Origin: Proales similis
Lineage: Eukaryota; Rotifera; Eurotatoria; Ploima; Proalidae
Reading direction: 5' to 3'
DNA: 64,000 nt
NCBI GenBank assembly: GCA_019059635.1
Contig: JAGVRJ010000001.1
Location: forward strand, 3,162,001 to 3,226,000
Shown: piece by piece, positions 1 to 64,000 of the stretch
How the letters are laid out: every line of letters begins with the position of its first letter
Position numbering within the stretch: the first letter of the stretch is position 1
Program-made: the position numbers and the translations under genes
Notes under the pieces: generated by a model
Database searches by the model: none
What the model was told of the DNA's origin: nothing
The model's input: the letters and a program-made list of their open reading frames with translations, nothing else

Positions 1-2502
1 GACCGCACCGGCCGATTGGATCGAGCTTCTGGGTGCCACGTTGTCGAAGAAGCCTTTGCTCACACTCAGGAGAGGCCAGTTGCTTTCTTGCTGGCTAATT
101 GGCACTGGAGGCATGAGAAGCTTGGCGTTCGGATCAGTGTCTGGAAGGAGATCTTCGATTCCGCTTCCGATTCGCTCGGCTTCCTCCTCTAGATTGTGCG
201 TCTTGGCGGTCAAATATGCAAGAGATCGCTGCCCACAGTTCTCAAGGATCTTCACTCGCTCTTCGACATCGCCGAGTAGAGTGGCGATCTGGAACTGTCC
301 ATTCACGTCCTTTCGCACCTCGGCGATTTTCATCATTTTTCTCAACTTTTCCAAGTTGCCAGTTATCAAGTAGAGGAACGACAGCTTGTCAAAGTTCTTT
401 GTTCGTTGGTAGCACATCTCCACAATCTGGTGATTGCCCTGCATCAGAGCTGCTTCGGCCAGCTTTTCCCAGCAGTACTTGTCGTCCAGCGCTCTAGCAG
501 ACTCCAAGGCGATGTCAATGTTTCCGCATTCGAGCGCCAGGCCGAAGCGAGTCTTCTCGTCCTTGACAAAGTGAAGCGCCACTTCGGGGTAGCCTTTCTT
601 CTGCAAATACGAAATGATGCTCTGTCCAATGAGCACAGCGTTTCGGACCATGTGCAGGACCTCGTCGTAGCGGCGATTGATCAATGCCAACTTGAACCGG
701 TACTCGGTCGAGTCGATGTTCATTATTCTGGGCCGAATCTCACGATCCAAACAGTAGACTGCGTTGCCCTTGATTTTGGTTATGTAAACTGGCAGGTCGA
801 GGGTTCGAATGATGCCGTGATCTCCGTTGGTCAACGCGTACTTTATATGGTTGCTGGTGGTGTAGATGAACACATTGTGCTCGTCCCAGGCGCCTGACTT
901 GACTCGTGTGTTCTCGCTGATCGAGCACAGTTGGTCGAGCTTTTTGTCGCAGATCACAATCTGGTGCCGAGCCAGAATGGCCACGAATGCCATGTCGTTC
1001 GACCAGACCACGTATTTGGCTTTGGGCACTCTGACCGAGGCCAAGTTTCGCTTCTGCTGCACATCGTACATGGTCACCATATCGCCCTCTTTGACCATTA
1101 GATTGCCAGTGCCGGCGAAGAATATCTCCTCGCAGTTGGGCAGCTGAATTTTCTTGGTCGTCTCGTTCTTGAGGTTTTTTATGTGGATGGTCTGGTTTTT
1201 GTCCATAATTGCGAAGCGATTGCGAGCCACCCAGACCGCACTCATGCCGGCCGATCGGCGCCCCTCAGGGGCGTCTGGATTCGACTCGTTCGCGTCCTTG
1301 GGAAGGTAGTACATGTCGTAGTAGTAGCTGTCCGGGTTGTTGTTGGGTCGAGTGGTGAGCAGGACCGCATTCTCCGCCGGATTGAACGACATGTTGAAGT
1401 AGGGAACGCGCACAGGATTGCGCAGAGTCATGAGCGCAACATCCTTCGAAGTGGTAAAGTCAAGCCGCCTGAGTGTTTTCTCTTTCACGTAGAAGAGCAG
1501 ATTATTGTAGATTGAATAGGCAGGCCGTTCTCGTTTCAGCTTGAAAATGACCATTCCATTGTCATGGCCAGCCGCGAAGAGGTTCAGGGTGGGATGAGCT
1601 GCAATGACCCAGTAGCGATCGTGCTCTCGCTTGAACTTGAATAGGCTGTCTCGTTTGGTCATATCCCACACAATGATCGACTTGTCCTCTGAGTCGCTCA
1701 CAATGATGTCTTGCTTCGGATGAAATATCACGCAAGACACGTTGTTCTGGTGTCCACGGCACGTGTCCACCTCCCACGCTTTGGTGTCGTTCATTCGCCA
1801 CAGTTTCACTTGGCGATCGTCGGCGCCGCTCACAATCAGCGGAAGTGTAGGATGGAACGAAGCCCAGTTGACTCCTCGGTCGTGGCCTTCGAGAACGTGC
1901 TTCACCACGCCGTCTGTCTGTCCGAACAGGTCCGGAGTTCCGGTCGATCGCTGCAGCTGAGTTTGGAAGCTGCCTGGACCTGGCGCCACATTTTTCTTTC
2001 TCAGGCCCGAAATGTCCCACACTCGAACAGTCTGATCGAGCGAGGCAGAGACAATCAAGTCCTCAGACGGATGAAACTGAGCGCACATCACATAGTGGTT
2101 GTGGCCAGTCAGCACGCTCACACAGTTGCGTGACTGCCAGTTCCAGATACGAATCGTCTGATCGTCCGAGGCGCTCACGATCCACGGATATTCGTGATGG
2201 AAAAACGTCGTTCGGATGTAGTCCAAATGGCCGAGCAAGGTGAACAGACACTTGCGCTGTTTGTAATTCCACACCTTGATTTTGTAGTCGTCGCCGCCGG
2301 ACACAAACAGAGGCTGTTGGTTGTGGAAGGCAATACCTCGCACAGGTCCGTCGTGCTCGTCGAATTTCTCGATCATGGTCGACATTCTGTAGTCCCAAAG
2401 TTGAACTGCACCGCTGTGCAACGAAGCAAGTACCCATGGTCGCTTTGGATGAAAGGCTAGACCCTTCACTCGCGCCGATTTTGTTTCCAGCTTAACCAGC
2501 AT
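1..2502 (-). CDS. COPA: Coatomer subunit alpha (alpha-COP), N-terminal 834 codons
   Basis: Alpha-COP is the scaffold of the COPI coat that returns cargo from Golgi to ER and binds dilysine tails through its N-terminal WD40 propeller. Read on the minus strand, the frame opens at an ATG at 2502 ([19 protein letters not shown]) and stays open to the window edge, so the C-terminal part, roughly a third of the usual ~1220 residues, lies outside. The first ~320 residues are WD repeats typical of the family (for example [19 protein letters not shown] and [16 protein letters not shown]). A second beta-propeller and the start of the alpha-solenoid ([20 protein letters not shown]) follow. No intron is seen in 2.5 kb, unlike many neighbours. 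A TTTTAG acceptor-like site ends 9 nt before the ATG. Family assignment is by recognition of the sequence and is very secure. Confidence 0.97.
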
Positions 2503-3028
2503 GCTCACAGTCTAAAAGCTCTGCTCAGTTCTTTTCTAATTAATTCAACAACCAAAAAAAAACAGCAAAAATTTGGAAAAAAAAAAGAAATTCTCAATTC
2601 GCATGACACGTATCAAAGCCGATGGGCGAGAGTAGAGAGGCGACGAGCGTACGTTCACGATTCTCGGCAAATTCATAATTTTTGCAACACAACATCTCAC
2701 CGCCAACTTCGATTGTCATCTCTCAAAATAAAATTGACCAATTTTTGAATTGGCAACTTGACAAGCAAGTTACGTATGGCCGGTTTGAGTAAAGCTGCAA
2801 GATATTCGATATCTCGCCGGACCATGCGAACAAGAGCTGAACCAAATAAGTTAGTTTACTTAATCGGTGCACGAGAGAGAGAGAAAGAGACTAAAGAGCC
2901 GAATTTAAATTCAATTTTTTATTCATTTCATCTGGTTTGGTGACTGCTTTTAGTAGAGAAATAAATGGGTAATTTGAAATCAAGTTAGAAAGATGTCTCT
3001 CTGCTTTTACTGAAGGTTCTGTGTTGAC
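2503..3028. other. Intergenic, COPA promoter side / neuropeptide 3' flank
   Basis: No supported coding sequence. The part next to COPA is A-rich (runs of A at 2553-2585) and should hold the COPA promoter and 5' UTR. The part next to 3028 is the 3' flank of the neuropeptide gene and includes a short GA run near 2873-2890. Confidence 0.5.
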
Positions 3029-3704
3029 TTATTTGCCGTGGACAAAGCGTTTACCATGAACGAAACGCTTGCCATGAACGAATCGTTTGCCGTGAACGAA
3101 TCGTTTGCCGTGAACAAAGCGCTTGCCGTGGACAAAGCGCTTTCCGTGCACAAAGCGTTTACCATGAACGAATCGCTTTCCGTGAACGAATCTGGCCTCA
3201 ATGCTTCAGAGAAAGACATTTCGAATCAGTGGTCAAGTGAGTTGAGGGGGGAAAACGAAATTTGACATACTCATCTTCATCGTCGTCAGAGTCCTCGGGA
3301 TCCTCGCTCTCGTCTAGGTCGAAGAAGACTGGCTCAAGGACTTCTCTTCCATGAACGAATCGGGCCTCGACACTTTGGATTAAAGTGCATTGAATTGGTC
3401 GATGGGAATTGACTTTAGAGATGAGTCTCTACTCACGGAGCGTACTCATTCTCATCCTCCACGTCGCGTCCATGAACAAATCGAGTCTCTGGCTGTCTCA
3501 TGTTCAGCAAGTCGGCGAGAATTTGGCCGCCGCTTGCCGGGTTAACGGTGTTGGCATTCTCTTCAGTCTTGCTCACAGAAGCTTGTTCAGCCTTGACGTT
3601 CTAATGCATGCGAGCTTGTTCTGGAAAATAGAGAACGCATCAAGACCTACCTGAGCAAGGCTGACAATCAAAACAATGCCCATGGTTATCAAGGCGGCTT
3701 TCAT
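3029..3704 (-). CDS. Neuropeptide precursor with 11 RFVHG[K/R] copies (predicted FVH-amide)
   Basis: Four exons on the minus strand join in frame: 3704-3651, 3600-3437, 3372-3271 and 3203-3029, giving 164 residues. Introns are 50, 64 and 67 nt, GT-AG, with phases 0, 2 and 2. Residues 1-18 (MKAALITMGIVLIVSLAQ) look like a signal peptide. A spacer follows, then ETRFVHGR, then VEARFVHGR, each followed by an acidic linker. The last exon begins IEARFVHGKR and continues as tandem FVHGKR units to a final RFVHGK-stop, nine copies there and eleven in all. G followed by K/R is the standard signal for dibasic (or monobasic) cleavage and C-terminal amidation, so the predicted product is the tripeptide FVH-NH2, or RFVH-NH2 if the leading Arg is retained. 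I do not recognise this peptide among families I know. The precursor architecture is clear; the mature form is inferred. Confidence 0.88.
3031..3199 (-). repeat. 18-bp coding tandem repeat (FVHGKR unit)
   Basis: About nine copies of an 18-nt unit encode the terminal part of the peptide precursor. The copies vary at third positions while the encoded hexapeptide stays the same. It is not a CRISPR array: there are no spacers and the repeat is in frame with a spliced secretory precursor. Confidence 0.9.
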
Positions 3705-4377
3705 TTCTTTCTTCTTATCGACTCACTATTCGACAAATTGGTGAAATTTTGCGACAAAGCTCTTCTATTTATAAATTGGAGGCATTAATCCACACTCGCA
3801 TTTCGTCATGATTTTGTTTTCAGAATTGAGTAGGATGAGTAGGCAAATGTCAACATTTGAACGGGCAAATTGCTTGATGAGCTGGAGGAGGAAGCGAAAA
3901 TGCAAAGTAGAGAAGATTAAGGTGAAAGCGAAATGCATCTACAAGCGTCACAATTTAAGCCAACAAACGCACAAATTCGAATGTTAGAGCGCAAACGAGT
4001 CACGTAACGGGCGAATTTAGATTTTCCAATTACCAGCAAAACATGCCACCAAATTCCTTCTCTCAACTTGAATCTGCCCTCATCGCTTTAGACGGCAAAC
4101 ATTTCGTTCGTCTCTACCCTTGTCAGACGCAATAAATGAAGATTATTTCTTCATTCCTCCCTTTAATCTGCTCTCATGCACGCCACTAAAAGAATAAAGC
4201 TTAAGGCGTCAGAGAGACCTTTTTGCCTAATCACGATAGATAGAAGCTCGATGGCGTGAGAGGGTTCGCTTCGAAATAAAGTCTAATCGTTTGGACGATG
4301 CTGCAGACTCAGACAAGACGCACTTGCTTTATTACTTCAATTAATTACATTTTCGAGTCACGATCGACATTCAGGCA
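3705..4377. other. Intergenic, neuropeptide promoter and BCAS2 3' flank
   Basis: No gene seen. The sequence just above 3704 should hold the promoter of the peptide gene: TTTATAAATTG at about 3767-3778 (plus-strand reading) lies about 65 nt upstream of the ATG and would serve as a TATA-like element on the minus strand. The rest is AT-rich unique sequence. Confidence 0.4.
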
Positions 4378-5407
4378 CTAATCTGCTGTGCTCGTTTGCT
4401 CAGCCTGTTGAGCTTTATTCTCGTCAGTGTCGTTCATATTGTTCCCTGCAGAATTTAGTTGTTCGGCCTCTTCCAGCCCCTTGTTAAACAGCTCCGGATG
4501 TTCTCGTTCGAACTGAGCGATGGCGCATTCAATCTCATAGTTTTTGCTCACGAGACCGATCCAGCTTTTAAATGGCAGAAAAAAAAAATTGTCAAGTTGA
4601 AAATCTCCGAAAAAAATATCGAAAATAAAAAATCAAAAGAATTGCAAGGCCAAATAAAAAGGCCCAAGATGGATGGCAAGATGGAAGCAGGCACCTTTGC
4701 TGAAGAAGTTCGATCTGACTTCCGGCCGATAGCTGTTCTCGTTTGCGGGTTAGATTCACTTGCTGGACTCGGTCTTTGAGCTCGTCGAGTTGCTTTTCCG
4801 ATCTCTCCAACATTGAGCTCAAAGTTTGAATGTATATGCGCCAAGCGTTCGCGCCGTGCTCAGACATGATCTCCAAATTGACGATTCTGAATTTCACTTG
4901 GTCGTGATTGCAGATTGTTTCAAAGAGTTTAGCTCGACTGCTCTACTTGCCTTGAAACTTGATGCTCCAACTGAGCATACGAGTTCTGTACACATTTGAA
5001 CCATTCATTTACATCTGTTTGCTTGGCGGCCGAGGGCGGAGGCAACTCGTATCTTTTCCAGCTGAGCACTTCCATGGGCTGTCTTTGCTCGATGCGCTTG
5101 AACTCGTTTCGAAGCAGCTCTGTCTGTTGTTGTTCAAGTTTTTCTCTGACTGCCTCTGCTGTTGATGGTCTTGAGCTTACCTCGAATGCGTCGTATTTCG
5201 CCGGTCCCAGATAGTCAATGTAGTTTTTGTGCGGCTTGTATCTTCGACACTCTTCCTCGATCAGGCCCGCTATCTTTTAATCGAAGCAATAAATTAAAGA
5301 GCAAGAGCACAAGTCGATTTGAGGCAGCATACCGACTGTCTAACTCCTGGCTCGTCGTAGCCAGCGTCGATGTAGGGCAGCGCGTCCACAAGCTCTTCGT
5401 TGGCCAT
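4378..5407 (-). CDS. BCAS2: Pre-mRNA-splicing factor SPF27 (BCAS2)
   Basis: BCAS2/SPF27 is a small core subunit of the PRP19/NTC complex that activates the spliceosome. The first exon starts at 5407 with MANEELVDALPYIDAGYDEP, which matches the conserved VDALPYxDxGYxxPGVR start of the family. The next exon carries the conserved EEECRRYKPHKNYIDYLG, and later exons form a Gln/Glu-rich coiled coil ending in a polar tail (EEAEQLNSAGNNMNDT and onward) with a stop at 4378. Introns are short, around 50-150 nt. The gene lies only 80 bp downstream of GatB on the same strand, with an AATAAA and then a TTTAG acceptor-like site 11 nt before its ATG, so the two could share a primary transcript. The exact internal splice sites of the coiled-coil exons were not all resolved. 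Confidence 0.93.
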
Positions 5408-5487
5408 TTTTACTTTATCTAAACGCAAATTTTTCACAAAGTTTATTCCAAATCGCAACCAAGTGTGAACAAGTGAAGAGTGTCAAC
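5408..5487 (-). promoter_or_regulatory. 80-bp GatB-BCAS2 intercistronic gap with polyA and acceptor signals
   Basis: Read on the minus strand, GatB stops at 5488. An AATAAA follows (complement around 5440-5446), then GCGTTTAG, then ATAAAGTAAAAATGG, which is the BCAS2 start. A polyadenylation signal directly followed by a 3' splice site before the next ATG is the arrangement found between genes of trans-spliced operons. A cis 5'-UTR intron starting inside GatB is unlikely but not excluded. Confidence 0.45.
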
Positions 5488-7242
5488 TCAATCGAGCAAG
5501 TTCTTCAGCTCTTGCTGAACGAGCTGGTCGACCAGTTCGGGCTCGGCGCGATCTTCGAATTTCTTATGCAGGCGACCGACAAAAAAGTCGAATATCTTGT
5601 GTCGCTTGTTCACTTTGCTTTTGTATTCTTGCAGAGCTTTTGAGTTCTCCTCGAACAAGTCAAACAGGGCGGCTCGAATCTGTTCGACGTCGTTCACAAT
5701 AAACAGATTCTCGTCGCTCGCAATCTCGTGCGCTAGCTTTTCAAAATTACTCAACTCGAACAATTTGGCGAAAAGCAGCTTGCGCACTCGAGTGCTCACG
5801 CGATTCTGTTCAAACAGTTGCACAAAAGATTTTATCTTTTCGCACTTGAGCTTCGAGTCAAATTTGCTCATGTCCGCATTGACCTTGAGCTGATGCAAAT
5901 ACTCGAACAAGAGGGTGCGAACGTAAGGCTGCACCTGCTCCTGGGTGAGCGAATGGCGCGACTCGCCCAACATCTCAATCATCAACGAGTCCAAGTCGTT
6001 TGCGATGAACGTAAATGCTTTCTCGTCGTTCAACATGTACTCTTGCTTCATACGCTCTCGTCTTTGCTGAGGCAACACTTGTTTCTCTAGCTCTTGTTTT
6101 ACTTTGTCAAGGTCGACAAAGTCCAGTGAATTTTCGCTTCGCAGTTTCGCAAACGTTTGAACCAAATGCGAGTCGAATATCAGCTCTGGATTGTTCTTGC
6201 AAACAGTGCTCGTTGGCTCGGAGTCTGGCGCCAAGCTCTTGGCCGGAAATATGAAAAGAGGAGGCAGATTCGGCTCGGGCATGAATCGGTAGTCGTATTG
6301 ATCCTCTTTACTTCTAATTGACTGGCTCTTGCCTGTGTTGCTGTCGTACGAGCGAGTTTCCATTCTCACTTTTTCGCCCTTTGATATTAGACTCTTCTGA
6401 CGCTTGATTTCCAACTCGGTGGCCTTGAGTAATGAGTTGAAATTGTTCAAGTTTTTCAGCTCGACTCGAGTGCCTGGCAAGAGCTGCTGTGTGCGCTCGT
6501 CCAGCTCGTGCACTGAAACGTTAACGTCCACACGAAAGCCGCCCACAGCCATCGCTGCGTCAGACGAGCCGATGGAACGCAGCAAGAGCGCCAGCTCTCG
6601 AGCGAACGAATACGACTCCAGAGCGCTCTCAAAATCGGGCTCAGTGACGATTTCCATCAGACCGATACCTGCTCGATTCAAATCGATCAGTGTTGTGTCC
6701 TTGTTCAAACGATTGCCGCCGGTGATCATCTCTTCGTCCACATTTAGTGTTCGGGCGCTGTCATGCTCGAGTTGAATACGGCGTATTCTACATGACCTGT
6801 AGCTGAGCCTGTTCGTTTGAGCACTTATAACTGGATAGGTGAGTCGGCCGTTGACTGCAATCGGCCTCTTTTGCTGAGTGATTTGATAGCCGGCGGGCAG
6901 ATCGGCGTAAAAGTAGTGCTTGCGTTCGAATATGGAGAAAGCATTTATTTGACAGTTGAGCGCGAGAGCTGTGAGCACGGCTTGCTCCACGCAGCGTCGA
7001 TTCAGAGTCGGCATCGAACCGGGTAGGGCTGCGTCGAAATAGGACACGTTCGAGTTAGCCAGCGTGTTCCTCAGATCATAACAGTTGGCGTCGCTGAATA
7101 TCTTCGTCTTGGACAATATCCGCGCATGAATCTCCAAACCGACTCGGGCCCTGAGGCTTTGGTTCGCTTCTATTTCAGCCGCGCTGGTTTTCAGACCACG
7201 ACAGACCAACAGTCCGTTGAGACGGACAATACTGAAACGCAT
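5488..7242 (-). CDS. GATB: Glutamyl-tRNA(Gln) amidotransferase subunit B, mitochondrial
   Basis: GatB is the kinase/transamidase subunit of GatCAB, which converts Glu-tRNA(Gln) to Gln-tRNA(Gln) in mitochondria. The single 584-codon frame begins MRFSIVRLNGLLVCRGLKTS, which is basic and lacks acidic residues, as in a mitochondrial presequence. The GatB signature follows: VGLEIHARILSKTKIFSDA, the LPGSMPTLNRRCVEQA region, YFYADLPAGYQITQQKRPI, QLEHDSAR, LIDLNRAGIGLMEIVTEPD and YDYRFMPEPNLPPL. The C-terminal half is the helical/YqeY-like tail domain. Length fits animal PET112 (~550-560 residues). There is no intron. The start was chosen because it gives the presequence, and the next upstream in-frame region is the 333-bp intergenic gap. 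Confidence 0.97.
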   Translation of the reverse strand: MRFSIVRLNGLLVCRGLKTSAAEIEANQSLRARVGLEIHARILSKTKIFSDANCYDLRNTLANSNVSYFDAALPGSMPTLNRRCVEQAVLTALALNCQINAFSIFERKHYFYADLPAGYQITQQKRPIAVNGRLTYPVISAQTNRLSYRSCRIRRIQLEHDSARTLNVDEEMITGGNRLNKDTTLIDLNRAGIGLMEIVTEPDFESALESYSFARELALLLRSIGSSDAAMAVGGFRVDVNVSVHELDERTQQLLPGTRVELKNLNNFNSLLKATELEIKRQKSLISKGEKVRMETRSYDSNTGKSQSIRSKEDQYDYRFMPEPNLPPLFIFPAKSLAPDSEPTSTVCKNNPELIFDSHLVQTFAKLRSENSLDFVDLDKVKQELEKQVLPQQRRERMKQEYMLNDEKAFTFIANDLDSLMIEMLGESRHSLTQEQVQPYVRTLLFEYLHQLKVNADMSKFDSKLKCEKIKSFVQLFEQNRVSTRVRKLLFAKLFELSNFEKLAHEIASDENLFIVNDVEQIRAALFDLFEENSKALQEYKSKVNKRHKIFDFFVGRLHKKFEDRAEPELVDQLVQQELKNLLD

Positions 7243-7575
7243 CGCTTTGAAGCAATTGTCTCAAAAGTGAATTGAGTGGTTTTGTTGGTGAGTTCTAGGC
7301 AGTCAGACCTAAATAGACTGAAATCTGGATCGAGTGCGGTCAGCAAATGAGCTTTAAATAGAATTTTATTTCTCTGCTAAATCGATCGAATAACAAGTCA
7401 AATGGATAAAATCCGCTGTGGTGTGCGCGTGAAGAAATTTAAATCAAAAGTGTCATAATATAATAGTTGCAACAAAGAGTTCAAGTCAAAACTAAGATTT
7501 CACTATGTGCTCCGTTTGCCGTTGGCGTTTTGCTTGAATTAAGTTTTGATTGGCTAAGCTTGAGCTCCTCAGGTT
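7243..7575. other. Intergenic, GatB promoter side / aconitase 3' flank
   Basis: About 330 bp between the aconitase stop and the GatB start. A CTTCAAAG acceptor-like sequence ends 2 nt before the GatB ATG on the minus strand. No gene is supported. Confidence 0.45.
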
Positions 7576-10500
7576 CTAAAGAAATTTTCTTATCATGTAG
7601 TTCAAGATGCCGCCGTTCTGGTAGTAGCTCAGCTCCACATTCGTGTCCAGTCGGGCGATCACTTTGAACTTGAGGCCAGTGTTTGTCTACAACAGCAGCA
7701 CTATTAGACCGCAATTAAGTAAATTAGAATTAGCAATTTCTACCTCGACATCGACTTGCTGCTTCACGCTGAGGCTATCATCCAAGTGAATGGTGAACTT
7801 CTCACGGCCAGTCAAGCCAAGGCTTTCGGCACTTTGTCCCTCGATGAACTGGAACGGGATTATGCCCATGCCGATCAAATTGCTTCGATGAATTCGCTCG
7901 TAGCTCTCGGCGATGATTGCTTTCACACCCTAGATCAAGGAAAACTGACTTTTGCGGGCCTAGGATGAGATTGAGGGCAAATAAGCTTACCAGCATCCAT
8001 GGTCCTTTGGCAGCCCAGTCTCTCGACGAGCCAGAGCCGTATTCTTTGCCGGCGATGAGAATGATCGGAATCTGCTGCTGTTTGTATCGCTCGGCAGCAT
8101 CGAATATGTCCATCACTTCGTTTGTTGGCATGTAAATGGTCTTGGGGCCAACTTGAGAGCCCATAAGTTTGTTGACGAGGCGAATATTTGCGAAGGTGCC
8201 TCTGGACATGACCGAGTCGTTTCCACGTCTCGAGCCGTACGAGTTGAAGTCTCGAGGAGCGAGGCCGCGCTCTGCAAGATACTTGGCGGCCGGACTGTTG
8301 CGAGCGATGCTACCGGCCGGTGATATATGATCGGTTGTAATTGAATCGCCCAAATAGAGGAGCAGATTGGCGTCGCGAATCGGCTGAATGGGCTGGATGT
8401 CAATTGACTGAAAGGGAACGGTTTAAGTCGGCAAAAAAGTAAGTAATTGTCATCAGCCGGCAATTTACCATGTTTTCGAAGAAGGGCGGCCTCTTGATGT
8501 ATGTGGAGCTGGCATCCCACGGGAATAGGTCACTTTGAGGAACTTGGAGGGCATTCCACTGGTCGTTGCCTTCAGTGATCTTGTCATAGACCTTGCTGAA
8601 CATCTCCGGGATCACATAGGCAGTCTCCATCTCCTGAAGTTCGGACCGAGTTGGCCAAATGTCGGAGAGAAATACGTCACGGCCCAGCGCCTCGCTGTAG
8701 CCCAACGGCTCTTTTTCAAAGTCAATGTCAATTCGGCCTGCGATCGCATACGCAATAACGAGAGGTGGCGAGGCCAAGAAATTGGCCCGAGTTGACGGAT
8801 GAATTCGGCCCTCAAAGTTGCGATTGCCGCTGAGCACTCCGACGGCAACCAATTCATTCTAAAGTTTCGTCGAATCTCATTAAATTTCGGAAAGGAGCGA
8901 GCTCGAGTCAGAGCACTCACTTGCTCAATGGCTTCGACAACGCTGTCAGGCAATGGTCCGCTGTTTCCGATGCAAGTCATGCAACCGTAGCCAACAATGC
9001 TGAAGCCGAGCTGCTCGAGGCAGGGCAGCATTCCGCTCTTGGTGAGGTACTCGGTGACTACACCGCTGCCAGGCGAAAGACTAGTCTTGACAAACGGCTT
9101 CACTCGCAGACCGCAGTCGATCGCTTTCTTGGCTATGAGGCCTGCAGCCAGCATGACCGATGGATTGCTGGTGTTGGTGCAAGAAGTGATGGCCGCAATC
9201 ACGACCGAGCCGTGTCCAATCGAGTACTTTTCGCCCTCGTATTCAAAAGTGACCTTTTTGTCGACCAGGTCGGGCTTGAGTCCGAAACCGTTGAATCCGA
9301 CTTTGTTGGTCAGCGAGGCTCTGAACTCGTTCTGAAGTTCGCTCACAACTATCTTGTCCTGCGGCCTCTTCGGACCGCTCACACAAGGCATGACAGTGGT
9401 GAGGTCAAGTTCGACTACTTGACTGTAAACAGGCTCGTCGCTCTCGTCAAGGTAGTTTCTGTAGAGTTTCACCGTCTTCAGGTACTCTTCGATGTAGCGA
9501 ATGTTAAAGGCAGAGCGTCCGGTCTGGTTTAAATATTGAATGGCCTTTTCGTCGGCAGAAAAGTAGCCAATCGTTGCGCCGTACTCGGGACACATGTTGG
9601 CGATTGTTGCACGGTCGGCGATCGACAGCTGTGCCACTCCCGGTCCATAGAACTCGACAAATTTGCCCACAACGCCCACTTGACGCAGATGCTTGGTGAT
9701 TGTGAGCACAACGTCGGTCGACGTGCACATCTCGTTCAGCTTGCCGAAGATTCGATAGCCAACAACTTTGGGAAGGACCATGCTAATCGCCTGACCAAGC
9801 ATGACCGCCTCAGCTACAAGTCACGCGTGTGAATTAGTCTAGTTCAAACGCCTTCGAATGGGACCTGGCCTCACCTTCGATGCCACCGACGCCCCATCCA
9901 ACGATGCCGAGACCGTTGATCATTGTGGTGTGTGAATCAGTGCCCACCAAACTGTCAGGATAGAGAAGGTTTTGCTTGTTGAAGACGACTCGCGCCAGGC
10001 ACTCCAGATTGACTTGATGGACGATTCCACTGCCAGGAGGCACAATCAGCATATTCTTGAACGCTTTGGCGCCCCACTGTGTTTGTTGAGTGGTGAATGC
10101 GGCCGAGTTTTGACCAGAAAACACGATGCTCACCTTGAGGAACTGAAATCGTTCATGATTTCGTTGAAACTCAAGCTCCTGATTGCGCTTTAGAGCCTCG
10201 GCGCTGAAATTCAAAAGAAGAGAAAAAGAAAGAGATTAGCAACTCCTGTGATCGATTAGTGGTGTTGTTGGTTTAAAGGTGACTTCAAAGAGCGAAATGA
10301 GGGCACATTAATATCAAGCATGCTCTAACGTGGCGAAGCATCGTTCGCAACACAAAGCCAAGTACCATTCAGTTTCTACTTGATGAAAAGGACATTCGAT
10401 GTGCGCGGTTTCAACCACAATCTGGTGATTATACTCGTTGCCGTTTACATAATTATTCATGTTATTGAGTAAGTAAACTTTTTGATTGCGGAAATTTTGG

Positions 10501-11532
10501 TGCAGCAGAGAGCGCTGCTGATGTCTCAAAGCCTGAGTTTCTGATTTGTCCGACACGATGCTGCGGCTCGGGCGTGAGCAGAACGAGCAATCGCTACATT
10601 CACTGGTGTTCGATTTGAGTTCAGTATTTACAGTCGACACTCGGTCCGTTGTTTTCTTATTTGTATGTACATAGGAGCGATCAGCAGCGTTCAGCCGAGC
10701 GCAATCGAGTCTGTTTTGATGCCGCTCATTCAGTTGAGCGCAATTCGTATATGGAGCCGTTACAATTAATCTATTCAATGATTAATGTTTTTGTTAAATG
10801 GTCACGTTGTACTCAGGAGACGGAGAGGAATCGATTGATAAACGATGTTCGACCACGCATAGAGCACAAAAGTAACGCTTGATTTAATGGCGAGCAGAAT
10901 GAGTCGAGCGAGTGGCAACAACAAGACATAGTGACCAGCCAAATGAACAAATGAGCGCACGTAATTGAAAAAAAAGGGGAACAGAGCCAAGGGGAGCGAG
11001 CCTTACCTTCGCGCGACATCAACCTGAATCGAGTGATCAATAACCAGATCGGCCGGACAGATCGGATTTATTTTTTGCGCGTCACCGCCAAGTGTCTTGA
11101 CTGCATCTCGCATGGCAGCAAAGTCGACCACTGCCGGAACGCCCCTTTAAAACGACTCAATAAGCCAAAGAGCAGCCGCGCGGCTTGTCACAGTGCTCAC
11201 GTGAAATCCTGGAGCAGGACTCTGGACGGAAGGAATGAAATCTCGACGTCGTTGTTCTGGGTCTCGGGCCAGTTTAAGATGTTCTTGACATCTTTGCTCG
11301 TCACCTGAAACTCGTCGCAGTTTCGTACCGCTGACTCGAGCAGCACTCGGATAGAATAGGGCAGGCGCGCTTTGAAAAAGATGAATCCAAGTCTGAATAG
11401 TGGGCGACGACTCGAATCTCAATTACCGTATTTCTCTTCGTTGATCTTTGGCACGTCGAAGAACTTGTAGTTGACGCCGTCCACCTCCGTGTCGGCCAGA
11501 AATATTTTAAACGTGTTATTCTCGAAGCTCAT
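7576..11532 (-). CDS. ACO1: Cytosolic aconitase / iron regulatory protein 1
   Basis: This enzyme isomerises citrate to isocitrate with a [4Fe-4S] cluster; the animal cytosolic type can also bind iron-responsive elements when the cluster is lost. The first exon begins at 11532 ([19 protein letters not shown]). Later exons carry [40 protein letters not shown], the [20 protein letters not shown] motif, the cluster ligands in [12 protein letters not shown] and [14 protein letters not shown], and in the C-terminal domain [41 protein letters not shown] and [18 protein letters not shown]. It ends [12 protein letters not shown]. Sequence type is IRP1/ACO1, not mitochondrial ACO2 (no presequence). Most introns are ~50-60 nt, but one is 803 nt. 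Whether this protein acts as an IRE-binding regulator cannot be read from sequence alone. Confidence 0.97.
10204..11006 (-). other. Unusually long (803 nt) intron of the aconitase gene
   Basis: Donor GTAAGG and acceptor TTTCAG join codons AG|C between VDVAR and [13 protein letters not shown]. It is more than ten times longer than the other introns of this gene. A 154-codon open frame lies at 10314-10778 on the same strand but has no recognisable domain and no clear splice links, so it is not called as a gene. Confidence 0.8.
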
Positions 11533-14500
11533 CGTGTGTCCCACTCCTGGCACGATCGATTCTGAATGAAATTCTAAACGAGACCGGCCCGTAGATTTGA
11601 ATAGGACTTTTCAAATATTTCAAAATTGCAATCGTCGACTAAATTAATCCACTCAGCTCTCTGCGTCATCTCACAGGCGTTGATCTGCTCGGCCAAAAAT
11701 GACGAGTCGGAGATTATTGAAGAACAAAGTTCAAAACGATGTCGCGATTTTATTCGACTATTATCTCGACAAAATAATTAATGCCCACCCATTTTGGACG
11801 TGTGAATGTTGATGATTGAGCATGAATGCATGTAAGCGGCTGCCTGTCTTAATATGGATGAGAATGAATGCGTGCGATGCACTCCTTCAAAATCCACACA
11901 CACACACACCGCACATACGCACAATTTGAATATTTCTGTGCATTTTGACGTGCTGTGCAAATTTGACTGCCAGAGCGTTCAATGACTGTATTGCATTTAA
12001 ATTCAATGGCCGAATAAGGGCGTGTCGACGTCTCGATTTCGATTGTTAAGCATTTGAGCGACAGAGCGTCTTGAGTCAGCAATCTTCATTTGGCCGCTTT
12101 TCTCTATCGCTATCGACCGCTAACCTGGCAACTCTAATGATGGCGCAATCTCATCTGAAATAGCTCGCCTTTTATAAATTCGTCTTTTATATGCTCGCAA
12201 ACATGTTTGCAATTGTCTAAACATAATGCGCTTCTCACTAGCTGACTGAATGACTCTACATCTAGGCGGCCTCTCCGCTTGCATATTATCCCATTTCGTC
12301 GTTTATTTTCCCATTTACAAATCTGACGCTGATTATTAAAACAAGATGACTAGGTTGCGGCAGAGATAAGCTGAAATGTGGCCGCATTTCCCCTTCCATT
12401 GTCTAATCAGACGCATTCCGGCCTTTGACGAGTCGTGATAACTTGAGCCAACAGAGAAGGGCGTTGCTCTCAGAGCGCTCTAATAACGCTCTGACATTGT
12501 CGATCTGATTTTGACAGCTCGATTAGAGCCCAACTTGCAGGTTAATTCAAACTTCCTTCTGAAAGGAGAACGTCTCTGGGGCGTCTTTATCGCAAAGGGT
12601 TTTCTACATTTAAGATTGCTCAATCAGCAAATGCGATTTTAGTGAACCTTTTAGAAAGAGCTCTAAATTGCCTCTTGAAATTTGGAACGGATGGCGAAGG
12701 GCGTTGGCCGAGCCCAACTATGCCGCATCTCTGGTCGGACAGAATTAGTCGGGAAATGTTGATGATTTCGGGACAGAAGGGTAAGAAAGCCTTGTGAGAC
12801 AAATTTCAGAGGACGAGAACACGTCGGCACATGAAGGCAATCAAAGCGGGCTAATTAAGTTATAATTAGCACAATGCCGTTCGAAAATGCCTCTTATCGG
12901 CGACAAGTGTTTGAACTTTAAGGTGAAATACACGGCGAGCAGGAGATCAATATCAACCAGAGACTGAGCTGCACAGTCGACAGCCACTGTCAACTCACAC
13001 TTCTTCAAGGTTATAATTATATTTGTTGAGGTTCGCATTTGTTTCAGCCAGTTCAAATCAGCGCAATTATCGAATAAGGTCCGAATTCCGACGAGCAGTC
13101 TGATGAAGAAAAGTGATAAAATATTTTCGATATGCCGCCCTGATCAAGTTCGGTTGGATCAGGCCCCGGCCACCGACGGTTGTCCGGTCCACTCCATGAA
13201 CGGTACAGAGAGAAGGGACGCTAATAATAGCAACAAGAGCATGGGCTAATGATTCACTGCCTGAAACGATTGTCCTCGGCAATAAAATCTCAATCTTACT
13301 GTGCACTCTCGAGTCTCCTCATTAAAGTCAAAGTTGGTTGGGAATCTGAATCTGGTCTGAGTTTAATGAAGGTCGGGGGGCTTGAGGTTCACACTCGAAA
13401 AACGCTATGAAATCAATTGGACACGCGAGCAAGCAGCGATTAATTAGTACTGAAACGAAGATAAGAAACGCGCAACACTACTGCTGACCAGTGTGTGTAG
13501 TGGAAGTGAGCGTGATTGACTTCATTAAAATCAGCAGCTTGGATCAACTCAACTGCTCGTCCGCTCATTCATTCAGCTATTGAGGTGGCCAGGTAGAGGC
13601 GAGGATTCCAGTTGCGCAAACAGGTCATATTAGCTGTATTTAATCTGTAATTGTGGCCATGCGAAAACATGTGACCTCTTGCTGCTTGCTGATGTTTGTG
13701 CAGGGCCTTATTTCGCTGCACCGCTGTGCCACCGCTTGCCTATTTGACGTTTTCCATTGTATGCGATCGTGTGTGTGTTTTCTTATCAATTAAGCAAATC
13801 ATAACACTTTCGTTCGCGCCATTTCCAATAATAACCGATTGAGCTTGCATGTCTCGGATGATGGGTGCCCTGAATAAACCAGTGTTCTGAGTGGCCAAAC
13901 TGCTTTGACTGCTGGATGGAACTGAGTCACCAATCAGCCAAGGTTCCGGTCGTGGATCGAGACCAGTCGAGAAAGTAAAGACAAAAGCGTTGAAACGCGA
14001 TATGTCAAAACTCGTTACTCGTCGGGTGTCTTTGACTGGAGCGCAAAAATGCAAGCGGATTCATGTATCCGATCATTACAGCTTCGAGCCCGCTCCGGTC
14101 TGGTGGGCGCAGACCAAGAAAAGCCGTCGTTTTTGTTGCTTTTCGTTGTGCCGTTCAACATCGAATGGAACAGAACAGCAGCAACGTGACATTTCCTCGT
14201 CGACAAATTCGAGCTTCATTAGTTTCATCAGACACGTTACCTATTTGTGCTGTCAGTTTGCTCGCTTTCGAGCTCCAGTACGCATCGTTGTCATTAATCA
14301 TTTCATTCTCCCTGATTTCTTGATCGCCGCCTTTCTAAGTGCCTAATTGATTGGCCAGTGAGCCGAGTCCGTTCTCTCGACAGAGACCATTTCTCACACC
14401 TTACCTTTCTTTTTCTTCACCACTAACCTACACTAAATCGACTTCTAGTTCGCTTCAATCGCACCTATAATTAATCAGCCTGGCACCCACACTAGCAGCC

Positions 14501-14869
14501 AGTTTGGTGTTTTTTTTCCCTCAACGCGTTCGCCACATGGCGGGATGTAACTAAATAGCGAACCAAAACAAGCACACTCACGCACACGGCGAGCGGTTCT
14601 AAACCGTTCTGCGATCTAATTGGCCGAGTAAAGTCGTGCGAGTTCTTACTATTGGCCCGCTCTGTTTCGCTCTGTTTACCTGCCTAGAATATGGACCACT
14701 AAATTAACTGCGTTCTCACTCACGCTTCACGTCTCCATTTATTTTCTCCTAAATCTCCACATTCAGCACTTATTCTAATAAAGCATCCAGAAACTGAAAT
14801 AGAGTTTGTTTCGGCGCGACAAATATCGACTCTCGCTCTTCTGTCTCTGTTTGTCTATCTGCTTCAACC
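11533..14869. other. 3.3-kb non-coding interval between aconitase and the Pax gene
   Basis: No coding sequence is supported. The interval contains a short (CA) run near 11897-11908 and unique AT-leaning sequence. Because the Pax gene at 14870 reads away from it and aconitase reads the other way, it is a shared, divergent upstream region. Its size, large for this window, suits cis-regulatory sequence of a developmental gene; that is inference. Confidence 0.5.
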
Positions 14870-16185
14870 ATGAATGCCACAATTGACGAGGCCAGCTACT
14901 CTGATTCGCAGAACATCAAAAACAAGATGTATGTGCCCGGAGTAGGTAAGCGTCACCCATTTACCAATTCTTCTTCAGCCAGCTGATAATGAATACACAA
15001 AAAAAAGGACAAGCCGGAGTGAATCAACTCGGTGGTGTGTTCGTAAACGGGCGTCCGTTGCCCGAGCACGTGAGAAGGCAAATTGTTGAAATGGCGCTTA
15101 TGGGAGTGCGGCCCTGCGACATATCCCGACGCCTCTTGGTCTCTCATGGCTGCGTGAGCAAAATCCTCACTCGATTCTACGAGACGGGCTCGATCAAACC
15201 TGGCTCAGTCAGCAGCAAACAGCCCAAGCCAAAGGTGAGCCGCTGCTCTTCAACTCTTGCGATTCATTCAGCTAATTCTGGTTAATCAAAGTCGAAAAAT
15301 AGAGAAGCCAGAAGAGAGACAAGATTGTCAGCCGAGTCGAGCTGGCCGAAATCAGAGCCAATCGAGAAACAGGGAGTCAGGGGGATGAGCCGTCAAGAGC
15401 CGGAAGCGTCGCCCAGATCATCGTTGACCACCTCTCCTCCTTTCTCGGCTTTCAGGCCGTGCAACTTTGCTTCAATAGAAGCAACTCGTCAGTATCCTGA
15501 AATACCATGGCCTCCTGTGCAGCCCTTGGATCATCAGAAAGCGCACATGTCAAACTTATCGCTGGCCGCCTTCATTCAACATCTGAACATGATATCACAG
15601 TTTAAACAGGCTCGAGCGAACATGGAGAACCGAATCGGCTTGCCTGGCATCAACGGAGAACAGGCCAGGGGAGTGAGAGAGAGCGGTTCACAGTACGAAA
15701 GTGTTTCATCGAGCTCCTCGGCATCGTCGGCCATTTCTCTGCCGACCGACGCAGGTCCTAGTCGAGAATTTGGAGAGTTTGGAATCAAACGAATTAGAAA
15801 GTCAAGGGACGAGAACGCTGAGGCTCAAGGGGACAAGTCGGATCTGAGCAGCGACGAGAACGAGGAGCGACTTGAGTACAGTGAAGAGGCGCTGAGTGAC
15901 GAGCTATCGCAAATAAGCGCACCTGAAATAGATTCAAATCAGAACGAATCAGAGCTACTCGGAGACCAAAAAGATTGGATTCAAACGGAGAGGTCAAACA
16001 GTCCACGATATCCGGCGTCTAGCTCGCCAATTTCGATCAAATCAGAACCAGACTGCTCTGAGAGACCTCTGAAGCATTCGATTGCTCAGATTCTGGCGCT
16101 TCCGATTCAGCGAGCAAACAAGCAAAGGATGGCATCCAGCGGTCACCAGTCGGACTCTTCCAAACGAGCCAGAATTCAATTCTGA
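14870..16185 (+). CDS. Pox-neuro-like Pax protein with only the PAI half of the paired domain
   Basis: Three exons (14870-14945, 15008-15234, 15292-16185) join in frame to give 398 residues. Exon 1 encodes a 25-residue leader. Exon 2 encodes [19 protein letters not shown] and [20 protein letters not shown], ending [11 protein letters not shown]; these are the DNA-binding PAI subdomain of a paired domain and read closest to Pox neuro among Pax classes ([29 protein letters not shown]). The second half (RED subdomain, FAWEIRDRL and INRILR region) is not found: exon 3 opens directly as a Ser/Glu-rich disordered tail. No homeodomain is present. Near the C-terminus [11 protein letters not shown] (about residues 362-372) resembles the Pax octapeptide/eh1 Groucho-binding motif. 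A basic tail SSKRARIQF could be a nuclear signal. The family is certain; the Pox-neuro orthology and loss of RED are inferences. Confidence 0.88.
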
Positions 16186-16797
16186 ATTCGAACAATTTAC
16201 TTTTCGTTGTCTTCTTCTTTTTCTCAAATTATTGTGAATATGATTTGATAGATAAACGGCCAGTCCGTTATTTAAACGTAAATGTTCTCTTTTCATAAAC
16301 TCGATCGCTGCTCTACTGATATTGCGAGCTGTTTTGTCTGTTTGACCAATAGAATCTTTCGAAGATCTTTTTTTTTTTTCTCTCTTTTGTGTCGAAGAGG
16401 GAATAGGAGACGCAGAGCAGTGGAGCCGAGTTCGACGTGACGCGAGTCGACCTAAATTAAAAACGTAATAAAGCGTCTTGAATGAGGAATTCAGTTTAAT
16501 TTGATGCATAGGCCTGATTTGGCGCATATTTGCGGCGCGTTTCCTTTTGCGGCAATGATCGCAATCGCATTATTATTTATAAATTTTAGTTGTTTATGCT
16601 CGGAGCCGATTGAAGAACGCATCCAAAAAAGAAGGAGAGCAAATGAGACGGTCTATTAGCAAATACGCATAATGATGAAACAGTTCAAAATTTGCCTGCC
16701 AATAATTCAAGCGAGTAAAAGTGAAGTGTAGCAGCAAGCAGCAGTAAACATTCATCGGCCCCCCCGCGAGACCAAATAATCAAAGCACAAAACCAAA
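16186..16797. other. Pax 3' UTR and ATRIP-like gene promoter
   Basis: About 610 bp. The first half is T-rich 3' UTR-like sequence with AATAAA-like AATAAAG near 16466-16472. The second half precedes the ATRIP-like gene. No gene is supported on either strand. Confidence 0.45.
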
Positions 16798-19788
16798 ATG
16801 GCCTCGTCGCCGCCGAACAAAAAGTCAAAGATCGAGGCGGCCTATTCGTACGGAGCCAGCAATGCACATCCGTCCAGTTCAAATCGATTCAAGTTCAACA
16901 AGAATCCGACTCCGATGCAGCACTCGGTTTCGGGCAACAGACCGGCTGCTCCTGCACAACAGTTTCCGTCTGCTGGCCGACAAGGACCGAGCAAAGTGAC
17001 AAGCGACGAGGGAAACGATGAAGACCTGCTGGACATTTCAGACAGTGAGCTGATCAGAGCCTCGCAGGCGGTCGAATCGCAGCTAAAAATAATCAACAAC
17101 GTCCATCACACGACCAGCAACGCGCTCAACATATTCTCTCAGTTCAACTCGGCGCCAGAAGCGAGCGAGCCGGGCGGCGTCGGAGTCGGCTCAGCCTTTG
17201 CTTCTGGATCGATGCTGGCGCCCGACGCCTTTTCTCAGGCCGAGCAGTTCAAGTGTGAAATAAAACAGCTTCGCAACGAAAATATGCAGAAAGACGGTGA
17301 AGTGAAAATTCTTCGCGAGAAAATCAAGCGACTTGAACAAGACGCGCAGCGTCTATTCGCCGAACGCAACGAGCTGGTCAAGCGGTTTCAGCTGCAGAAA
17401 GAAGAAGCCAAGAAGAGCCTTCAAAAGCAAATCGAATTCAAAGAGCTGGAGAATCAAATGAAAAATCAGCAAATAGTAGAGCTCTCCATGAAATACAAGC
17501 ATCTTGAATCGGCAGTGAAAAGGGGCACAAGCATAATTTCATCGGCGCCGTTTGCGCCGCGTCAGCCAGAAGCGTCACAGTTTCTGCCCTCTCAGTCGTC
17601 GAGCAAGACGCCGCCAGTGAAACGCTTGAATCAGGCGACAAGCGACGAAGAGAACTCGGCCATTCAGGCACCCACAAGCAATCGCACATTCTCCACCAGT
17701 CGACCCAAGACACCAATACGCGCAAGGCGCTTCTCGGCCGAGCAGCATCCGCTTAGAGAGCCGAACAGATGCTTGCCGACTCGCTCGTGCGTTCTCAAAA
17801 CTCGATTCAATCTCGATTGGACAAGTCGCTTGAAGTTCTACGAGCTAACAAACGAGATCGCGTCGTGTTCAAACGATTTGAAATCGTTCAGTATTGAACT
17901 TGATCAAGACAAACAGGCCGATAAAAAACCTCAACTGACAAGAACAAATGCGCAACTTAAACGCTTAAACGATCGGCTCAACGAAATAATTCGGAAGCTG
18001 AGCGATGGCAAACAAACAAAAGAAGACTTGGCTGTCATTGCCGACCGAGTTGAATTTGTGTGCAAGCATCTAAACGAACGGCTAAAACAATTAATTTTGC
18101 AATGTCTGAACGCCTGCAATGATCGAACCGGGCCAAATGAGGCAAATACTGAATGCGGCTTGATTATGATCGAGTTGGCTTGTGCGGCCTATGAAACTTG
18201 CCAATATGTGCTGGATTTGCGAGCGCGATCGGCAATCGAGAACTTCAGACTCCGCAAAGAGACCTCGTCCAGAGCCGAGAAGAGACTGAGCGGCCAGTTG
18301 ACTGAACTCCAGAAAGAGTTCATTTCGTCCAGTTTCGAGCTACTCAATTCGATCGATCTGAATCCGATATCGGCCAGCAGCAGTAGCAGCAACAACAAGA
18401 GAAATGAGCAACAACATGAAAAAGCGAGCAGATCAGAATCGAGTCTGGTCAAGTTGGCCAGTTTCAGTACTCAGCGTCGATTTTCAGTTTCTTCTCATTC
18501 CACGCTAAAAATACTCAACGCTCTGCTTGAGTGTCTCAATCGAACGTTGGGCGTGTCGCTTGAGCACGAGTCATGTGCAATTGGAGGAATAAGCGTGGCC
18601 GCCTTCTACTCACAGTTGATAGGAAATTTTCACGACGTGTTCAAGCATAGGAACCAGCTGAGCGCTCAGCGGCACGACGCCGAGATTATTGACGAAGAAG
18701 AGGAAATGCTCATGAGAGCGATCGAAATGGAGGAGAGAATGCGCGGCAAGAAGCGACGCGACGAAGAAGAGAGCTGCCTATTGGACGCCTTCTATCGCAA
18801 GCTCATTCAGTACTTTGGCGATGTGGTCTATCTCATATCCGACTCTGATCGCGATGAAGCGGTGACAGGCGAAACTGGCGAACCAGTGGGCCGAAACGAC
18901 ATGGAGATAATCACGACCATTGCAAGCGACGAGCAACGACCGGAAACCACCTCAAACGCAGACATGAATGTAATCGAGGATGAGAGCGACTTGCAGTACG
19001 AACTGCAGTCACAGCGACCGCCCAGTTCTTCCGATAGCTCGAGTGACAAGTCACTTGGGCCTCCTATTCAAGAGCAAAAGGCTCCACCTGTTCCTTTAAA
19101 GTCAACCAGACAAAAGGAGGCATGCACTACTCTGACAAACATTCCGCTCCAATTGCGTCTATTCAGCCAGTTTCTTAAATATTTAACTTTGTACGAAATT
19201 TCCTGCAATCGAACTTTAGCCGCCTCTGCGTCGAGTCATTTTGAATGCGTATGCCACAAAGACATGCTGGCCGCCTTTCTGATCCTGGTCGACTTTAATT
19301 TCAACGAGATGTTTTTAAACGGGCCCCGGATTAGACTAAACGCCTGGCAAACGAGTCTAACGCAATCGATCACTTGTACTCGTGTGCAATCTATCCGCGA
19401 ACTGATACTGACCGCAAGCTCCAGTGTCGACGAGCACGCCCAATGCACAGGTGCCAACCTGGCCAACCTGGCTCAAAAGCAGAACGGCAACGAGTCGATG
19501 CTTGGCCGCAGCTTGTACATTCTCATGCTGCGATGTTGCCAAGCATTCGTCACACTCTTTCGTCAGGGCGAGCTCAGTGCTGGCGTTCAGAGACAAAAGG
19601 TGCACGAGTCACTCAGCGACGATTACCGCCTTAGGAATTTCCTGTGCGTCTACAAGCTGGCCGACATGGCCAATGAAAGAATGCTGGACGAGAGTTGCAG
19701 CAAAGTGAGGCAGTTTAGAACGAGTATGAACTCGACGCGGGCTAGCTTTAAGCATTTAACCATTGAGCATTTCGACCGGTGTTTGTGA
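16798..19788 (+). CDS. ATRIP: ATRIP-like ATR-interacting checkpoint protein
   Basis: A single 996-codon exon. ATRIP binds ATR through its C-terminal region, dimerises through a coiled coil, and binds RPA-coated single-stranded DNA through an acidic N-terminal motif. Here the N-terminus has a basic patch (PPNKKSKIEAAY), then an acidic segment DEGNDEDLLDISDSELIRAS (about residues 71-90) suited to RPA binding. A long coiled coil follows at about 160-240, opening NENMQKDGEVKILREKIK, which matches the ATRIP/mus304 coiled-coil start (KNGEIKILRD in vertebrates). The rest is helical, consistent with HEAT-like repeats, with Ser- and Glu-rich insertions around 545-560 and 690-780. Length is somewhat above the ~790 residues of vertebrate ATRIP. 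No catalytic domain is expected. The call rests mainly on the acidic-plus-coiled-coil N-terminus, so another coiled-coil nuclear protein is possible. Confidence 0.68.
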   Translation: MASSPPNKKSKIEAAYSYGASNAHPSSSNRFKFNKNPTPMQHSVSGNRPAAPAQQFPSAGRQGPSKVTSDEGNDEDLLDISDSELIRASQAVESQLKIINNVHHTTSNALNIFSQFNSAPEASEPGGVGVGSAFASGSMLAPDAFSQAEQFKCEIKQLRNENMQKDGEVKILREKIKRLEQDAQRLFAERNELVKRFQLQKEEAKKSLQKQIEFKELENQMKNQQIVELSMKYKHLESAVKRGTSIISSAPFAPRQPEASQFLPSQSSSKTPPVKRLNQATSDEENSAIQAPTSNRTFSTSRPKTPIRARRFSAEQHPLREPNRCLPTRSCVLKTRFNLDWTSRLKFYELTNEIASCSNDLKSFSIELDQDKQADKKPQLTRTNAQLKRLNDRLNEIIRKLSDGKQTKEDLAVIADRVEFVCKHLNERLKQLILQCLNACNDRTGPNEANTECGLIMIELACAAYETCQYVLDLRARSAIENFRLRKETSSRAEKRLSGQLTELQKEFISSSFELLNSIDLNPISASSSSSNNKRNEQQHEKASRSESSLVKLASFSTQRRFSVSSHSTLKILNALLECLNRTLGVSLEHESCAIGGISVAAFYSQLIGNFHDVFKHRNQLSAQRHDAEIIDEEEEMLMRAIEMEERMRGKKRRDEEESCLLDAFYRKLIQYFGDVVYLISDSDRDEAVTGETGEPVGRNDMEIITTIASDEQRPETTSNADMNVIEDESDLQYELQSQRPPSSSDSSSDKSLGPPIQEQKAPPVPLKSTRQKEACTTLTNIPLQLRLFSQFLKYLTLYEISCNRTLAASASSHFECVCHKDMLAAFLILVDFNFNEMFLNGPRIRLNAWQTSLTQSITCTRVQSIRELILTASSSVDEHAQCTGANLANLAQKQNGNESMLGRSLYILMLRCCQAFVTLFRQGELSAGVQRQKVHESLSDDYRLRNFLCVYKLADMANERMLDESCSKVRQFRTSMNSTRASFKHLTIEHFDRCL

Positions 19789-20154
19789 GGAGGGTTTATG
19801 CGCCGTTTGATTATTGTTGTTGCCGTCCGTGCCATCTTCATCATCCGGCTGTGCCACAAATTTGTGCCTGTGCGCTTCAGACATGCATTTTGAATGAGAG
19901 TGGGAGAGTTCGTTTTCTCGGGTTTCTATAAAATCACAATCGCAATAAATAGCTCTCGGGCGCTTATTTTTTCAACTTAAACCCCTGCTTGCTTGCTGCA
20001 TTGAGCCGATCTGACCAGGCATTCGACCGTCTGGCGCGTTGGTGTTTCTGTTCGGCATATTTTAAAATTTGTGCGATTGCGTTTTAGAGACCAACTGGGC
20101 TCGAGCTACAGAGGCGAACAAAGCATACAATCGCTTTGATGGGGATCACATGGA
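19789..20154. other. Intergenic, ATRIP-like 3' flank / DCAF6 promoter
   Basis: About 365 bp with an AATAAA at 19944-19949 that suits the end of the ATRIP-like transcript. Nothing else is supported. Confidence 0.45.
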
Positions 20155-22499
20155 ATGAATTTAAAGAGATTGCTTGAAAGCCAGTTTGAAACTCCGACTT
20201 ATCGACAGCTTTACACCTACCGAGGTAAGCAGAGCGTCCGATTTCGAAATTCAATTAGCCGCTCAATTCGAAACGCTTAGACGATTTGAAACTCATCCGG
20301 CGTCTAGATCTTGCGCGCAAACTTCAAGTTCACACCGGATGCGTAAGCGAGAATCATTTAAGAATCGAGTGGATATTGCTGAATGAATTGGTGAAGGTAA
20401 ACACGATTTGTTGGAGCGATGCTAACCTGAGCATTATTCTGTCCGGCTCTGATGATCATTCATTGGCTATAACGGACGCGTTCACCAATGAGGTAAGAAC
20501 ATGCTCAATTCTACGCCGATTTGCTCAATTCATTTAATTGGAGCATACAACCGACCAGCTCAAAGGCTCAGTTTCAACTGGACACAAGCATAACATATTC
20601 AGCGCCAAGTTCTTGCCCAAAAGCAGCGATCAGAAGATCGTGAGCGCTGCTGCTGGCGGCGAGCTTTTCTTGACCGATGTGAATCGTTCAAGCGCTGAGA
20701 ACAGCCTCAACTCTTTTGCTTGCCACGGCGACAAGACTTGTTTCGAGGTTCGCACGTTCGTCCAAGATGCGTCCATATTCATGTCATGCGGACAGGACGG
20801 CACTTGCAAATGGCACGACCTTCGCCAAAGCAGCTCATGCGGCAAATCATTCTGCCAAGAGCACACACTCATCAGTGTGCCATCGGGTGTCAGCTGTTTT
20901 GCGCTCAATCCTGTGGTGCCTTACCACTTGGCTTGTGCCGGCCTAGACGGAATAATTCGTTTCTACGATCGGCGAATGCTTTCTGTGGGCGCATGTGAAT
21001 GCTCTGCGCGCAGTGGCTGGACTCAGCAGATGGACAAGGCCATCTTCGCCTCTTTCTCGCCACCCGACTCCAACATGAAACGAATTACTTCGATCGAGTA
21101 CGAAAAAACCGGAAGCACCGTTCTGGCCAGCTACCAGCCCAATTCAATTGTTCTCCTGGACTGGCGGGTAAGCTCTCAGAATGAGAATTAAGCGCTGAGT
21201 GTGACTTGGATTTGCCTGAAGGATCTGCGAGCCCCAGATGCTGATCAGTATTCTGAACCAGAAGACAAAGCGCCCGTCGAGCAGCCAAGTCCAGAGAAAA
21301 AGATCAAAAACGATCCCTGCTTTCGAATTAGAACCGACTGGTCTGACACAGGTAAGAGCACAATAATCCATCGAGTACGCACGACCATCTCACGAACGAG
21401 GCGGCTTTTTAAGGACCAAATTCACTTCCGCTCAACGAAATGAATCAAAACGGTTAAAATAATCACTTTCTTGCTTGTTGTTCACAATCTGACTGTTTGC
21501 CTGTTCAGATCCGCGCTCATTTTTGGCCCGAAGATTAAACGACTGGTTTTCGAACATGGTCACCGGCAATCGAAACAGAGGCCTGCAGGTGGGCGCAGCT
21601 GCCATGCAAGCCATGGACACAGAAAGCGAGACAGAGAGCGAGTCAGAGCAAGGCGCTGATAACACATCAAACTCTGAGCTGGACGATGAGGAGCAGAGAA
21701 GACAGAGCACAGTCGAGAGTGACTTGTCCTCGGCCGAAGAGAGTCCCAACGTTGGCCGCAATCAAGAAGCCCTTCGCAAGCTCAAAATGTTCTCGATTAC
21801 CAGTTCGCTGATAAACGCCCGCAACACCCGCACAAGTAGAAACGAGTCGCAAATTCTGGAGCAAAAGCCAAAGCCGACTGTAAAAATGACATACACCGGT
21901 CACAGGTAGCTCTCTAAATTCCTTCGACGACCCGCGTCGTTTTCACAATCGATTGTTTAGGAACGCTCGGACAATCGTAAGTTGGAGAGAACCGCGATCA
22001 TTTCTCGCTCTGCTCTGCATTTCGTGTCCAGATAAAGGAGGCCAACTTTTGGGGCGAGAATTACATTGTGTCGGGCAGCGACTGTGGCCACGTCTACTTT
22101 TGGAACAAATCGAACGGCCAGATTGAGAACATTGTCGAGGCGGATAAACACGTGGTAAATTGCGTGCAAGAGAACGCCGTCTATCCGGGTTGGTTTGAGT
22201 TTGCGCTGTTGGACCACTTTGTTTGTAATCACATTCAACTTGTCAGTGCTGGCAACGAGCGGAATCGAATACAGCGTGAAATTATGGGAGCCCATTTTGG
22301 CTAATGAGTCCTATCCGGCCGAGAAAATTTCAGCGGTAATTGCCCAGTCGATCAAAAGCGGCGAGCTCTCTGTCATTGTCTGTTCGAGTTGCAGTTAACC
22401 GAGCGGAACAAGATAATGCTTGACGAGAACTTAAACACCGTCTTCATACCGGTTCAGTTCATGGTTCCTGCACTTCGCCTCTGTAAACTGGCTGTTTAG
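20155..22499 (+). CDS. DCAF6: DDB1- and CUL4-associated factor 6 (WD-repeat, NRIP-like)
   Basis: DCAF6/NRIP is a WD40 substrate receptor for CUL4-DDB1 ubiquitin ligase and a nuclear receptor/calmodulin partner. Exon 1 at 20155 encodes MNLKRLLESQFETPTYRQLY. The following exons give the family's order: LARKLQVHTGC joined to VNTICWSDANLSIILSGSDD, then TGHKHNIFSAKFLP, FMSCGQDGTCKWHDLR, FYDRRMLS and DWSDT. After a Glu/Ser-rich acidic middle (ETESESEQGADNTSNS) come the C-terminal WD repeats EANFWG, YIVSGSDCGHVYFWNKSNG and EADKHVVNCVQ, and an ending LTERNKIMLDENLNT with stop at 22497-22499. Introns are ~50-130 nt. The acidic middle is much shorter than in vertebrate DCAF6, and I see no IQ motif. Calling DCAF6 over DCAF5/8 rests on the FWGxNYxxSGSDCGH block and the preceding VNTICW start, and is strong. 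Confidence 0.92.
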
Positions 22500-22921
22500 T
22501 TATTGCCAAAATGACACATTCTATTTTGAAACGTTTAGTTGGCGCTGATCTGAGACGACGAGGCAACAGCGCGCGTAGCAATGTCGAAAACAGACCAACG
22601 CAAAACGAACGAGACGATAACTCGGAGAATCGAAATTAGACGGCCGGCGAGAGTTTATTTACTTTGCGAAATTTTCGAAAAAGGCTTCGTCAAATTTTTG
22701 CGCGCGTGTGTTGTACCACATTCTTTCACTCAAAATAAAGCCGAATCAAACTGTTTTTTAATTTCATTCATTTTCTGTATAAACACTTGAATTTGGCAAA
22801 GCAAAAACGAACAGATCGCATCAACAAACAAAAAACTCCGATTCACGAATTAAACACATTTCTCTCAGAGTCGGTTAACGAATAAAACAAGAAAAGTCGT
22901 CCAGTCTGTCAAAAGCAGAAA
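22500..22921. other. Intergenic between DCAF6 and the first EB-like gene
   Basis: About 420 bp. AATAAA occurs at 22734-22739 and 22882-22887. A CAAAAGCAG acceptor-like site ends 2 nt before the next ATG. No gene is supported. Confidence 0.45.
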
Positions 22922-25900
22922 ATGTCTGTCTCAGGAATGAGAACGGCCGCCAAGGTTCAAACCAATGTCTATGAGGTATTTATCGCAATCATTTATCACT
23001 CGAGCCAGAGTTAGCCAATCCTACTGATCACTTTCTCTTTGAAGTACTCGATTGCCACTAAAAATCCGGGCGGCACTGGTGATGCCAGTCCTCTGCAGGG
23101 AGCATTTTCCATGAGACCTTGGGTCATGTTCATCATCACAAATGTTGCACTGGTGCTTGTTCTGCTCACGCTCGGCTTTTGGATATCAACTCTCATCGGA
23201 GCTCAATGTAAGTCGCACGCTCGCTCGATCAAGTGCTCGCACCAATTTTCAACTTCAATCGGCGCTCGCTTCTGCTCTCGCTCGAACAAGACTACAAAGA
23301 GTTCGGCGAGCACTGCAAATTAGACAGCGACTGTAATCCGGCCAAAAACTATCTCTGTGAGAGTGGGCGATGCAACTGCTCGACGACCACTTTCTATAGA
23401 TCACACAGACATGGTTGTGGTAAGTTGTGGCGCGAATATTGCCATCAAAGCAATCTCACGCCGATTCTTAGTCACTCGGCTGCCTTACGATGGCATTTGT
23501 GCGGACAGCTCCGAATGCGCCTGGGGCATGACCTGTGTCTACATTTGGCAGAACCGAACAAGCCTATGTCGATGTGGCTATCGCCGATACTGGAATGCGA
23601 CCGGATACAAGTGTCGTAAGTTTCGTCACAAACTTGACAACAGCATCAAGCTGATTGCGTCGCCTTTCAGAGATTCAGAGAGATTACGGCGAATACTGCG
23701 TCAATAGTTGGCATTGTGAAGGAAGCAGAAACTTGCGATGCACAAACAACGTGTGCACTTGTCTTGAAACGGCGCAATACTGGAGCGGATGGGCTTGTGA
23801 GACCTACCGCTGGAATGTTAGCCAAGCTTGCTCATTGGAAAACTCGTGCAATCCATATCGAAATCTTGTTTGTAATCAAACGGGTCAAAACCCGTTAACT
23901 TGCTCATGCACGCCGCTCTACTACTGGAATAACACCGGGGCGACGTGTTTGGCGCAAAAGACCAACTTGGGCAGTTGTCTTACAAGCGACGAATGTCTGA
24001 CAGGCTCCAACCTTTATTGCGACGGCACGCAGTGTATCTGCCCGACAAACTACGAATGGAGCTCGACCAGCAACGCTTGCAGTAATCATTAGGCTCGTCT
24101 CTGAAGCAGCATCAGCTTAACGAGCACTTGTTCTCTCAAGTCAAAAAGCAGGCTTACGGAGAGAGCTGCGGTGGCAGTCTAGTGTGCGACGACACTCTGC
24201 TACTCAGCTGCAACGCTGGAGGCTACTGTTCCTGCGCGACTGGAATGTTTTGGAACGGAAGCTACTGCGGTAATTTCACATTTAATTCACTTGTGAGCGT
24301 CTTGTTTCAATCAGAGTCGACGCATAGTGGCGCTTCTGAAAAACGGCGCCAGCTGTAATGAGACCTTTCTCACCGTCTACGACACATGTGACTCGGCAGT
24401 TGGCCTTCTGTGCAATCAGACTCTTCAAGTTTGCATGTGAGACAGCGCCCTATCCAGTTTGCTGGTTCATCGTGAAAATTAATTCAAATTTGCTCAAGTT
24501 GCAACTATGACAAGTACTGGGACGGAACACAATGCGGTAAATAGAAAAAGAACTATCACAAGGATCAACTCGGTCTAATTGGTCGTTTGTCAAAGTGAAC
24601 AAAAAAGTGGACGGTGACCGCTGCAGCTACGACATTGAGTGTCAAACTTACAATGGACTGTACTGTACTGCAGGCCTATACTGTCGGTGAGCCACTCTAG
24701 ACTGTGACTCGTCTTCTCGATTGTTCAGTCATTTCAAAATATCAAGATGCCAAAGCACTCACTATTGGTCCGGCTCCACTTGCCGTAATCTCTTTTTCTT
24801 TTTGTTCGGTCACAATTGTGTCCATTTGACTTGAAAACTTCAAGTGCAAAAGAAAACCAACGAAGAGCCTTGCGCCTCGAGTGCCGAATGCGACGATACC
24901 AAGAGCTTGATATGCTTAACTCAAGGCGCTCATTCTTATTGCACGTAAATCAAGATAAGAGACGATCAGAGAGACAATTAGCTTAAGAAGTTTATTGCAA
25001 TAGGTGTGAGCATTTCAATTACTGGACTGGAACAACGTGTGGTAAGCAGATTGGCTTTTAAAACTCAAATGACGTCGGTTTGATCTAATTCACTGAAACA
25101 GTCAGCAACGCTCTTCCAGAATACCAGACTTGTGCTCATGATCAGAGATGCCGCACCAATAGAGGCCTGATGTGCGTGAGCAATGTTTGCAGGTGTCCAT
25201 TGGACTATTACAACACGCCCAGCAGCACTTGCGGGTCCACTCTCTCTTATAATGGCATCTGCAATTCAGATTTGGCGTGCAAAACCCACCTGGGCCTCAA
25301 ATGCATTTCTTCTCAATGCAGGTATTCTATTGACTTGGAATAATTTGAGCCACCGGCGTTCAAATACAAAATTCAAATCCATTCAAGATGCTCGCAAAGA
25401 CAATACTGGGACGGAACAAAATGCTGTAAGTGAAACGTAACTCGCTAAAGCTCATGCTGACCAATGTTTTAAGCGGACAAATTGGACTACGACGAAACAT
25501 GTATGACTACTTTTGTTCAGGAGCAGTGCAAAGACTACTTGGGCCTTTCGTGCCAAGGAACAAAATGCCAGTGAGCCTCAACCACTTGGTTCACTTTGCT
25601 CTTACTTGGCCTCACGATTTCGAATTTAGATGCTCGAGCAGCTCCAGATACTGGAACAATGTGCGCTGCCGTGAGTAGCTCTTTCTTTCACATCTAAAAC
25701 CTCCTGATTCGATTTTGAGCTTGAAATTTCAGGATCCTATGTGACTTTAAATAAATACTGCGACAACGCCAATCTAATACTGTGCAACCCGAATCAAGGC
25801 CTTCTGTGCACCAACACGCCCAATATTTGCCGGTAAGATTGAAATCGACATTCGTGCGACCAAGCTGACTATCATTTATCGCTCATTTAGCTGCCCGGCC

Positions 25901-25939
25901 GGACAAGCATGGAATTCGGTCACAAGTCAATGTATTTGA
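22922..25939 (+). CDS. Type II membrane protein with about 13 EB-like cysteine modules
   Basis: Exon 1 (22922-22975) encodes an 18-residue cytosolic start. Exon 2 (23045-23207) encodes YSIATKNPGG and a transmembrane helix (MRPWVMFIITNVALVLVLLT). All later exons encode extracellular modules of ~40-45 residues with six to eight cysteines, pattern YGE-[HYS]-C...C...L.C....C.C....YW.G..C, resembling the EB module. I count about thirteen. Most modules are one or two small exons separated by ~50-60 nt phase-1 introns cut at ..YWxGxxC|; one larger exon (about 23672-24080) holds three modules. Reading ends CPAGQAWNSVTSQCI with stop 25937-25939, with no lectin domain. Many N-x-T/S sites (YWNNTGAT, FWNGSYC) suggest glycosylation. 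A close paralogue lies at 34492-38306. The function is unknown: an adhesion, receptor or surface-coat role is only a guess. Not every splice site was checked. Confidence 0.82.
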
Positions 25940-26056
25940 GCCGGTCAGCTTATTCTCTCGCATTCAAATCGCCAAACAAACGTGCTGAGTCGTTTCGAAG
26001 CTAATAAAGAGTTTTATATGGAAAATGCAAATAGCTGATGGAATGAGCACAATTTT

Positions 26057-27464
26057 CTAATTGATTGTGGGCGGACTGCGACAGCCTTTGTTGTCCGGGT
26101 TGGTGATGGACTGCTGGCATTCGGGAGTCTCTGTCGAATTGATTAAAATGATGAAAAGCTGAACTGTTAACAAATTGGTGCTTTGAAGTCTTACGGTAGA
26201 GGCGGACCCGGTCCTCGGCCATAAAGCCCTCGGACTGCTCGCTGGTCGCTCGGAGCACATAAGTGCCGTAGTCGGACGAGATGACGTTGATGACCGTGAT
26301 ACGAGCCAGAATGCAATCAGTGCACACGTCAGGCTCCGGAATGGTGGCCTCGAACTTGTACTTGAACGTTTTCTCCGTCAGAAGTATGAGCGCCGATGGA
26401 TTGCCTGGATCAACCTCCTTATACCAGCTGAGGCGCGGAGCGGGATAGCCGTGAGCATAGCACTCCATGTAAGCATCAACCTCAAAGTTGGGTGCTTGTC
26501 CAACCGAATGCTGGCAAACGACATGAGGCGGGACTTGACACACGCACAAAATTTAGTCGATTGAGCTCGGCTTTTAGCCGGAAAGCGTAGTTACATCTGA
26601 CCGAGACCTTGAGGGTCCATTCCGATCCGCTGCCGATTAGATTTGTGGCGATGCACTTGTAAACGCCTCGGTCCGAGTGGCTCACATTTCTGAGTCGGAG
26701 TAATTCTCCCTTCACAACAAGTCTGTCAAAAGCTTTCTCAGTCCGTCGTTTTGAGGCGGTTTAGTTACGTTAAACTTGGCAACGCCGCCTTTTAATGGTC
26801 GCCCATCTGCCCTTATCCATGAAATGTTCGGCTTTGGGTAACCTTGAGCCTTGCAGTCGAGCTCGATTTCGGCACCAATGTCAACCTCAACATCCTTGGT
26901 CGAAGATTCAAGGATGATCGGCTCGCCTAATTCAATTGTGTTCAGAACAACAAGGCCAAGGTTTTGTTGAAATTAAATTTACTGTGCACGTCAAGGTAGC
27001 GAGTCAAGCTGACCTCTTCTTCTCCAGTGTCGGCCAAATAGCAGGTCAAGTTGCCGATGTCATCTCGGTCCAGAGGATTGAAGTAAAGGAACCAGTCGTT
27101 GCTGTTCAGCTCGTGATACGCCCACATGCGTTGGATTGGATTTTTGAATTGAAACACGTCGTTGTTGGTGGCCAAGTAAAACACCTTGCCGTCGTTTTGT
27201 CTGTGCAAGCGCCAACTCACGCTCTTTCGATTCTCAGGCGTGAGCTGAACCACCGTGCACTTGGCACTCATTGACTCGCCCGCCCTAGGAACGATCGGGT
27301 CGAAGATGATTCCGTCCTTGTCGCGCATGTCAAAGCGTGGAATGACCTCCGCATGGCTTAGTGTGCCTTTGAAATGATCAAGGTTGAAACAAGCAGCGTC
27401 CAGTCTGAGCGGACAAGAACAGCTTACCGAGAAGAAATAGACTCCAAAAGAAACAACTATCCAT
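26057..27464 (-). CDS. Secreted three-Ig-domain protein (lachesin/amalgam-like)
   Basis: The gene starts at 27464 with MDSCFFWSLFLLG, a signal peptide, spliced over an intron of about 100 nt to TLSHAEVIPRFDMRDKDG. Three Ig domains follow. Ig1 has ESMSAKCTVVQ, VSWRLHR and DDIGNLTCYLADTG. Ig2 has VGAEIELDCKAQGYPKPNIS and SHSDRGVYKCIATNLIGSGS. Ig3 has DAYMECYAHGYPAPRLSWY and SSDYGTYVLRATSEQSEG; its second core cysteine appears replaced, since the usual YxC position reads YVLRA. The last exon encodes TPECQQSITNPDNKGC and ends TIN at 26057. There is no transmembrane or clear GPI tail, so it is probably secreted, as is the insect three-Ig protein amalgam. Members of this IgLON-like group act in cell adhesion, often neural. 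It converges on the first EB-like gene with only 117 bp between the stops. Confidence 0.85.
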
Positions 27465-27710
27465 TCCGATCAAATGAGATGTGTGCCGACAGAACATTCA
27501 ACTCGACTGAACCGAGTCGCAAACCGGGTCGGTCATCGTCAACCTTAATTAATTGCACATAAATTATCGCTCACCTGGGCAAGAGTTCAACTGTCAGTTA
27601 ACATTCGAAATCAAACGCATGAAACAGAATGCCCAACACCCAACAGACCGACAGATCGGATTAGATTTTATTTTTTGAATCGAGAACGTCAAACCAAAAT
27701 TTAAAGCATT

Positions 27711-30277
27711 TCATTTGCTCTTGAAAACTTGACTGAGCTTTAGCAATCGTTCGATTTTGCCGCTGCCCATGTCACTCGCCAGCCATTTGTTACATTCGAA
27801 TACATAGACATTGTCCTCTGTGCTCTTGGCCTTGGGACGTTCGCTCGCAATTTTCTCCGCCTGCTTGGCGCTCTCGTCATGCTGGCGTTCGACGTCAATC
27901 GATTTGGAACGTTTCAAGCGGCTTTGAATTGAGTCCAGCCTTTTAAGCGCCAGCTCGTTCACGTTGCGCAAGTGCCTCTCGTATTTGTCCACGCTTTCGA
28001 CCGCTTCGATTTTGCCCGAGTCTGCTGCGTAAGCCACTGTCAGAAGCCATCTTATTTCGGTGTCGATTTTGTCCGCCTCCTTTTCCTCTTTTTTCTTTGG
28101 CATCACTTCGTCGAACTTGACCTGCTTCCGCGAGCCTCTCGGCGAGTTGGGCGTCTTGAGAATTGACGGGCTCGGCGCCGACTTTCTGCTCTTGCTTCTT
28201 CCAGATGTCCTGCTCGTCAGCCTTGGACTCCCACTGCTGTTTGCTGGCGGCTGGTCGGCGCTTGCCGAACGTTTAGTTCTTTGCCCATTCGACTTGGCGT
28301 CTCGTTGACCTTCTGCGCTCTTCGATCGTTTATTGGCTGAGCCTGCTTGCTCTACGACTTTCTCGTCCAATTTGAATTTTTTTATTTTAATCCGCTTTTT
28401 CAAGTCCTCCAGTTGAGCATTGAGTTCAAGTACGTGATCATTTTCGCTTCCGCTGATTGTGGTTCGAATTCCACGCACCAGAATCTTAAGTCGCCCCTGA
28501 GTTAGGCTTTCGACCAGCAATTCGAGATCAAGTGCTTACTGCTTGCAGATACCAGCCGGGAGCAACTCCTCGATTGTCATGCCACACTCGAACTGCTTCA
28601 AGTTGTCCGATGTCCGAATCCAGCACCTTGATTGCATCTCTAAACTCTCTGACGCCCAAAGAGTTCGAATTAGTCTCACTTGAAAGTGATCCATCGAGTC
28701 GCGCTGGAATTCTTTTTTCGACTTGGAATTGTGCAGGCGGTGAATTTCGCTTTTGCCATCCGAGCCGTAGAGCTGTACAAACACGCGTGCGTCCGTTCCG
28801 GCCAGCTTTTTCTTGCCCGTAATTACCGAAATGTAATAGATCATTTTGCCTGAAATAAGCGTTCAACTAAGTTGCTACAAGTCGGCGAGAAGGATTTCTA
28901 CCTCTGTGGCCCGTCTTTAGACTTTGATCGATTGTGCTCGGCTCGTTAATGGCGAGTATTGCGTTCAGCTTGTTGTTCTTTTCGATCCATCTGTCGAGCA
29001 CAAACTCGTAGAATTTGTTCGGCTCTTTGGAATAAATGACGCGAACGAAGTCAATTGACCAGTCGTGTCTCAAGTCGGCAGCATCGTGTGCCAGTCTCAA
29101 TTTCTCGGGCACGCCCAGATCGACAGAGCAAAGCACCAGAAATGCGTCAAGTTGATCTCTATCGAACAGAGGCACGTACGGCGTTAAGAGATTGAACACT
29201 TGAGTGCGGCCCTTGGAGCCAACCAACTGAAATTGCACGTTCGCTTGTGAGTCTTCAAGACGCCGGCGTCCGGTCTTGAACAGCACGATGTATTCTTGGC
29301 GTTCGACTGAATTAAAAGCTGTTCCCTCTGGCTCAGACGGTATTCTAGCGCTTACCGGTTGAATTTCGGACTCGGTCGCTGTTGAACGGATTGTCGCTCA
29401 GACTCAGCACCACGGGGCCGTCGCCGACTTTAATCCATCGATTGCATTCGAATCGCCACGTTTTCATCAATTTATAGCATGTGACGTCGATGTAGTCGAG
29501 GAACCAGTTGTCACTTGGTCCTCGGCCCATATTCTGAATGAAGCTTTTCAAATGCGAGCCGCACAAACAATAACTCGCACAACTGCACTCACGCTGATTT
29601 TGAGACGCTTCAGCTCGCCGATTAAAGGTCCCATCAAATCCATTTCTGTTAGGCTGTTGGCTGTGAATCCGAAACTGGAGGCCGGATTGCGCAGGTCGGT
29701 TTCGCTCCAGCTGCCCGCTGAGCCGATGAGTTTTAATTTTATCTTAAAGAGCCACTGAAGTGACGGTCAATGCGGGCATGAGCGGCGAGTGGCTTTACTT
29801 TGGAATTTGTGCCCGAATTCGCATAGCGGCCGGTTTTTATCGAAAACTTGTAGCAGCTTTTCACTAATTTGCTCTTGGCCTCTTGCTGGTAGCGTGCCAC
29901 AAGCTGCGCGGGATTGACATATTCCCTGAGAAATCTTCTCTAAAGTTGCTTCAATGTGAATGTAAACTGTCGCATCCGGTCAAAACTCGACTTGCTTTTT
30001 CAATCGGAACTGGCTCAGTCTTGTGCTCGTGGTAGCCAATCGCACACAGATAGCAGTAAGTCTGACGAGCTGAAATGTAATCTTGTCATTTGGATTTCGG
30101 CCTTGGCTCGAACACGGTCAAAACTTACTGTGTTCATGCACGCTGTGCCCTTTATCGGTCGAATTTCTCGATTATTTCCAAAAGCGAATAGTCGGACTAA
30201 AGTTACTCACCAGGTTCACGGTCAATGAGCTCTCTGTTCTCATTCGCAAGACAAGTCTCGTCCAATTTAAAGCTCAT
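27711..30277 (-). CDS. PLAT-domain repeat protein (LOXHD1-like)
   Basis: The reading starts at 30277 (MSFKLDETCLANENRELIDR). PLAT (lipoxygenase-homology) beta-sandwich repeats follow in several exons: one with KIKLKLIGSAGSWSETDLRN, MGPLIGELKRLKI and NWFLDYIDVTCYKLMKTW; one with FKTGRRRLEDSQANVQFQLV, EKLRLAHDAADLRHDWSIDF and YSKEPNKFYEFVLDRWI; and one with YYISVITGKKKLAGTDARVF, KVLDSDIGQLEAVRVWHDN and PGWYLQ. The C-terminal exon (to 27711) is Lys/Arg/Ser-rich and disordered, then ends YVFECNKWLASDMGSGKIER, which echoes the FxCNRW linker after PLAT domains. Such repeat-PLAT proteins (LOXHD1) link membranes and cytoskeleton, in vertebrates in hair-cell stereocilia. It is much shorter than vertebrate LOXHD1, and the divergence of the middle domain is clear. 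No catalytic lipoxygenase domain is present. Exon borders near 29800-30230 are uncertain. Confidence 0.8.
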
Positions 30278-31102
30278 CGTTTCAATCCCATAACCTATTG
30301 CTCAATCTACTATTACTAAAGCATGTTGGTTGTCATGTTTGAAATTATTATTATTTTTCCTGGCTAGCAACCAACCGGCTGAGTTCTTCCTACGGCGATT
30401 ATGTAATAGGTTCATATTGACTTTGGGCGGAGGGAGGACTAGCGCAGCCAATTTTGCGGCCGCTGAGAACCAACTGCAATGCAAAGGCGGTCACTTCTAT
30501 TCTGAGCTTTTCACTTCACTATTATTTGTGCCGGAAAATTAATTGGAAGCAACAAACGGCCGAAGGTTTTTTTTTTTTTAATAAAAAACTAAACCGAAGA
30601 CAAACCGAGAGCATTAGAGTTGAAAATTTTATGCGCATGAATTTGAAATCGAGAGCGAGCAAATGCATTTTTGCCGTACAGGCTTCGATAAAGCAAGGCC
30701 AATAGGAGCCTATGTTGGTGTACACGCATGAGTATGTGTGCAGCTTGGCGATTGCATTGGCAGAGTGCGGCGGGAGGCGAATAATTATCCATCATCCTTA
30801 TACTCGACGTGTCATTGCAAATGATAGAGGCGAGCCCATTATAAATATATATTTAGATGCACCGTCGTCACGCCAATTTGACTAGCAACCAGGCGAATAG
30901 CAACCAGACTGAACAGGAGAGTTGTAAGTGCTAGTCCGTATCTGCCGTTCAAGTGGAATGGCCTAAACGCGCTCTGCCTTTAGTTCTAAAGTTCGAGGCC
31001 ACTTATTCTGGCGCTCACAAGCCTCAAGTCAATCGTAATAAACATTTATAAAAGCGACAATACATTGCCGTTCGGACCAATTAATACCCAAGTGAAATAG
31101 AA
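30278..31102. promoter_or_regulatory. Divergent promoter region between PLAT gene and syntaxin-5
   Basis: About 825 bp between two head-to-head genes. It holds no supported coding sequence. A TATAAATATATAT stretch at 30840-30852 and ACATTTATAAAAG at 31043-31055 are TATA-like candidates; the second lies ~50 nt before the syntaxin start codon region. Core promoter activity is inference. Confidence 0.4.
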
Positions 31103-32381
31103 ATGAACGGCAGCCTCGGAATCATGGGCTCCTGTCGTGACCGTACCAGTGAATTTCAGAGCACAGTTCGCTCGTTTCAGTCTCGTATGGTGAGCCAGCC
31201 ACATAACCTCTCACAGGCACGCTGGGCTTTTCAACTCCTTTTCAAATAGAATGCAGGTCCGGTTCAAAATCAAACAAGTGCCCAACGCAACAAAGACTTG
31301 CTGCAGCAGCGTCATCAGTTCATGCAGATCGCCAGGTAGCTTCTCGACGACCTCTTCTCTTCTGTCGTGAGCATTTAAATATTTTCAAAAGAAAAATTGG
31401 CCGAGAGCTGACCAACACGTGTATCAAGCTTGAAAAGTTAACCGAATGTAAGTCTGAGTCAAATCTCAAAGTCTCAAGTTCACGTGGAGAGAATTGAGTT
31501 TTTTCCAAAAGTGGCCAAAAAGAGAACTCTGTTCGACGACAAGCCGAGAGATATCGAAGAGTTGACGTTTTCCATAAAAGATGACCTTGGCAATTTGCAT
31601 CAGGAAATATCGCGCCTTCAACAGGTAGGAGCGCCGTTACTTGATTCACGCTCGATCGCACGCTCTTAACTCGAACTCTTGCCAAGTTTGTCAAAGCGAA
31701 CCAGAGCCACGAGGGCAAAAATATGCAAAAACATTCCTGCAACGTGGTTTACACACTACAGGCGAAGCTGGCCAACGTTTCCAAGGATTTTAAGAGCGTT
31801 TTAGAAGTGCGCAGCGAGGTTAGTCGATGGGCTTACGCGAGACAAGCCAGCCATTGATTGAATTCTGTTTGCAGAACTATAAACAACAGTCGGAGAGGGG
31901 CGAGCAGTACTTTTCGAAGAAGACGCTGAACGCGTCGAGCGCCGCGTCTATGCTCACGCCGCCCAAACTGCCCGGAAGCAGCATGGGCAAATCGGTGCTC
32001 TTTCAGGACGAGGCGAACGTGCGCGGAGATGAGACAGTGATCAATATGGAGCTTGTACAGAAGCAGGCACAGCAGAAGCGTTTGATCTTAAATGAGGAGG
32101 AGTCGTTCCTGAGGGAGAGAGCGAACGCCATGCAGACTGTCGAGCAGACCATAATCGAGCTTGGCGGCATGTTCCAGCAATTGGCCACAATGATTAAAGA
32201 GCAGGACGAGGCAATCAGACGCATCGATTCCAACATTGAGGACGTCGACTTGAATGTGGGCGCAGCACATGCCGAACTACTCAAATACTTTCAGTCGGTT
32301 ACTTCCAATCGATGGCTCATGATCAAGATATTTTTCGTTCTCATAGTTTTCTTCGTCGTCTTTGTCGTAGTCATGACCTGA
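31103..32381 (+). CDS. STX5: Syntaxin-5 (ER-Golgi Qa-SNARE)
   Basis: Syntaxin-5 is the Qa-SNARE for ER-to-Golgi and intra-Golgi fusion. Exon 1 starts MNGSLGIMGSCRDRTSEFQS; SCRDRTxEF is the syntaxin-5 signature start and contains the start context used for the short isoform in vertebrates. Further exons give RELTNTCIKLEKLTE, RTLFDDKPRDIEELTFSIKD, VVYTLQAKLANVSKDFKSVL, then the SNARE motif (LIEEQ-type, here LILNEEESFLRERANAMQTV and IIELGGMFQQLATMIKEQDE with the zero-layer Gln). It ends SVTSNRWLMIKIFFVLIVFF, the tail anchor, and stops at 32379-32381. Introns are ~50-90 nt. An AAATAG sequence ends 2 nt before the ATG. The call is unambiguous. Confidence 0.97.
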
Positions 32382-32783
32382 GTCTTTGGCTCGTTCGTCC
32401 TGAGTCGACCAACAATCGGCAGTGCACATCATCAACAGCTTGAATCAATGGCTCGCCAGACCAGCAAAGCGAATAAACAGCTGCGCTTGATCGATTTCTT
32501 ATTCTCATGTCATTTATTCTTCCAAACGCACGTCTACAACAGCAACACTTTCCGACCATTATTTATTTTTTCTTCTTCAAAATTTAAAATTCCTATTTAA
32601 AAGCGATCTATTATCTAATTGTGATCATGTTTGATTCTAAACCTCACGACGGGCGGCGGCAATTGAACATGAAGAGGCATTAAAGCTTCTGAAAAGCATC
32701 GGTTTCAAGTGTTTACAAACAAAAAAAAAAAAAGAAACAAAAATAAAAGAGCGTAAATTGGCTGTTTGTATTTCCTAGTCGAT
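32382..32783. other. Intergenic, syntaxin-5 3' flank / SDR promoter
   Basis: About 400 bp, AT-rich, with an A-run and AATAAA at 32725-32750. TATTTCCTAG, a strong 3' splice-site-like sequence, ends 5 nt before the SDR start codon. Confidence 0.45.
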
Positions 32784-33945
32784 ATGAGCGCCCAGCGGCT
32801 GAAGCGAATGGCATACGTGCTAAGTGGTGCGGGTGCACTGTTCGGTGCATTGGCCATCACTCGCGGCTACTTCAGTGGATCAAAATATACCGGCAACGAG
32901 GAGATGTACGGAAAGACGGTCATAATCACCGGCGCCAACAAAGGCATAGGCAAAGAAACAGCCAGAGAGCTGGCGAAAAGAGGTACAAGTCCTTGATGTC
33001 GACTCACTTGCTGAGTAGCTGTCGATTCTCATTTTCTTCGTTCAGGCGCCAGAATCATAATGGCTTGTAGAGACCTAAAAAGCTGCGCAGAAGCCAAGGA
33101 TGAGCTGATAAATACAACATTCAATCGGCGCATAGAATGTTTGCAATGTGACTTGGCCTCGTTGGAGTCGATCAGAAACTTTGTCGACCAGGTGAAAAAG
33201 CGTAAGTGACAAAGCTTGCATCAAACTCGTACTGGGCTTGGCTGAAGATAGGAGAAAGGAGAGAAACCTGTAAACGTCCTGATAAACAACGCGGCGGTAA
33301 TGTGGGCGCCTAAAAGCTTGACTCGAGAAGGATTCGAAAGCCATTTGGGTGTGAACCACCTCGGACACTTTTATCTCACTAGTTTGCTCTTACCCAAGCT
33401 GATCGAATCGGCGCCCAGTCGAGTAGTCGTGCTCACATGCCGCGATTACCTAAAAGGTGAAATCAACTTCAACGACTTGAACTCTTCAAGCGCCTACGAT
33501 GCAGACAAGGCGTACAATCAGAGTAAACTGGCAAATGTGCTATTCACACTCGAGCTGAGCAAACGCCTGGAGGGCAAAGGAGTCACTGTGAACTGTGTGG
33601 ATCCGGGCTATACCTATTCAGAGTTGATGAGGAATGCTTCTGCTTACCGCTCGCCATACTCGCCGGTCAGCTTCTTTTTCAAGGCCTTTCTCAAAACACC
33701 CGAGCACGCAGCGCAATCGGTCATCTTTGCAAGTGTGTCGCCAATATTCGACCACTCGACCGGTAAATACATCAGGTAATAAGGCTTTAGAGGATGAGAT
33801 TGAGATCAAATCGAAGTAAACGTCTTTTTGATAAAGAGAGTTTAGAGAGATTGAAATACCAAACGAGAAGGCGAGCGATGATCTGAAAAAGCGATTGTGG
33901 GCGACAAGTGAAAAATGGACCCAGCTTCCAACCCTGAGCATTTAA
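32784..33945 (+). CDS. RDH11-14-type short-chain dehydrogenase with altered catalytic serine
   Basis: Classical/RDH-type SDRs are NADP(H)-dependent retinal or lipid-aldehyde reductases. The protein starts [20 protein letters not shown] with an N-terminal hydrophobic anchor, followed by the cofactor motif [20 protein letters not shown]. The [14 protein letters not shown] block, [14 protein letters not shown] (NNAG changed to NNAA), and [18 protein letters not shown] follow. YNQSKLAN supplies the catalytic Tyr and Lys. At the serine position, RDHs usually read xxSSxAH; here the aligned stretch is [16 protein letters not shown], so the serine is replaced by Cys. The reading continues over a GT-AG intron after GKYI to a last exon ending [15 protein letters not shown], which matches the RRLWxxSxxLVGL tail of RDH13, with stop at 33943-33945. 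Overall similarity is to RDH13/14. Activity is uncertain because of the serine change. Confidence 0.88.
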
Positions 33946-34491
33946 GAAAAGCAAATAAAGACCGGTCTTGTTAAATAGATTAGACTTGGTGCTGAATGAA
34001 TTCGAAAATGAATTAAATGAAATCAAAAAAATTGAAAAGAAAATGTCCAAGATGAAAACATTGAAGAATTGGAGGTAGAGAAGCCGGTAAAGAAGCAAAA
34101 ATAAAATGGATTAAAACGGCACAGATTTGGTAAATTAAGAATTCGGCGATAGCAAACAATGCTGGTCGAAGTGACGAATGCTTGAGGAGAAAGCTGAAAC
34201 CCACTCTGAAAACAATTAACAAATGGCAGCAAAATGGCAGAGAGAGAGTGGCACGAACAGGTTGACATTGAAAGCTCTTGGGAGAGCAAGGTCTCTCAAA
34301 GGCGAATGTTTGCTTGAAATTAGCTGCTTATGAGAAAAGCGAATTTCAAACGAAGCGTACTTGGCTTGGCTTAATTAAAAGTCGATGGGTTAATGGAATA
34401 AGAGGATGCGGTGGTGATTCCTGAAGAAAGAAAAACTAAGAAATAACAAAAAAGGGCAATTTTAAGAGAAAATAAAGAAAATTTTCAAGAA
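33946..34491. other. Intergenic, purine-rich
   Basis: About 545 bp, strongly A/G-rich on the plus strand, with AATAAA at 33953-33958 and 34472-34477. No coding exon with acceptable splice links was found. A TTTTCAAG site ends 2 nt before the next ATG. Confidence 0.4.
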
Positions 34492-37400
34492 ATGCTCGTA
34501 AACAAGCCCAAAAAGAGGGGCGAGATCACAATTTATGAGGCAAGCAATCAGGCTGATTAGAATTCATCGTTTCTAGCTAAAAGATAACCCAGTACGAAGT
34601 TCATGGCCATGCCGCCAGTCCGCCGGCAAAGCGCTTCGCCAAGAGCTTCTCGATGCGGCCCATGGTCGCGTTCTGTCTCACCAATATAACAGCTCTTCTT
34701 TGCCTCACTGCCGTAGGCTTCATCGTGGCCATCTTGATCAGATCAAACAGTAGACGCTGTGAGACTAAACTTTCCATGACCACTAACCAACCCGATTCTA
34801 AGGTACCGGGCTATACGGTGACTACTGCGAAACCAGTGAGCAATGCTCATCTATTCGCAACTACATTTGTGACAGTAATAAGTGCGTGTGCAAGACGGAC
34901 ATGTTCTACGAGTCCGCGAGCGAGGGCTGTGGTAAGCTAGAAAAATGAGTTCAGAGCTATGAGGTGAATTAGATGTGTCCCAAGTGAACAAGTACCACAA
35001 CTTTGTGGTCTGCAGTGAAGACAACCAGTGTCTAGGCGGTCAGTCTTGCATCTACAGCGCATTAGCAAGTGACAAAGTTTGCCAGTGCGATCAGAACCGT
35101 TGGTGGAACAGTAGCACCTTGATTTGCCGTGAGTCACATGGCTTCTACTCTTTGGGGCCTATTCTATTTGCTTCGATCCAAAACAGAGGAAAAGTCGGCC
35201 TACGGCGAACACTGCCTGCAGACGTACCAGTGTGCAGCCAACTCCAACATGGTGTGCTCGCTGTCGTCGCGGTGTGAATGCTCCGATCCCAACTCGGTGT
35301 TCTGGAACGGCACTTACTGTGAGAACGTACAGAGCTATCAGGGAACGTGCCGGTTCAATGAAGGCTGCAACCCGAGCCAGAATCTTGTCTGCAACGTCAC
35401 TGAGCAGGCGCCCTATCGCTGTGTGTGTCCGCTCTACAACTACTGGGACAGCGTGAACCGCACTTGCCGAGCGCAGAAGGCCAACTCGAGCTACTGTCTC
35501 ACAACAGACGAGTGTCTGGACGACACTGGCCTATTCTGCAGCTCGAACGAGTGTGCGTGCGCCAGCAATCGCTATTGGTCGACAGTCAGCTTGAGCTGTG
35601 GTTTGTCTCCAAAACGCCTTTTCTTACCTCTTCTTTTCTCTTTGAATCATCAAATAAGAGCAAAAGCCTTCGTATGGCCTGAACTGCACCGCAGCCCCGT
35701 GCGATGACACTCTGCTGCTGACTTGCAATGCGGCCAACTATTGTGTTTGTCCGTCGAACTTGTTTTGGAACGGATCTTTTTGCCAGGAGCCGATCTTCAC
35801 CGGTGCCAACTGCCAGAACTCGTTCGAGTGCAACACCACAGTCGGCCTGTCGTGCCATTCGGTCTTCAAAGTATGCACGTATGTTCCTGATCGCTTTTCT
35901 CGCCGATTCGTCTGCTCTACCAGCCTTCTAAAGGTGCAACGAGTTCACCTTTTGGAACGGCACATTTTGTGGTATGAACACGACCTTCATCGTCGTATCG
36001 ATTGCGTTTAAGTTCGCCTTGCCCAACAGAGACCAAGTTCATCAATGGTACAGCCTGCACCCACGATATTCAATGTCAGGCCCACAGTCTCCTGACCTGT
36101 GTGGCCAACAGATGCACGTGCCCGAGCACATACTATTGGGACGGAACTCAGTGCTGTAATTATCCGCGCCCTGAGTGAACCTTCGGCTCTTGGCACTCTG
36201 AAAATACTCTAGTGGTGAAGAAGTCAGTTAATGTGGCCTGCGTCAACACGAGCCTGCACTTTGAGTGTCAAGATTACAGAGGACTGATCTGCGTAGCCGG
36301 AACATCTGGAACTTACTGCGAGTACGTCTTGGCCACATGGTTCACGGCTTCTCGACTGATTGATCGCGTCTGTTAGGTGCCCCTATGGAATGTACTGGAA
36401 CTCCGGAACAAATGTCTGCGTGGCCCAACTCACCTTCGGAGCTGGGTGTACCCGAGACGCTCAATGCTTGGACTCGCTCGGTCTTGTATGCGATACTACA
36501 TGCCAGTGAGCGAACGATTTGCTTTTTCCATTTCTGTCTCTGATTCTTAACGAGTCCTAACCGATTGAAGATGTCCTCAATACTACTTTTGGAACGGAGC
36601 GATCTGCGAACGCAAGTACACATACCTGGTGGGTTGCACGGCCACCAATCAATGCAGAGATTACCTCGCGCTCGAGTGTCTCAACTTCATCTGCGAGTAA
36701 GTGTCCACCTTAGGACGAATCAGCTGATAATAAATAACCCGCCCACTTCAGCTGCAACCCATTCATGTATTGGGACGGCAGCCAGTGCCGTAAGGAGCAT
36801 TTGCAGTTTACATTTATCCTTTCACTAAACGATTCGGTCTTGGCAGAGTTCAAAGTGAGCTACTATCAGACCTGTGCCGGCACCAACCCGCATTGTCAGG
36901 ATTACGCCGGACTCTCATGCCAAGGCTTCCTCTGCCAGTAAGTTTCAACTTAACTCGAATAAATGGAAGTTGCGCTCTCATAAGGCCGCCATTTCATCAG
37001 ATGTTCCTATCCCGAGTACTGGGTTACGAACAAGTGCCGTAAGTCGTTTCTCCGCTTATGCTTCCTGACCCGAAATCAAGTCCTGCTCGATTGGATCAGA
37101 GAAAAGGGTCGGCTTTGGACAATATTGCAACGGGGCGAGTTACCAGTGCGCAGACGGACTCCGATGCCAGTCGAGTGCTACCGGAGCCTTGAATGTCTGC
37201 GAGTGAGTGCATCTTAACTGACTCATTTTGAATCATCCATCGAGGATCCTTATCTCTTTCTCCCTCTTCAGATGCGAATCAAACCAATACTGGGATGGAA
37301 CTGCGTGCCGTTCGTGCCTGTTTAGTCTCTCATTTTCTTTGTCTTCTCTTTCAACTATTTTGCGCGTTTAGAGTTCCTGCGCGGATACGCCGAAACATGC

Positions 37401-38306
37401 CATGTGTGGAACCAGCCCTGTGATGAAACGGTCAATCTCTTCTGTTCTGATGGAGCCGCTCCACTTTGCAGCTGTCCGACCACTCTAGGGGCGGGCCGAT
37501 GCGACTGTCCGATAGACCGATTCTGGAACGGAACCCACTGCGGTCTGCTCTTAAAATCCGAATTCTCGCTCGCTTTTCTGGCAAGCAGCCTTTTTCAGCC
37601 CCAAGGTATTCCCACAATCAGGGCCCATGTACCTACGACTATCAATGCCGCTACGGCATTGGTCTTGAGTGCCATCCGGCGCTCGGCACGTGTCAGTGCG
37701 CTGACTTTCACTACGCGTAAGAAACTCCTGTGCTTGAACTAGTGGCCGAAAGAACAACTTGGTTCGATTCAGGTACTGGACTGGGTCTGCTTGTGCGGCT
37801 TGCACGGCCGGCTACCGTACCAACTATTTCTATCCACTCAACTACAATCCGTACACGTGCTACCAGCCGATCTTCACACCGGCCCGATTCTACACGGCCA
37901 GAGCATCCTGTCCGAACGGCGGATTCACAATGCGAATAGCGTCTGCAGCTCAGTTCACAGACGCCACCCGGTTCGTTAATGTGTTCGGGAACCAGGCGTT
38001 TTGGGTTGATTTTTTCTCTTTTGCCCTGATTCATGATCTAGTCTTGATTTCGTTCTATTTCAGACTAATTACCAGCAAATAAGCTACGGAAGTTACCGCG
38101 ACTCGAACGGAGCCGTTGCTGCTGTCGGTGGCTACTTCTGCGGCGGAGAGCCCAACAACGCCGGATGCTTTTCTGCTTGCTATATCGCCGGTTCTCCTGG
38201 CTACTGGGACTACACTCTATACGAAGAGGGAATTGCGTTCACGAGCTGTGGTCTCTTTGACCAGAGCCATAACGTCTTTTATCCTTATGTGTGTCAGTCG
38301 GTTTAA
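34492..38306 (+). CDS. Type II membrane protein: about 15 EB-like modules plus C-type-lectin-like end
   Basis: Exon 1 (34492-34539) encodes MLVNKPKKRGEITIYE. It joins exon 2 at 34593 through a 53-nt intron that starts GC, not GT. Exon 2 encodes YEVHGHAASPPAKRFAKSFS and a helix MRPMVAFCLTNITALLCLTA, the same arrangement as in the gene at 22922. The positive residues before the helix predict a cytosolic N-terminus. About fifteen cysteine modules follow, and modules 3-5 are colinear with those of the paralogue (CNPSQNLVCN, YYWD-type ends, AQKANSSYCLTTDEC) inside one exon. The last two exons form a divergent C-type-lectin-like domain: FYTARASCPNGGFTMRIAS, GNQAFW, YRDSNG, CGGEPNNAGCFSACYIAG, YWDYTLY and PYVCQSV, stop 38304-38306. 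EPN is the mannose-type Ca-site tripeptide, but the flanks are altered. Function is unknown. Confidence 0.82.
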
Positions 38307-38513
38307 AAAATGCTTTCTACTGCTATGCCTTGCTAATTTCTGAATTAAATAAAAATTATTGCCGAAATGTTATGCTTGAACTGCTCTCGGTTGAAACGAT
38401 CGTCATTTCAAATTTGGACGAGATTGACGAGATTGCCAAGTTGGACGAGAACTTAGTTGCGAGCCCAAGATTGTCTTTTTTTCTGCAAATAGATCAACCG
38501 TTTGTGTCCTATA

Positions 38514-40339
38514 ATGACGAACCTGGACGTTTCAAAGCAGGAGCAGTTTAACGAAAACCTGCCGTTCTATCTGAATGACTTTGAAGAGCTTCAAAAGGAC
38601 TTTGTCTGTCTCAGACTGCAAGGAATGCTCGCCTATCAGAAAATAGTCTCAAGTAGCACACTCGTCCTCATCTCGATCGCTTTGATTTGGTTTTTGCTCA
38701 CGTTTGCCCATGTCAAGCCGACATCAGTCATTTAGAGGAGCATTTGAACGAGCAATTTGAAGAGATAACCAACGACCTTTCCAATTATCTATTCTTCATT
38801 TCTGGCAGCAAACTTTTGCTTTCAAGTGACTTGCGTCTCAAGTCAGACGGTCAACGCTTTAGCACAATAGGCCAAGCTTTCAATCAAGAGTTTGCGGCGG
38901 CGAGCGATGTTGCATCGGCTGGACTGAGGGCCAACCTTTCGGTGCGCGAACTTGATCTCTTTCGCTCGATCCAAGCTTCTTAATTTTTCTCTTTTTTTTG
39001 TTTATTTTGAAGCGATTCATGAACGTTGAAATATTGAAAATTGCCAGTGACATGGGCCAAACAGCGGATAAGTATTCGCCGCTGTTTACCAATCACAAAG
39101 GCATTTGCCGACTGGAGAACTTTCAAATTCCCATCGATTGTCTCATATTGGTAAACCAGGCGACCAGAGTACAGTCATTGTACGACTTGCTCATCGAAAA
39201 GCTGAGTCTGCATCTGCAAGCAATTAAGCAGTGCTACCTATCGTTCTATCACGTGAGTCCGTATCCCTGCGCTTGAATCACAGCCCCCTTGTTCAAAGGC
39301 GATTGGACAGAACGAAGAAAACTTCAAGGTGCAGTCCTATCACTTCCTGTTGGAGAACAGCTCATCGACCAATCTTCTGCTCACTTGTGTCTATCCCAGT
39401 CATCTAACAGACGAGAGCTTGAGTAGGTTTTTTGAGTCAAATGCAAGTGTGCGGCCGGTTTAGTCAAGTCGCTTCTTTAGTGAAACTTCGTCAAGATATT
39501 CACCGCGTCCTTGAACTGCCTTCGAACAGACAGCTCATAACCAGGAAGAAGGCGTTTCAGTTCGAGCAAATAGACCAGAGTGAAGACCTTTCAAAGTATT
39601 TGACTAATCCGCATTTGAGCGCCAAGCCGTCCAATGGTAGTCAATCAGTTGGCCAATTTGGTTTCTTTCAAACTCTTGACTTTTTCGATTCAAGTGGCCA
39701 ACGGTCGCCAGTCTCTGGTCCAAGGCGACCTCGTTTACTTTCACTACATGCAGGACGGATTTAACGACCAAGGCTGGGGCTGTGCGTATCGGTCGCTTCA
39801 AACAATCTTCTCGTGGTTCAAGCTGCAGGGCTACACCCAAGAGCCTGTGCCCACTCATCGCCAAATTCAACAGGTGCTGGTCGATTTGGGCGACAAGCCG
39901 AAGAATTTTGTCGGCTCAAGCAAGTGGATCGGCTCAATGGAAATAAGCTTCTGCTTGAGTAAACTGATCGACGTCAATTGCAAGATAATATCGGTGTCTA
40001 GCGGAGCCGAGCTCGCTGAAAAGGCCCGAGAGCTTCAGTACCACTTTGAGACCGAGGGCTCGCCTGTCATGATTGGAGGCGGTGTTCTAGCACACACGAT
40101 TGTTGGCGTCGACTTTGACGAGCTCACCGGTCAAGTGAAGTATCTTATCCTCGATCCGCACTACACCGGCACAGAGGACATAAAAACGATTATCAACAAG
40201 GTAGCTCTCGCGAACGAGAAAACTCTTCAAACTAACTAATTCGTTTCGCAAGGGAATGGTCGGCTGGAAGGAGACAACTTTCTGGGACCAGAGCGCGTTC
40301 TTCAACATTTGCTGCCCGCTCAGGCCTCAAGGTGTCTGA
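38514..40339 (+). CDS. UFSP2: UFM1-specific protease 2
   Basis: UFSP2 is the cysteine protease that matures the ubiquitin-like modifier UFM1 and removes it from targets such as ribosomal RPL26 at the ER. The N-terminal part starting [20 protein letters not shown] is divergent and is spread over several exons with short introns. The C-terminal peptidase C78 domain is well conserved: [20 protein letters not shown]-type stretch (here [20 protein letters not shown] with the catalytic Cys), [50 protein letters not shown] with the active-site His context, and [13 protein letters not shown] with the Asp-Pro-His motif. It ends [13 protein letters not shown] at 40337-40339. Just upstream, AATAAA and CTGCAAATAG precede the start by ~20 nt. 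The call is secure; exact N-terminal splicing is not. Confidence 0.95.
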
Positions 40340-41048
40340 GTTGTTAATCAATAGAAATATTTGCCGCCGCGTTAATTGAATTTTTCTTGTTTGTCTTATT
40401 GGCACAGAGAGATTGCTGGAACGGCTGCTGCAAGATTTTTTTTATTGGCAAAAACTGAAAATGAGTTTTGGCTGCTTAACGAGTCGCAACCGAGCGCAAA
40501 ATATCAAATTAATCCAGCCGTTCTAATTATGATTTCTGGTTTTGATTGGGCTCGGAGAAGTAGAACGTGAGCGGTTGCAAAACGCCCGAGCATAGCTCTT
40601 CGGATTGGTTGCTTCGGCTTTGCTAGGCGACAGTCGCTTCCACTTTGTGTATGCGTTTGACTTTGTTTGTTTAAATGCAATGACACACGGTGCGTACCCG
40701 AGTGGCATAGCACGGGAATCGCGCATGCAAACATATTGCAAGGCAAATAAGAAGTCACTCGTTGGGCAATCAAAAGAGCTCTCGATTGCTCTTTTTTTTT
40801 TCTTGAACCAATAAGTTAAGGCAAATAGTGACAGTTTGGTTACATGTCGAAAAATTCAGGTTGAAAAAATCGGCTGCCCGATTATATAGCTGACTTGTTG
40901 TTTTCATTTCGTTTGTTGTGTTCGAGCGTGTTCAAAATCAAAATCGCGTGTTTTTTAAGATAAACGGTGAGGAACGCACATCGGAATTAGCGACGGACTT
41001 GTGTAAATGTAAGGGTTGATTGGAAAAGGCAAACGGGCGGCATACACC
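40340..41048. other. Intergenic, UFSP2 3' flank / promoter of unrecognised gene
   Basis: About 710 bp. It contains two T-runs (40436-40444 and 40792-40801). ATTATATAGCTG at about 40880-40891 is a TATA-like candidate for the next gene. No coding sequence is supported. Confidence 0.4.
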
Positions 41049-41714
41049 ATGAACCAAGTATCTTCTCATCAGCACGGCCAAATATCGCCCAGAGAGCTCG
41101 AGAGCATAAACGAAATACGAAAGCTGGTGCGAGAGCAGAGCAGCATTAGCAACCATTCGAACATAATTCGACACCGCAGCGCCAACTCAGACTCGTCCGA
41201 CGACATTGAGGTGCCCGCGCGTCGATTTACTCCATTGCCGGGCATTCCGCGAAACGAGAGCTACGCGTTCAGAGACGAAAGCCGGTCCAAGCGGGAGAGC
41301 GACAACTTTGACGTCGATCTAATCGACGAAAGCCGCATGGAAGCCAGTTTAAACGCAAACATTCAAAGAGGCCTGAACATGGCCGTCGCCAACGAGTCGT
41401 ATGTGGCCGGAAAGACTGCACGCACTCGCTATCACTTTGGACATTCCAATCGACTATTGTACAACCATCGGCTGCCGTCGCTGGAGAAGCAGATTAGCCA
41501 CAGCATACACAGCACAATGGACTTGGACGAAGACTTGCCCATGAATCCTGTCAGCGAGCCGGACTACAAGAATCAGCGCATGGTCTACACGTCGCCGGGC
41601 GACCGCATCATATCGCCCATAAAGCGGCCTCAGGCGCCCTCTCCTGCTGCAAGTGCCTACCGACGAAAATCGCGGCCAGAGTCGACCGACTCGGATGATG
41701 ATGTCGTCAGCTGA
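41049..41714 (+). CDS. Hypothetical 221-residue acidic/basic disordered protein
   Basis: I do not recognise this gene. One exon starts at an ATG in good context (ACACCATGA) at 41049 and encodes MNQVSSHQHGQISPRELESI. The protein is hydrophilic and mostly disordered, with charged segments (NSDSSDDIEVPARRF, DNFDVDLIDESRMEASL), a central less acidic stretch (ARTRYHFGHSNRLLYNH), a Pro-rich basic stretch (SPIKRPQAPSPAASAYRRKS) and an acidic end STDSDDDVVS. There is no signal peptide or membrane segment. AATAAA-like ATAAATATG follows the stop at 41766. Regular amino acid bias and a full-length frame support a real gene. SP/TP sites and the acidic tail would fit a phosphorylated nuclear or cytoskeletal protein, but that is a guess. 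Confidence 0.6.
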   Translation: MNQVSSHQHGQISPRELESINEIRKLVREQSSISNHSNIIRHRSANSDSSDDIEVPARRFTPLPGIPRNESYAFRDESRSKRESDNFDVDLIDESRMEASLNANIQRGLNMAVANESYVAGKTARTRYHFGHSNRLLYNHRLPSLEKQISHSIHSTMDLDEDLPMNPVSEPDYKNQRMVYTSPGDRIISPIKRPQAPSPAASAYRRKSRPESTDSDDDVVS

Positions 41715-41972
41715 GCAATAATGCCGTCGGTTGATTTCGATTGCTAAGTTAGAGTTTTATTCGATCATAAATATGAAAAAACGTTTTCCTTTATGTAACA
41801 ACAAGTATTTTTCAATTAATTAATGAATGGCTTGAACAGATCGAGCTTTGAACTCGATGCTTTTGATGAACAAGAAGAGCAAAACGCAAAATTAGCTGGC
41901 AGGTTAGAACAAGATTGATCATTACAAGGAGAGTATCACGGGGCTGGTAAATGCCGTTCTTCACAACGGCCG

Positions 41973-42428
41973 TTAGTTATGTGCAGATGAAGAGATTGCC
42001 GTTTGACTCGGAGTGTATCGATTTCGGTTTAGATTGGCCAAGTCGGCATCTGCTCTAATGTCGCAAACGTCCGAACGCGCGTTCAGAGTCGGTGGCAGTA
42101 GGTACTTTTGCTTTTGCTGTAGTGACGTGGTTGATGAGAACAACGACGAAGACGAAGATGTGTTTAAATCATTGCCAGTGGACGATGCTGACACTGAGCC
42201 TGATTCGCAGTTTTGTCCGTTTGAATCGAGCGAGAACGCCTTGTCGAGCTTGTGCGCCAGCTTGTGAGGCTCGTCGTCCTCGTCGTTTTGACTTGTGATG
42301 ATTATTGGCACATCCAGTGTCTTAGATTTTGAGATCACATGATGATGGAGGTGGTGTTGGTGCTTGGCCATTTTCCCGCTACCGTCTCTTTCCTCTAAAG
42401 AGCCAAACAAATCACTCAATTGGATCAT
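41973..42428 (-). CDS. Hypothetical 151-residue Ser-rich protein
   Basis: Not recognised. On the minus strand one frame starts at 42428 (MIQLSDLFGSLEERDGSGKM) and ends ISSSAHN. Features are a His-rich patch (KHQHHLHHHVISK), a polar block PIIITSQNDEDDEPHK, and a Ser-rich tract. Immediately upstream a good acceptor, CTTTTTCAG at about 42464-42456 on the minus strand, suggests a 5' UTR or upstream coding exon joined there; stops in frame between that site and the ATG favour a UTR. It faces the gene at 41049 end to end with 258 bp between stops. The frame could also be the last exon of a longer gene or spurious. Confidence 0.42.
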   Translation of the reverse strand: MIQLSDLFGSLEERDGSGKMAKHQHHLHHHVISKSKTLDVPIIITSQNDEDDEPHKLAHKLDKAFSLDSNGQNCESGSVSASSTGNDLNTSSSSSLFSSTTSLQQKQKYLLPPTLNARSDVCDIRADADLANLNRNRYTPSQTAISSSAHN

Positions 42429-44651
42429 TAATTATTTATTGGCGCTGCAAGCGTCCTGAAAAAGAAGGCGACGAAAGCAACAGAAAGAGAGAGAGAGAGG
42501 GAGAGAGAGACGCAGCACACAACAGCCAACGAGACAGACTTTGCGGAATACATTCATTGACATGCGCTTGAGCGACTTGGCATTAAACAAGTTCGACTTG
42601 CAATCAATATTTACTCGAAGCATCTACTCCAATCCTAAGACTTAACCAGTGATGCCTAAAATAACGGAAAATGAAATAATAATAAAAATTAATCAAATTC
42701 CGGCTGGCTTCTGACGCTGCCGCCATTTTATCAAGTTTGACTCTGACAGGCTCGTTCTGCCGACTCGCGCACACACACCCTTGCATGCATACAGTGTTTT
42801 AAAATATAATTTGTTTGAGGCTGAGAACGACGAAATAGCCGGCAGCGCACGAAGCACACTCAAATTTTTCTTCTTCATTGATTGCCATGCGAACACGAGC
42901 AAACAGGCATACATGTAGCAGGCAGAAAGCAGCCGGCATTCTGCGTTCTAAGACCTGTAACGGTTGTAGTTAGCAGCAATTTAGCCGATGATGCACAGGC
43001 GAGAAGGAGCCATTAAATAGCATATAAAAGTGAATAGGTCGTGTCTGCTGAGAGAGGCTTAACGTCAGGCAATCAAGCATTCAAGCGGTTCATCTTTTAA
43101 GATCATTATTACCTCAATGAAACAAACGCACAGAGAGATTAAGACCGCCGAGCACGTAATGTGTAGGCAGTGCAGTGCATGCAAGCAAGTCGTTCGCTCT
43201 CAATACACTCCAATTAGTTCAAGTGTTCGAACTGGCCCCAACAATGCCGTCTTATTTGAATAGAAGCAGAGTTTGAAAGCGATCGACCATCGACGTCAAG
43301 ACTAGAACTCTCAGATTACGCAAGTGCAATGAAAAATTCCAAGAGCTGGCTGGATCGAGACCTCTTTTTGAGTGACAGCTGCGACTGTCGTTTCTGCTTC
43401 TGTTGCTGCTGCTGCTTTTGTGTTGCTGTTTGCATAGTAATTAGAAAGCAAATGACGTCAATGCAGAATGTAATAGACCGAGCCGAAGTTGACAATGAAA
43501 CCAAACCAAATCTCTCGCTCACTGCCGCCGCTTATATGGTTATTATTTTGGCTGGGGCTTTTGGCTGTAAATAGCGAGGAACCATTCTGCATCGCATTGC
43601 GCTCCAACATTCGCAGTACTTCGGAAATGAAATAAAGGCGGCTCGAAAAAGAATCTGTCGGCCAGATTAAATAGAGAAAAGACTATGAGAACGAGAATTT
43701 AAGAGAGAAAATCTGCTGACGTAAATGGGCGAAATAGCTGGCGTCGAGCGCTTATTACATCCGAGCCAAAATCGCTATCAATTCGACTGATCCGCTCTGC
43801 TCGGGATTAGAAAATGAGCATCAGAGCGAAAATAGCGGTGCGGATTTTCTGGCTACTGAAAGGAATCTAAGCGAGGTGATGGGCAAAGCGAAATTCAGAA
43901 TTTCGCTTTTCGGCTTTAAGGGAAAAAGTCATGGCGTGCTACTTTAAGCTATTAGGCGCTAGCAACGAGCGCTTAAAATAGACATGGTACATCAATTAGA
44001 TGTTAGATAATAGGCGCATGGAGGAAGAGGAGTATTTGGGTAACCTCTTGCGTAAACGCCTCTCAGTCTTTGGAATCGAAAAGCCACTCAGATTAGGAAG
44101 ATCCGGCTCATTGTGTCAATTCATGTGTGTAAATCACGCATGCCAGTAATTATCTACGGCGTCTGATTGCGTCAATTCAAATCAAGCCGTTTTTGCCTCT
44201 CTCTCTCTCTTGCTCGTTCGCTCAATTTTACCGATGCCTATTGAAATGATTAAGCAGCGAAAAAAAAAATTGTAAATGAGCGCTCAACAAACAATAGATG
44301 GCAATCGCTGCAAAGAGAAATGAAATCATTCAATTGGCTTAATTGAAGTCGAATGACGCAAGTAGCTTAAGCTCCTTGCTTGTCTGATTTCGCCAGACGT
44401 GCGTCAATAAGGCCCTCAGGTGGCGCGCTTATTTATAATGCAATGCATCATCAATTCCTTATCTGAGCAGCTGAGGAGGCTCGGAGAAATCAAGACAAGT
44501 TGTGGCGTTTTACGTGCACACGCGCACACGGCTCGGAGTTGAACGGCGCGTTTTGAATTATGCAGCAAAGCTAAACAAGAGCGATTGATACAAACTGTTG
44601 AAACAGAGACTGCGTTGATCGTAGGGCTACTAAACAGACTCCTCGGCAAGC
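42429..44651. other. 2.2-kb non-coding interval with simple repeats
   Basis: No gene is supported. It contains a GA-rich run near 42484-42510, a CTG/TGC-rich stretch near 43395-43425 that produces a chance poly-Cys frame, and a CTCTCTCTCT run at about 44199-44210. It may carry 5' sequence of the minus-strand gene at 41973 and the promoter of MRPL20. Confidence 0.4.
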
Positions 44652-45357
44652 ATGGTGTTCCTGGCTCAAACTCTGTACCGATTCGGCTTTACTCATGGCC
44701 CACACCGTGTTCACAAGCGCATGCAAGTGTTCCGCTTCACGTGGGTAGGCAGGCATTTTAGAAATTTAGAAAATCTTGTTACCATCACACTCTGCAGCAC
44801 TTTTACGGAAGAAATAGACGTTGTTATAAGCTCGCCATCCAACGGTTGCATAAAGCATGGCAGCACGCAAACAAAAGCAGGAAGATAAAAAGCATCTTGT
44901 ACAAGGAAGTAGGTCTAAATATAGAACAGGCGAAAAGAGCTCTTAGCTAATTAAAAACACGAGATTTGGCAAACGAGAATCGAAGCAGCGTGCAGGGAGC
45001 ACGGTCTCGGCTATTTCGAGTTCACCGAGAGTCTGACACGGGTAGGCGTTTGATCCGGATTGTAAATTAGCTTCCTTATTAGAATTAATTCTGCTATTAT
45101 CAATTCAGCAAAACATTCATTTGAACCATGCGGTCCTTAACGACTTGGCCATTTACGAGCCGAGAACTTTCCAGGTGGGATAATTCAGCAATTAGAAAAT
45201 CTCTCTGCCACCATCTAAGTCCACCATCTTCCTCAAGGGACTGTGTACCATAGCAAAACAGCACATTGTCAATACTGGCCTTTACAACCTCAACCTGCAG
45301 CCGCCCGAAGGCGTTTACAATCGAGAAATGTTCGTCGACGAGCCCAACCAGCTGTAA
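44652..45357 (+). CDS. MRPL20: Mitochondrial large-subunit ribosomal protein bL20m
   Basis: bL20m is an rRNA-binding protein of the 39S mitochondrial ribosomal subunit. Exon 1 (44652-44744) encodes MVFLAQTLYRFGFTHGPHRV. The next exons encode HFYGRNRRCYKLAIQRLHKA, matching the HFRGRKNRCYRLAVR block of the family, then RIEAACREHGLGYFEFTESL, HLNHAVLNDLAIYEPRTFQ (family: [20 protein letters not shown]) and a tail EGVYNREMFVDEPNQL, stop at 45355-45357. Introns are ~55-70 nt. The family is clear in each exon. It is followed after 281 bp by CFAP91 on the same strand. Confidence 0.93.
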
Positions 45358-45638
45358 AGTTAAAAAAAAAGCTCGAAATACAAAAACTGAGACTAAAAAA
45401 AATAAAAATTTAACGAAAACTTGAATGCGTTCGATTTTGTCAAGATTCGGCTGAATAATTCAGACAATGCCGCTGCCCTTGTCTCGTTTTGCTCGCTTGT
45501 CGAATGCAAATTTTGGTTCTTTGGTTGCCATTGGTTTCAAATTATCGCCTTTTACAGAGCGTGTTTAGCGCAACAAGGCAATAGAAGGCACACACAAACT
45601 CTTTTACTCTTTTGCTTGTTCTGTGTCAAAGCTGATCA

Positions 45639-48520
45639 ATGGCTCGAGTGATAAATTCAACCAAGACGGGCTCATCTGCGTTCGGACAACGCGCTCAAAT
45701 GATGGAGAATCGGCCGTTCGACTTCGCCTACGGTGGGCGCCTCTGTTTTAAAATTTCTCATTTCTCAATTCTCAACTGTCGCATGCAGACAAGAATTTTC
45801 ATGTCTCGTCCGAAATCGACCACAACATCCAGGCGATGAATGCGCGCGGTACCACAAATCAAATTGTAAAAGCCCAGTTTCCATTCTCAATCGTTTTATT
45901 TGTCTCATTTACGTTTCGACTCTTTGCTCTGTGTGATGACGTTTTGAACAGAAAATGGCGCCCATTTACCAGACAATGTTCAGCGAGCTGCGCCACTATC
46001 CTCGTTTCAACTTTTTGATGAAAGATAATCAGACCATTCCTCGTCACCTGAGCATGGAGTGGGCTGGACAAGCCAATTTCCAACGAGAGCAGCTCATTTA
46101 TCAGAAATTGTAAATTTTCACATCTCCACCATCGGCGCGGCTAGTCTTAAATGCTTAAAATCGCTTTAGGATGACTGGCGACGCGAGCATTTCAATTCCT
46201 GCCAAGCAATACGAATCGGCGCAGGTCGATGGCCAAGACCGTTACAAGTTCTCAAAGACGCCGCGGCCTTTTTTAAACTCAATTCCGCCTTATGTGGTTC
46301 TTGACTTGCACAAGAATCGTGAATTTGACGCGCAGATGACCTCTGACATGAGCAAACAGTCGGACAACAGTCAAACAAGAACAATCGCCATCCAAACCGA
46401 CTACCGAGATGGCGAGGTCCAGACCGACCCCTATACGCCCGAGTATGTGATCAAGCCGGGCAGCCAACCAGAACTGCTCACTCTGATCACATTGAACCAC
46501 AAAAATGGTCTTCCGGCCGGTCTTGCCGAGGTCGAGATGATTGAGCGAGCGAGAGCCAAGCGCGCTTGGGAAGCGTCTCTACCTCCACTCAACGATCCGA
46601 CTCAATGGGACAAGCGGCTCAGAATGATGATGGACATGGAGCGTCAGGAATGGCTTTACCGCGAAGAAGAAATCGACAAGTGCGTTGGCTTTTTTTTTCC
46701 TCAGAATGCTGACTCTTTTGAGTGTTGCGTATAGAGTTCAGGCCATTCGAATGGAGCTGATCAAGAAGATGCTCAAAAATCGCGAACAGAACCAAATGAA
46801 CATGCTTAACAAGCGACTTGACAACCTCTGGGCCAAGAAGCAGAAGGAAAAGGAAAAGTTCATTCAGAAGCTGCGAGCAGAGAACTTGAAATGTAAGCGC
46901 TTGTTCTGCCAGGGCAGCCAAAAAGAGAGAAATCTAATCGCTCGTGTGAAGGCATTAGGAAAATGGTGAAAAAACGCAAACAGATGGAATTTCTGGCCGA
47001 GAAAATCGATATAATAAAGGACTATTCGCGTTTTGAGAGCGAAGCGTATGCACCTCTCACGCGCCATGGCTATTTTCCCGACAAGAACGCCGACAATTAT
47101 CAAGTAAAGAACAAATACTTGGACACTTACGAGGGTCTTCTGGAGCTAGAAGCATCACTGCCGCCCTACGTGCTCAACTTGAAGCTGGACGCACCCAAGA
47201 GGGTGACAACAACTTCGGACGGCTATTTGAAGCGCAAATTTAGGGAGGAAAAGCGCCTTGAGGATATTCACAACGTAAGCGATCTTGTAGCCGTTCTTTC
47301 CGAGCCATTCAACCGAGACCTTTTGTGTTAGCAAATTCTGGAGATGAAGTCGGAGAAACACGAGGAAGAGAAACCGCTCAAATTCTTGGAGCTTATTGAG
47401 AAACCGATACCGCGACCGGTCACACCTCAAGTGGACCGACCTCGAGCGGTGAGGAATCCACTCGAATCGATGGAAAATTCTGGCTCTTTAAATTTCATTA
47501 AAAATCAAGGCTGACGAGGAGTTGGAAGAGGCCGTGATTTTAATTCAAAAGATCATCAGAGGCAAAGCTATTCAGAACATGGTCAGGATTTAATTGAATT
47601 TAAACACATTTAAATTGTTTGTAAAAGTGTTTTTGTTCATTCAAGATGCACCATGGCAAACAGGAGAATTTGACCTTGATCAAAGAATTGGCCAGTACTC
47701 ATGCACTTCAGAAAGTCGATCAAATCAATACGGACATTTACAAGCAAAAAGTTATGGCTCTGCAGCGAGATCGCTTCAGGAACGAGCAAGCCCAGAGGTT
47801 GATTGACGAGGTTCTGCAGAGCGTTGAGGGCGAGGCAGTGTGCGACATGCTCGACTTCCTCGAGAAAGAGCTGATCCGACTGCAAGAAGAGCGTCGCATT
47901 CATGCATTTGCCATGTTGGCCGAGCGACAGAGGCGAATGAGAGAGGCTGAAGAAAGCGGCTTGAGGCAGCTGGAGGAGAGGAGACGTCGACAAGAAGACG
48001 AGCTATTCAAGCAGGTAGCTTTCGTTTTTGCTTCACAACAGGCCTTCTTCTAAAGCAATCGAATGCTTTTATCAGCTCCTCAAGACACAACAAGAGTGTG
48101 TGGACACGTATCTGGAAGATTGCATCTTAGAAGCGACCGATCGCGTGGCTGACGACACTGCCAGAGATGAAATTCGCCACATGGCTACCAAAATCAATGA
48201 CGCTGCCTATGAGGCAGAGCAAACGTAATCAACTAAATCTTGCACTGTGACTTGTCCCGTATTAACCGGGACGATTTCAAGGCGCACCAAGCTGAGCAGT
48301 GAAGAGCTAGTGGCCACTCTGGTTCATGGTTTCCTTATCCCCGAAGTGGCAAAGCAAACGCATCGAGAGACACGTAAGCGCTCACATTTGCTTGCTTTTG
48401 CTCAACAAACGGCTCAAACTTGATTCCGAAGTGAAAAAGAAACAGGAGCCTTATTTGAAGGCAGCACACGCCGAGTTGTATGCCGAGTCGGGAAAAGCGG
48501 CGCCCGGAAACGACGTCTGA
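45639..48520 (+). CDS. CFAP91: Cilia- and flagella-associated protein 91 (MAATS1/AAT1)
   Basis: CFAP91 is part of the calmodulin- and spoke-associated complex at the base of radial spokes in motile 9+2 axonemes. Reading starts MARVINSTKTGSSAFGQRAQ at 45639 and passes through many exons with 50-90 nt introns. Conserved blocks occur in order: FSELRHYPRFNFLM, TDYRDGEVQTDPYTPEYV, PELLTLITLNHKNGLPAGLA, EVEMIERARAKRAWEASLPP, IDIIKDYSRFESEAYAPL, YLDTYEGLLELEASLPPYVL, AVILIQKIIRGKAIQNM-type IQ-like segment, RLQEERRIHAFAMLAERQRR and INDAAYEAEQT. It stops at 48518-48520. All are near-identical in order to vertebrate MAATS1. A GTGTCAAAG acceptor-like site ends 8 nt before the ATG. This gene is strong evidence that the organism builds motile cilia or flagella. 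Confidence 0.96.
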
Positions 48521-49450
48521 AATCCATAAACAAAATAAACAGATGAACCGAGCGGCTTGTTTTGAGCCGCTTGACAAGTATTTTTGCACTTTTGCAATTC
48601 ACTCTTTGTTGCTCTATTGAATAATAAAACAGTGAGAAAAGTGAATGCTTCACTTAATATGGTTTATTATGATCCAATTTAAAGAGAACAAAAAAAAAAC
48701 AGAGAACCAACATACACAAACAGGCGGTAGGAGAAGAACAAATACAAGTGCGAATATGTAGAAGAGAATTTAAAATCATGGGGAGAGAGATTGGACAACA
48801 ATAAAGTAGCGTAAACGGACACGAACTAAAACTAAATCAAGCGTTTAAACCTCAATGGCAGATAATTTAAAACCTATTTGGATTTGTGAATAGTAGAGCC
48901 AAGTTTTACTTGAGTCGCTTGTGGTCGGCATTGAATCAACGCTCGGCTAGTCGGTCAAGTAAAACGTAATTCTTCCACTGGCGCTAGACAAGTCGACTAA
49001 GCAAAGTGGGCGGCGAATGAGCCTTCGCTACGATGATGATCGTGATAATAATTTGGTTTTTTTTTTTTTGAAAAAGAACTAAACAATAAAAATCGGACCG
49101 AACGAAAGCAAAGCGGCTTCTAGAATGAATGGATTCAGGGAACTATCGAGATAAATAACGGACCTAAAGGTTGAGACACAAATCGCGTAGTCGCTAGCGT
49201 AACTTGGCTCTTGCGGTTGGCTCTTGCGTGCAATCGACTGGTTGACACAACTGCTCGGCCGACTTGATTGGCTACTAAGTTTCGGCTTTAGCATAGATAG
49301 CTGTTGAGTGAACGGCGGATAGAGAACAGTTGAATTAATAAAAGCGCAAGCTCTGCTTCTAGCTAAGCGTAATTTGCAAGTGAACGATGTTGAGGTCCAC
49401 TACTCGATCTATTCAACATTTATATATATTCAATAAAAATAGGCTTTCGG
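48521..49450. other. Convergent 3' flanks of CFAP91 and Ski/Sno
   Basis: About 930 bp between two stop codons. AATAAA at 48620-48625 suits the end of CFAP91, and TTTATT on the plus strand near 49434 (AATAAA on minus is 49... not certain) may serve Ski/Sno. The rest, AT-rich with a T-run at 49060-49070, is probably the long 3' UTR of Ski/Sno. No gene is supported. Confidence 0.4.
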
Positions 49451-52183
49451 TTAAACGGTGGTTTGAGCGGCCGGGTTGAAGTCATTCTTGCCCGAAACGG
49501 ACTGCGAATAGAGTGGAAGCGTACGATTTGGCGGCGCCCGGCTTCCCAGGCCCAGAGCGCTCTCGTGCATCAGTTTTGAGCTGTCCCCATTCAGACCGGC
49601 TGTTGAGCGCTGCAGTCCAAAGTGGTTCAAGAGTAAATGCGGGAAAGCAGAGTGAGCCGCCATTGCTGCCGCTGCGGCCGAAAGCTCATGGCTTTTGGCT
49701 TCGCCTTTGTTTTGCTTCTGCTGCTGCTGCTGTTGTTGTTGTTGTTGTTGCAAGTATGTGTAAAGAGTATAAGATTTGTCCAAATATTGCGTTTTGGTGT
49801 GCTCGTTCGGCAGTCTGGCCTCTGCGTCCTTGTTCAAGTCCATTCGCATTTTCATTATTTTCAACTGATACTTGAGCTGCTCATTCTCGGCCTGCATTGT
49901 GGATTTGAACTTGAAAATTAAGCGAGAAATGAGTTGATGCGTATGAGCTTTGTGTCTGGTGAGACTGACTTACCTCTTCGAACTCGGTGACCAGCTTCTC
50001 TTTGAATGCGTTCTGCTCGTTGAGCTTTTCGCTGAGCTGAAGGTGAAGTCGAATGACGAGTTGACGAAGACGTTCGCTAATTGCCTTGTTCTCCACCGAG
50101 CTGTTTATCTCGTTCAAAATGGACTCGAGCGTCTGCAATTCGCTCGAGATTTGCTTTGACTTGCTACTAAAGTGATTGCTCTCGGGCGAAAGTGAAGAGG
50201 CCGCGTTCGCCAATGTGTGCAGACCGTTGCTGACGCATGACTCGGCCGACGAGCTGTGTCGAGAAGGCGAAATATTGCTCGCTTTCAAGCTCGCCTCGTG
50301 ATCACATTCTTTTGCTTTGCCTGCTCTCATGACCGCATCGGTCTCGTTCACAATAGAGCCGTTGAAGGCCAAGCTAAGCAGAGCACTGTTTGATTTTGAT
50401 GCCTCAACAGAGGAGTTCAATGGCTTGGACAGTATTCCGTTGAGCAATTTGTGTTGGACATGATTTGTTTTGTTTGCGCCGGCCTCCGAGTTGGCCGCAG
50501 CCGCGGCAGCGACCGCAGCAATAGCGTTTGCAAGTGAGCCGTCGCCGTTCGAATATTTGCCCGCAAACAATTGATTGTTTAGCTCATGAAGGCTCAGCGG
50601 CAGGTAAGTACCAGCGTTATGCCGCTTAGCGCTGTCCGAATGCTGTCTGAACGGCAGCTCGCCGGGCTCACTCTCTTCAGCCAGCGATTTTCTCTTGAGC
50701 GCCCTATCCTCTGCCGCCGAGCCGATCAAATACTTTTTCTTAAAAGCCTCAAATTGCTCGCGTTGTCTTTGCTGCTGCTGTTCAATTTCAATATCTTCAC
50801 CGGTTGTCGGTACGCCCTGGGCGCTCGAATGTTGTCCATGACCACTGATGCGCATATAGGATCGCCAGTTGGCCGAGTCGAAGCCCCAGTGCTTAGTGAA
50901 CACCTCGTTCTTGTGAGAATGGCAGACGAAATGCTGAGGCGAGAACCATTTGCCGCACGAGTCGCACTGAACACACGCAGCGCCTGGTCTGTTGTACATT
51001 TGCGGAAACAAATGGCCGTAGGTGCGGCCAAAGCATTCGTGCATTATCTTAATACTCGAGCTGGACGGCGGTCGCCTCAGATGCTCGGCTGGCAGTGCCG
51101 GCTCGAGCAAATGAGCGCACAGACGCTCCGCGTTTGTCAACGTGAGTAGGCCGCAGTTGGGCGCGCCTGGCGGCAATAGGTTGCTTTTCTTTAGAATCTC
51201 AAGCTGCTTGCTTGTGGACTCGAGACACGCAATCTGCAAACGTTGACAGGCCGTGTTGATCTGCTGGACGCTGAAATCCTTCAGGACGCTGTTGAGAATG
51301 TCGTGCAGACAGAGGCGCTTCTCGCCGCCGACTATGAAACAGGAGATGCGCTCGCCGTGTAGAGTAGTTTCCATCAGCTCGCTTGTGCTCGTGTCGGCTT
51401 GAATGCAGCGCAAGTAGCTGTGACGGCTTGAGCGCGATCGAAACCGTTTGTGATGGTGATGGTTGTGCTGATGCATTCCGTGGTGATTGTGTTTATGGTG
51501 ATTGTGGTTCAATTTCGCAGCACTTTCTTCAACTCTCTTCATGTCTTCAACCTCCTCGCTGGGCTGGTGCGCCTCTTGATTTTGAAGATGAAACAGGTCC
51601 ATCTCTTGTCTGGACGGCCCGTTCACGCTGCTCAATGATGACTGCTGATAGATTTTGAGGAATTTCTTAAGTCTCGGCTGCATGCTGATGGACTGGTCGC
51701 TGGGTTCGGTTTTGCTCGAGCCATTTGCCTCTGCTATTTCCTCGTCAATGCCGTCGTCTTCTTTCATGCTTGACTTGTTCGATAGCGGCGGAGTGGCATC
51801 AAAGCTGGGCTTGAGACCTACAAGAGGCGGCTTTGTCACCTCTCGGCCTCGTCGCTGCTCTTCTCGGAAGCGGAGCTCGACCAGCCGCTGCTAATTGGCT
51901 CTACAACGACCAGGGGCTGTTCGTCCGCCTCGTCTTTGCTCTGCTCTTCGCTGATCACCAAAGACTCGGGCGATGCGGCTTCATCATCATCGGCCGCGTC
52001 TGTCTGTTGCTCTGTCTGCGAAGGCGCTTCCTCTTGTTGCACTTCAAACTTTTGGTCTCGATCGGCCGTTCGCTCTGGCTCGCTAGTTTCTTGCTTGGCC
52101 AGCAATTCGGCTCGATCATCGGCGGCTGACCGTTCAATCGTCTCAGGTGACGTTTTCACAGTCGTCTCTTCAGTTGAGGACAT
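49451..52183 (-). CDS. Ski/Sno family transcriptional co-repressor
   Basis: Ski/Sno proteins bind Smads and N-CoR and repress TGF-beta/BMP target genes. Exon 1 (52183-51840) is acidic and disordered. A 71-nt intron (51839-51769) joins it to exon 2, which includes LKKFLKIYQQSSLSSVNGPS, matching the LQKTLEQFHLSSMSSLGGP motif of Ski that binds N-CoR/R-Smad. A His-rich linker (HNHHGMHQHNHHHHKRF) follows. The Dachshund-homology domain reads ISCFIVGGEKRLCLHDILNS and CGLLTLTNAERLCAHLL. The SAND-like Smad4-binding domain reads ACVQCDSCGKWFSPQHFVCH and HWGFDSANWRSYM, with the Cys/His zinc ligands intact. The C-terminal coiled coil spans the last intron (LNEQNAFKEKLVTEFEE joined to FKSTMQAENEQLKYQLK), followed by an 11-residue polyGln and a hydrophobic/Ala tail. 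Ski versus SnoN cannot be decided; many invertebrates have one gene. Confidence 0.94.
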
Positions 52184-54801
52184 TCTGAATGGCGTTTGAG
52201 CTGTTGAAGCAATATTCTATTTCCTTTGACCGCGCTCAACACTTGCTAACTTAGCAGAATGACAATATCATCTAAACGAGAAACGCATGTATTACAAACA
52301 GTTCGATAATCGAGCAAGCCGCCTGCTTGGTCCGTCACTCAAGCTCAGCGATCGAGCGGTGCGAGCTCACACGGTCGAAAGTAAAATAGAATTAACATAA
52401 ATAGAGAGAGAGGACGACCACGACCCAAGCAAAGCGGGCAGCGCATTCAGATGAGACTCGAACTTCCTGTAATAATCATAATTTGAAAATTACTCGACCG
52501 CCACTCATTATAATACGGGCATTGCGTCTGGATATGCCGAGCGAGTGCGTGTGTGTGCATGCTGGCCAGTCGCTCGGCTAGACTTCGGGGGTTCGATAAG
52601 CTCGTGCGATTATGATTATTATGTCGAAGCGGCGGCGGCGGCGGCGCCGAGTGCAACTGAGCGCCGCCGCGTCGTCGTCTAGCCACTGGCGCTTTCCTCC
52701 ATTATTTTATGATAATCGCATGCCCTCTCAACCTGGTCAGCTGGCCGATTTGACCGCGGGCCGCGGCGATTCTAGCAGAGGGGCGTCGAATTTCGAGGCC
52801 GGAAGCCAAATGTTTGATTGAATCGGCTCACGCACATGCGAGCGAACAAATAGAAAACGCAAATTAGTGAATAAATGCATGAAGAAGAAATCTTGTTAAT
52901 TCAGCTTCTTCGTTACGCCAGGTGCGGACAGGAAGTCTAACTGACAGTTCAGCTGCGTGTTGAAAATGATTTCGACAGCATTATCCAATCAGTTGGAAGG
53001 CATGGCTTAGGCAGTTGGAAAGATTTCGTAACGTTCTTCCGCTATCATGAACGGGCACGCGTCTTTTAATGCGCTTGAACGGAGACGCTTACTGTGCGTC
53101 GCTGAATGTGATCCTGAATGTGAAGGATGATGAAGGATAAAAGCCAAAAGAGATTTTCAATTAGTAAATGTTCAATTTTATGTAATTGATTGCTCTCTCT
53201 ACGCTTGACTGTATCGAGATGAAGGAAGAATATTCCCATCGCGTGTCCATAATTTCATTTGGCAGTCGGCACAAACTGCGCAGAAACTGAATTGAAAAAA
53301 GAAGAGAATTCACTTCTCAATGAGAGAGAGAGAGAGTTATGCTCCTGACATGGTGACGCTGCTGGTGCACGTTGCGATCATCAACTTGGCTAATGAAATA
53401 GAAATTTGTGCTTCCACGCTGCAATTTAAACGCAATGAGCCAAAGAATGAATTCTTTGATTTACAAAATGAAATTGAAATTTGAATTTAATCGCCAACAA
53501 TTTGCGAGCAAAAATTTGAATGTTCTACTTGAATTGTAATTGGTGACGAATAGCCTTGAAAGCGAGCCGATTTGAGCTAGCCGCTTAAGGAAAAAGAGAC
53601 CGAACGAGCGATCGACTGCTAAGCGGTTGTCGAACAGTCCGATTGGCTTATCGGCGGCCAACCTCACTCTCATCGAACGTTTCGAGAGAAATTTCTCATT
53701 CATCAGCTTCAGCTAAAATTTACTCTCGAAAAATGCGAATGCGTAAATTTTTGCTCTTGAGCTCTGACGTAAGTTGCTGCTGCTGCTAGACAGAGAGTCG
53801 AGACGAACACGCTCGCACGCACAAGCATAATAGAAACGGCTGGCTGCTATTGATTTGAGGCATTTGCAAGAGACGCCGCCTTGGCAGCCGACACCCAATT
53901 ATGCCCGCCTCAGGCCGGTCGGATGCTTTTTGACGCAATTTTATGTAAGCCTACGCATAAACCCGGCGCGCCTGGAGCAGAGCTCAGCCAGGCGGCCCAA
54001 TCCTCAATGAATAGGAGTAATTTTAGAACAGAGTAATGATTATGTAGGCGCGCGCACGCTCTTGCAATTTGAGTAGCTCGTTGCTATAAAGCAGGTTTAT
54101 GGCGCCACGAGTGCCGGCTCCGAGCTATTGAATGAAATTTGCCACAGTCTGGATGAGCAGAATGAAGCTCAGTGCTCACCGGCTTTTAAAAACTCTTCTT
54201 TATTTGGCACGCAATTCCAAATTGAATGCACAAAACACACGATCGGAATTGACTAACGCGAGTGTTCAAGCGTGATGGCTTTGGTCCGCCTACACACACA
54301 TACCGGCTTGTGCATTCGTGCAAAGATACCCAGGCGTTGATGAGAAAGGGAAAGGCTGCTGGCAAAGAGTAGTGAAGCTCGGAGAGCAGGCAGGAAAGTT
54401 GAAGGCGCGATTGCAACTGCGAGATTTCGCATGTGTCACTCGGTCGTCCAATTAGAAGCCGTCTATTCGCTTGTGACAGACCTCAAATATTTAATTTTTT
54501 GCAATAACCACCACAACTATTTTGCGCTCACACATCTATGCCCAACTTGCCAAACACTTGTTACGTAATGTGGAAGAAGAAGATGACGCATGCTCTATCT
54601 GAGCTTTATCTTTACCTCTCGCAAACTGACGTCCGAACCGACGGCTCGGATGATGTAAATTAGCTCGAGCATGTGTCGTAGGGGATAATTTGGACAAGTA
54701 AATGCAAACGGATGGGCGTTGATGGGCTCATCCAACGAATGCGAGTTGTACAACAACGAACGAGCGTGATTTATGACTCAGAAAAATGAGAGAAACGATT
54801 C

Positions 54802-54820
54802 AGAGAGAGAGAGAGAGAGA
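54802..54820. repeat. (GA)n microsatellite followed by an A-run
   Basis: Uninterrupted AG dinucleotides followed directly by about ten adenines, then AGAG. Typical simple repeat. Confidence 0.9.
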
Positions 54821-57421
54821 AAAAAAAAAGAGAAATAGACGAATAAGGCGGCGGGCAAGGAGAGGTTGGATGCGAGCGGATGCAATGCATCCAATTAGGC
54901 ATTGCCCGAAAAGAAAATAGAATCGAAAGCAAACACCACAGAATGAGCTGACGATTGAATGAGTGAAAAAGTAGTCATAGAAATACGGCTTGTATACACT
55001 CGAGGGCGTTAGATTGGGCGGCCAAGTCGGCGCCTCGGTCGGCCGCGCGCTGGCTCGGAAAGAATCATGTGATGACAATTCGAGCAAATTGTACGGCTTG
55101 CTTTCACTTCTAAACATCGCGCGCCGACGCTTCAGGCCTTGCCTCGCCAACTGCGAAAAAAAAAACGGTCGAGCATCTAGAGAAAGAAAGAAAGAGAGAG
55201 AGAGAGAGGAGAAAAAAAACAAAGAAACACGAAAAAAGCGGCAAGGCTGAGTGTGCGCTCGGCGCTGGAGTGGTTTGTTGAAATTATGCAAATAGTTCGG
55301 GGAGAGAGCGGACGAAGTAGTCGAGACGAGGCGTAATATTACGTAATGGCGAGTTGGAGCTAGTTTTGATTTGAATGAAGCTATTTTTCGGTTGTTTCGC
55401 TAGTTGTGCCGGGTTCGTGCGCGTGCAATGAAAGGCCAATCGATAGAAACAGACTCAGCTTGAGTTACTTATGCTGTTCGACCCCCTCCTTCACTAGTAA
55501 AAGCAAGCGAGCCAAAGTAGTGGCTCGCTCTTTCGTTCGTGAGCTTGTATACAACACCACTCGTACACTGACTTAGTCCAACTGCCTCCTCAATCAATCG
55601 GCCTGCCTCGTGCGCGATTCAACAAATCGTAAGCCGGAGTACAAATCGCACACTCGTTTCATTGTGCGCACACACCCAGCCACACGCGAGCATAAATGCA
55701 AATAGAAAAATTCTGAGCAAACTTGAACACCCTCGCCATGCTCCTGTACGCTTCCTGCACTCTGCTCCGGGCGCCTGTCTGTCTGAATGAAACCGTTGAA
55801 TAGAATCACTGGCTCCGTGAAACGAATGTCCGCCCGGGCGCATCTGAAATCATGCACTCAGCAGCTGGATACAAACGAAATGGAAAATGCGTGATGCAAT
55901 GTTATGATAGAAGAGGCTTATGAAGTGCTAGCTAAGCCCTAAACCGGCTAGTTTGACATTAAGAAAGAGATTAGTGGGCGTTTCGACATCAACTACACCT
56001 TCTATCATACCGCGACTCTTTGACTCGACTAGCGACATAGCTTCTGTACACAAGCTCGACTTTTATCAAGCACGACTTGCGTCTTGCACAACAAAAAAGC
56101 CGCGACCTCTTTCTTCGCTCTTTCAACTCGAGTTCGCTCTTGTTGGTTGACTTGCTTGCTCGCTCACTTGCATATGTGTGCGCGAGCGCGCTCTCTCTCT
56201 CTTTTTCTTTATCAAATCCGGTCGAAATAAATGCAATCACAAGAGGAGACATCCTGCACTGGCTAGATAAAGACGCGCCAAATGCTCGACGTAGTGATAA
56301 CCCAATTAAAGTGAAAAAAAAAAGAGATGCTGCACACTATCCCGGTCGCTAGCTCGACTTGCGGTCTCCTCCTGGTTAAATAAATTGTTCGAATTGTGGA
56401 CAAAATAGACTTGAAAATAAATTGAGCAATCGGATTCTCACATATGCATATAATGGCTCCCTTTCAATATGTTGCCCTCTCATTTATAGTTCCTGTGAGA
56501 CGAGCCGTCGGCGCCAATAGGCGGGAGCCATTTGCTCCCCAGGCTCACGACGTTGAATGAGTACAACAAACTCCAATTCAAAATGGCTGCCTTTGATTGC
56601 ATCAGTGACAGTAGAATTCGAAATGAAATTGTCTGACGAGCCGTATTCTTCTGCTCAAGGCAATCGATTATCTAAGTCTTCTCCGTTGAGACCAGATGGC
56701 GCCGAATGAAATTTGACAGACTGCCGTCGAGATTATGCTTCGGCTGGCATTTAAAAGGAACAGAACTGAGCGGGGCCGATCTTGCAGGTCGCTGGCTAAG
56801 TGTCTGTGCCAACTCTCTCGAACACCCTCTTGCCGCAGCTGTTGCTATTCCTCAATTGCTTATCAATTAGACTGCTAGACTTGGAGATGCTTATCGGCTA
56901 GCGCGCCTCTAATTTATAATTTTCTATGTTTAGCCAGCGCCGCCACCGCCGCTTCGATTAGGGGGAAGCAATTGAAGCTCTAGTCTGTCGTTTGCGTAAA
57001 AATGCGCAGAATTGAATTTATTTCATGGGCTGATTATTGCACTCTGACCAGCGTCTGTGTTTGAAAGCTGTGGCAGGGCATAATTGGCAACTGGAGCGCA
57101 AATGCGCCTTGATGCTCTTCGGGCAAGCTTGAATGGCTCAATTTAAATTGAAATGTGTCGTTGTTGGCCGGCAGCAGATGTGCAGCAAATATTTGTAAGT
57201 CACAGTTGGTATCTCAATATAATTCAATTAATTGCAATCGTGAAGAGTGGAAGCACGAGGAAAATGCCGTAGTTGGCCGTGGTCGTCGTCGTCGTCCTCG
57301 TTTTTTTTTTTCGTGTGCGCCTCCTGCGAATGAAAACGCGAGTTGCGGACGAATCGAGAATGATAGAAAAAAGAGAGGCAGACAGACAGAGTGTGCGTGG
57401 AATAGAAAGAGAGAGACAGAA

Positions 57422-57424
<3 letters not shown>

Positions 57425-57457
<33 letters not shown>
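57425..57457. repeat. (CA)n microsatellite, about 16 units
   Basis: A 33-nt uninterrupted CA tract ending at a CG. It is the purest dinucleotide repeat in the window and likely length-polymorphic. Confidence 0.95.
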
Positions 57458-57461
<4 letters not shown>

Positions 57462-57640
57462 GAGGCTCTAATTTAATCGCATAAATCATTAAACTCTCCA
57501 GCAAAGCTGACACCATTTTTCGGAGCCTAAATTGTTGGCCGCTTGACGTGACAGCAGGAAAACACTCGGTCGTTCTCTATTTTATTTAGATGCATAGAGA
57601 GCGCCGACACTTTTTCGCTTAGTAAGAAGAGCAGAGCTAA

Positions 57641-59206
57641 ATGCTGCTAAATAAAGCGGAGCGTGGTGCGATTCGATCGCTGGATTTATTCAATTCTAAA
57701 TATAGCTGCCAGATATGTAGAAGGAAGGTGCGTAGCAAGGCAGACGAAATAGTGCACTACAGACATCGACACAAAAGAGAGGCCGAGCGAGCTTGTCATC
57801 TATGCGGCAAGCGATTTAATACGTTAGACCGGCTAACTGCGCATATAATGATCGATCATTTGAGAGAAAAGCCGTACAAGTGTAGATGTTGTGGCCGCAG
57901 CTACGCCTACTTTATAAACTTCAAGCGCCACTGCAGTCTAATGCACGCTCAAGACAATGACAACAAGTGTAAATCTATTCTGAAATTGATCGAATACAAA
58001 TGTGCAAATGCCAGACACCGAGCAACATTTAACAGTGCGCGTCAAAGCCATCAAGCCAAGCAACAAGTTTGCTCGGGTGCCAATCGGACAGTGAACTCTG
58101 TTGAGCACAGCGGCTTAAGACCGGCAGGCCCTGAGAAGAAGCCGAACGCTCTTCTGGCTCCGACGCGGAATAGTGCTGATCATGCGTTCGCTGGGTCTAA
58201 ATCGGATTACTTGGCCAGCGGCTCGAAAGCAGCCAGAAAATGTGCTCAGTTGAAGCAGCCGTGCTCATGTGAGCGTCAGTTCAAATCAGAAGCAGACCTG
58301 TTGTGTCACGTCTGGCTATGCCACTTTGACATTCAAGACACTGCACTTCTCAATTCGTGCTGGTCGTGTTTGAAATACGGAAAACAGTGTCAGTTTTTAC
58401 ACGCCTCTGATCTTATCGCGCATGTAAATGATCAACATTTGAAATGTGACAGCGAGCAGGCGCAGTTATTGAATTCAGCTTCAACGAGCCGACGAGGCGG
58501 TGTTCAATTTCAGTGTTCAGAATGTGAATTCTGCTTTCGGTCGGAAATTGCTCTCAGACTGCACCAGGAACAGCACGAAATGAAGTCCCTGATCCGCAAA
58601 CGCCAAGACAGTGAATTAAAATTGAAAGAAAAGAAAAATATTAATTTGAGCCAGAACAACAAGCTCTATTCGATAGACGCTCTTCTCAATAGAATCGATT
58701 CGAGCTCAAAGCGCGGCTCACGAGTCGATGACATTGCTCTGCGGATATTATTCCGAAAGAAGAAAGACGAGGAAAAACGCAACGAGCCAAGCGATCCGAT
58801 TGCGAGCCAGAGCGCGCAAGATGCCTGGGCCAAAACAAACGCAGACAGCGATGCCTTCTCTTTCAATGCGTATCCCAAATTTCCGTTCGATTGTCAACTC
58901 GGTCTCTTGCTGTGGCAACTGCAGCAAAACATGACACCCAGAGAGCAGAGCAAGTGCGACCTGTGCGGCTTCCAGACAGACTGTGCGAGCAAGCTCGAGC
59001 ATCACCGTCAGCTACATCGGACATCTAATCCCAAGCGGCCGTACAAGTGCCACTTGTGCATGGTCACATTTGCCAAAAGTGAGCAGCTCAGTCGACACAT
59101 GATTGTTCACCAGGCGAGCGAAATGGACTCTGTGTGTCAAATATGCTATTCATCGTTCTCACGCAAGCAAGACCTCGATCGGCATCTCCAGTTTCATTCT
59201 AAATAG
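57641..59206 (+). CDS. C2H2 zinc-finger protein (about 8 fingers)
   Basis: A single 521-codon exon from MLLNKAERGAIRSLDLFNSK at 57641. The fingers come in three groups. N-terminal: YSCQICRRKVRSKADEIVHY, ACHLCGKRFNTLDRLTAHIM and YKCRCCGRSYAYFINFKRHC, the second and third joined by the canonical-like linker LREKPYKC. Middle: CSCERQFKSEADLLCHVWLC, a degenerate CWSCLKYGKQ finger, and FQCSECEFCFRSEIALRLHQ. C-terminal: CDLCGFQTDCASKLEHHRQL, YKCHLCMVTFAKSEQLSRHM and CQICYSSFSRKQDLDRHLQF. Linkers between groups are long, Ser/Lys-rich and disordered. No BTB, KRAB or ZAD domain is visible. A sequence-specific DNA-binding regulator is the likely role; I cannot name an orthologue. GAAGAGCAG, an acceptor-like site, ends 6 nt before the ATG. 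Confidence 0.85.
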   Translation: MLLNKAERGAIRSLDLFNSKYSCQICRRKVRSKADEIVHYRHRHKREAERACHLCGKRFNTLDRLTAHIMIDHLREKPYKCRCCGRSYAYFINFKRHCSLMHAQDNDNKCKSILKLIEYKCANARHRATFNSARQSHQAKQQVCSGANRTVNSVEHSGLRPAGPEKKPNALLAPTRNSADHAFAGSKSDYLASGSKAARKCAQLKQPCSCERQFKSEADLLCHVWLCHFDIQDTALLNSCWSCLKYGKQCQFLHASDLIAHVNDQHLKCDSEQAQLLNSASTSRRGGVQFQCSECEFCFRSEIALRLHQEQHEMKSLIRKRQDSELKLKEKKNINLSQNNKLYSIDALLNRIDSSSKRGSRVDDIALRILFRKKKDEEKRNEPSDPIASQSAQDAWAKTNADSDAFSFNAYPKFPFDCQLGLLLWQLQQNMTPREQSKCDLCGFQTDCASKLEHHRQLHRTSNPKRPYKCHLCMVTFAKSEQLSRHMIVHQASEMDSVCQICYSSFSRKQDLDRHLQFHSK

Positions 59207-60764
<1,558 letters not shown>

Positions 60765-61692
60765 ACGATCAAAGCGATTAAACTACTTTGACTTTGATGA
60801 GATATATTTAAGCTAAAACTGTTCGAATCGTTCATTTAATCTCTCCTCTTCTTCGCCTTGTCGCTCTTCTTCTTCGTCTTCTTCAATAAATAACATTTCT
60901 GTCCACGAGGCATTGTTTAGCTCAAACTGCAGCAGATGTGAATCGGCAATAATTTGCTTTTTTTTTACTTTTTTCTTTTCATTTCAACAAGCACTTAAGC
61001 AGCATAGCATCAACCCGATTGAGTTCACTACAAAAACAACTTATGCGTGTCGGTAATTAGAGCTGCGGTGGTTGGTGGGCGACACGGCACATGAACATTT
61101 CAAGATTAAAAAAAAGGTAGAAACATTTCATAATTAAATTGAAACATCCGAAACACAGGCACCATGACCACGCCACGCGCTCTCACTAGCAACACACACG
61201 CATGCCGTGAGGCTGCGCGTCTTTCCAGCCAAAGCGTCCCCACGAGGAAATAGAGGCGAAAGAGGGATAGAGAGCGAGAAAGAGAGAGGAGGAAGGGGGG
61301 CCGGCAGTGATCGTTTAAAAACCCTGATTGCCAAACATTTAAACCATAATCGCTTAAGTAAACGAGCTATAGTTTTGAAAAGCGAATGCTCTCAATGGTT
61401 GCCAGCTCTTGATTCACACTCAGCACTTATTAATCTCTGTTTATTCGAGACCATTTCACTGCTGCTGTTCAAACTCGCTTATTTGCTGTAACCATGTTCG
61501 AGCAGGTTTGTCGAAGCCGATTTAGAGCGCTAGTTGCGCCCTATTCCACACAGCCTCACTGTCTTTTGTTCGTTTGAAATTGAGAGGTTCTAAAGATTTA
61601 GACGTTTTTTGCCTCTAAACAGTAAACTCTTTTTGTTAGTCTTGCTTTTTCTTTTTTATTGTTCTTGTCTCGCTCGTTTGCTGGCTAGAATC
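60765..61692. other. Intergenic, PSMA6 3' flank and upstream of unrecognised gene
   Basis: About 930 bp. It contains AATAAATAAC at 60885-60894, a T-run at 60958-60967 and a GA-rich stretch at 61255-61300. A short ATG frame at 61494 (MFEQ before GTTTGT) does not join in frame to the next exon. The 3' part is CT-rich and ends in TTTGCTGGCTAG just before the next ATG. Confidence 0.4.
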
Positions 61693-63008
61693 ATGTTCTC
61701 TCAGACCTTCTCGGAACAGACAAGCTCGTCGCGCGTGTCGCTTCCTCTCAGAGCGAAGTGAGTTCCTCTTGCCTGCGTTCAATCGAATCACTCTGACTCT
61801 TCAAGGTCTGCATATGTTCGAATGAGCCATAATCAACAGCCCAGCAGCGACTTTTCTTCCGGACAACAAACTAACCTGGTTCGGGCTCGTTTAAATTAAA
61901 TGCTCCAAATGCGTCTTTATAATTGGAAAAAAAAGCAGAATGCTTCACTTGACGAAGGCTCATACTCGTACTCGCAAATTGCTCCGCCTTTGAAGCAAGT
62001 AAACAATAAACCGGGAAACGTAGATGATGCTCAACAGGCGTCCAATTGTAAGCGAATGTCTTGACTTGAAAGACTCTTCAAGTGTGTTTTAACGCTCAAA
62101 TTGCGCTAAAAACAGCCTCAAGCATCCACGAGCTCGTCACCTATAAAAACATGAACGACCGACTCAGGCAGCTGGAGGAGTCGAATTTAAATTTGAAGCG
62201 AATGCTCCAGTTTGTAATGACCGATCCAAGTCGCAACATCGATCGGCTCAAAAGCGCTGGTCCGCGCCTGATGGTCAATAAACGCGATCTTAAGGATCCG
62301 CTCGGTCCTCCGACGTAAGCTCGCTCGACTCTGCATCGGTTTTTTTCCAGTTTCAGAAAACGCTCAATCGAATAGGCTGAGACATGGCCGCGTAGGTAGC
62401 AGCTGGCGCCACATCAAGCAAACAAACAGCTATTCGAACTCAAATCTGCTCTTTATCGATGGTTCGTATTGAAAGCTCCTCTGTCTGCCTCCGCATCCAA
62501 ATCGATCTGAACCTTGATAATTCAACATAGGAGTGGTGCGAATTAGAGACAGCGCCAGATACCCGCCCAAGGTGTTTGGCTATCCACCCAAAGTGGTGCA
62601 GCAAGCCGAGGAGCTGATTGGACTGAACACTGCGTCACTGATCGATATGGAAATGGCTCCGCAGGAGCGCGTACGAAATCGGCCGCTCAATTTGAGTATG
62701 TACGAGAATCGGTATCATCAACGGGCGCAGCAAGGATTCGAATATTGGAACAAGGATCCAAGAGAGCCGGCCAACAACCGCAAAAAAGGTATTTATCTCG
62801 TTCTTGTTGCCTCAATGTCACGGCTTGAAGTAATATGCCAATGAATCAAACAGCGCCAAGCATCGCCATTGGACATCATTACTTCAAGCCGGGCTACTAA
62901 CTCAAATAGAAAACGTTTAAACCCTCCCCCCCTTCAAAAGCCAAACAATACACGACCGGAGCCTACAAGACGTTTTTCGGCTTGTCCGATGCCAATCTAA
63001 AAACATGA
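61693..63008 (+). CDS. Unrecognised multi-exon gene with two candidate terminal exons
   Basis: I do not recognise the product. Exons join in frame: MFSQTFSEQTSSSRVSLPLR, then KSAYVRMSHNQQPSSDFSSG, then NASLDEGSYSYSQIAPPLKQ, then a short helical exon SSIHELVTYKNMNDRLRQLE with LEESNLNLKRMLQFVM (a likely coiled coil), then LRHGRVGSSWRHIKQTNSYS, and VVRIRDSARYPPKVFGYPPK with GFEYWNKDPREPANNRKK. The last part can be APSIAIGHHYFKPGY, stop 62898-62900, or, after a CTTCAAAAG acceptor at 62940, AKQYTTGAYKTFFGLSDANL plus KT, stop 63006-63008. About 290-300 residues, soluble. The repeated YPPK and YxxG motifs and Asn/Arg-rich tail resemble microtubule-associated or axonemal small proteins, which is only an impression. 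Intron lengths are 50-90 nt. Confidence 0.65.
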
Positions 63009-63162
63009 TCTACGAACTCGAGACGAAAAGGCGAATGCATTGATTTTTAATTTTCAAATTAGTTGAGTGATAATAATAATTTAAAGCGAATTGATAATAA
63101 ATACAATAAAATACAATAAAAACCAGTTTAGTCCGAGACGGACAGATTTCTCCAACAGCCAC
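62901..63162. other. Convergent 3' flanks, unrecognised gene and T-box gene
   Basis: Apart from the candidate second terminal exon at 62941-63008, this is AT-rich and holds several AATAAA motifs (63095-63100, 63103-63120) suitable for the plus-strand gene. Confidence 0.45.
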
Positions 63163-63981
63163 TCACGACCGTTTCAGCGCTTTCTTCTTTCAAAGTCAAG
63201 CGACGTTTAATTGTGAGCATTTGTTTCGTGTTATTTCAACTTACGTGTCCTTTGGCGAACGGGTTGTTTTCGATTTTCAGCTCCGTTATCTATGATTAAG
63301 AGGTCAATTTTCATCTAAATTTTGTTCGAAAGGAAAACTCAATGAGATCTTGTTACCGAACGGTTTTGATAAGAAGTGACCGCATAAAAGACGGCTCGTT
63401 TGAGCAAGAATGTGCGCACACTTTTATCCTGGTTGCGAATCACATGAATGCGCGGCACATACTTTTGCATGGAGCTCAACACCAAATAGTCCTCGCAGCC
63501 CTTTTCGTGTGTGTAGTTGGTGAGCTTCAGCTTTTGAAAGCAGATCGCTTCTTGGCACCAGTCTCTGCCCAGTCGAGGCGACTCTGGATGTATATAGAGC
63601 CTGTTTACTTGCCAACCGTTAGAAAAATTCAAATCCTCGTCTTCTATCAGACGTGAGACTGGCCTTACCCGCTCTGGTGGGTGCTGCACTCTTCAGACAC
63701 GGTCCAATTGCCGCCAACATATTTATATTTGCATTTGTCCACAGAGATCATGTCAATCCCGACACTGTACTCGGCACATGCCTCTAGTCCACGAATTTCT
63801 ATTCTTATCAGCGGAAACATTCGTCTATTAGCGGCAAGCGAATGAACTCCAGTTTATGCAAGAGCGGCCAAAAATGTCTACCTTCCGATTTTGGTGATGA
63901 TCATCTCGGTGCCAAGTTGCTCGAACTTTGACCAAAGTTCTTCGTCCAGCATTTTAACTGACAACTCTAATTGTGGGCCGG
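63163..63981 (-). CDS. T-box transcription factor, divergent; 5' end beyond the window
   Basis: T-box proteins bind T-half-site DNA through a ~180-residue domain. Minus-strand exons 63981-63882, 63824-63669, 63600-63357, 63289-63245 and 63163-63186 join in frame. They read LDEELWSKFEQLGTEMIITK, then GRRMFPLIRIEIRGLEACAE, VGIDMISVDKCKYKYVGGNW, LYIHPESPRLGRDWCQEAIC, FQKLKLTNYTHEKGCEDYLV, LSSMQKYVPRIHVIRNQDKS, YAVTSYQNRS and ITELKIENNPFAKGH, all in T-box order. The segment before YIHP lacks the usual AxADP residues, and the tail after FAKGH is only KKALKRS before the stop. A good acceptor (TTTCACAG) precedes the first exon seen, so upstream exons should exist outside the window. Subfamily is not clear. 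The last short exon is less certain than the others. Confidence 0.88.
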
Positions 63982-64000
63982 CTGTGAAATCAATGCTAGG

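Follow-up and report, generated by a model that had tools for sequence, protein, structure and literature searches.

A predicted multicopy FVH-amide precursor gene in the rotifer Proales similis

A gene of the tiny marine monogonont Proales similis very probably encodes a multicopy precursor of a neuropeptide or peptide hormone, with FVH-NH2 as its main product. The gene lies on the minus strand at 3704-3029 of the window, a stretch of 64,000 nucleotides (G000:C1:3162001-3226000; GC content 47.3%) from a 15-contig assembly totalling 32,716,893 bases. FVHG occurs eleven times in the predicted protein, the total claimed by the first-pass annotation, and R or K follows in all eleven. The glycine-plus-basic amidation signals on which that annotation built its neuropeptide reading are thus present in every copy. 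FVH-NH2 is probably a new peptide, encoded by a well-known kind of gene.

The gene and its precursor protein

The four-exon model proposed earlier for this gene stands, together with its coordinates. Three GT-AG introns of 50, 64 and 67 bp divide a coding sequence of 495 nt, stop codon included, which translates into 164 residues. Exon 1 (3651..3704; this and all following parts of the gene are on the minus strand) holds the start codon and the hydrophobic core of the predicted signal peptide (MKAALITMGIVLIVSLAQ). Intron 1 (3601..3650) is in phase 0; an intron 1 of only 30 bp was ruled out as an alternative, since the frame of exon 2 is then lost. Exon 2 (3437..3600) encodes the end of the signal peptide, likely cut after VKA at residue 22, a spacer, copy 1 of the repeat in the context ETRFVHGRD, and an acidic spacer. 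After intron 2 (3373..3436, phase 2), the 102 nt of exon 3 (3271..3372) encode copy 2 (VEARFVHGRE) and a long acidic spacer. FVHGR of copy 1 at 3467..3480 (G000:C1:3165467-3165480) and of copy 2 at 3346..3359 was in each case matched over 14 bases by a DNA pattern. Exon 4 (3029..3203), which follows intron 3 (3204..3270, phase 2), encodes the last part of the spacer (IEA), followed by the array of nine units and by the stop codon. A possible TATA box, TATAAATA, is located at 3766..3773, 69 bp upstream of the start codon, and a possible polyadenylation signal, AATAAA, at 2918..2923, about 106 nt past the stop codon; both are motif matches only.

On the genomic strand exons 2, 3 and 4 are each in a different frame, and once they are spliced RFVHG falls in a single frame. 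The sequence is consistent with the model, and splicing in vivo would be expected to follow it. Exons 3 and 4 also begin alike, after introns of the same phase: 21 of their first 30 bases are identical, as against 15 of 30 at the ends of the preceding introns, which weakly suggests an exon duplication. The neighbouring aconitase gene has an apparent intron of 57 bp, read by eye with its junctions placed by reading and not by alignment, so the short introns of the precursor gene seem usual in Proales similis.

Downstream of the precursor gene, at a distance of 526 bp and in the same orientation, is a coatomer alpha gene whose start codon is at 2502. The coatomer gene is identified by Pfam, and NCBIfam gives no match to it. 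Coatomer alpha, GatB (5488-7260) and aconitase (pieces within 7802-9820) are all on the strand of the precursor, and this same-strand cluster at 1-9820 could aid searches for synteny. Elsewhere in the window, at 49881-51890, Pfam finds a SKI/SNO homologue with Dachshund-homology and Smad4-binding domains, which fits an animal genome.

The amino terminus of the protein is strongly hydrophobic. Averaged over 11 residues, hydropathy peaks at 2.92 for residues 4-14, and it does not exceed 0.99 in any segment starting past residue 25. Signal-peptidase sites follow a -3/-1 rule, and the possible site VKA|EQ has V at -3 and A at -1. Judged by hydropathy and this rule a signal peptide is predicted, and it would likely be cleaved there. 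Residues 64-107 form an acidic stretch in which 21 of 44 residues are D or E and two are K or R. The protein contains no cysteine among its 164 residues.

Each of the eleven FVHG copies is preceded by R. They differ in what follows: R and then D or E in two, KR in eight, and K and the stop codon in the last. The two single RFVHGR copies among acidic stretches described in the first-pass annotation are found in exons 2 and 3. Its nine tandem FVHGKR units are nine in number as claimed, except that the ninth reads FVHGK-stop instead of FVHGKR. When the same 164 residues were shuffled 20000 times, FVHG never occurred more than twice.

This layout bears on whether the product is a neuropeptide precursor at all. 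Repeats rich in His, Lys and Arg can have other roles, and peptide signalling does not follow from a signal peptide by itself, so a secreted repeat protein of structural, metal-binding or antimicrobial function might be considered. Such a protein is quite improbable: the Gly and K/R after 11 of 11 copies, the KR between the array units and the acidic spacer make up the classic layout of a precursor, and Pfam returns no match above its cut-off for the protein.

Constraint on the repeat and searches of the genome

The array (3032..3193) consists of nine 18-bp units encoding RFVHGK, and Tandem Repeats Finder detects it at periods of 18, 36 and 54 bp; the two higher periods suggest that units were duplicated in blocks. 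Seven of the 18 nucleotide columns vary among the units. These are the third position of all six codons and, in the arginine codon (AGA in one unit, CGN in eight), the first position as well. At least 10 substitutions separate the units, and all are synonymous. In the FVHGKR frame none of the six residue columns varies, whereas in the other five frames 6, 6, 6, 6 and 3 of the six columns do, and two of these frames hold stops. The plus strand and the other array frames were thus rejected as the coding frame. The encoded peptide looks conserved, as the units differ only synonymously while the five other frames vary. Assuming independent substitutions, the chance that all would be synonymous is 6.5e-7 to 3.8e-6, depending on the weight given to transitions; since duplication or homogenisation of the units makes substitutions less than independent, the test is weaker than this number.

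The 18-bp repeat has several open frames, as might a non-coding or decaying minisatellite whose reading frame has stayed open by chance. This explanation is exceedingly improbable, given that one frame of six is invariant in spite of at least ten synonymous changes and that the motif also comes into frame, after splicing, in two upstream exons.

The whole genome was searched with a DNA pattern for FVHG followed by an MRN codon, which stands for K or R and also for N, S, H and Q. It gave 83 matches, 11 in the precursor gene and 72 scattered ones, of which the closest two are about 5.2 kb apart; the reversed control gave 64. A protein search of the genome with the array returned 12 matches, with E=3.8e-30 at the precursor locus and E=0.003 to 0.04 for the other 11. 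These 11, all on contig C3, were considered as a second array locus and proved unrelated, for the 577-residue frame concerned runs antisense to an EPEKK-repeat frame. By pattern and protein searches no second cluster of FVHG with a basic residue was found elsewhere in the genome. On the same contig, the locus L003 (G000:C3, locus 81-2093, minus strand) shows a long EPEKK-repeat frame and then, by eye, an apparent immunoglobulin-type domain.

Processing and the mature peptide

The signal peptide would direct the precursor into the secretory pathway. There a prohormone convertase would cut after each KR, and probably also after some of the lone R residues. A carboxypeptidase would then remove the C-terminal basic residues, which in the last array unit is a single K, and the exposed glycine would be converted to an amide by PHM/PAL. 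By this layout each precursor would yield eight copies of FVH-NH2, and up to eleven. The peptide would be expressed in neurons and would act most likely on a G-protein-coupled receptor.

The first-pass annotation had left the product as FVH-NH2 or RFVH-NH2. Standard cleavage at KR favours the former, as in eight of the eleven copies F comes directly after KR and only FVH-NH2 would result; RFVH-NH2 is unlikely to come from the array, where it would need a cut between K and R. Matters differ at copies 1-3, namely both single copies and the unit that opens the array, which share E[TA]RFVHG and have a lone R, and no dibasic site, before F. Peptides with an N-terminal extension, for example DVEDENEYAPVEARFVH-NH2, are therefore possible there. 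The calculated [M+H]+ is 401.2296 for FVH-NH2, 557.3307 for RFVH-NH2 and 2017.925 for DVEDENEYAPVEARFVH-NH2. The active products of the same precursor could even be such extended peptides ending in RFVH-NH2, for instance from copies 1 and 2, with the tandem FVH-NH2 of secondary importance. Cleavage at single R is known and depends on its context, with another basic residue reported 3-6 positions before monobasic sites (PMC8557429). In copies 2 and 3 none of the eight residues before the lone R is basic. In copy 1, on the other hand, another R stands five residues before it, within the reported distance (PMC8557429), which would favour a cut that frees FVH-NH2. At the other end of the peptide, the GR of copies 1 and 2 likewise has an R five residues before it, again within that distance (PMC8557429). 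The extended products as the active ones, a reading that overlaps with that of FVH-NH2 as the main product, are unlikely.

Sites of this lone-R kind also occur at another precursor-like locus of the genome. L046 (G000:C2:952515-952649, plus strand) reads EEKRSLPRFGRTFPRMGRALPRMGRSYPRIGRTFPRMGRALPRMGRAMPRMG-stop and contains PRM-, PRI- and PRF-amide units of the types SLPRF-, TFPRM-, ALPRM-, SYPRI- and AMPRM-. In every unit but the last, G and a single R come next; after the last stand G and the stop codon. These units, divided by G and a single R, suggest that lone GR sites are used in Proales similis. L046 resembles the FVH precursor in its putative hydrophobic start, which lies upstream in another frame, in its acidic stretch, and in a terminal array running into the stop codon. 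It differs in its longer and variable units and in the GR instead of KR between them. A search of solved structures with a piece of L046 gave chance-level matches only.

By sequence comparison the genome is shown to contain genes for the convertase, 7B2 and PHM-type amidation steps. P-domain convertases gave nine matches at seven places, and four loci were read; one of them, L038, carries a WASGDGG stretch whose Asp we take to be typical of PC2. 7B2 (secretogranin V) has one match in the genome (E=1.2e-18), which spans a part of the family. The 14 matches to Cu2-monooxygenase correspond to pieces of exons rather than to 14 genes, and three of them were compared with solved structures. Peptidylglycine alpha-amidating monooxygenase is the best match of both L011 on C11 (E=1.3e-27) and L012 on C12 (E=9.6e-15, 72 residues aligned). 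L009 on C6, the best match to the PHM family, was dropped as an amidating enzyme, its best match being dopamine beta-hydroxylase. The number of exon matches indicates that the Cu2-monooxygenase family may be enlarged.

Relation to known peptide families

The precursor was earlier said to match no known family. This holds against five family groups when each is judged by its defining end, in a comparison of motifs and of the literature searched. RF-amides are defined by their RF-amide end, whereas the FVH copies end in VH-G. TRH and EFLGamide peptides end in pGlu-His-Pro-amide or EFLG-amide; they are short amides like FVH-NH2, and TRH is likewise a tripeptide, but the FVH copies have no Gln start and no EFLG, and neither QHPG nor EFLG occurs in the 164 residues. 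F[V/L/I]amides, which are linked to the Mytilus inhibitory peptides, and PRQFVamide resemble the FVH precursor in being amidated and multicopy and in having an FV pair; in them V, L or I is the amidated end, while the FVH copies end in H. The names of these two families are taken from PMC8557429 and PMC6425005.

The RGWamide and APGWamide precursors of spiralians also hold many very short amides, and in some of these precursors adjoining copies may be released as GW-amide dipeptides. Their peptides end in W-amide, and most have two C-terminal cysteines 20-30 residues apart with a phase-0 intron between them (PMC8557429). The FVH precursor, by contrast, ends in H-amide, lacks cysteine and has introns of phase 0, 2 and 2. 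NdWFamide of Aplysia is an endogenous spiralian amide of three residues and thus of the size of FVH-NH2 (PMC11277431); it contains D-tryptophan and is of another sequence, and the NWF-amide end is absent from the FVH copies.

The claim that FVH-NH2 would be among the shortest peptide transmitters is right as to its very small size; it would not be unique, with GW-amide and NdWF-amide as precedents. In Sepia, mass spectrometry detected dipeptides of GW-amide, and in brachiopods and nemerteans precursors of tandem layout are predicted to release them (PMC8557429), a precedent for very short amides from directly adjoining copies. The ctenophore VWY-amide was discarded as a tripeptide precedent, as its mature peptide has 16 residues (PMC9525235).

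FVH-NH2 could instead belong to a highly derived member of the F[V/L/I]-amide, RF-amide, RGW/APGW-amide or TRH/EFLG-amide families. FV and RF pairs occur in those families too, and Syndermata, the rotifers and their kin, have had no deep neuropeptide sampling (PMC8557429), so that intermediate forms may have been missed. Another rotifer, Brachionus plicatilis, is reported to have an APGW/AKH precursor (PMC10730642). The probe of the present genome with APGW/RGW found no array and that with F[V/L/I]amide found nothing, empty answers that show nothing either way. Against a derived member stand the His before the amide, which lies outside the defining end of each family, and the lack of the cysteine pair of RGW/APGW precursors. 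Moreover, the RF-amide probe had as its best match in the genome the PRM-amide-type, precursor-like L046; it also matched L047, in which no clear layout of a precursor is seen. Membership in one of these families is doubtful, though less so than the extended products discussed above, and as it overlaps with the reading of FVH-NH2 as the main product the two are not exclusive.

FVH-amide strings, including RFVHamide and FVHGKR, did not occur in the open-access literature searched, from which subscription journals are mostly missing, nor was FVH-amide named in those titles and abstract beginnings on rotifer or gnathiferan precursors that were listed. Viral and prokaryotic contigs, collections not expected to hold rotifers, contained no relative of the precursor. 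Rotifer nervous systems are reportedly stained by anti-FMRFamide, to judge from the titles of papers. FCAP-related peptides are described from three species of Rotaria, and FMRF/RY-amide precursors have been assigned to Rotifera (PMC6425005).

There is about an even chance that FVH-NH2 is a tripeptide-amide transmitter that founds a family of rotifers or gnathiferans, with its own receptor, and separate from TRH and from the W-, RF- and FV-amide families. Syndermata and other gnathiferans are under-sampled, and their survey has been called the next frontier of spiralian peptide genomics (PMC8557429). FVH-NH2 is easily synthesised and could be screened on the receptors of an animal with a genome of 32.7 Mb; Kim et al. 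in 2021 reportedly announced, in their title, a set of 401 GPCR genes. If the reading is true, FVH-NH2, a tripeptide amide present up to eleven times in its precursor, would rank among the smallest peptide transmitters that are encoded.
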